From assembly GCF_900109925.1 (NCBI RefSeq), contig NZ_FOBW01000027.1, positions 1 through 32,724 on the forward strand: DNA of 32,724 bases, given 5' to 3'. Shown here in pieces: positions 1 through 32,724 of the stretch. The stretch's first letter is position 1, and each line of letters opens with the position of its first letter. A program made the translations under genes and the position numbers. This DNA is from Mesobacillus persicus. GTDB lineage: Bacteria; Bacillota; Bacilli; Bacillales; Cytobacillaceae. Under the pieces are notes generated by a model. The model was given only the letters and a program-made list of their open reading frames with translations, was not told the DNA's origin and searched no databases.

Positions 1-45
1 ATAATAGAAGACATGATAAAAATTGTTTGTTGACGCTTGTTTGTT

Positions 46-63
46 TAGTTTTCAAAGAGCAAT
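46..63 (-). promoter_or_regulatory. rRNA operon leader with boxA-like antitermination site
   Basis: Read on the minus strand this stretch is TTGCTCTTTGAAAACTAA, the boxA-type sequence found in Bacillus rRNA leaders, where Nus factors bind to protect rRNA transcription from termination. It lies downstream of two rRNA-type promoters and points to a 16S gene beyond the left edge. The assignment rests on the motif and promoter context; the 16S gene itself is not in the window. Confidence 0.8.
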
Positions 64-91
64 TTTTGTTGTCGTTGTTAGCGACTTTATT

Positions 92-120
92 AATATATCA
101 CGATCGATTGTAACTGTCAA
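92..120 (-). promoter_or_regulatory. rRNA operon promoter P2
   Basis: The minus strand shows TTGACA, a 17-base spacer and TATATT (-35 at 115-120, -10 at 92-97), followed by AATAAAGTCGC, a start region resembling Bacillus rrn promoters. It drives leftward transcription into the boxA leader. Confidence 0.85.
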
Positions 121-206
121 CAACTTTCTTCATCTTTTATGTTGTTAACCTGTCACACTCAATCCCTTAACAATCACAACATGTCATTCGCTGCGACTGC
201 TTTAAT

Positions 207-235
207 ATAATAACACCCTCAATCTAGAGAGTCAA
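207..235 (-). promoter_or_regulatory. rRNA operon promoter P1
   Basis: The minus strand shows TTGACT, a 17-base spacer and TATTAT (-35 at 230-235, -10 at 207-212), followed by AAAGCAGTCGC, which echoes the start region of P2. Tandem P1/P2 promoters about 115 bases apart are the usual arrangement in front of Bacillus rRNA operons. Confidence 0.8.
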
Positions 236-259
236 TCAAAATCAGTGGATATTTTTAAG

Positions 260-293
260 AAAAATAAAACAGGCTCCTGAACTCAGGAGCCTG
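260..293 (-). terminator. Intrinsic terminator of ptsG
   Basis: A perfect inverted repeat (CAGGCTCCTGA / TCAGGAGCCTG, 270-293) directly follows the ptsG stop codon. On the minus strand it is followed by TTTTATTTTT. It insulates ptsG from the rRNA promoters just downstream. Confidence 0.93.
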
Positions 294-299
294 CCTTCT

Positions 300-2372
300 T
301 TAGTCCTTTGTAATTTCAATGATGCCTTCTTCTGCTAAGTCAACGTTTCCTTGTTTCTTGAGTGTAACACTCTCACCATCAGCAAGATTAGTAAACACAA
401 TCGGAGTAATAGTAGAAGTTGCATTCTTTTCAATAAATTCTAAGTCGACCTTTAATAATGGCTGACCCTTTTCAACCTTATCATTTTCACTAACTAAGGT
501 TTCAAAACCTTCACCTTTAAGATTAACCGTATCAATACCAACATGAATTAATATCTCACGGCCTGTATCAGAAAGGATCCCTAGTGCGTGCTTTGTCGGA
601 AACAGGTTCACTATTTTCCCGTCAACTGGAGAAACCACAACCCCTTCAGATGGAACAATCGCAAAACCATCGCCCATCATTTTCCCTGAGAATACTGCAT
701 CAGGAACTTCGGTGATCGGTTTAATTTCCCCTTTAATAGGTGAAGTAAAGGAAGTTTTAGCATCATCATGATGATGTTCAGTCTGTAATGCTTCTGGATT
801 TACTTCTTCAATTTGTTGCTCAACCTCTAATTCTTGTTTTGTTTCCACTGGACGAGGTCTCTTTCCTTTTATAATATCTTGCATTTGGCCCTTAATTGTT
901 TCAGAACGAGGTCCAAAGATTGCCTGAATATTATTCCCAACTTCTAGTACACCAGCAGCACCCAATTTTTTCAGTCGGTCTTTATCCACTTGTTTAATAT
1001 CATTTACAGATACACGAAGACGAGTGATACAAGCATCAAGGTGTGAAATGTTTGATTGACCACCCATTGCCTCAAGAACATTGTATGGAAGATCTCCAGC
1101 TTGTCCTTTTGTACCTTCTTCTTCCTCTTCAACATCCTCACGACCTGGTGTCATTAGGTTGAATTTGCGAATAGCAAATCGGAAACCAAAATAATAAATA
1201 ACCGCAAATACAAGCCCGACCGGAATAACCAACCAAGCATTTGTCTGAGGATTAATTAAACCAAATAGAACATAGTCAATTAAACCACCAGAGAAAGTCA
1301 TACCGATTTTTACATTTAATATGTGCATAGTCATGAAAGAGAGACCAGCAAAGATTGCATGAACCCCGAATAAAACAGGAGCAACAAACAAGAATGAGAA
1401 CTCAAGTGGTTCGGTAATCCCTGTTAAGAAAGAAGTTAGTGCAGCGGATACCATTAAACCACCGACAACTACCTTGCGTTCAGGACGTGCTTCATGGTAA
1501 ATAGCAAGTGCAGCGGCTGGAAGACCAAACATCATGAATGGGAATTTACCTGTCATGAATGTACCAGCTGTTAGTTCCTGTACATTATCAGTAATCTGCG
1601 CCATGAAAATCCGCTGATCCCCACGTACGACATCTCCAGCAAGTGTTGTATACTGACCAAACTCATACCAGAATGGAGAATAGAAAATGTGATGCAGACC
1701 AAATGGAATTAACGAACGCTCGATTACCCCAAAGATAAATGCGGATAAAGTTAAATTCGCATGAACCATGTTTTGTGAAAAGGCATTTAATCCATTTTGA
1801 ATTGGCGGCCATACGATTAACATCGCTAGACCTAATAGAATTGCCATTGCCGCTGTAATAATAGGAACAAAACGTTTACCAGCAAAGAATCCTAAATAGG
1901 AAGGCAATTCAATTTCGAAGAACTTGTTATACATCGCCGCAGCTAAAATACCCACGATAATACCGCCAAATACCCCTGTTTGAAGGGTAGGGATACCTAG
2001 GATATTTGCATAATTAAGTCCATTTACGTCCTCTGGGGTAAGACCTAAGACCGCACCCATTGTCACGTTCATAATAAGGTAACCGATAATTGCAGCTAGG
2101 CCGGCTACTCCTTCTCCACCAGCAAGACCTACTGCGACACCGACAGCAAATAATAAGGGTAAATTACCAAAGACAATGTCCCCTGCTCTTTGCATAACGG
2201 TCGCAACCATATCAACGCCACTATTATCTAAAAATGGAGCTAATTCTATTAAAGCTGGGTTTCTAAGCGCAGCTCCAAGTGCTAGTAATATCCCTGCTGC
2301 AGGTAGAAGTGCAACCGGTAGCATTAGCGCTTTACCGACTTTTTGCAGGACGCCAAAAGCATTTTTAAACAT
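300..2372 (-). CDS. ptsG: PTS glucose transporter subunit IICBA
   Basis: This is the glucose-specific permease of the phosphotransferase system. It imports glucose and phosphorylates it to glucose-6-phosphate using phosphate relayed from HPr. The 690-residue protein has the three expected domains. The membrane IIC domain covers about residues 1-405 and includes [21 protein letters not shown] and a GITEPLEF-type loop. An acidic linker leads to IIB, with the phosphorylated cysteine at residue 448 in [11 protein letters not shown]. The C-terminal IIA has its active histidine at residue 610 in [23 protein letters not shown] lies 6 bases before the ATG. The gene follows glcT on the same strand behind a RAT/terminator leader, so it is predicted to be glucose-induced through GlcT. 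Length and domain order match Bacillus PtsG. Confidence 0.97.
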
Positions 2373-2424
2373 ATATATCCTCCTAGTATATTTTTAACTC
2401 ATTAAGCTTTAACCAAAAAGAACA

Positions 2425-2560
2425 AATAAAAAAGGCATGAGCAAGAAAACAATTAAAGGAAGTTATGGGTAATGTACCCTAGCGCTGGGTAGTCTATTCC
2501 CCTAGCAACTTCTCTTAACTATCTTCTTTACTCATGCCTGATCGAATCAGTAACACGTAA
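2425..2560 (-). promoter_or_regulatory. GlcT-dependent RAT antiterminator overlapping the ptsG leader terminator
   Basis: The minus strand carries GTGTTACTGATTCGATCAGG at about 2537-2556, which resembles the RNA antiterminator bound by BglG/GlcT-type proteins as I recall it from Bacillus ptsG. Its 3' part, GGCATGAG (2531-2538), is also the 5' arm of a terminator whose 3' arm CTCATGCC (2434-2441) is followed by a T-run. The two structures are mutually exclusive. Unphosphorylated GlcT, present when glucose is available, should stabilise RAT and allow read-through into ptsG. The terminator loop is long and carries its own inner arms (GAAGTT / AACTTC, 2459-2513). Confidence 0.85.
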
Positions 2561-2574
2561 AAAAGTTATGATGG

Positions 2575-3417
2575 CTATTTGACTTTTTTCTGGAGCCGTT
2601 GTAAATGCATCGTAAGATAAACAGCTTCCGCGTCGAAAACAGGTGTTTTCAACGTTTGTTGCATGACTTTAATGAGTTTCCATGAGAGATTATAGCATAA
2701 TGGGTATTCCTGTTTCAACAGAGAAACAATTTTTTCTGGTTCTTCTACTTTTTCTCCGCTCTTTACACGTTCTATCGCAAATCGCAGATGGCGAACAAGC
2801 CTCATATAATCGATTCCTTCTTTATCAATCGTTGTTTCAAGTTGTTCCTCAATCATATTGACCAATCTTGTGACAAGCTGGGAATGCTGGTTGACTTCCG
2901 AAAGTTGTTTATTTGAAATCGCACTGTGAATATGTAGCGCAATAAACCCCGCTTCACCCTCTGGTAAATGCACCTGCATGTTCTCTCTAAATAACTCTAG
3001 CACCTCTATTGCAATACTATATTCCAGTGGATATAAAGTCTTTGTCTCAACTAAGAACGGATTGCGAATTTCCATCCCTTGCGATAATCGGGTGATAGTA
3101 AATAATAAGTGGTCCGTTAAGGCTACGTGTATGTGCTCACTCAAACCTTCATCGGTTCTTCTTTTAATTAAGTCGATTGCTGAAATGATCGCTTGTTGAA
3201 GATTATCCTCTAAGTAAGGAATCAATTTAATATAGTTTTTCTGCTCTTTCTTATCCTTTAGTACAAAGAGTTTCTCCGCATTTTCAGACGCAATCTTCTC
3301 ACTTGGCTTGCGATTAAAGCCAATTCCTTTTCCAATTAAAACAACTTCCCCGTACTCAAGGTCTGAAGCAATAAGGACATTATTGTTCAACACTTTATTT
3401 ATTACTAAATTAGACAT
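2575..3417 (-). CDS. glcT: PtsGHI operon antiterminator GlcT
   Basis: GlcT is a BglG/SacY-family RNA-binding antiterminator that controls ptsG according to glucose supply. The first ~60 residues (MSNLVINKVLNNNVLIASD...) are the RNA-binding CAT domain. Two PTS regulation domains follow, each with conserved histidine motifs: HVALTDHLLFTITR and GFIALHIHSA in PRD1, RLVRHLRFAIERV and VYLTMHLQRLQKK in PRD2. Phosphorylation of these histidines by PtsG and HPr sets activity. The start was placed at the ATG at 3415-3417, which has AGAGGG about 7 bases upstream and begins the conserved CAT domain; the frame stays open further upstream, but that extension is hydrophobic and unlike the family. The gene sits directly upstream of the ptsG RAT leader, the usual glcT-ptsG arrangement. 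Confidence 0.95.
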   Translation of the reverse strand: MSNLVINKVLNNNVLIASDLEYGEVVLIGKGIGFNRKPSEKIASENAEKLFVLKDKKEQKNYIKLIPYLEDNLQQAIISAIDLIKRRTDEGLSEHIHVALTDHLLFTITRLSQGMEIRNPFLVETKTLYPLEYSIAIEVLELFRENMQVHLPEGEAGFIALHIHSAISNKQLSEVNQHSQLVTRLVNMIEEQLETTIDKEGIDYMRLVRHLRFAIERVKSGEKVEEPEKIVSLLKQEYPLCYNLSWKLIKVMQQTLKTPVFDAEAVYLTMHLQRLQKKVK

Positions 3418-3456
3418 GATCCATCCCTCTTTTATACAACCTGGGCATAATGAATT

Positions 3457-3485
3457 ATAGTATAGAAGCCCTATACAGAAGTCAA
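3457..3485 (-). promoter_or_regulatory. Predicted sigma-A promoter of glcT
   Basis: The minus strand has TTGACT (3480-3485), a 17-base spacer and TACTAT (3457-3462), about 40 bases before the glcT ATG. This is a close consensus match. No separate strong promoter was found between glcT and the RAT leader, so read-through from here may contribute to ptsG. Confidence 0.7.
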
Positions 3486-3582
3486 TTGGAAAACTGAACC
3501 GCTTCCAAATGGAGGGCATGTTATCTTAATGTTAGTTCCGGTGCCAAACAATAAAGACTATTGCACTTTACCATAGCCAATT

Positions 3583-3616
3583 AAAAAAGGACCCAGCTTT
3601 TATGAGCTGAGTCCTT
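3583..3616 (-). terminator. Intrinsic terminator of pbuG
   Basis: The arms AAGGACTCAGCT and AGCTGGGTCCTT, read on the minus strand, form a 12-base stem with one wobble pair. It is followed by a run of Ts and begins 4 bases after the pbuG stop. Confidence 0.92.
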
Positions 3617-3620
3617 GACC

Positions 3621-4949
3621 TTACGTCAAGAAGATAAAATACAGTAAAAAGATAATAAATAGAAGATACATAATTGGGTGAATCTCTTTTGCCCGACCTT
3701 TAATGATCATTGTAATCGGGTAGAAGATGAATCCCGCTGCTATTCCGGTTGCAATACTATAGGAAAGCGGCATAATAATGATTGTTAAAAAGGCAGGAAC
3801 GGCAATTTCAAATCGAGTCCAATCAATTTTACCTAATGAAGAAACCATTAGCACACCGACAATAATTAAAGCTGGAGCTGTAACAGGTGATGTGATGACA
3901 GATAATACCGGGAAGAAAAACATAGCTAACAAGAAGAATCCCGCTGTTACAATGGACGCAAACCCTGTTCTAGCACCGGCAGCCACACCTGACGAAGATT
4001 CAACATAGGACGTTACAGTGGATGTTCCAAGGATTGAACCTACAATCGTTGCTGTTGAATCAGCTGCCAAAGCTTTCCCAGCTCTAGGTAGTTTATTGTC
4101 TTTCATCATTCCTGCCTGGTTAGCCACTCCTACAAGTGTACCAGCTGTATCAAAGAAATCGACAAACATGAAAGTCAGGATTGTTGCTAACATTGTAGTT
4201 GTATAGAAAGACGGATCACCGAAGGCTGAGAAAAGCGCGCCAAACGTCGGCTCTATGCTAGGTACTGGACCAACAACACTTTCAGGAGTTTGAATCAAAT
4301 TGAAAATCATACCTACAATAACGGTAATCACTATTCCGAAAAATACCGCTCCATTAATTCCACAGGTCATCATTATAACGGTTACTATGAGACCAAAGAT
4401 AGCCAACAATGTGTTAGGACTTGATAAATCTCCTAGCGCCACAAAGGTTGCCGGATCACTAACAATTAACTCGGAATTTTTAAGACCTATAAATGTAATA
4501 AATAGTCCAATCCCCGCACTTACTGCATACTTTAACTCTCCAGGAATCGCGTTAATAATTTTTTCACGCAAGCCTGAAAAAGTTAATACTAGGAAGAAAA
4601 TCCCCGAAACAAATACAGCCGCTAAACCATGTTGCCAAGGAGCGCCACTTCCTAAAACAATTGTATAAGCGAAGAAAGCATTTAAACCCATCCCTGGCGC
4701 GAGCGCAATTGGGTACTTCGCCCATATCCCCATAATAAGTGAACCTAAAGCCGCAGATAAAGCTGTAGCGACAAATACTGCTCCTGCATCCATCCGAACT
4801 GCATCCGGTAGGTCCGGGACATCTGCTAATGTTAAAATCAATGGGTTAACCACCAAAATATACGCCATCGCTAGGAAAGTCGTCATCCCACCGATGAATT
4901 CACGACGATAATTCGTACCTAATTCTTCAAACTGAAAGTACTTTTTCAT
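3621..4949 (-). CDS. pbuG: Guanine/hypoxanthine permease PbuG (NCS2/AzgA family)
   Basis: This is an inner-membrane purine base permease that takes up hypoxanthine and guanine for salvage. The 442-residue protein has about 12-14 hydrophobic segments and AzgA-type signatures: TTFLAMAYILVVNP near the N-terminus, LAPGMGLNAFFAYT, and the DFFDTAGTLVGVANQAG motif in the second half. The start is the ATG at 4947-4949, preceded by GGGGGA at 6 bases spacing; the open frame reaches 4973, but its first in-frame ATGs lack a ribosome binding site. A guanine riboswitch with a terminator lies upstream. The gene follows guaA on the same strand as a separate unit with its own promoter. The substrate call rests on family and riboswitch context. 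Confidence 0.93.
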   Translation of the reverse strand: MKKYFQFEELGTNYRREFIGGMTTFLAMAYILVVNPLILTLADVPDLPDAVRMDAGAVFVATALSAALGSLIMGIWAKYPIALAPGMGLNAFFAYTIVLGSGAPWQHGLAAVFVSGIFFLVLTFSGLREKIINAIPGELKYAVSAGIGLFITFIGLKNSELIVSDPATFVALGDLSSPNTLLAIFGLIVTVIMMTCGINGAVFFGIVITVIVGMIFNLIQTPESVVGPVPSIEPTFGALFSAFGDPSFYTTTMLATILTFMFVDFFDTAGTLVGVANQAGMMKDNKLPRAGKALAADSTATIVGSILGTSTVTSYVESSSGVAAGARTGFASIVTAGFFLLAMFFFPVLSVITSPVTAPALIIVGVLMVSSLGKIDWTRFEIAVPAFLTIIIMPLSYSIATGIAAGFIFYPITMIIKGRAKEIHPIMYLLFIIFLLYFIFLT

Positions 4950-5000
4950 TTTATTTCCCCCTGATTTCATCATCTAATCGTCTTTTATTTCTGCAATAAA

Positions 5001-5035
5001 CCCAAAAAGAAAACGCTCCGATAAACCGGAGCGTT
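5001..5035 (-). terminator. Riboswitch-controlled terminator in the pbuG leader
   Basis: AACGCTCCG (5012-5020) and CGGAGCGTT (5027-5035) form a 9-base stem with a 6-base loop. On the minus strand it is followed by TTCTTTTT. It lies between the guanine aptamer and pbuG. TAGTCAA just upstream in the RNA can pair with TTGACTA of the aptamer 3' part (5097-5103), giving a plausible competing antiterminator. Confidence 0.88.
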
Positions 5036-5090
5036 GACTAATAGATGTGAAACAGGGAATGAAAAAAGAGAATACAGTCCCCACTCACAA

Positions 5091-5163
5091 TCTGCGTAGT
5101 CAAGCTCTTTACGGTAGCTCGGTAGAAACTTATGGGCCATATCCCCAAGATTATACGACGATA
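5091..5163 (-). ncRNA. Guanine-sensing purine riboswitch aptamer of pbuG
   Basis: The minus strand has the purine aptamer core: GTATAATC, GGATATGGC, AGTTTCTACC, CCGTAAA and GACTACG in the right order and spacing. The cytosine in the last junction (GACTACG) is the residue that pairs with the ligand and marks guanine rather than adenine specificity. The P1 helix looks imperfect (ATC..CG with CG..GAT). Ligand binding is expected to favour the downstream terminator and switch pbuG off when guanine is plentiful. Confidence 0.95.
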
Positions 5164-5189
5164 TTGTGGTTATTTATTATGTTGTCTTA

Positions 5190-5218
5190 ATTTTAACAGG
5201 TCTTTTCTCCTAGGTCAA
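5190..5218 (-). promoter_or_regulatory. Predicted promoter of pbuG
   Basis: The minus strand shows TTGACC (5213-5218), a 17-base spacer and TAAAAT (5190-5195), about 25 bases before the guanine aptamer. It overlaps the end of the guaA terminator region, so pbuG is a separate transcription unit. Confidence 0.7.
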
Positions 5219-5249
5219 TAAAAAAGACGAACATTTTAACACGTTCGCC
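5219..5249 (-). terminator. Intrinsic terminator of guaA
   Basis: GGCGAAC and GTTCGTC on the minus strand form a 7-base stem (5226-5232 with 5243-5249, one wobble) followed by TTTTTT. It lies about 30 bases after the guaA stop. Confidence 0.85.
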
Positions 5250-5279
5250 AGTAATTGTTCGTATAATTTTATCCTTTTC

Positions 5280-6833
5280 CTACTCCCACTCAATCGTTGC
5301 TGGTGGTTTGCTAGTGATATCATAAACAACACGATTAATATGTTGGACTTCATTCACAATCCTCGTAGAAATCACTTCAAGCACGTCCCAAGGAATTCTC
5401 GCCCAGTCAGAGGTCATTCCATCAATGGACGTAACCGCACGAATGCCAATGGTATAGTCATAGGTTCTAGCATCGCCCATAACCCCAACGCTACGGATAT
5501 CAGGCAAGACAGTAAAGTACTGCCAGATATCCCGATCCAGTCCGGCTTTGATAATCTCTTCCCTTAAAATAGCATCCGATTCTCGAACGATTTCTAACTT
5601 TTCTTCACTGATTGCCCCTAGAACACGAATACCAAGACCTGGACCAGGGAACGGTTGACGCCAAACAATTTCATCTGGAATTCCTAGTTCCGTACCAAGC
5701 GCCCTTACTTCGTCCTTAAACAGAGTGTTTAACGGCTCAATTAACTTAAATTGCATATCTTCTGGAAGGCCACCGACATTATGGTGAGATTTAATTGTTT
5801 GCGCCGTTGCAGTACCACTTTCAATAATATCGGTATATAATGTCCCTTGCGCTAGGAAGTCTATCCCTTCAAGCTTTGTAGCTTCATCATCAAAAACATA
5901 GATAAACTCGTTCCCTATGATTTTCCGCTTTTTCTCTGGATCAGATACTCCCTCTAACTTGCTGAGGAATCGGTCCTTTGCATCGACTTTAATGACATTC
6001 ATATTGAAGCCTTCAGAAAAAGTTTTCATTACTCCTTCTGCTTCGCCCTTACGAAGTAAACCATGATCAACGAATATACAGGTTAGCTGATCACCGATCG
6101 CTTTATGGATCAGAACAGCGACAACAGAAGAATCCACGCCACCACTTAAAGCACAAAGCACTTTTTTGTCGCCAACTTCTTGACGAATTTTCGCAATTTC
6201 AACTTCAATAAAGTTTTCCATCGACCAGTTACCGGTACATTCACACACTTTAAAGACAAAGTTTTTTAGTAAATCCGTTCCGTAAACAGAATGGCGAACT
6301 TCAGGATGGAATTGAACAGCATATAATCCGCGGCTCACATCACTCATCGCCGAGATTGGGCAGGAAGGATTTACCCCATCAACCTGGAATCCAGGAGGCG
6401 CTTCTGTCACTAAATCTCCATGGCTCATCCAAACAGTCTGTTCCTTTGGGGTTTCACTAAAAAGCGGACTCTCATTTTGCAGGGTTAATAGAGCCTTCCC
6501 ATATTCTCGATTTTTCGCCGGCTCTACTTTGCCACCAAAGTGCATAGTCATTAATTGCATTCCGTAGCAAATCCCTAGAATCGGAAGACCTAGCTCGAAG
6601 ATCTCTTCGTCACAGCGAAACGACCCATCATCATAGACACTATTCGGACCACCTGAAAAGATGATCCCTTTTGGATTCATTTTTTTTATTTCCTCTGCCG
6701 TTATCGTGTGCGGATGAAGTTCACTGTAGACGCCGAACTCCCTGATTCTCCTTGTAATTAGCTGATTGTATTGACTACCAAAGTCCAATACAACAATCTT
6801 TTCTTGGTCCTGAACATCCATATTCTCTGCCAC
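5280..6833 (-). CDS. guaA: GMP synthase (glutamine-hydrolysing)
   Basis: GuaA converts XMP to GMP with ATP and glutamine, the last step of guanine nucleotide synthesis, in the cytoplasm. The N-terminal class I glutamine amidotransferase domain shows [15 protein letters not shown], the nucleophile motif GICYGMQ and the histidine-glutamate motif VQFHPEV. The ATP pyrophosphatase domain starts with the PP-loop [11 protein letters not shown], and the C-terminal dimerisation domain ends in the typical [11 protein letters not shown]. The frame runs to a GTG at 6842. The GTG at 6831-6833 was chosen because GGGGTGA lies just upstream; the ATG at 6819-6821, which would give 513 residues like B. subtilis GuaA as I recall it, is an alternative. 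The guanine riboswitch in the leader suggests feedback by guanine. Confidence 0.96.
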
Positions 6834-6916
6834 ACTGGTCACCCCAATTAATAAAATTGTATTTAGATCTTAATCTAATATCACCTTTAAACAAAGACTT
6901 CTTTCGTAAAGATTGT

Positions 6917-7051
6917 TAAAATCCTATAGACGATTTTAACCTGTGTAAAGCTAATTTGTCGTTAAAAGTTATTTTGCAAGCTCTTTTCTCATAATTGTTG
7001 GCTGTTTACAATATATAATAGCCCCAAACACTTATAATAGCTTGAGAAAAG
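6917..7051 (-). other. guaA leader between riboswitch terminator and start, with two inverted repeats
   Basis: About 220 bases separate the riboswitch terminator from guaA. They contain a 9-base perfect inverted repeat (GTTAAAATC 6917-6925 / GATTTTAAC 6934-6942) and a second 9-base pair of arms (6983-6991 / 7043-7051) around a 51-base loop. Neither has a T-run. A possible promoter, TTTACA-17-TAGGAT on the minus strand, overlaps the first repeat. No coding sequence is seen. Confidence 0.4.
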
Positions 7052-7057
7052 TGCTAA

Positions 7058-7107
7058 TAAAAAAACTAGAATTCTCCCGTATCATCACGATAAAGGCAGA
7101 ATTCTAG
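7058..7107 (-). terminator. Riboswitch-controlled terminator in the guaA leader
   Basis: A perfect 10-base stem, CTAGAATTCT (7066-7075) with AGAATTCTAG (7098-7107), is followed on the minus strand by TTTTTTTA. The RNA segment TCTGCCTT, complementary to the DNA at 7093-7100, can instead pair with AAGGCAGA at 7128-7135, which is the 3' strand of aptamer helix P1. This gives an explicit antiterminator that guanine binding would block. Confidence 0.9.
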
Positions 7108-7127
7108 TTAGGTTGTTCCGAATATTC

Positions 7128-7205
7128 TCTGCCTTCATAGTCAAATCATTTACGGTGATTTGGTAGAAACTTTCGATCCCTATTATCGATGTTATACGAA
7201 GGTGT
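7128..7205 (-). ncRNA. Guanine-sensing purine riboswitch aptamer of guaA
   Basis: The minus strand reads CCTTCGTATAAC, then ATCGATAATAGGGATCGA (P2), AGTTTCTACC, AAATCACCGTAAATGATTT (P3) and GACTATGAAGG. P1 is well paired (CCTTCGT with ATGAAGG). The cytosine in GACTATG indicates guanine specificity. It precedes guaA on the same strand. Bound guanine should free the terminator and lower GMP synthase expression. Confidence 0.95.
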
Positions 7206-7226
7206 ATACTATTAAATTACTAGAAC

Positions 7227-7256
7227 ATTGTATCAATATACTAATTTTCTGGTCAA
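7227..7256 (-). promoter_or_regulatory. Predicted promoter of guaA
   Basis: The minus strand has TTGACC (7251-7256, overlapping the yebA stop), an 18-base spacer and TGATACAAT with an extended -10 TGn. Transcription would start about 15-20 bases before the guanine aptamer. Confidence 0.7.
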
Positions 7257-9442
7257 GTAGCAGTTTTTTTCATTAACGCTTCCCATTCTTTCTTTGAATC
7301 TATCCAAACTCCTTCTTTTAACAGATCTCGATATAGATATTGTTCATATCGATCCGTAAGAATCCGCATTTCATTACTAACAAAGAAAGAATCAACATAT
7401 TTTGCGTACTCTCTTAATGTCGACCCTTGCTTTCGTTTGAGGCCAAAACGGTCGAGTTGAGCCAACAATGTTAGATAGGCATCTGGGAAGTACTGATCTT
7501 TCTTTCTTAATCGATAGATTAGAATATAGTAGATTGGGAGCCATCTTTTACGTTTCCGATAACCAAAGAAGGCGAGTCCTGCTATCAACATCACTATTCC
7601 AGTGAGCAGCTTCCAATTCTCGAGAAAGTCCTTCTGTCTATCCTCAAGCCACGAATTAAACGATCTATTAGAAGAGCCGAGCTCCTCATCCATATTTTCC
7701 ATTTCTCGTTCTGCTGGAGTCGGTGCTGAAGCGGGTTGGGCCTCCGGTCTTTCTGGTGTCGTTTCGGTGCTATTATCCGTTTCGAACACAATATTATTTG
7801 AAAATCCTCGAGTTGGCTCAAACGGAACCCAACCTACTTCAGGAAAGAAGACCTCTACCCAAGAGTGCGCATTATTATTTGTGACTTCATAGATTCGTCT
7901 TCCTGAATCAAGCCTTTCAATAAGTTCGCCACCTGTGTATCCTTTGACCCAACGAGTCGGAATATCCAGCGTTCTTAGCATAACGGCCATTGAAGTTGAA
8001 AAATTATCACAATACCCTCTTTTTGTTTCAAATAAAAATTGTGCGACGTAATCATCACCCTCTTCGGGAACCGCTACATTCACCTGGTCATAAACATATG
8101 AATTCACTTGAAAGTATTGCTCAATGGCCCTTGCTTTATCAAAGGAAGTTTCCTCTTCCTCAGTAATCTCTAAGGCCAACTCGCTTATACTAGGAGGTAA
8201 ATCATCCGGAAGTTGGGTATACCATTCCTTTACAGAATCATAATTAGACTCAGCTTGAGAAGTGCTCTTTTTTAGATCCTCTACTTGATAAGAGGGATCT
8301 CGAAAATATACGGTGTAGGATTCGATTGGCTCTGGGGCGATATCCTGTATGGTCGTGATTTTTTCAGTTATCGGATTCATTCTAAACGAATAATGCTCGT
8401 CTGTTTCAATTTCCTTTAGTCCTTGAGGATATTGAATATGTGGATAACGAATCACATTAAAGACGGTACTCGTTCGTTCTTCAGAAGGGACGCTGTCATA
8501 GACGGACAAAATCGGAACATCCTCGGGACTAATATCAAAGGACTGTTCATCCCCAGTAGAGCTTACCCAACCTTTCCCGGTATAGACATCCTTCGTCTCG
8601 ACCTTCCAGTAATGGCTTTCGTCAACTTCGGCATTAAATACAATCGAATCATCGCCAGTAAACGGTCCACCCAAATTGCTATCATCCGTACCATACCCTG
8701 CGCTTTTCTCCCCTGAATTACCTACACCACTTTTAGGATTGTAAGATTTTATCCCCGCAACCGGGTCAGGCCAAATGGGATCAGCCTTTGGTGCTAGATA
8801 ACCAATTAGAACACTTAAAGCGACCATCGATACTAAAGAAATCATCCATTTTCTTTTAAAAATCGTATGATTTGCAACCGCCTTTGTATCTATTAAGCGG
8901 CTCGCCGTTAGTAGTCCCATAACAGCGAAGCCAACACTGATGGTCCTAACAATTGCCACATTTGCCTCATAAGTAGTAAAAGTATCTAATACGGTAATGA
9001 AAACCAGTGTGATAAAGAAAAAGACAAATATGCGTTTCCTTTTAACCAACCAATACTGGATTAAGTAAGCCATCATCCAAAGGAGAATAAAAAATAATAA
9101 TGTCCTAAAGGAGTTGGACAGGTCCATAAACTGGCCATTCCACACCAAACTGAAGTTACCTTTTAACCCCTGAAGAAAGAATATAATTGAGGACAACGAA
9201 AAGATTCCATCATAGTAGATGGCTAGAATCATATACAATATATAAATTCCCTTTATAAATTGGCTTACTAAAAACGGCACTTTTAAAAAGGAGAGCACTA
9301 GAGCCAATAAGATAAACCCTAGGAAGACTCCCATTTGCCCCGTATCTGTAAGCTGTTGAACAGGTCTTAACCATTCCCAAAGTAACAGAAAGCTAAAAGC
9401 ATATACTAGAAAAGTGGTGAAATCTGTTTTTTCTCTCCTCAC
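7253..9442 (-). CDS. yebA: Membrane-anchored transglutaminase-like protein (YebA family)
   Basis: The N-terminal ~220 residues hold about six to seven membrane segments. An extracellular region follows, then a transglutaminase core with the cysteine at residue 478 in KRGYCDNFSTSMAVMLR, a histidine in NNNAHSWVEVFF and a downstream FEPT. One membrane segment (LLTGIVMLIAGLAFFGY) and a cytoplasmic tail with a DUF4129-like end follow. The Cys/His pair indicates a possible peptidase or transamidase activity, but the substrate is unknown. The start is the GTG at 9440-9442, 6 bases after GGGAGG; the TTG at 9448 would sit directly on the ribosome binding site. It is the last gene of a MoxR-DUF58-transglutaminase operon, two bases after the DUF58 stop, as in the B. 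subtilis yeaC-yeaD-yebA set next to guaA. Confidence 0.9.
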   Translation of the reverse strand: MRREKTDFTTFLVYAFSFLLLWEWLRPVQQLTDTGQMGVFLGFILLALVLSFLKVPFLVSQFIKGIYILYMILAIYYDGIFSLSSIIFFLQGLKGNFSLVWNGQFMDLSNSFRTLLFFILLWMMAYLIQYWLVKRKRIFVFFFITLVFITVLDTFTTYEANVAIVRTISVGFAVMGLLTASRLIDTKAVANHTIFKRKWMISLVSMVALSVLIGYLAPKADPIWPDPVAGIKSYNPKSGVGNSGEKSAGYGTDDSNLGGPFTGDDSIVFNAEVDESHYWKVETKDVYTGKGWVSSTGDEQSFDISPEDVPILSVYDSVPSEERTSTVFNVIRYPHIQYPQGLKEIETDEHYSFRMNPITEKITTIQDIAPEPIESYTVYFRDPSYQVEDLKKSTSQAESNYDSVKEWYTQLPDDLPPSISELALEITEEEETSFDKARAIEQYFQVNSYVYDQVNVAVPEEGDDYVAQFLFETKRGYCDNFSTSMAVMLRTLDIPTRWVKGYTGGELIERLDSGRRIYEVTNNNAHSWVEVFFPEVGWVPFEPTRGFSNNIVFETDNSTETTPERPEAQPASAPTPAEREMENMDEELGSSNRSFNSWLEDRQKDFLENWKLLTGIVMLIAGLAFFGYRKRKRWLPIYYILIYRLRKKDQYFPDAYLTLLAQLDRFGLKRKQGSTLREYAKYVDSFFVSNEMRILTDRYEQYLYRDLLKEGVWIDSKKEWEALMKKTAT

Positions 9443-9444
9443 AC

Positions 9445-10665
9445 TCAACCTCCCATCACCTCCGAGAATGTTTCGGCAAAGTGGCCTTCATGTACAATCT
9501 TTACTAGGATTCCTCTTGAACGAGCTGTTGTAATGAAATTTCGTTCTATTTTAGAAATAGGCTCTAGCTCTCTTTTAACGAGAAATATAATATAGCTACC
9601 ATTTCTCCTAAAGTTCGTACTCACCTTATCAAGAAGCTCTTCTGTAAACTTAGCGGTAACAATCATCAACGAGTGATGTTGATTACCTAGAAACACCTCT
9701 TGTTCTAGCAGCTGTCCGAAAGATTCATTGCTCTGACTTTGAACTTTCGCCAAATGGTAAAAAATCTGCTGTTGCTGCACATCTCCTCCTCGGGTCGGGA
9801 TCATAACCCGCTCTGCACCTAGTGTGAGGAGGCCAACTTGTGCTCCCTGTCTTAAGACGGCTCTTGTAATCGAGGCTGTAAAGCTAACGACCGCTTCAAA
9901 ACCAGGGTCTAGTATGGAGTCCATTATAATCAAAACATCGTGTGACTTCCGTTGTTGCTCAAATTCTTTCGTCATAAATTCGTTACGCTTTGCTGTCGCC
10001 TTCCAGTTTATCCATGAAAAGCGATCGCCGGGCTGATACTCTCTAATGCCGACGGACATGGAGGTATCACGATGAACCCGTTCGTTCGCAGCTGTTGCTC
10101 CTTCATCAAACTGCTGAAGCAACGACCGATAATTCATCTCTTCGTAGGAAGGATAGACGAGAATCTTATCCTCGAGTGCTATAAAACGTTCCTTCTCAAT
10201 CAAACCAAAAAAATCACCCGTTTTGATTCGCACTCCCTCAAAGTGATGCTCCCCTCGAGGAAGATTTTCAATGTTATAGTGAATGTGGAACTCTCGCTTA
10301 AAGCCTAGAAAATAAACTTCCTTCGCCAAACCGATTTTCCCTATACCTGAAAAAGCCCCAAAAGCTGCTTCTTCTACAATGACATATAACAGGGGAAAGG
10401 AATGTTTTCTCTTAATGGTAAGCACCACTTTAATCTTTTCACCGGTATTAAATTCTCTATGAGCTAGCATTCTTTCCACTTTAAAATCCTTTACGGGATA
10501 TAGGGCGAGACATAGAGCATAAAGCGCAAACGGTAGAAAGCTATAAAATAAAAACCAACTGACAAAACCACCTTGGAACATGGCGTAAGAAAAAGTTAGC
10601 ATAATCAAAAACAAGAGAAGGACTAGTTTCCAAGTCTCTTTTATCCTTTGAAAATACTTCCTCAT
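9445..10665 (-). CDS. yeaD: DUF58 domain-containing protein (YeaD family)
   Basis: The 406-residue protein begins with two closely spaced membrane segments (about residues 14-60) and then a cytoplasmic region. Its DUF58 domain has the typical VGIREYQPGDRFSWINWKATAKRNEFMTKE stretch, followed by a von Willebrand-A-like fold start (DVLIIMDSILD). DUF58 proteins accompany MoxR ATPases and are thought to act as adaptors or chaperone partners; the exact role is unknown. The ATG overlaps the moxR stop codon by one base (TAATG), so translation is coupled. Confidence 0.88.
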   Translation of the reverse strand: MRKYFQRIKETWKLVLLLFLIMLTFSYAMFQGGFVSWFLFYSFLPFALYALCLALYPVKDFKVERMLAHREFNTGEKIKVVLTIKRKHSFPLLYVIVEEAAFGAFSGIGKIGLAKEVYFLGFKREFHIHYNIENLPRGEHHFEGVRIKTGDFFGLIEKERFIALEDKILVYPSYEEMNYRSLLQQFDEGATAANERVHRDTSMSVGIREYQPGDRFSWINWKATAKRNEFMTKEFEQQRKSHDVLIIMDSILDPGFEAVVSFTASITRAVLRQGAQVGLLTLGAERVMIPTRGGDVQQQQIFYHLAKVQSQSNESFGQLLEQEVFLGNQHHSLMIVTAKFTEELLDKVSTNFRRNGSYIIFLVKRELEPISKIERNFITTARSRGILVKIVHEGHFAETFSEVMGG

Positions 10666-11618
10666 TATTTCGCGAGCCTTTGTACCGGAACCGGCACCTT
10701 CTTTAATACATCGCTCACAACTCTATCCGTATTCGTTCCATCAAACCGCGCCTCCGATTTTAGAATAATACGGTGAGAGAACACAAATGGGGTTAAATAT
10801 TGAATATCATCCGGTAGGATATAATCTCTGCTACGCATATATGCCAACGCCTGAGAGGCCTTCATTAGTGCAATTGAACCACGCGGGCTGACACCGAGAT
10901 AGACACTTGGATGAGTGCGAGTTTCTTTGGAAAGCTCAACAATATATCTTCTAACCGATTCATCTACATGGACGTTTTTAATCTCCTCTTGAATCTGACG
11001 AAGCTCATCTAGACTAATAACGGATTGCAACTCCTCAATAGGCAGAACCTTTTGTGCCCTGCGCAAGACTTCCATTTCATCCTTTAAATTAGGATAGCCC
11101 ATTCTCATTTTTAAAAGAAAGCGATCAAGTTGTGCCTCCGGAAGCGGGTAGGTTCCCTCATACTCGATTGGATTTTGAGTGGCCATAACGAAAAACGGTC
11201 TTTCTAGCTTATGGGTCACACCGTCTACGGTCAACGAACTCTCTTCCATCCCCTCCAAAAGAGCAGACTGAGTTTTTGGAGAAGTCCGATTGATTTCATC
11301 TGCTAGAATAATATTCCCCATAATTGGTCCAGGACGGAACTGGAATTCCATTTCCTTTGGGTTGTATATCGAAACACCCGTCACATCAGAGGGCAGCAAA
11401 TCAGGAGTAAACTGGATGCGACGAAACTCGGCACTAACTGATTTAGCTAGCGCCCGAACCATCAAAGTCTTCCCTACACCAGGCACATCCTCAAGCAGGA
11501 CATGTCCGCCCGCAAGAAGCGCGACCAAACTTAATTCAGCCACCTCTCGCTTACCTGTCATGACCTTTTCTATATTCTCTATTATCTTCTCTATCGCAGG
11601 GTTTGTTTGATTAACCAC
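10665..11618 (-). CDS. yeaC: MoxR-family AAA+ ATPase (YeaC)
   Basis: This is a cytoplasmic AAA+ ATPase of the MoxR group, chaperone-like proteins that mature partner complexes. The Walker A motif is EDVPGVGKTLMVRALA (about residues 38-53), Walker B is IILADEINRTSPKTQSALLEGMEE, sensor 1 is ATQNPIEYEGTYPLPEAQLDRF and an arginine-rich sensor 2 region is GVSPRGSIALMKASQA. The start is GTG at 11616-11618, 7 bases after GGGGAGG. It is the first gene of the operon with DUF58 and transglutaminase genes; the three products probably form one functional unit at the membrane. Confidence 0.93.
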   Translation of the reverse strand: MVNQTNPAIEKIIENIEKVMTGKREVAELSLVALLAGGHVLLEDVPGVGKTLMVRALAKSVSAEFRRIQFTPDLLPSDVTGVSIYNPKEMEFQFRPGPIMGNIILADEINRTSPKTQSALLEGMEESSLTVDGVTHKLERPFFVMATQNPIEYEGTYPLPEAQLDRFLLKMRMGYPNLKDEMEVLRRAQKVLPIEELQSVISLDELRQIQEEIKNVHVDESVRRYIVELSKETRTHPSVYLGVSPRGSIALMKASQALAYMRSRDYILPDDIQYLTPFVFSHRIILKSEARFDGTNTDRVVSDVLKKVPVPVQRLAK

Positions 11619-11763
11619 TCAATTCCCTCCCCTTATTTTATATAGTAAAACTATTAATCCATTCATACTCCACCTATCCATGTTCCTTTTATTATACGAT
11701 ATTTTCGCTATATTCTGTAAAATTTCACACTAAACTAGAATAATAATTTTTCTGGATATAAAT

Positions 11764-11794
11764 AAAGAAACTCCTCTAAAAGGGGAGTTTCTTT
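11764..11794 (-). terminator. Terminator downstream of gbsA
   Basis: AAAGAAACTCC (11764-11774) and GGAGTTTCTTT (11784-11794) form a perfect 11-base stem with a 9-base loop. On the minus strand CTTTATTTATA follows. The hairpin lies about 85 bases after the gbsA stop. Confidence 0.8.
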
Positions 11795-11878
11795 GGTCTT
11801 GTAAAGACTATAATAGAACACTAATTTTGATTATCAATATTAGAAGAAACACCTTGTTCTTCATAATAAATCCAAAGC

Positions 11879-13351
11879 TTAGAACCAGTTAATCGGTTCC
11901 GGCTTAAGGTTATGGAATATATGCTTAGTCTCGGTATATTCTTCTATCCCTAGTTTCCCTAGTTCGCGTCCAATCCCAGACTGTTTAAATCCACCCCATG
12001 GTGCATGTGGGAAGTAAAGGTTGAAGTCATTAATCCAAACCGTACCCATGCGCATCTTTGCTACACAGCGCTCAGCTTTTACAATATCGTTTGTCCAAAC
12101 CCCACCGGCAAGTCCGTAGATTGAGTCATTCGCAAGCTTTACTGCTTCCTCTTCTGTACGGAATTTCTCAACTGTGATAATAGGGCCAAATGCTTCATCT
12201 TGAACAATACTCATTTCTGTTGTGCAGTCTGTGAAAATAGTAGGTAGGTAGAAAAACCCATTTTGCAGTTCCGGATCTTCTGGACGCTTACCACCGACTG
12301 CTAATGTCGCCCCTTCTTTAATGCCTGCTTCTACATACTTTTCGACTTTCGCAAGGTGCTCAGCTGAAATAAGCGGGCCCATTTGTGTGTCTTCGTCAAA
12401 TCCGCTTCCTAGTTTGAATTTTTTCACTCGCTCAACAAGTGCGTGAACGAACTCATCGTGGATGCTTTCTTCTACAATTAGTCTTGTCCCTGCTGAACAA
12501 ATTTGTCCTGCATGGAAGAATACCCCGTTTAATGCTTGGTCAACAGCTGTCTCAAAATCAGCATCTGCAAAGATGATGTTCGGATTTTTCCCACCAAGTT
12601 CAAGTGCAAGCTTCTTTACATTGCTGCTAGCCGCTTGCATAATTTTCTTCCCAGTAACAAGTCCACCTGTAAAGGAAATAAGATCGACATCAACGTTACT
12701 AGCTAACTCTGCACCAACTGTATGACCCGCTCCAAGGACTAGGTTTGCAACGCCAGCAGGCACCCCTGCCTCTGCCATTAGTTCGAATACTTTTATCGTA
12801 GTAAGTGGTGTGATTTCACTCGGCTTCATCACTAGTGTGTTACCTGTAGCTAAGGCTGGAGCCAATTTCCACGATGCTTGTAGCAATGGGTAATTCCATG
12901 GGGTAATTTGACCGCACACTCCTACCGGTTCGCGAACGACCTTACTGATTGAGTTCGCTACTGGAGAATCAATCAATTCCCCGCCATCTTTATCTGCAAG
13001 CTCTGCATAATAACGAAATACGCCAGCAATATCATCCATGTCTCCACGGCTTTCTTCTACTGTTTTACCAGTATCTAAAGATTCTAATCTAGCAAGTTCT
13101 TCTTTATCTCTTTCGATTAATTCAGCAATTTTCCTAACAATCATCCCTCGCTGGGTAGCTGGAGTAGAAGACCATTCTCCGTTATCAAATGCTGCTCTTG
13201 CAGCAGCAATGGCCGCTTTTGTATCTGATTCATCACTCTCTGGTACGGTCGCAATAATCTCCTGATTGAAGGGATTAATAATCTCACGCGTATTACCTGA
13301 AATTGCTCCTACCCATTTGCCATTAATGTATTGTTGTTGGTTTAGACCCAA
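11879..13351 (-). CDS. gbsA: Betaine-aldehyde dehydrogenase GbsA
   Basis: GbsA oxidises glycine betaine aldehyde to the osmoprotectant glycine betaine with NAD(P)+, the second step from choline. The ~490-residue protein is a full aldehyde dehydrogenase with the N-terminal INPF motif, ITPWNYPLLQASWKLAPAL, the glutamate motif ALELGGKNPNIIF and the catalytic cysteine at residue 285 in FFHAGQICSAGTRL. FTGGLVTGKKIM matches the GbsA/BetB cofactor loop. The start is TTG at 13349-13351, 9 bases after GGAG; a TTG at 13360 abuts the ribosome binding site. The gene is divergent from gbsR, and a palindrome lies just downstream of its promoter. No gbsB-type alcohol dehydrogenase follows; betA elsewhere in the island can supply the first step. 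Confidence 0.96.
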   Translation of the reverse strand: MGLNQQQYINGKWVGAISGNTREIINPFNQEIIATVPESDESDTKAAIAAARAAFDNGEWSSTPATQRGMIVRKIAELIERDKEELARLESLDTGKTVEESRGDMDDIAGVFRYYAELADKDGGELIDSPVANSISKVVREPVGVCGQITPWNYPLLQASWKLAPALATGNTLVMKPSEITPLTTIKVFELMAEAGVPAGVANLVLGAGHTVGAELASNVDVDLISFTGGLVTGKKIMQAASSNVKKLALELGGKNPNIIFADADFETAVDQALNGVFFHAGQICSAGTRLIVEESIHDEFVHALVERVKKFKLGSGFDEDTQMGPLISAEHLAKVEKYVEAGIKEGATLAVGGKRPEDPELQNGFFYLPTIFTDCTTEMSIVQDEAFGPIITVEKFRTEEEAVKLANDSIYGLAGGVWTNDIVKAERCVAKMRMGTVWINDFNLYFPHAPWGGFKQSGIGRELGKLGIEEYTETKHIFHNLKPEPINWF

Positions 13352-13386
13352 ATCTATCAACTCCAGTTTTTATGTAAATTAAGTTT

Positions 13387-13404
13387 GTTAAAAATTTATT
13401 TAAC
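13387..13404. promoter_or_regulatory. Candidate GbsR operator at gbsA
   Basis: The sequence GTTAAAAATTTATTTAAC fits GTTAA-N8-TTAAC. It lies at about +3 to +20 of the predicted gbsA transcript, where a bound repressor would block initiation or elongation. It matches the copy at the binding-protein gene at 15 of 18 positions. GbsR binding is inferred from position and recurrence. Confidence 0.6.
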
Positions 13405-13413
13405 TTTTTAAAA

Positions 13414-13442
13414 ATAGTAACATGTCTTTATTAGGCTGTCAA
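13414..13442 (-). promoter_or_regulatory. Predicted promoter of gbsA
   Basis: The minus strand has TTGACA (13437-13442), a 17-base spacer and TACTAT (13414-13419), with TGT directly before the -10 as an extended -10 element. The candidate operator begins about 10 bases downstream of the -10. Confidence 0.82.
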
Positions 13443-13547
13443 AAATAAAGGTAAAGCACAAAATTTTAGAAGGATTAAAATCAGCTAGAATGCCTGAGCC
13501 TACTGTGTTAATGGACATTTGCATTTAGTTAAAACCAAGTTTTCCAT

Positions 13548-13575
13548 TTGACATTTAATCTGAACACGGTATCAT
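13548..13575 (+). promoter_or_regulatory. Predicted promoter of gbsR
   Basis: TTGACA (13548-13553), a 16-base spacer and TATCAT (13570-13575) lie about 65 bases before the gbsR ATG. A weaker palindrome ending in TTTAAC (13592-13609) lies at about +10, so autoregulation is possible. Confidence 0.7.
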
Positions 13576-13639
13576 AAAGTTTGTGAAGAAGATTTAATAA
13601 ATATTTAACGCGCTTTACTTTAGATGAAGGAGCGACTTT

Positions 13640-14191
13640 ATGAGTGATTCTACTGAAAGATCGAGAACTAAAATAGAAGAAGCCAAGGATAAAGTCATTG
13701 GCGCCATCGCCGAGACAATGGACTTATATGGTGTAACACCAGCTGCTGCAAATTTATATGCGACAATGTACTTTAAAGATCAGATGACTCTTGATGAAAT
13801 GCGTACTGAGCTCGGAATGAGTAAACCTAGTATGAGTACTAGTGTCCGTAAGCTTCAAGAAATCGAAATGGTGAAAAAAACATTTACACGCGGTTCTAGA
13901 AAACATACCTATGTAGCTGAGAAAAATTTCTTTCGCTCCTTTATGGTATTTTATTGCCAGATGTGGGAACGCGAAATAAAGATGAATATGGAAGCAGTTG
14001 AGGAAGCACAAGAAGATTTTATCAATGTCATTAAAGATTCCACTAGTACACCAGAGATAGTTGCAGAAGCAAAACAATATTACGATCAACTAGAAGAATC
14101 TAAAAAATACTATCATTGGTTGGAAGACTTGGTAGCAAGCATTAAGAGTGGGAAAATATTCGAATTTCTACCTAAAGATCAACAAGATTAA
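13640..14191 (+). CDS. gbsR: GbsR/MarR-type transcriptional repressor of choline/betaine genes
   Basis: This 183-residue cytoplasmic regulator has a winged helix-turn-helix (about residues 25-90: YGVTPAAANLYATMYFKDQMTLDEMRTELGMSKPSMSTSVRKLQEIEMVKK) followed by an amphipathic helical C-terminal half likely to form the dimer and effector site. In B. subtilis GbsR represses gbsAB and choline uptake and is relieved by choline. ATG follows AAGGAG at about 7 bases. The gene is divergent from gbsA and lies directly before an OpuAC-type gene. Recurrent palindromes at the neighbouring promoters are candidate binding sites. Confidence 0.93.
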   Translation: MSDSTERSRTKIEEAKDKVIGAIAETMDLYGVTPAAANLYATMYFKDQMTLDEMRTELGMSKPSMSTSVRKLQEIEMVKKTFTRGSRKHTYVAEKNFFRSFMVFYCQMWEREIKMNMEAVEEAQEDFINVIKDSTSTPEIVAEAKQYYDQLEESKKYYHWLEDLVASIKSGKIFEFLPKDQQD

Positions 14192-14207
14192 TTGAAAGTG
14201 ATTTAAT

Positions 14208-14242
14208 TAGATAGTCTATAGAGGATGGCTATAGACTATCTA
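14208..14242. repeat. Perfect 14-base inverted repeat after gbsR
   Basis: The arms TAGATAGTCTATAG (14208-14221) and CTATAGACTATCTA (14229-14242) are perfect, with a 7-base loop. No T-run follows on either strand, so it is either a Rho-independent terminator without its tail, a transcript-stabilising hairpin or a protein site. It ends immediately before the predicted -35 of the next gene. Confidence 0.75.
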
Positions 14243-14245
14243 CTA

Positions 14246-14274
14246 TTGAATATAGTACTTACCTCTTCTAGATA
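14246..14274 (+). promoter_or_regulatory. Predicted promoter of the OpuAC-type gene
   Basis: TTGAAT (14246-14251), a 17-base spacer and TAGATA (14269-14274). The match is moderate. A GTTAA-N8-TTAAC palindrome lies about 25 bases downstream of the -10, the same relative layout as at gbsA and betA. Confidence 0.5.
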
Positions 14275-14299
14275 AGGGTTAGGTTCGTTTAATGTTCTT

Positions 14300-14317
14300 G
14301 TTAAAAATATTCTTAAC
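14300..14317. promoter_or_regulatory. Candidate GbsR operator at the OpuAC-type gene
   Basis: The sequence GTTAAAAATATTCTTAAC fits GTTAA-N8-TTAAC and lies about +19 to +36 of the predicted transcript. It shares 15 of 18 bases with the gbsA copy and with the copy at 18084. Confidence 0.6.
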
Positions 14318-14389
14318 GTACTTAATATTTCTTAATGTTATGGGTATTTTTAATTTAATTACATAATAAACAAAGGGGAGTTTTTCTAC

Positions 14390-15277
14390 ATGAACAAATG
14401 GAAAAAAGAACTTAGTATACTATTCGTAATGCTAATGGTTGCTGTATTAACAGCATGCGGAAGCAGTAATGCGGAAACAAACGGGGAACAATCAGGGGGA
14501 AGTGACCAAGAAATAACTATTGGTCAAATTAACTGGGCTGAAAACATTGCAGTCACAAATATGTGGAAAGCGCTTTTAGAGGATAAAGGTTATAAAGTGA
14601 GTTTAAGCAATTTGAACATGGGAGCTACGATGAAAGCTTTAGAAAGTGGCAGCCTGGATGCTAGTTTAGAAATATGGTTACCAGTTCAAGATGCTGTTTA
14701 CTTGGAGAAATTTAATGAGACTGTTAATTTCTCAGAGGCTACTTGGTTTGATCAGGCAAAAGTAGGACTGGTTGTCCCAACCTATCTAGAAGATATTAAT
14801 AGTGTCGAAGACTTAAATGAACATAAAGAACTGTTTAATGGAGAAATTATCGGTTTTGATCCTGGCGCAGGTACGATGGAAGTTACGGAACAATTAATTA
14901 AAGATTATAATCTTGAGTTTGAACTAGTATCGAGCTCTGAACCTGCGATGTTATCTGAGATTGGAAAAGCAGTAGAAAATGGTGCACCGATTGTGTCACC
15001 ACTTTGGAGTCCTCACTCTGTATTCTCCAAATATGACTTGAAGTTCCTAGAAGATCCTCAGAACACATTTGGTGGTGTAGAGAAGATTCACCATGCTACA
15101 AGACTTGGATTCGAGGAAGATTACCCAGAAGTGAGTGAATGGTTGAAAAATTGGAAGATGGATGACCAACAAATTGGCCAGCTTATCGACTATGTAGAAA
15201 GTGCTGAAGACCCTCTTGAGGGCGCTAAGAAATGGATTGAAGAAAATCAAGACTTAGTTAATGAATGGGTAAAATAA
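14390..15277 (+). CDS. Glycine betaine/choline-type ABC transporter substrate-binding lipoprotein (OpuAC family), orphan
   Basis: The 295-residue protein starts with a lipoprotein signal ending in LTAC with the lipidated cysteine at residue 23, so it should sit on the outer face of the membrane. An OpuAC-type betaine-binding domain follows (about 45-290), with tryptophans typical of the aromatic ligand cage (INWAENIAV, EIWLPVQ, SPLWSPHSVF) and the FDPGAGTMEVTEQLIKDY segment. ATG follows GGGGAG at about 9 bases. No ATPase or permease gene is adjacent, so it must work with a transporter encoded elsewhere. Its place beside gbsR, with the shared palindrome in its leader, suggests a ligand of the choline/betaine group; which one cannot be read from the sequence. 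Confidence 0.9.
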   Translation: MNKWKKELSILFVMLMVAVLTACGSSNAETNGEQSGGSDQEITIGQINWAENIAVTNMWKALLEDKGYKVSLSNLNMGATMKALESGSLDASLEIWLPVQDAVYLEKFNETVNFSEATWFDQAKVGLVVPTYLEDINSVEDLNEHKELFNGEIIGFDPGAGTMEVTEQLIKDYNLEFELVSSSEPAMLSEIGKAVENGAPIVSPLWSPHSVFSKYDLKFLEDPQNTFGGVEKIHHATRLGFEEDYPEVSEWLKNWKMDDQQIGQLIDYVESAEDPLEGAKKWIEENQDLVNEWVK

Positions 15278-15301
15278 AGACTTAGATGAATGATAAGGCA
15301 G

Positions 15302-15338
15302 AAGCTAGGCCCTCCTTTTTGGAGGGCCTAGCTTTTTT
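15302..15338 (+). terminator. Intrinsic terminator of the OpuAC-type gene
   Basis: A 14-base perfect stem, AAGCTAGGCCCTCC / GGAGGGCCTAGCTT, with loop TTTTT and a T-run after it, starts about 25 bases after the stop codon. Confidence 0.96.
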
Positions 15339-15357
15339 AAATTTGGATCTGTTATAT

Positions 15358-15480
15358 GCGGTTATTAGCTGCCATTCAGGAACTTCTCGCACCCTGTTTA
15401 TTCACGGGGGAGTCGGTCTTGATAAAACTCACTTAATGCACGTGATAGGGCAACTGCGGGTATGCGCCAGCTCCAACGCC
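15358..15480 (+). pseudogene. Degenerate dnaA fragment (Walker A region)
   Basis: The frame beginning GCG GTT encodes LFIHGGVGLDKTHLMHVIGQ (15394-15453). This matches the DnaA P-loop segment LFIYGGVGLGKTHLMHAIG with only a few changes. Upstream AV and downstream NA also align at DnaA spacing, and a stop follows at 15481. The catalytic glycine before the P-loop lysine is replaced by aspartate, no ribosome binding site or start is seen, and the rest of dnaA is missing. It is a relic of a DnaA-like gene, more G+C-rich than its surroundings, placed straight after a terminator. It has no predicted function. Confidence 0.72.
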
Positions 15481-15483
15481 TAG

Positions 15484-15845
15484 GCAGTATTTAACTGAAA
15501 GGTTTTAATAAAAGACAGTTTGTATTTATTAAGGTTGATCAAGAAAGACAGTCGACTCTGTCTCGTAAGGGGAAAATCTACAACACATCTATCTAGTGAA
15601 GATGGTTTCTTACTAGATTCCCCCTCCTTTTCATCTTAATCAGGCTTATGAAGATGATTTCTTGCTATTTCATCTTCATCAACCGCCGAGGAGGCTACTT
15701 TTATTAATTCCCCTTTGGTTTTATTCATTAATGGGTAGAAGGATTCTCAAAAGGTACATCTACTAGTGCGTTTATATATAAGAAACTTTAACTCAAAATA
15801 TATGTTAAAACTCTTCTCGGAGGTTTTCTGAAGTTATTCCTAAAC
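15484..15845. other. Intergenic region rich in inverted repeats, with a possible small ORF
   Basis: No recognisable gene is present. Several inverted repeats occur: AGACAG/CTGTCT (15546-15563); two overlapping alternatives sharing TAGAT, namely GGGGAAAATCTA (15569-15580) with TAGATTCCCC (15614-15623) and ATCTAGT (15591-15597) with ACTAGAT (15612-15618); and ATGAAGATGA/TCATCTTCAT (15648-15679). A 30-codon minus-strand frame (15636-15728, starting MNKTKGELIK) lacks a clear ribosome binding site and is not called as a gene. The region may be the residue of decayed genes together with the dnaA fragment. Confidence 0.45.
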
Positions 15846-15915
15846 CAAAAAGAGAAGGTACTCTTTCATTAAATGTATGCTTTATACAGCCTATACATTT
15901 AAAAGAGTCCTTCTC
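15846..15915 (-). terminator. Long-stem terminator of betA
   Basis: On the minus strand GAGAAGG-ACTCTTT (15902-15915) pairs with AAAGAGT-CCTTCTC (15852-15866), and inside it ATACATTTAA pairs with TTAAATGTAT, giving about 24 pairs with a small bulge and a 14-base loop. CTTTTTGG follows. It starts about 20 bases after the betA stop. The stem is roughly twice the usual terminator length. Confidence 0.85.
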
Positions 15916-15936
15916 AGAGAAACATATTTATTTGAC

Positions 15937-17634
15937 TTATGCTTTTACTGTGGATTTTACTGTGCCTGCGTCAGCTGGATGTACCCCATGACGATAGAAA
16001 TCGGCATGAATTGGCTCAAGCGGTTTCTGTCCAAGGATGATATCCGCTGCTTTTTCCGCCAACATCAACACTGGTGCATGAATATTGCCGTTCGTGACAT
16101 ATGGCATGGCAGACGCATCAACCACTCGAACATTCTCGAGCCCATGAACCTTCATGGTTAACGGATCTACGACAGCCATTGGGTCTGTTGCCGGCCCCAT
16201 TTTTGCCGTACAACTAGGATGAAGTGCAGTTTCAGCATCTTTTGCTACCCAGTCTAAAATTTCCTCGTCTGTACGAACGGAAGGACCCGGTGAGAGTTCT
16301 CCAGAATTAAACGGTGCCATAGCTGGCTGAGACATGATTTCACGTGATATTTTTACCGCTTCAATCCACTCACGTCGGTCCTGTTCAGTAGAAAGATAGT
16401 TGTAAACCATGCTCGGATGCTCTTTAGGGTCTGTTGAACGAATCTTTAATGACCCGCGCGCATCAGAGTACATTGGTCCAACGTGCACCTGGAATCCGTG
16501 CTTGGTCTCCGCCTTTTTACCATCGTACCGTACAGCCAAAGGCAGGAAGTGGAACATCAAGTTTGGATAGGCAACGTCCTCGTTCGAACGAACAAAACCT
16601 CCACCTTCAAAATGGTTTGTTGCTGCTGGGCCTGTGCGTCCGAACATCCACTGCAAACCAATCCATGGCATTTTCACTTTGTTTAAGTTAGGCTGCTGAG
16701 AAACTGGTTGTGGACATGCGTATTGAATGTAGGCTTCGAGGTGATCCTGTAGGTTTTCTCCTACACCTGGAAGATCAACTATAGGTTTTATACCAAGAGA
16801 ACGCAAGTGTTCAGCATCGCCTACACCTGACAGTTGTAGTAATTGCGGCGTATTGATCGCACCACCAGCGAGTATCACTTCCCCCGCAATAATCTGATGA
16901 GTTTTCCCATCACGCTGATAGGTCACACCGCTTGCTCGGGTACCATCGAAATCGATACTTGTAACAAACGCACGAGTCTTCACCGTTAGGTTTTCTCGCT
17001 CCATAGCTGGATGTAGATAGGCACGTGAAGGTCCAAACCGTTGGCCTTTATATACATGCTTATCGAACGGACCGAATCCCTCTTGTCGAAAACCGTTTAC
17101 ATCAGGAGTTCTTGAATAGCCAGCCTCGACAGCTGCGTCAAAGAAGGCTTGGAATAAAGGATTAGTAGCTGGTCCGCGTTCCAATTTAAGAGGACCATCA
17201 TGACCACGAAGCTCATCATCTGGGTCCGAAGCTAAAGCATTTTCCATGCGCTTAAAATATGGAAGACAGTGTGCAAAGTCCCACGTATCCATACCAGCGT
17301 CTGCTCCCCAACGTTCATAGTCTAGCGGATTGCCTCGTTGGAAAATCATGCCGTTAATTGAGCCCGAACCTCCGAGCACCTTTCCCCGAGCATGCTTAAT
17401 ACGGCGGCCATTCATATATGGTTCTGGGTCAGATTGATATCTCCAGTCGTATAAAGCCTTCCCAGCCGGGAACGGCAATGCAGCCGGCATTTGAATCAAA
17501 AGGTCCCATGAAAAATCCTTACGTCCTGCTTCTAATACTAGAACACTACGTTTCCCATCTGCGCTTAGACGATCGCCGAGTACAGAACCCGCACTACCGC
17601 CACCTACGATAACAATGTCATATGTTTCTTTCAT
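15937..17634 (-). CDS. betA: Choline dehydrogenase, GMC oxidoreductase family
   Basis: The enzyme oxidises choline to betaine aldehyde, feeding GbsA. The 565-residue FAD protein has the N-terminal dinucleotide fold ([19 protein letters not shown], then VLVLEAG), the GMC signature [20 protein letters not shown], the second signature [16 protein letters not shown], and the active-site region [10 protein letters not shown] with the partner [19 protein letters not shown] near the C-terminus. BetA-type residues around HPSC support choline over other alcohols, but substrate is inferred. ATG follows AGGAGG at 8 bases. The leader is about 340 bases long, with a predicted promoter at 17981-18009 and candidate GbsR sites. 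It replaces the GbsB-type alcohol dehydrogenase expected beside gbsA in B. subtilis. Confidence 0.93.
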
Positions 17635-17639
17635 CTTTC

Positions 17640-17975
17640 CTACCTCCTATGATGTTGAAAAAAGAATTTTAGTGATTAAACCAATATGATAGGCTCTCAA
17701 ATACTTTTCAGAAAATTGATGCCAGTTTAATAATTTGCTAGCTTTTTATATTTAAAGTCATTTAAACTAGTCGCTTTGGCCTGAGTCCTGTTAGGTATAT
17801 GTACTTTTCTAATCGGAATTTCCTTAAATTCCAACATAATCCAGACTTTAAATCCACCCATAGCCTACGCTCAAAAGGGACGATGCTTTTTTCCGGAATG
17901 GGCCACAACTCATTTCCAGTGATAACCATCCCTCTTTTGTTAATTTCGTTAAATTTTTATTTAATAAAATTAACA
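17640..17975 (-). other. Long, possibly structured betA leader
   Basis: Between the predicted betA promoter and the ATG lie about 340 transcribed bases without a credible ORF. On the minus strand an outer stem (AAAAGAGGGA from 17929-17938 with TCCCTTTT from 17873-17880, two-base bulge) encloses GGAAATG/CATTCC (17911-17917 with 17895-17900). No T-run terminator is visible. It could be a regulatory RNA or just untranslated leader; no known riboswitch class was recognised. Confidence 0.4.
17948..17965. promoter_or_regulatory. Candidate GbsR operator at betA, promoter-proximal
   Basis: The sequence GTTAAATTTTTATTTAAT matches the gbsA copy at 15 of 18 positions, with the last base of the palindrome changed (TTAAT). 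It lies at about +9 to +26 of the predicted betA transcript, the same place as in gbsA. High A+T content makes single copies weak evidence. Confidence 0.5.
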
Positions 17976-17980
17976 TTCTT

Positions 17981-18009
17981 AATATAACACAGTGGTTTTT
18001 TTTTGTAAA
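17981..18009 (-). promoter_or_regulatory. Predicted promoter of betA
   Basis: The minus strand has TTTACA (18004-18009), a 17-base spacer and TATATT (17981-17986). Candidate operators lie on both sides of it. Confidence 0.7.
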
Positions 18010-18079
18010 CCGAAAACCCCATCTATACTCACTTATATATTTTTTATAACTCCTTACGGAATGATTTAGTTTTGAATTC

Positions 18080-18105
18080 ATTGGTTAAATTTATACTTAA
18101 CCAAT
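18080..18105. promoter_or_regulatory. Candidate GbsR operator upstream of the betA promoter
   Basis: A perfect palindrome ATTGGTTAA-N8-TTAACCAAT whose core (18084-18101) fits GTTAA-N8-TTAAC and shares 15 of 18 bases with the copy at 14300. It is flanked by two copies of TTTTGAATTCA, about 42 bases apart. It lies some 75 bases upstream of the betA -35 and is the most symmetric copy. Confidence 0.6.
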
Positions 18106-18261
18106 TAAATCTTTTGAATTCAAAAAACATAATAAGCAGGATTGATTTTTAGGAAGAAGTAGATAGACATACACTAGAAAATGTAGAAGATAGGCAAAGC
18201 AGATTTATTAGAGGCTACAACACTAGGGAAGTTTAAAGGGTTCGGTTTTGTTTTGTGATAA

Positions 18262-18295
18262 GTAAATAAAAAAGAACCGCCATTAAGCAGTTCTT
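18262..18295 (-). terminator. Terminator of the iron transporter operon
   Basis: On the minus strand AAGAACTGC pairs with GCGGTTCTT (9 base pairs, one wobble; 18272-18295) followed by TTTTTTATTT, about 7 bases after the ATPase stop codon. Confidence 0.9.
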
Positions 18296-18301
18296 ACACA
18301 A

Positions 18302-18994
18302 CTATATAAGGGAATAACTTTTAGGTGGTTCAACCTTTGAGATATTTTTGACCACACCCTTTTCAATCAGAACTGTACGATCTGCTAATGCAGCTGCATC
18401 TACTTGGTCGTGGGTGACAAAAATAGATGTACTTTTTGTTTGTTTTAGAATTTGCTTTAGTTCATCTCTAATTTTCATTTGGAGACTTGCATCTAGATTG
18501 CTGAAAGGTTCATCAAAAAGTAATAGAGAAGGTGCAGGAGCTAAAGCCCGTGCAAGTGCCACCCTTTGCTGTTGTCCCCCACTTAGTTCATACGGGTAAC
18601 GTTTTTTATAATCTAAAAGGTTCACTAGCTCTAACATTTCTTCTATGCGTTTCTGCTTTTGCTTGCTCGTCATATGACGAAGACCAAACTTAATATTATT
18701 TTCAACCGTCATATGCGGAAAAAGAGCATAGTCTTGAAAAACCATCCCTATTCCCCTTTTCTCTGGTGGAATGAAAGTATGGTCATCCACCATTTTTTGA
18801 CCATTAATTATAATCATCCCAGACTTAGGTGTTTCTAATCCTGCGAGTAGTCTTAGGATTGTACTTTTCCCACTACCGCTTTCACCCAGAATTGCAATGA
18901 TTTCACCTTCATTTAACTGTAGAGAGAAGTTCTTGATAGCTGGCTCACTTGCATTTCTGTATTGATAGACGAGATCTTCAATTTGTACAAACAT
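18302..18994 (-). CDS. fbpC: Iron(III) ABC transporter ATP-binding protein
   Basis: This cytoplasmic ATPase energises the FbpB permease. The 230-residue protein has Walker A GESGSGKSTILRLLAG, Q-loop FQDYALFPHMTVENN, signature LSGGQQQRVALARALA, Walker B SLLLFDEPFSNLD and the switch histidine in ISIFVTHDQ-type context (SIFVTHDQ). It lacks most of the C-terminal regulatory domain of longer FbpC/PotA-like ATPases, so it is a short version. Its ATG follows the permease stop codon directly (TAGATG). With the upstream binding protein and permease this is a complete importer; ferric iron specificity follows from the Fur sites and the FbpA-type binding protein. Confidence 0.92.
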   Translation of the reverse strand: MFVQIEDLVYQYRNASEPAIKNFSLQLNEGEIIAILGESGSGKSTILRLLAGLETPKSGMIIINGQKMVDDHTFIPPEKRGIGMVFQDYALFPHMTVENNIKFGLRHMTSKQKQKRIEEMLELVNLLDYKKRYPYELSGGQQQRVALARALAPAPSLLLFDEPFSNLDASLQMKIRDELKQILKQTKSTSIFVTHDQVDAAALADRTVLIEKGVVKNISKVEPPKSYSLI

Positions 18995-20638
18995 CTAATT
19001 TGCCTCCCCTCGATCAAGTACTTTATGAAAAATAAAAATACAAATTCCGCTAATTAAAATGATTAACAACGATGCAGATGCAGCTTCACTGATCATCTCG
19101 TCATTTGCATAGCGAAAAGCTCTTGTAGCTAACGTCTGGAAATTAAATGGCTGAAGCAACATTGTTAATGGTAATTCTTTTAAAATATCAACGAAAACAA
19201 GAATAAACCCACCAATGATGGCCCCTTTAACCATAGGAATATCTACTTTTAAAAAAGTACGAAATGTTGATAAACCAAGAGTTCTTGATGCTTCTGTAAA
19301 AGTGGTACCGACTTTTTCAAAACCGGCTTCAATTGAATTATAACCGACTGCTAAGAAACGAATCACATAAGCTGAAATCAGCATCACGATACTCGTGCGC
19401 AATACAAAGGTTGTATCAATACTAAACAACTTAAATAGAGACCCAAGATTGCGGTCTATCATTAGAAAAATTGTAATTACACCGATTGCTATAACTGCAC
19501 CAGGCACAGAATATCCTAAAACTGTCACCCTTGCGAAAAATTTAGGTAATAACCCCTGATGAATACGTGAGTAATTAGCTATGATTAACCCTACAATAAC
19601 AATGATTAATGCAGCAACTGAAGCAGCAAAAAAGGAGTTTTTGACTAGTGTATAAAATTCTGCTGTTAGGATTCTCTCATATGTCATTAACATCCAAAAG
19701 ATTAATTGTACAAATGGGATAAGAAATGCAAGACTAAAAATAGTGAAACAATAACTAAAAGCAATCCAGGCTTTTACTCCTTTTAATTGTTTAGGCTGAA
19801 TAGGTCTAATCTTGGTTGTAGAATAGCTAAATTGCTTTCGACCACGTATGACTCTTTCAATCACTAATATGAAAATAACAACGACCATCAATGTTCCTGC
19901 TAATTTAAAGGCAGATTCCCTATCCCCCATTGCAAACCAAGTTTGAAAGATCGATGTAATAAATGTTTGGATGCCATAATATTTTACAACCCCATAATCA
20001 TTAATTACCTCTAACATAACAATTGTAGCGCTGCCAACGATAGCGGTTTTGGAAATAGGCAGCACCACTCTAACAAATGTTTCAAAAGAATTTGCTCCTA
20101 GCAATCGAGCATTTTCAATAATTGAAGAAGATTGGTTTTCTATAAAACTCTTTGTAATGACATAAACGTATGGAAAGAGAAACATTGTAAAGATAAAAAT
20201 CGTGCCTTCCATTGACATCATACTGAAATACTTCTGATTTACTTGCAGATCAAATGAATTGCGAAGGGTTGATTGAATAAACCCGGTATAATTGACCATC
20301 CCCTGATAAGTGTATGCGCCAATAAAAGGCGGTATCGCTAGAGGCAAAATCATACCCCATCTAAAAAAATTTCGAAGCGGGAACTTATAAACCGTAATCA
20401 TCCACGCCAAACTGGTACCGATTATGATTGTTGCAACTCCAGTAGAAACTAATAAAATGCTAGTATTATAAAAAATATCAAATAGTAAATATTCTTTTAT
20501 ATGAAACCAATTCTCATTTGGCTCTCCAAAAAAATGAATGGCAATGAGGATATTCGGTAATAGAATAATAACAATAAAAACGAAACTTAATATTGCCCAC
20601 ATATTTATTTGTGTTTTTACTTGTTGAACGAGTTTCAT
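18995..20638 (-). CDS. fbpB: Iron(III) ABC transporter permease, fused two-domain type
   Basis: The 547-residue inner-membrane protein contains two permease domains in tandem, each with about six membrane segments and a binding-protein-dependent transport loop (ENARLLGANSFETFVRVVLPI near residue 180 and EASRTLGLSTFRTFLKVDIPM near residue 460), which contact the ATPase. Two copies of the domain in one chain are typical of FbpB/SfuB iron permeases. The ATG is preceded by AGGGATGTGAAGTC, a modest ribosome binding site. A terminator and a Fur-like site separate it from the binding-protein gene, so it may be partly read-through from fbpA and partly from its own promoter. Confidence 0.92.
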   Translation of the reverse strand: MKLVQQVKTQINMWAILSFVFIVIILLPNILIAIHFFGEPNENWFHIKEYLLFDIFYNTSILLVSTGVATIIIGTSLAWMITVYKFPLRNFFRWGMILPLAIPPFIGAYTYQGMVNYTGFIQSTLRNSFDLQVNQKYFSMMSMEGTIFIFTMFLFPYVYVITKSFIENQSSSIIENARLLGANSFETFVRVVLPISKTAIVGSATIVMLEVINDYGVVKYYGIQTFITSIFQTWFAMGDRESAFKLAGTLMVVVIFILVIERVIRGRKQFSYSTTKIRPIQPKQLKGVKAWIAFSYCFTIFSLAFLIPFVQLIFWMLMTYERILTAEFYTLVKNSFFAASVAALIIVIVGLIIANYSRIHQGLLPKFFARVTVLGYSVPGAVIAIGVITIFLMIDRNLGSLFKLFSIDTTFVLRTSIVMLISAYVIRFLAVGYNSIEAGFEKVGTTFTEASRTLGLSTFRTFLKVDIPMVKGAIIGGFILVFVDILKELPLTMLLQPFNFQTLATRAFRYANDEMISEAASASLLIILISGICIFIFHKVLDRGEAN

Positions 20639-20717
20639 GACTTCACATCCCTACATTAATACCAAAACCATCCGTTGGATTCTTACCAAATATAAGTATA
20701 CAGATGATCTAATTGCA

Positions 20718-20735
20718 AGTGAATATCATTCTCAA
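20718..20735. promoter_or_regulatory. Fur-like site upstream of fbpB
   Basis: The minus strand reads TGAGAATGATATTCACTT, a partial match to the 7-1-7 Fur pattern TGATAAT-N-ATTATCA; the left half is good and the right half weak. Possible promoters TTCACT-17-TATACT and TTGCAA-17-TTATAT overlap it on the minus strand. It could give fbpB-fbpC iron control independent of fbpA. Confidence 0.5.
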
Positions 20736-20740
20736 AATAA

Positions 20741-20772
20741 AAGCTGCACTATAGAAATATATAGTACAGCTT
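20741..20772 (-). terminator. Terminator between fbpA and fbpB
   Basis: AAGCTG-ACTATA and TATAGT-CAGCTT form an imperfect 12-pair stem (20741-20772). On the minus strand it is followed by TTATTTTG. It would reduce fbpB-fbpC expression relative to the binding protein, a common pattern in transporter operons. Confidence 0.8.
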
Positions 20773-20784
20773 CTTTCTAATAAA

Positions 20785-21885
20785 TTATTTCCATCCTACT
20801 TCATTGAATAATTGGATTGCACGTGTATTGTTATCCCCAAGAATAGTTAGGTTTATATCTTGCTCCTTAAACTCACCCCAAGAAGTTAAAGTTTCAGAGA
20901 TGGCTGCTTCTGGATTTACTGGATATTCATTGTTTCCTTCAGCAAATAGTTCTTGTGCTTCTACACTTGTTAGGAATTCAATAAACTTAACCGCATTATC
21001 GACATTCTTTGCATGTTTAACTACTGTAGCACCACTAATGTTAATGTGTGTTCCAGTTGTATCTTGGTTCGGGAAGAAAACTCCCACTTGTTCTCCAACT
21101 TTCACTTCTTCTGAATCAGTAGAGTTTAGTAGTCTTCCAACATAGTAAGTATTAGAAATTGCTACATCGCCTTCTCCAGCAACAACAGCTTTAACTTGGT
21201 CTGTATCTCCACCCTCTGGTGTTCTTGCCATATTAGCTACAATTCCCGCTGCCCAATCTTTGGATGCTTCTTCACCATTTAATTCAATAAATGAAGCTAA
21301 TAGAGATTGGTTATAAATATTTTCTGAAGAACGAATTAGTACACGCTCTTTCCAAGCATCTTCAGTTAATGCTTCATATGTTGAAAGTTCTGAGGGATCA
21401 ACACGATCCTTTGAATAAACAATTACACGAGCTCGTTTTGTTAATCCAAACCAATGATTTTCATCATCACGAAGCTTTTCAGGAATATTAGTTGTTAATA
21501 CGTCACTTTCAATCGCTTGTGTTAGACCATCAGCCTTTAAACGGGCTAGATTACCAGCATCTGCAGTAATGAATATATCTGCCTCTGTAGCTTCTCCTTC
21601 ATCCTTTAAACGCTGAACAAGCTCATCCTTACCTGAGATTACGTTTACCTCAATTCCAGATTGTTCAGTGAATTTTTTATAAAGCTCTTCATCGGTGTCA
21701 TAATGTCTAGTCGTGTATAAGTTTACAACCCCAGCTTCTTCTACTTCAGTTGTTGCTTGTTCTGCTGTTTCCTCTGTTTTTTCTTGTTCTACTGGCTTTT
21801 CTTCACTTGCTTGGTTGCATCCTACTAATCCAAGAACCAAGACAGATAGAAAGAGTGAAAATATTAATACCTTTAAATGCTTCAT
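20785..21885 (-). CDS. fbpA: Iron(III) ABC transporter substrate-binding lipoprotein
   Basis: The 366-residue protein has a lipoprotein signal with the modified cysteine at residue 23 (LVGCNQ), then an acidic Glu-rich linker, then a ferric-binding-protein fold starting VVNLYTTRHYDTDEELYKKFTEQSGIEV. The NTYYVGRLL tyrosine pair is in the position used for iron binding in FbpA/FutA proteins, and FIEFLTSVEAQELFAEGNNEYPVNP is the family's C-terminal signature. ATG is preceded by GGGGGT. A consensus promoter with a Fur box inside it lies upstream, so expression should rise when iron is scarce. Confidence 0.94.
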   Translation of the reverse strand: MKHLKVLIFSLFLSVLVLGLVGCNQASEEKPVEQEKTEETAEQATTEVEEAGVVNLYTTRHYDTDEELYKKFTEQSGIEVNVISGKDELVQRLKDEGEATEADIFITADAGNLARLKADGLTQAIESDVLTTNIPEKLRDDENHWFGLTKRARVIVYSKDRVDPSELSTYEALTEDAWKERVLIRSSENIYNQSLLASFIELNGEEASKDWAAGIVANMARTPEGGDTDQVKAVVAGEGDVAISNTYYVGRLLNSTDSEEVKVGEQVGVFFPNQDTTGTHINISGATVVKHAKNVDNAVKFIEFLTSVEAQELFAEGNNEYPVNPEAAISETLTSWGEFKEQDINLTILGDNNTRAIQLFNEVGWK

Positions 21886-21925
21886 TTTTGGTCTACCCCC
21901 TATAAATTATGTATTTTTACTAAAA

Positions 21926-21944
21926 GAGAATGAAAATCATTCTC
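21926..21944. promoter_or_regulatory. Fur box 1 at fbpA
   Basis: A perfect palindrome GAGAATGA-AAA-TCATTCTC, close to the 19-base Fur consensus, located just downstream of the fbpA promoter. Confidence 0.85.
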
Positions 21945-21959
21945 ACCACTACATATAGA

Positions 21960-21988
21960 ATTATATTAATAATGATAATCATTGTCAA
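21960..21988 (-). promoter_or_regulatory. Consensus sigma-A promoter of fbpA with Fur box 2 in its spacer
   Basis: The minus strand has TTGACA (21983-21988), exactly 17 bases, then TATAAT (21960-21965): a full consensus match. The spacer and flanks hold a Fur box (21968-21986) matching GATAATGATAATCATTATC at 17 of 19 positions. Fur with iron would block polymerase directly. Confidence 0.92.
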
Positions 21989-22089
21989 TTAGTATTGAAA
22001 AAATAATTATGAACTAACCCCATGAACAGACTTGGCCATTATCCTGCTGTTCAAATTACCAAAGCTGTCTATCTAAACATCCAGATAAA

Positions 22090-22136
22090 CAAAAAAAGAA
22101 GCCTCTCAAAAGTTAAATAACTCATGAGAAGCTTCT
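22090..22136 (-). terminator. Intrinsic terminator of groES-groEL
   Basis: AGAAGCTTCTCA and TGAGAGGCTTCT on the minus strand (22097-22136) form a 12-pair stem with one G-U pair, followed by TTTTTTTG. It begins about 90 bases after the groEL stop. Confidence 0.9.
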
Positions 22137-22224
22137 CTTAATTTTATTCAATGTTAGCAAAATGTTAGCATTCCACTCTCATCTTATTCAAAAACCCAAT
22201 CATAACAAGGGTTGGAACGGCTTA

Positions 22225-23880
<1,656 letters not shown>

Positions 23881-23896
23881 CTATTTTTCTCGATTA

Positions 23897-24181
23897 TTAA
23901 CCTATTAAAGCTAGAATGTCACTTTCGCGTAGAATTAAGTATTCAGTACCTTCATACTTAACTTCTGTACCACCGTATTTTGAGAAGATGATGCGATCCC
24001 CAACAGCAACTTCTAATGCTACACGCTCCCCGCTTTCAAGAACACGGCCAGAACCTACTGCTACTACTTTGCCTTCTTGAGGTTTCTCTTTCGCTGAGTC
24101 GGGTAAAACAATACCGCTTGCCGTTTTTTCTTCAGACTCAACTAGCTCAATGATAATACGATCTCCTAGTGGCTTGATCAA
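23897..24181 (-). CDS. groES: Co-chaperonin GroES (10 kDa)
   Basis: GroES caps the GroEL ring. The 94-residue protein has the full family sequence: [19 protein letters not shown], the mobile loop [16 protein letters not shown] and the C-terminal [14 protein letters not shown]. The start is a TTG (24179-24181), 9 bases after GAGGAGG; an upstream in-frame TTG overlaps the ribosome binding site and would add six residues not found in the family. It is first in the groE operon. Confidence 0.97.
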
Positions 24182-24221
24182 GTGAAACAACCTCCTCAAA
24201 TAATATGTAATTTTAAAATTA

Positions 24222-24248
24222 TTAGCACTCGCCTCAGTGGAGTGCTAA
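24222..24248. promoter_or_regulatory. CIRCE operator of groES-groEL
   Basis: TTAGCACTC (24222-24230), 9 bases, then GAGTGCTAA (24240-24248): a perfect CIRCE element, the binding site of the heat-shock repressor HrcA. It lies between the promoter and the groES start. Confidence 0.98.
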
Positions 24249-24261
24249 CACAATTTATATA

Positions 24262-24290
24262 TTAATGAATCCCTTTCATTTTTGCAAGCA
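24262..24290 (-). promoter_or_regulatory. Predicted promoter of groES-groEL
   Basis: The minus strand has TTGCAA, a 17-base spacer and TAATAT a short distance upstream of CIRCE, the standard layout of HrcA-controlled groE operons. The remaining bases up to 24500 carry only the start region of the divergent ydiL gene (a possible TTGAAC-18-TAAAAT promoter). Confidence 0.7.
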
Positions 24291-24500
24291 TGAAGCAAAA
24301 ATATTTTTTAATTTTAATCACCTTTTTAAGTATAGATTTTCTCGTCCCTTTTAATCCTCCTTTAAATTTTTTTAGACTAGTTTCCTTTAACCAATATGAC
24401 CAATCTAGGCAACTTCATTCATATGTAATGTCCAATATTTGAACTTTGACCAACTTTCCTTGTAAAATAAATAGATAGTCATGAAAAGGAGATCAAACTA

Positions 24501-25238
24501 TTGAAAAAGGAATACGGGTTTATTCTAATTGCCTATATCGTCATGCAATTATCTAGTTTTGTTGGCGTTCCACTTGTTCTATTTATTGGTACCTTCTTTG
24601 GCCAAAGCCCAGAAGAGATGCAGTCGCTTGCCGTTCCCTATTGGCTTGTGTTTAGCTTTTCTATTACACTAATATTCGTCTTACTCCTGCTTAGGAAGGA
24701 GTATAATAATGAAAATAACTTACGAAACGCTGCCTCCATTCCTAGTTCGATTTCGTGGGCAATATTCGGGATATTCCTCGCTTTCTTTGCTCAAACGATA
24801 GCCGCGAATATTGAATTGCGATTAGGGATTGAGTCAGGCTCAGAAAATACAGAACAGATTATTAAACTAATCGAACAATTCCCGATTATTATTTTAATTA
24901 GTTCCGTTATTGGTCCTATTCTAGAGGAAATTGTCTTTCGAAAGGTTATATTTGGTAGTCTATTTAAGCGCTTCGGTTTTTTCCTTTCAGCCCTTATTAG
25001 TTCGGTCATCTTTGCCCTGGCCCATTTTGAACCTGAGCATGTAATTTTATATTCAGCAATGGGCTTTACCTTCGCTTTCCTCTACGTGAAAACGAAACGG
25101 ATCATCGTTCCGATCTTTGCTCATGTAGCTATGAATACCATGGTTGTTCTTGTTCAATCGGTATATCGGGAGGATTTGGAGAGAATGATTAAGGAAGCTG
25201 AACAAATTCAAGGATTTATTGGAGGATTCTTTTTATGA
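24501..25238 (+). CDS. ydiL: CPBP family intramembrane metalloprotease-like protein (YdiL)
   Basis: The 245-residue membrane protein has about six to seven hydrophobic segments and all three CPBP/Abi motifs: EEIVFR (about residues 145-150), SVIFALAH and FAHVAMNTM. CPBP proteins are Rce1-like glutamic intramembrane proteases; the substrate here is unknown. The start is a TTG 8 bases after AAGGAG; the ATG at 24481 hits a stop after seven codons. It overlaps ydiK by four bases and is divergent from groES, as in B. subtilis. Confidence 0.9.
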   Translation: MKKEYGFILIAYIVMQLSSFVGVPLVLFIGTFFGQSPEEMQSLAVPYWLVFSFSITLIFVLLLLRKEYNNENNLRNAASIPSSISWAIFGIFLAFFAQTIAANIELRLGIESGSENTEQIIKLIEQFPIIILISSVIGPILEEIVFRKVIFGSLFKRFGFFLSALISSVIFALAHFEPEHVILYSAMGFTFAFLYVKTKRIIVPIFAHVAMNTMVVLVQSVYREDLERMIKEAEQIQGFIGGFFL

Positions 25239-25438
25239 AACAATCGCCTTTATTCTCAGGCATTGTCTATATTGTATTAGGTTTACTGTTCACCTATTTA
25301 GCCGTTGAGAACGTCACCCATACTGGTTGGGGCTTCTTTTCCTACCTACTAGTCTTACTCGCAACATTTGATATTGGATCTGGAATCCGCATGATTCAAT
25401 TCCATTTCAAACTGAAGAACATTCAAAAGAAGTCCTAG
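25235..25438 (+). CDS. ydiK: Small membrane protein YdiK (DUF4305)
   Basis: This 67-residue protein has two hydrophobic segments (about 7-27 and 33-53) and a basic end. The ATG overlaps the ydiL stop codon (ATGA) with GGAGG upstream, so the two are co-translated. Function is unknown; identity rests on size and on the conserved ydiK-ydiL pairing beside groES. Confidence 0.82.
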   Translation: MKQSPLFSGIVYIVLGLLFTYLAVENVTHTGWGFFSYLLVLLATFDIGSGIRMIQFHFKLKNIQKKS

Positions 25439-25439
25439 C

Positions 25440-25475
25440 AAAAAGCCTCCTCCTATGTATAGGAAGAGGCTTTTT
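25440..25475. terminator. Bidirectional terminator between ydiK and rex
   Basis: AAAAAGCCTC and GAGGCTTTTT flank an inner CTCCTATGTATAGGAAG, giving a strong hairpin with T-runs on both strands. It serves the convergent ydiK and rex transcripts. Confidence 0.92.
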
Positions 25476-26126
25476 CTATTCTTCTTCATTCGTTGGATAA
25501 TGCTTTAAGAAGTAAATAAGAGACTGTAGCTCAACAGCAAGGTCAATATGATGGATTCTGAGGGCCGGTGGGACGTTTAATCTAGCTGGTGTGAAATTCA
25601 GAATCCCTTTGATGTTCGCACTCACTAGCCTGTCTGTAATCGTCTGAGCCACTCCTGATGGAATGGTTAAGATTGCTACGTGAATATCCTCCTCCATACA
25701 GACCTTCTCTAAATCATCCATATGATAGACTTTTACTCCATCAAATTCTTTGCCGACTTTATTTTCATCTACATCAAATGCAACTTCTATTTTTGTATTA
25801 TTGTTTTTTGAAAAATTATAATTTAAAAGCGCTGTACCTAAATTTCCGACACCAATAAGAGCTACCTTTGTCAATTCGTCCTGATCTAATGTCTTCCTAA
25901 AAAACGACAAAAGATAATTGACGTTATAACCATAGCCCTTTTTCCCTAAGGCACCGAAATAAGAAAAATCACGGCGAATCGTAGCAGAATCCACCTTCAC
26001 TGCCTCACTTAGCTCGGCAGAAGATACCCTTTGCTTCCCCGAGGAATGCAAGTTTGTTAAAAATCGATAATAAAGCGGTAATCGTTTGGCTGTTGCCTGT
26101 GGAATCTTCATTGTCTCATTTGCCAT
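25476..26126 (-). CDS. rex: Redox-sensing transcriptional repressor Rex
   Basis: Rex is a dimeric repressor that senses the NADH/NAD+ ratio and controls fermentation and respiratory genes. The N-terminal winged helix covers about residues 1-80 ([49 protein letters not shown]). The Rossmann domain starts at [16 protein letters not shown], with an acidic FDVDENKVG, and a C-terminal helix ends [12 protein letters not shown]. Of two adjacent ATGs the second (26124-26126) was chosen because it stands 7 bases after AGGAGG instead of 4. It lies just after moaC. The tatAy-tatCy genes that I recall following rex in B. subtilis are absent here. Confidence 0.95.
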
Positions 26127-26157
26127 CATGCAACCTCCTCTCCATGAACTATCTATG

Positions 26158-26652
26158 TTATCTCAATTTTTCTTTCCTACTAAAATCGCCGTTCTTACCA
26201 CCTGTTTTTTCACCTAAATAGGTCTTTCCAATGACCATGCCTTTGTCCACCGCTTTACACATATCATAAATGGTCAAAGCAGTAACAGACGCAGCTGTTA
26301 ACGCTTCCATTTCTACACCTGTATTTCCTTTTGTCTTCACAGTAGCGGTTATATCCAATATGTAAAGGTCTTCGTCCTGCTCCCAAGCAAAAGAGATATC
26401 AATTCCTGTCAGTGGAACCGGGTGACACATCGGAATAATCTCAGAGGTTTTCTTGCAGGCCATGATTCCTGCTACCTGGGCAACCGCTAGGACATCCCCC
26501 TTTTTCATTTTATTTTCAGTAATTTTTTCATAAATTTCTTTATTTACAGTGATGCTAGAATGAGCTATTGCTGTCCGAACTGTTTCTGGCTTATCACTGA
26601 CATCGACCATTTTGGCCCTACCTTCTTCATTAAAATGAGTAAACTCTGCCAT
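26158..26652 (-). CDS. moaC: Cyclic pyranopterin monophosphate synthase MoaC
   Basis: MoaC converts 3',8-cyclo-dihydro-GTP to cyclic pyranopterin monophosphate in molybdenum cofactor synthesis. The 164-residue protein has the family motifs [34 protein letters not shown] and [29 protein letters not shown], with the conserved lysine in TVKTKGNTG and the active-site histidine in CHPVPL. ATG follows AAAGGAG. It is followed by rex 30 bases later on the same strand and is divergent from ydiF. Confidence 0.96.
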
Positions 26653-26817
26653 GATTTAGCTCCTTTCAAGAAAACTATACACTATTTTTTTCACCTTGTG
26701 TATGGACATTGTATCATTTTTCACATATAACATAGCAAAAATGGAAGATTCCCTTTGTTGCCGGGACATATTGAATCAGTTACACTATCTAGTAAGGCAG
26801 TATGAGGTGAAAATAAC

Positions 26818-28743
26818 ATGATATTATTACAGGTTAACCAATTAACAAAATATTTTGCAGCTGAAATGATTTTATCGAATATTAAATTTGAAATTCAAAC
26901 AAATGACCGGGTTGCACTTGTTGGGAGAAACGGCGCGGGAAAATCAACACTGCTTAAAATTATTGCTGGGCAATCTTCCTATGATAGTGGTGAAATCATA
27001 AAGCCGAAGGGTGTCTCCATCGGTTATTTAGCCCAAAATACTGGACTTGAGTCTGAAAAGTCCATTTGGGATGAAATGCTCACTGTTTTCGATCACCTTC
27101 GTAAAATGGAGAAAGAGCTTCGTAGCTTAGAGGAGAAAATGGCCGATCCAACTGTTTTTTCGGATTCTCCGAAGTACGACAAAGTTTTAAAAGAATATGA
27201 CCATCTTCAGGTGAAATTTAAAGATGAAGGCGGCTACCAATATGAAGCCGATATCCGTTCTGTTTTACATGGACTACATTTTGGATCCTTTGACCATGAT
27301 ACAAAAATTTCAACCTTAAGTGGTGGCCAAAAAACGAGACTCGCTTTAGGAAAACTATTGCTCACACGTCCTGATATCCTAATTTTGGACGAGCCAACCA
27401 ACCACCTTGATATTGATACACTTTCTTGGCTCGAGGGGTACCTACAAGGGTATTCAGGGGCGATTTTAATTGTCTCTCATGACCGGTATTTCCTTGATAA
27501 AGTTGTCAACCAAGTCTATGAGCTTTCACGTCGGAAAATGACTAAGTTTGTCGGAAATTACAGCTCTTATTTAGATCAAAAGGCTGAGAATTACGAGCGC
27601 GAAATGAAACTTTTTGAAAAGCAGCAAGACGAAATCTCTAAGCTTGAAGATTTTGTTCAGCGCAATCTCGCTCGTGCCTCAACAACGAAAAGGGCTCAGA
27701 GCCGACGGAAACAATTGCAGAAAATGGATCGACTAGATCGACCCTCTGGTGATGAAAAATCCGCTTCATTTTCCTTCGAAATTGAACGTCAGAGTGGAAA
27801 TGATGTCCTAAAAGCGGACTCGATTGCTGTTGGTTATGGTTCGGATTCCGTTTCAGAGCAGATCAATTTCCGGATCTCTAGGGGAGATAGTATTGCCCTA
27901 GTTGGACCGAATGGGGTCGGCAAGTCCACATTACTTAAAACAATCGTTAACAAACTCCCTGCACTAGCAGGCTCGATTCATCATGGTTCAAATGTCTCAA
28001 TCGGTTATTATGACCAACAACAGGCAGAACTCAATTCAAATAAAAAAGTCTTAAACGAGTTATGGGATGAATACCCACTTAAACCTGAAAAAGAAATCCG
28101 CACAGTCCTTGGGAACTTTCTATTTTCCGGGGATGATGTTCTAAAAATAGTCTCTTCTTTATCCGGGGGAGAGAAAGCACGGCTTGCCTTAGCGAAACTA
28201 ATGATGGAAAAGGCCAATTTTCTCATCCTCGATGAGCCGACAAACCATTTAGACTTAGATAGCAAAGAGGTTCTTGAAAACGCCTTGATTGATTATCCAG
28301 GAACCATACTATTTGTATCGCATGACCGTTATTTTATTAATCGGATTGCGACGAAAGTCTTCGAACTAGAAAGCACTGGCCTCACTGAGTACCTTGGTGA
28401 TTACGATTATTTTATTGAAAAGAAGCTTGAACAAGAGGAGCTTGAAACGCTAAATGCTCAACTTGCGCCTCAACAGAAAGTTGAAACCGTTGCTTCCGAT
28501 AAAAAGGGATACCAACAAGATAAGGAAGCAAAGAAACTTGAGCGACAGCGTAAGAGACGTATAGAAGAAATTGAATCCTCCATCGAGGGGTTAGAGACAA
28601 AGGCTGCTGAATTAGAAGAGCTCCTCTGTGACCCCGAAATATTTCAGGACCACCAACGAGTCGGTGAGTTAAATGAGCAGTTAGAGAAGACTAAGCATGA
28701 AATTGAACAGCTCATGGATGAGTGGGCTGAGCTTGCAGAATAA
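26818..28743 (+). CDS. ydiF: ABC-F family ATPase YdiF (ribosome-associated)
   Basis: The 641-residue soluble protein has two ATPase domains and no membrane segments, the ABC-F layout. Domain 1 has GRNGAGKST, LSGGQKTRLALGKLL and ILILDEPTNHLDI; domain 2 has GPNGVGKST, LSGGEKARLALAKLM and FLILDEPTNHLDL. The charged linker between them (about 240-320) is the P-site tRNA interaction motif, and the C-terminal ~80 residues form a coiled coil. ABC-F proteins act on stalled or empty ribosomes as translation factors or give antibiotic protection; neither role can be assigned to this copy from sequence. The ATG follows GAGGTGA. TTGCCG-17-TACACT is a possible promoter. Confidence 0.93.
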   Translation: MILLQVNQLTKYFAAEMILSNIKFEIQTNDRVALVGRNGAGKSTLLKIIAGQSSYDSGEIIKPKGVSIGYLAQNTGLESEKSIWDEMLTVFDHLRKMEKELRSLEEKMADPTVFSDSPKYDKVLKEYDHLQVKFKDEGGYQYEADIRSVLHGLHFGSFDHDTKISTLSGGQKTRLALGKLLLTRPDILILDEPTNHLDIDTLSWLEGYLQGYSGAILIVSHDRYFLDKVVNQVYELSRRKMTKFVGNYSSYLDQKAENYEREMKLFEKQQDEISKLEDFVQRNLARASTTKRAQSRRKQLQKMDRLDRPSGDEKSASFSFEIERQSGNDVLKADSIAVGYGSDSVSEQINFRISRGDSIALVGPNGVGKSTLLKTIVNKLPALAGSIHHGSNVSIGYYDQQQAELNSNKKVLNELWDEYPLKPEKEIRTVLGNFLFSGDDVLKIVSSLSGGEKARLALAKLMMEKANFLILDEPTNHLDLDSKEVLENALIDYPGTILFVSHDRYFINRIATKVFELESTGLTEYLGDYDYFIEKKLEQEELETLNAQLAPQQKVETVASDKKGYQQDKEAKKLERQRKRRIEEIESSIEGLETKAAELEELLCDPEIFQDHQRVGELNEQLEKTKHEIEQLMDEWAELAE

Positions 28744-28744
28744 A

Positions 28745-28772
28745 AAAAATCCCGGGAATCCGGGATTTTTTT
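28745..28772 (+). terminator. Intrinsic terminator of ydiF
   Basis: AAATCCCGG-GAAT-CCGGGATTT with a following T-run lies directly after the ydiF stop codon. Confidence 0.95.
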
Positions 28773-28865
28773 GTTGCCAAGAAACTGACAACGATTATTC
28801 ACCTAAAAATTTGAAACTTCTTAGTAATCTGAGTAAAATGCTAAAAATTTTTCTACTATAACTAG

Positions 28866-29064
28866 TTATCCACATAATTATTATTCCCAGAATGGGGCAC
28901 TTTCCTAGTTATCCAACAACTTTTCCACATTATCCACATTAATTATTATATTTATCCACATTACCAACAAGACAGGACGTTATTTTGACTTATTACACAC
29001 TTTTCCACAATCCCTCTGTGGAAAAGTGTTTTTTTAACCACTTATCCTCAATCATTGTGGATAG
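28866..29064. promoter_or_regulatory. DnaA-box cluster between ydiF and tsaD
   Basis: Three perfect DnaA boxes TTATCCACA lie at 28866-28874, 28930-28938 and 28952-28960, all in the same orientation. Near matches are TTATCCAAC (28909-28917), TTTTCCACA (28921-28929, 29001-29009 and inverted at 29017-29025), TTATCCTCA (29042-29050) and inverted CTATCCACA (29056-29064, in the tsaD 3' end). B. subtilis has DnaA-box clusters outside oriC that titrate the initiator, one of them, as I recall, between these same two genes. There is no replication gene or AT-rich unwinding element, so an origin is unlikely. Confidence 0.85.
28997..29035 (+). terminator. Terminator-like hairpin built from two inverted DnaA-box variants
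   Basis: ACACTTTTCCACA (28997-29009) and TGTGGAAAAGTGT (29017-29029) form a perfect 13-base stem with a 7-base loop, followed on the plus strand by a T-run. It lies about 260 bases after ydiF and just before the convergent tsaD 3' end. It may back up ydiF termination and also bind DnaA. Confidence 0.75.
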
Positions 29065-30079
29065 AAATATCTAATCCCGGATTTCCGTTTAACGTCAAAT
29101 CCGCCCGCTTTCCTTTTTCGAATAGAATACTACCTGCAGCAGCGATCATTGCCGCGTTATCGGTACATAAGGAAAGTGGCGGGATCACGAGCTGAACATC
29201 CTCAAGCTCGCTAAATGCCTCTGTAAGCTTGGCTCTAAGTCCCTTATTTGCAGCTACCCCACCAGCAAGTAATACTTGCTTCACCTTGTATTCTTTTGCC
29301 GCCTGAACCGCCTTAGTCACTAATACCTCAATGACGCTAGCTTGGAAGCTAGCTGCAAGGGTTTCAGGTGCAATCACCTCTCCCCTTTGTTCAGCGTTAT
29401 GGACAGTATTAATCACCGCTGATTTTAAACCACTAAAACTAAAGTCATATGAATTGGGCTCGAGCCATGCCCTAGGAAGATCAATCTCAGGTGTGCCTTC
29501 ATGTGCTAGGCGGTCGATATGAGGGCCACCTGGATAAGGAAGATTCAAAACCCTAGCTACCTTATCATAGGCTTCCCCTGCAGCATCATCCCTCGTCTCA
29601 CCTATCACTTCAAAGTGTCCATGCTCTTTCATGTAGACAATCTCCGTATGCCCTCCTGATACCACTAAAGAAAGCAGCGGAAAGTCCATTTCTGTTACAA
29701 GGCGGTTCGCATAAATATGGCCAGCGATATGATGGACACTCACAAGCGGAATATCATGTGCAAAAGCTAGTGCCTTAGCCGCATTAACCCCGATTAACAA
29801 CGCACCCACAAGGCCTGGTCCTTCGGTAACTGCAATGGCATCAACATCCTGAATCTCTATCTCAGCTTGACGAAATGCCTCTTCTATAACAAGTGTCATT
29901 TGCTCGACATGATGTCTTGAAGCAATCTCCGGTACGACACCACCAAAACGCTTATGGCTCTCAATTTGCGATGCGACAACATTAGCGATGATTTCCTTGC
30001 CATTTTTAACAATAGCCACTGCTGTTTCATCACAACTCGTTTCAATACCCAATATTAACTGTTCTTTTTTTATCGTCAT
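29048..30079 (-). CDS. tsaD: tRNA N6-adenosine threonylcarbamoyltransferase TsaD
   Basis: TsaD transfers the threonylcarbamoyl group to A37 of ANN-decoding tRNAs, giving t6A, with TsaB and TsaE. The 343-residue cytoplasmic protein begins [20 protein letters not shown]. It has the metal-binding HHIAGHIYA motif at about 110-118, [10 protein letters not shown] and [14 protein letters not shown]. The ATG (30077-30079) overlaps the rimI stop codon (ATGA); a GTG 12 bases upstream is possible but less like the family. The last codons carry near-matches to DnaA boxes, as part of the cluster beyond the gene. Confidence 0.96.
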
Positions 30080-30525
30080 AAATTCACCCACATTACTAGA
30101 GCATCTTCCATATTGTCTGTATAATATTGTTTTCGAATGGCACCCTCTAGAAAGCCTAACTTCCTATACAATGACCGTGCCCGACTATTACTAACACGTA
30201 CCTCAAGAGTCATCGTTTTGGCCCCCCTAGCCCTCACCAAATCCATTACCTTACAAAGTAGAGCCTCTCCAAGCTTCATTCCCCTGAATTCTGGGAGAAG
30301 GGCAATATTAGTTATATGTACTTCATCCACAATCAGCCATGCCCCACAGTAACCTGCAATCTCATCACCTACTTCAATCACTGTATAGAAAGCAAACTGA
30401 TTTTTTGTTAATTCATTAAAAAATGCTTCTTTGCTCCATGGAATGGAGAAGGATCTAGTTTCGATTTCATGTATCTGATCAATATCAGTAATTTCCATTT
30501 GGCGAAAAGCGATTGTTTTGTTCAT
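30076..30525 (-). CDS. rimI: Ribosomal-protein-alanine N-acetyltransferase RimI
   Basis: RimI acetylates the N-terminal alanine of ribosomal protein S18 using acetyl-CoA. The ~149-residue GNAT protein begins [22 protein letters not shown] and has the [24 protein letters not shown] acetyl-CoA loop, [17 protein letters not shown] and a [16 protein letters not shown] end. The start is the ATG at 30523-30525, about 9 bases after AGGAAG; the open frame upstream runs into tsaB and is not family-like. It is the third gene of the tsaE-tsaB-rimI-tsaD operon and overlaps tsaD. Confidence 0.93.
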
Positions 30526-30550
30526 ACCCATCTTCCTACTAATTTTATTG

Positions 30551-31243
30551 TTATTTCTGAGATTCCAACCATTTAGCTTCTGCCTCTGCAAGCCGAATAT
30601 AATTAGGGACAAATGAATGCGGGTCTTCTTCCTTTCGATTCCTCCCTAACAATGCGAGCTCAGCTGGTCGTGGATTATGTTCTGTCACCTCAGCAAACCT
30701 AGCTTTAACACCTAATGCCTGCTCGATGACTTGCTGGTGTAGAGGCAAATCATTCCCTACAAATAGAACATCTTTATCCAAAGAACTAAGGCTCGGAGCC
30801 CAATCAGCAGTCATGACAAGTCGATCTTCTTTAACAGTTGTAAGACTTCCTTCCCTAAACTGGTAAAGGCCCGTATATATCTGTCCTCGGCGTGCATCAA
30901 AAAGCGGTGATATGTAACCATCAAAGTGCCTTCCCGCCGAAGCAGCTAATACCTCAAGGCTAGAAACACCAGTAAGTGGAATCTTCAATGTCCACGCTAG
31001 CGTCTTGGCAATCGTAACTCCAATCCTGACACCTGTATAGGAGCCCGGTCCCTTTGCCACGACGATTTTTGTTAGCTCCGCAGGCTTTACCCCACACTCA
31101 TTCATGATGGTCTGGATCGCAGGCATTATCCGTACAGAGTGGTTTTTCTTTATGTTTGAGATGTACTCACCCATTACTTGGTTTTCATCCAGTAAGCCAA
31201 TACCTAAGGCATAATTGGATGTATCAATTGATAATATCTTCAT
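30551..31243 (-). CDS. tsaB: tRNA threonylcarbamoyladenosine biosynthesis protein TsaB
   Basis: TsaB is the catalytically inactive partner that dimerises with TsaD in t6A formation. The 230-residue protein has the actin-like N-terminus [18 protein letters not shown], followed by VVAKGPGSYTGVRIGVTIAKTLAW and ISPLFDARRGQIYTGLYQF. The ATG overlaps the tsaE stop codon (CATGA), with GGAG upstream. Position and operon match the conserved B. subtilis ydiB-ydiC-ydiD-ydiE order. Confidence 0.95.
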   Translation of the reverse strand: MKILSIDTSNYALGIGLLDENQVMGEYISNIKKNHSVRIMPAIQTIMNECGVKPAELTKIVVAKGPGSYTGVRIGVTIAKTLAWTLKIPLTGVSSLEVLAASAGRHFDGYISPLFDARRGQIYTGLYQFREGSLTTVKEDRLVMTADWAPSLSSLDKDVLFVGNDLPLHQQVIEQALGVKARFAEVTEHNPRPAELALLGRNRKEEDPHSFVPNYIRLAEAEAKWLESQK

Positions 31244-31698
31244 GAAAAAAGCTCCTTACATAACAGTTCATACCTTGATCCAATCGGTTCTAAAACAATC
31301 CTTCTTGAATCATTGCCTCCATGGTGGTATAGATGGATAGTCAACAAATTCTCTGGAAGCTGGGCTTCTATTAAATGGGCCCATTCAACTACCGTGACTC
31401 CATCTCCTTCAAAATACTCTTCAAAGCCCAAATCCTCAAAGGAATCTTCCACACGGTATACATCCATGTGATAGAGTGGGAGCCTTCCATGGTACTCCTT
31501 AATAATCGTAAAGGTAGGGCTATTAACCGTCTTTGTAATTCCGAGCCCTTCAGCTAGTCCTTTAGTAAACGTCGTTTTACCCGCTCCTAAATCTCCTTCA
31601 AGTGCGATTACATCACCTGGCTGAAGGAAACCTCCAAGCCGTTTGGCAAACTCACGTGTTTGCTCTGGATTTTGAAATATTAACTCAAACGGTGTCAA
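31240..31698 (-). CDS. tsaE: tRNA threonylcarbamoyladenosine biosynthesis ATPase TsaE
   Basis: TsaE is the small ATPase of the TsaBDE complex that drives turnover in t6A synthesis. The 152-residue protein has Walker [22 protein letters not shown] (about 34-54), switch region [10 protein letters not shown], and HMDVYRVE plus [13 protein letters not shown]. The start is a TTG at 31696-31698, after AAGGTGAT; no in-frame ATG with a binding site is nearby. It heads the operon. The thiL gene usually found before it in B. subtilis is not present here; tRNA genes follow upstream instead. Confidence 0.93.
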
Positions 31699-31775
31699 TT
31701 TACATCACCTTATTCCTTCGTTATCTATCTATTTTACCCACATTTACCTGAATAGAGTTAGTAAAATACAAAAAA

Positions 31776-31797
31776 CCTTAGGATCCTTCTCCTAAGG
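31776..31797 (-). terminator. Intrinsic terminator upstream of tsaE
   Basis: CCTTAGGA (31776-31783) and TCCTAAGG (31790-31797) form an 8-base stem. On the minus strand it is followed by TTTTTTGTATTTT. It stops leftward transcription that passes the tRNA terminator or starts in the repeat field. Confidence 0.88.
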
Positions 31798-31865
31798 AAT
31801 AGATTAATCTATTTTAGTGTACACGAAATTAAAGGGCTGGGCAAAATTTCTTTCCAGCTTTATAA

Positions 31866-32111
31866 AAATAAGCGGAGATTTTCCCGCTAAATGCAGATTA
31901 GAGCCCGTTTTGGGGTAAATAGAGGGAGTTTTTCCCCCTATAGAATGTAAAACTACCTATTTTCACGTTTTCCAGTCAAATAAGGGGAAATTCTCCCTCT
32001 ATTTGAGCGATTTTAGTGCCACTTACTAACTTAAGGGGAATTTTTCCCTCTATTTTCAGATCAACGTGCCTAACCTTATCCCCCATCAAATAAGAGCGAA
32101 CTTTCACGGTC
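31866..32111. repeat. Field of five imperfect hairpin repeats
   Basis: Five related units of about 25 bases lie at 31866-31892, 31917-31942, 31978-32004, 32030-32055 and 32088-32111. The pattern is AAATAAGGGGAA-TT-TTCCCTCTATTT with variation; the last unit is degenerate. Unit starts are about 51, 61, 52 and 58 bases apart. Spacers between them are unrelated. No ORF, RNA gene or cas gene is present. The units are short and palindromic, resembling dispersed intergenic hairpin repeats more than CRISPR. Confidence 0.75.
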
Positions 32112-32205
32112 CCAGATCTCCATTCTCATAATTGGCGGCTGTGTTCTGTATATAGAAAATCTAGAGACTTAGTGTTAGCTTAGATAGAAATAAAATTTTT
32201 GAAAA

Positions 32206-32232
32206 ACAAAAAAAACGAAACAACGTTTCGTT
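32206..32232 (-). terminator. Terminator of the rRNA-tRNA operon
   Basis: AACGAAAC (32214-32221) and GTTTCGTT (32225-32232) form an 8-base stem with a 3-base loop. On the minus strand it is followed by TTTTTTG. It lies about 27 bases after tRNA-Asp. Confidence 0.92.
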
Positions 32233-32258
32233 CGCCTAATTTACTATTAATAATAAAA

Positions 32259-32335
32259 TGGCGGTCCGGACGGGACTCGAACCCGCGACCTCCTGCGTGA
32301 CAGGCAGGCATTCTAACCAACTGAACTACCGGACC
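32259..32335 (-). tRNA. tRNA-Asp (anticodon GTC)
   Basis: The minus strand starts GGTCCGGTAGTTCAGTTGGT, has the anticodon loop CTGTCAC (anticodon GTC), the TTCGAGT T-loop and the matching acceptor arm CCGGACC, then GCCA, so the 3' CCA is encoded. It is the last gene before the operon terminator, paired with tRNA-fMet as in the B. subtilis trnE set as I recall it. Confidence 0.97.
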
Positions 32336-32338
32336 AGA

Positions 32339-32595
<257 letters not shown>

Positions 32596-32631
32596 TTACA
32601 TTATTATCTAACTTTGTCAGAAAATAATGTA

Positions 32632-32724
<93 letters not shown>

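Follow-up and report, generated by a model that had tools for sequence, protein, structure and literature searches.

The operator of the choline-sensing repressor GbsR in Bacillus subtilis, where this regulator controls gbsAB and opuB, has been characterized through mutants and gel shift as an AT-rich inverted repeat, its half-sites separated by 4 bp, that lies downstream of the transcription start, and the same study also reports autoregulation of gbsR (PMC7396694). The text of PMC6207618 describes further systems of this kind, including the divergent gbsA-gbsB and gbsR-gbsU of Halobacillus halophilus with a BetA-type dehydrogenase, the cudTCAB genes of Staphylococcus xylosus with the CudC regulator and a BetA-type enzyme, and the OpuAR-controlled opuA type, with a GbsR-type paralogue beside an ABC transporter. 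In the passages of this literature that we consulted, neither the operator words nor an extended array nor an operator in the gbsR-gbsU gap appears. Both the regulator and the basic form of its site are established; what look like new details are the layout and the longer repeated form of the site described here.

The locus studied here lies in a window of 32,724 nucleotides from Mesobacillus persicus (NZ_FOBW01000027.1, positions 1 to 32,724). Its regulator gene, gbsR (13640..14191, + strand), codes for a CudC-type MarR repressor (NF047500, 283.5 bits, cut-off 218) and is linked to genes for the synthesis of the salt protectant glycine betaine: it is divergent from gbsA, for betaine-aldehyde dehydrogenase (11879..13360, - strand; TIGR01804, 721.5 bits, cut-off 668.6), and 1.7 kb away from betA, for an FAD choline dehydrogenase (15937..17634, - strand; TIGR01810, 852 bits, cut-off 732). 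Between gbsR and betA lies a gene for an orphan OpuAC-type binding lipoprotein (14390..15277, + strand; PF04069, 231 bits; TIGR03414, 138 bits, below the cut-off of 379), which we name gbsU by its position beside gbsR, as in PMC6207618. A profile of GbsR built from seven relatives matches Mj223 (PDB 1ku9) with an E-value of 1.2e-15 over profile positions 7-93, as expected of a MarR-type DNA-binding domain, and Pfam MarR_2 gives GbsR 21 bits, short of its cut-off of 27 bits. Regulators of this family are described as binding choline through an aromatic cage; residues F97, F98 and F101 are invariant across seven aligned proteins.

The palindrome GTTAA-N8-TTAAC occurs exactly at 13387-13404, 14300-14317 and 18084-18101, and a near copy with one mismatch at 17948-17965 completes the four sites of the window, all of them where the initial annotation had placed them. 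Three exact copies compare with 0.08 expected, a count reached in none of 100 shuffles, and six matches with at most one mismatch compare with 2.04 expected; the remaining two of these, at 5728 and 27934, are within the ORFs 5280-6842 and 26818-28743. The motif had been put forward as inferred, but for B. subtilis PMC7396694 already describes the gbsAB and opuB operators, reads them as roadblocks and reports that they are conserved in Bacillus. As the spacer and position of our sites fit that operator, the GbsR reading is strongly supported, an identity that rests on spacer and position and not on the letters of the published operator. From their sequence, conservation, promoter geometry and co-occurrence we infer that the sites are bound by this GbsR; the four near-identical sites in three betaine-synthesis units are almost certainly for the GbsR encoded among them. 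We propose that gbsA, gbsU behind gbsR, and betA constitute three target units that would each carry one operator, and that choline would release GbsR from them. Taken as a whole, we regard as very probable, on sequence grounds, a scheme that comprises GbsR operators at gbsA, gbsU and betA exerting a choline-released block, an array-like form of the operator, a block ahead of gbsU and possible autoregulation.

Across the organism's own genome the bare word shows no enrichment, with 18 places against 24 for the reversed control; outside the window it has 15 places, 14 within ORFs and one intergenic. A more specific search used a model (R1) trained on 42 sites from other species, dereplicated at 70% identity, with the window excluded from the training of both matrix and model. 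Among the best 150 of 6625 first-look candidates, which were the ones scored, it ranked the window's sites first, and across the family its matches at E<=1.4e-4 (its E-values being rough) fall in exactly 6 of 193 genomes, namely the six with gbsA adjoining gbsR, and in none of the 187 others. Of those six, G180 (L048) and G091 (L060) had given training sites and G000, G005, G029 and G182 had given none. Some R1 match at E<=0.05 is found in 30 more family genomes, and G153, with a GbsR at 252 bits, has a one-mismatch site only, without a strong R1 match and without gbsA in the fetched 3.5 kb. The scan of the genome and its relatives is hence strongly favourable in model ranking, family co-occurrence and the 80 relatives considered below, though not for the bare word, and it supports the proposal of a single regulon of gbsA, the binding-protein gene and betA. 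That some other factor binds the array, such as the GbsR-type paralogue encoded in the same genome at G000:C31:45756 (188 bits), appears very unlikely: even though the operator of B. subtilis OpcR is also AT-rich, the text of PMC7396694 describes it as different in sequence and spacer, strong R1 matches track gbsA-gbsR loci, and the paralogue loci L012-L034, which resemble the OpuAR-opuA type by an adjacent ABC ATPase, differ in having an exact operator copy in 0/23 cases and a one-mismatch copy in 3. Other osmoprotectant genes of the genome were considered as targets and rejected, as no matrix score of 8 or more was found in the fetched stretches around the five BCCT and four OpuAC matches outside the window. 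Among other stretches of the genome, scores of at least 8 occur on C12 (16.2, within ORFs), on C32 (14.7, in an intergenic position downstream of a gene) and on C19 (9.6).

At gbsA, the sigma-A-like promoter (13414..13442, - strand) reads TTGACA-17-TACTAT, its -10 preceded by TG, and 56/56 dereplicated gbsA loci including the window have a promoter at this place. It is followed by a predicted operator (13378..13404, - strand; core 13387-13404 plus a third TTAA at 13379-13382) that scores 38.9 of a matrix maximum of 39.3, the matrix having been trained without the window, with an E-value of 6.7e-5 in the genome search. At betA, the promoter TTTACA-17-TATATT, again with TG before the -10 (17981..18009, - strand), is within a conserved block of 13 aligned leaders and precedes the predicted operator around the core 17948-17965. 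The core operator thereby starts 6-19 nt after the predicted -10 at both genes, so that bound GbsR would block the initially transcribed region or act as a roadblock. This agrees with the roadblock position suggested earlier for gbsA and betA, as judged by predicted promoters. The wider claim that sites lie just after promoters holds for 13387, 17948 and the weak gbsR-proximal site and fails for 14300, where the consensus scan finds no promoter, so that only two of the three main sites so described follow one; neither the gbsU site nor 18084 is downstream of a predicted promoter. Across relatives, a predicted promoter is at the expected place in 56/56 gbsA, 20/21 betA and 27/32 gbsR flanks, as against 4-6% in shuffles. 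Flanks were dereplicated at 80% identity for half-site, matrix, hairpin and promoter counts, apart from the betA promoter count.

In loci from 80 named relatives, which are not independent samples, a site with at most one mismatch precedes gbsA in 75/77 (3.6% in shuffles), and 54/55 gbsA-bearing loci have a site among 58 more distant ones. At the identity thresholds applied, gbsA was absent from 3 of the 80 loci, gbsU from 13 and betA from 22. Where betA is separate, a site lies upstream in 19/19 of these likewise non-independent relatives, and where betA follows gbsA, the gbsA-betA gap has a site in 0/36, a pattern that spans at least four arrangement changes on the GbsR tree. Outside both counts are L096, with betA present and no sequence upstream of it, and L081 and L105, with betA and no gbsA. 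When operons are split, the operator follows the transcription unit and not the gene. This also sets apart H. halophilus, in which the divergent layout is the same but betA lies behind gbsA in a single unit and the gap between them contains no separate operator.

The initial annotation captured the core of the motif and missed its outer TTAA half-sites. Aligned sites have a core consensus like GTTAAAT-N4-WTTTAAY, AT-rich with half-sites 4 bp apart, and the full operator consists of an RTTAA-N8-TTAAY core and a third TTAA half-site nine bases downstream, to which betA adds a symmetric fourth, yielding a 36-bp array of four TTAA half-sites (17939..17974, - strand). TTAA is present at index 22 in 47/50, 30/38 and 17/19 cases in three unrelated leaders, other offsets averaging 1.4-1.5%, and in the dereplicated betA loci of other species it is at index -8 in 19/19 and at index 22 in 17/19. 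The extra half-sites might reflect an AT-rich composition or constraints on the leader and not binding, in line with the AT-richness of the leaders, the closeness of the third gbsA half-site to the ribosome site and the overlap of a further betA TTAA at index -17 (13/19) with the -10 element. We consider this highly unlikely, as index 22 stands far above the average of other offsets and two of the three leaders have it well away from the start codon. The locus has in common with the B. subtilis regulon, as far as the text of PMC7396694 describes it, the regulator family, the repeat geometry and, at gbsA and betA as judged by predicted promoters, the position after the start, and differs in its FAD-type betA with an own unit and operator, in gbsU as a transport-linked target and in its clear third and fourth half-sites. 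The six distant loci read as Bacillus have the core before gbsA (three exact, three with one mismatch) and only TTTA or TTAC as third half-site. All 18 loci read as Staphylococcus have an exact core upstream of the aldehyde dehydrogenase gene and TTAA as third half-site; S. xylosus cudTCAB differs in having a BCCT transporter in place of gbsU, and one of the 18 loci has a second site ahead of a gene for a BCCT transporter. These features describe the GbsR operator across Bacilli in specific and portable terms.

The accessory site far upstream of betA (18084..18101, - strand; score 23.5, E 0.0455) is real, and consists of the inner palindrome only. It is rarely conserved; in the betA operator alignment it represents the window, and among the betA rows it alone has no promoter. 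Looping between it and 17948 had been suggested earlier, and favouring such a repression loop are the good scores of both sites and the similarly placed second sites in L047 and L060. Nevertheless, we consider the loop improbable: the spacings of 136 bp here and 129 and 122 bp in the relatives differ by non-whole helical turns, the far site occurs at up to one mismatch in 2/12 aligned relatives and is missing from the other ten, and 18084 lacks outer half-sites. A second one-mismatch copy is also seen in L083, 404 bp from the main site.

The predicted gbsU operator (14300..14326, + strand; third TTAA 14322-14325; score 32.1, E 7.0e-5 in the genome search) is located in the gbsR-gbsU gap, where a conserved RNA hairpin precedes it. 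That hairpin, HP1 (14208..14242, + strand), folds with a 12-pair helix which, over the 34 of 40 gbsU loci forming the gbsR-gbsU alignment (A4), has 38 double-changed cells versus 11.8 in shuffles. With pairs counted on a structure derived from the row of the window, four of five measures exceed shuffles; the fifth, the number of doubly changed pairs (8 versus 6.1 expected), shows no clear excess, 60/500 shuffles reaching it, and RNAalifold on the alignment returned no structure. A second, weaker hairpin, HP2 (14255..14286, + strand), lies ahead of a T-rich stretch, is weak in the window and was not listed by the terminator scan, and is moderately supported across loci, 15/40 exceeding the 95th percentile of shuffles as against 8/56 for the equivalent stretch before gbsA operators. 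Where the gbsR-gbsU gap is at least 139 bp, a site with at most one mismatch precedes gbsU in 44/52 loci, 8 being without one, and in 0/15 with gaps under 65 bp. L075, an H. halophilus strain, has an exact gbsU-side site. The gbsU operator alignment comprised 43 loci and the window, leaving out L126, whose one-mismatch site is 199 bp out. The operator most likely would block polymerase arriving from gbsR. Alternatively, and with an appreciable though clearly smaller probability, it might serve a promoter of gbsU that went unrecognised, either very weak or not of the sigma-A type: the hairpins could simply end the gbsR transcript, in which case gbsU would need its own start. Yet in the 40 dereplicated gbsU loci including the window, promoter-like pairs in the gap do not exceed the frequency seen in shuffles, with no sigma-A-like promoter above them, and in H. 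halophilus gbsR-gbsU was reported to form a single choline-responsive operon (Burkhardt 2009, cited in PMC6207618).

The gbsR promoter TTGACA-16-TATCAT (13548..13575, + strand; consensus scan) is followed by a degenerate site (13592..13609, + strand; two mismatches, score 12.7, one half mostly intact), the weaker relative reported in the initial annotation, which proves to occupy a conserved position: it lies 49-50 bp before gbsR in 41 of the 72 loci that have one at up to three mismatches. As a candidate autoregulatory operator it may exert weak autoregulation. This class fits the extended array poorly, with TTAA at index 22 in 7/46 and at -8 in 14/46, three of the four letters being retained in 32 more at index 22 and in 27 more at -8. 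A site near gbsR with at most one mismatch is found in 11/15 narrow-gap loci (<65 bp) versus 7/52 wide-gap ones.

More tentatively, and with doubt as to the parts holding jointly, we posit cooperative multi-dimer GbsR arrays, a choline-gated terminator between gbsR and gbsU and an either/or use by lineages. The array would read TTAA-N5-TTAA-N8-TTAA-N5-TTAA, with 21 bp, or two helical turns, between the centres of its two outer-inner pairs; GbsR behind the hairpins would stall polymerase near the end of the terminator hairpin, with gbsR made and gbsU off; and a given lineage would use one of two modes, the internal gate combined with weak autorepression of gbsR, or a strong operator at the promoter of gbsR. 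If true, the longer array and the gbsR-gbsU site would change the one-dimer-one-palindrome view of this repressor family. Further candidate members of the regulon include gbsU, sodium symporters, a BCCT transporter and possibly a glycerophosphodiesterase gene. Matches examined in single genomes lie close to genes for a GDPD and an OpuAC protein (G297) and within an ORF of G005.

Profile scores assign four genes of the window to the families considered here: gbsA (11879-13360, minus strand), gbsR (13640-14191, plus strand), a gene for an OpuAC-type binding lipoprotein that is gbsU by position (14390-15277, plus strand) and betA (15937-17634, minus strand). We recovered the three exact GTTAA-N8-TTAAC palindromes of the initial annotation, at 13387 (gbsA), 14300 (gbsU) and 18084 (betA), as well as its near copy at 17948; dinucleotide shuffles predict 0.08 exact copies in the window. 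In the genome-wide motif scan proposed there, we counted 18 bare words over 4.64 Mb against 24 for the reversed control; the word is therefore not itself enriched, 14 of its 15 copies outside the window lying within ORFs and one being intergenic. R1, a sequence-only operator model built on an alignment of 42 sites from other species, nevertheless ranks the window sites first: among the best 150 of 6625 first-look candidates scored, they provide the top five matches (gbsA, E 6.7e-5; gbsU, 7.0e-5; 17948, 0.012 on one strand and 0.029 on the other; 18084, 0.046), ahead of the first match elsewhere (E 0.121). Likewise, with a matrix for which 107 dereplicated sites served as training set, the window left out, scores of at least 8 in the window are confined to the four main sites (23.5-38.9, better strand) and a degenerate gbsR-proximal site at 13592-13609 (12.7). 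None falls inside 18302-21885. This stretch, upstream of betA and in the same orientation, encodes an ABC transporter (ATPase, fused permease and binding protein) that most resembles the 2-aminoethylphosphonate type and other types for anions or metals. The minus strand also carries two purine riboswitches (5077-5178 and 7118-7219).

We then compared the loci of relatives, using the best 80 of 231 gbsR loci from a scan of named genomes. Within this set a site with at most one mismatch lies ahead of gbsA in 75 of 77 loci, and ahead of betA in 19/19 loci where betA stands apart from gbsA as against 0/36 where it belongs to a gbsA-betA operon. The gbsU site is present at this threshold in 44/52 loci with a gbsR-gbsU gap of at least 139 bp and in 0/15 with a gap below 65 bp, while the gbsR-proximal site is found in 11/15 close-packed versus 7/52 wide-gap loci. 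On a midpoint-rooted GbsR tree the arrangement has changed at least four times for betA and at least twice for gbsU. Together, these counts and repeated changes indicate that the operator accompanies the transcription unit across relatives. In one locus (L123) gbsA lies behind gbsU and has a one-mismatch site 169 bp ahead of it, and among 58 more distant loci the core precedes gbsA with at most one mismatch in 54 of the 55 that have gbsA.

Alignment of dereplicated loci on the core (index 0-17) revealed that the operator extends beyond it. TTAA recurs at index 22 in 47/50 gbsA, 30/38 gbsU and 17/19 betA loci, and at index -8 in 19/19 betA, 19/50 gbsA and 1/38 gbsU loci, compared with an average of 1.4-1.5% at other offsets; gbsR-proximal sites fit less well (7/46 at index 22, 14/46 at index -8). 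The resulting symmetric betA array, TTAA-N5-TTAA-N8-TTAA-N5-TTAA, spans 36 bp in the window (17939-17974), and 13/19 betA loci have an extra TTAA at index -17 overlapping the -10 element. In 13 aligned betA leaders of about 235 bases each, otherwise diverged, promoter and array form the only strongly conserved block. The centres of the outer-inner TTAA pairs are 21 bp apart, or two helical turns, a spacing that suggests more than one dimer on the betA array.

Passages of PMC7396694 report the choline response of GbsR, its gbsAB and opuB operators, which are conserved in Bacillus, and the autoregulation of gbsR, and they put forward the roadblock idea; those of PMC6207618 describe GbsU, enzymes of the BetA type and symporters encoded near gbsR. 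In the literature listings and passages searched we found no published account of the extended array, of a split-off betA with its own operator as a rule, or of a gbsU operator behind hairpins.

Predicted sigma-A-like promoters end 6-19 nt before the core in 77/77 gbsA rows and 15 nt before it in 21/22 betA rows, the exception being the window row for 18084. In shuffle tests a promoter is present at 100% of 56 gbsA, 95% of 21 betA and 84% of 32 gbsR loci (shuffles, 4-6%). This gbsA and betA geometry is that published as a roadblock for B. subtilis GbsR in the passages of PMC7396694. The far site at 18084, a strong inner palindrome without outer half-sites, located some 75 bp upstream of the -35 element of betA, has similarly placed counterparts with at most one mismatch in two relatives (L047 and L060), its distance to the main betA site being 136 bp in the window, 129 bp in L047 and 122 bp in L060; in another (L083) a second site lies 404 bp from the main one. 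Looping between 17948 and 18084, raised in the initial annotation, is possible but poorly supported. Alternatively, 18084 might block read-through into betA from the upstream transporter genes.

At the gbsU site, the promoter placed ahead of it in that annotation was not borne out: of 40 loci, 2-5% have promoter-like pairs, as against 4-10% of shuffles. Relatives with a separate gbsU share a covarying 12-pair RNA hairpin between gbsR and the operator (window 14208-14242), with 38 double-changed cells versus 11.8 in shuffles, a value that 0/500 shuffles reach; eight of its pairs show a double change, a number that 60/500 shuffles reach. No Rfam family attains its gathering score at 14208-14242. 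A weaker second hairpin stops 14-22 nt short of the operator in 30/40 loci by a longest-stem test and 13-19 nt short of it in 24/40 by folding, and is followed by a T-rich linker (median 57% T). The simplest reading is that the gbsU operator would stop polymerase arriving from gbsR. In H. halophilus, gbsR-gbsU reportedly forms a single operon that responds to choline (Burkhardt 2009, cited in a passage of PMC6207618).

A search of 193 family genomes with R1 gives matches at E<=1.4e-4 in six of them (G000, the own genome; G005, G029, G091, G180 and G182), the same six in which a GbsR of at least 246 bits adjoins gbsA. As G180 (locus L048) and G091 (L060) supplied part of the training sites, the co-occurrence is independent for G000, G005, G029 and G182. 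A seventh GbsR of at least 246 bits, in G153, has neither gbsA within the fetched 3.5 kb nor a strong match; matches at E<=0.05 turn up in 30 more genomes, and the E-values are rough. No exact copy occurs in the 23 paralogue loci, where the GbsR-type gene neighbours that of an ABC ATPase. A second GbsR-type protein of the own genome (G000:C31:45756-46265, 188 bits) is encoded divergently from an opuA-like operon; the OpuAC match of that operon falls into two pieces, and the reading of one of them contains a stop.

Pseudalkalibacillus, Alkalihalobacillus and a Bacillus sp. have further exact sites next to the gbs locus (L051:3862, L053:3834, L057:3993, L065:3942, L087:11536 and L091:10762). In all three loci checked (L053, L087 and L091) a sodium:solute symporter gene (PF00474) follows about 260-290 bp downstream, a candidate GbsR-controlled choline importer; a passage of PMC6207618 notes a symporter near gbsR in B. 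licheniformis and B. megaterium. In a single genome, an operator match (L256:2798-2827, G297:C6; E 0.023) precedes by about 40 bp a gene for a glycerophosphodiester phosphodiesterase, a type of enzyme that could release choline from glycerophosphocholine. Another match (L257:2827-2856, G297:C4; E 0.041) lies about 45 bp before a further gene for an OpuAC-type binding protein, and a gene with an SLH domain flanks it on the other side. In G329, a weak R1 match in the noise range (L262:2845-2873; E 0.55) lies directly ahead of an ABC ATPase-CBS gene, behind which comes one of OpuAC type. This gene order is that of opuB, the second published GbsR target in the passages of PMC7396694.
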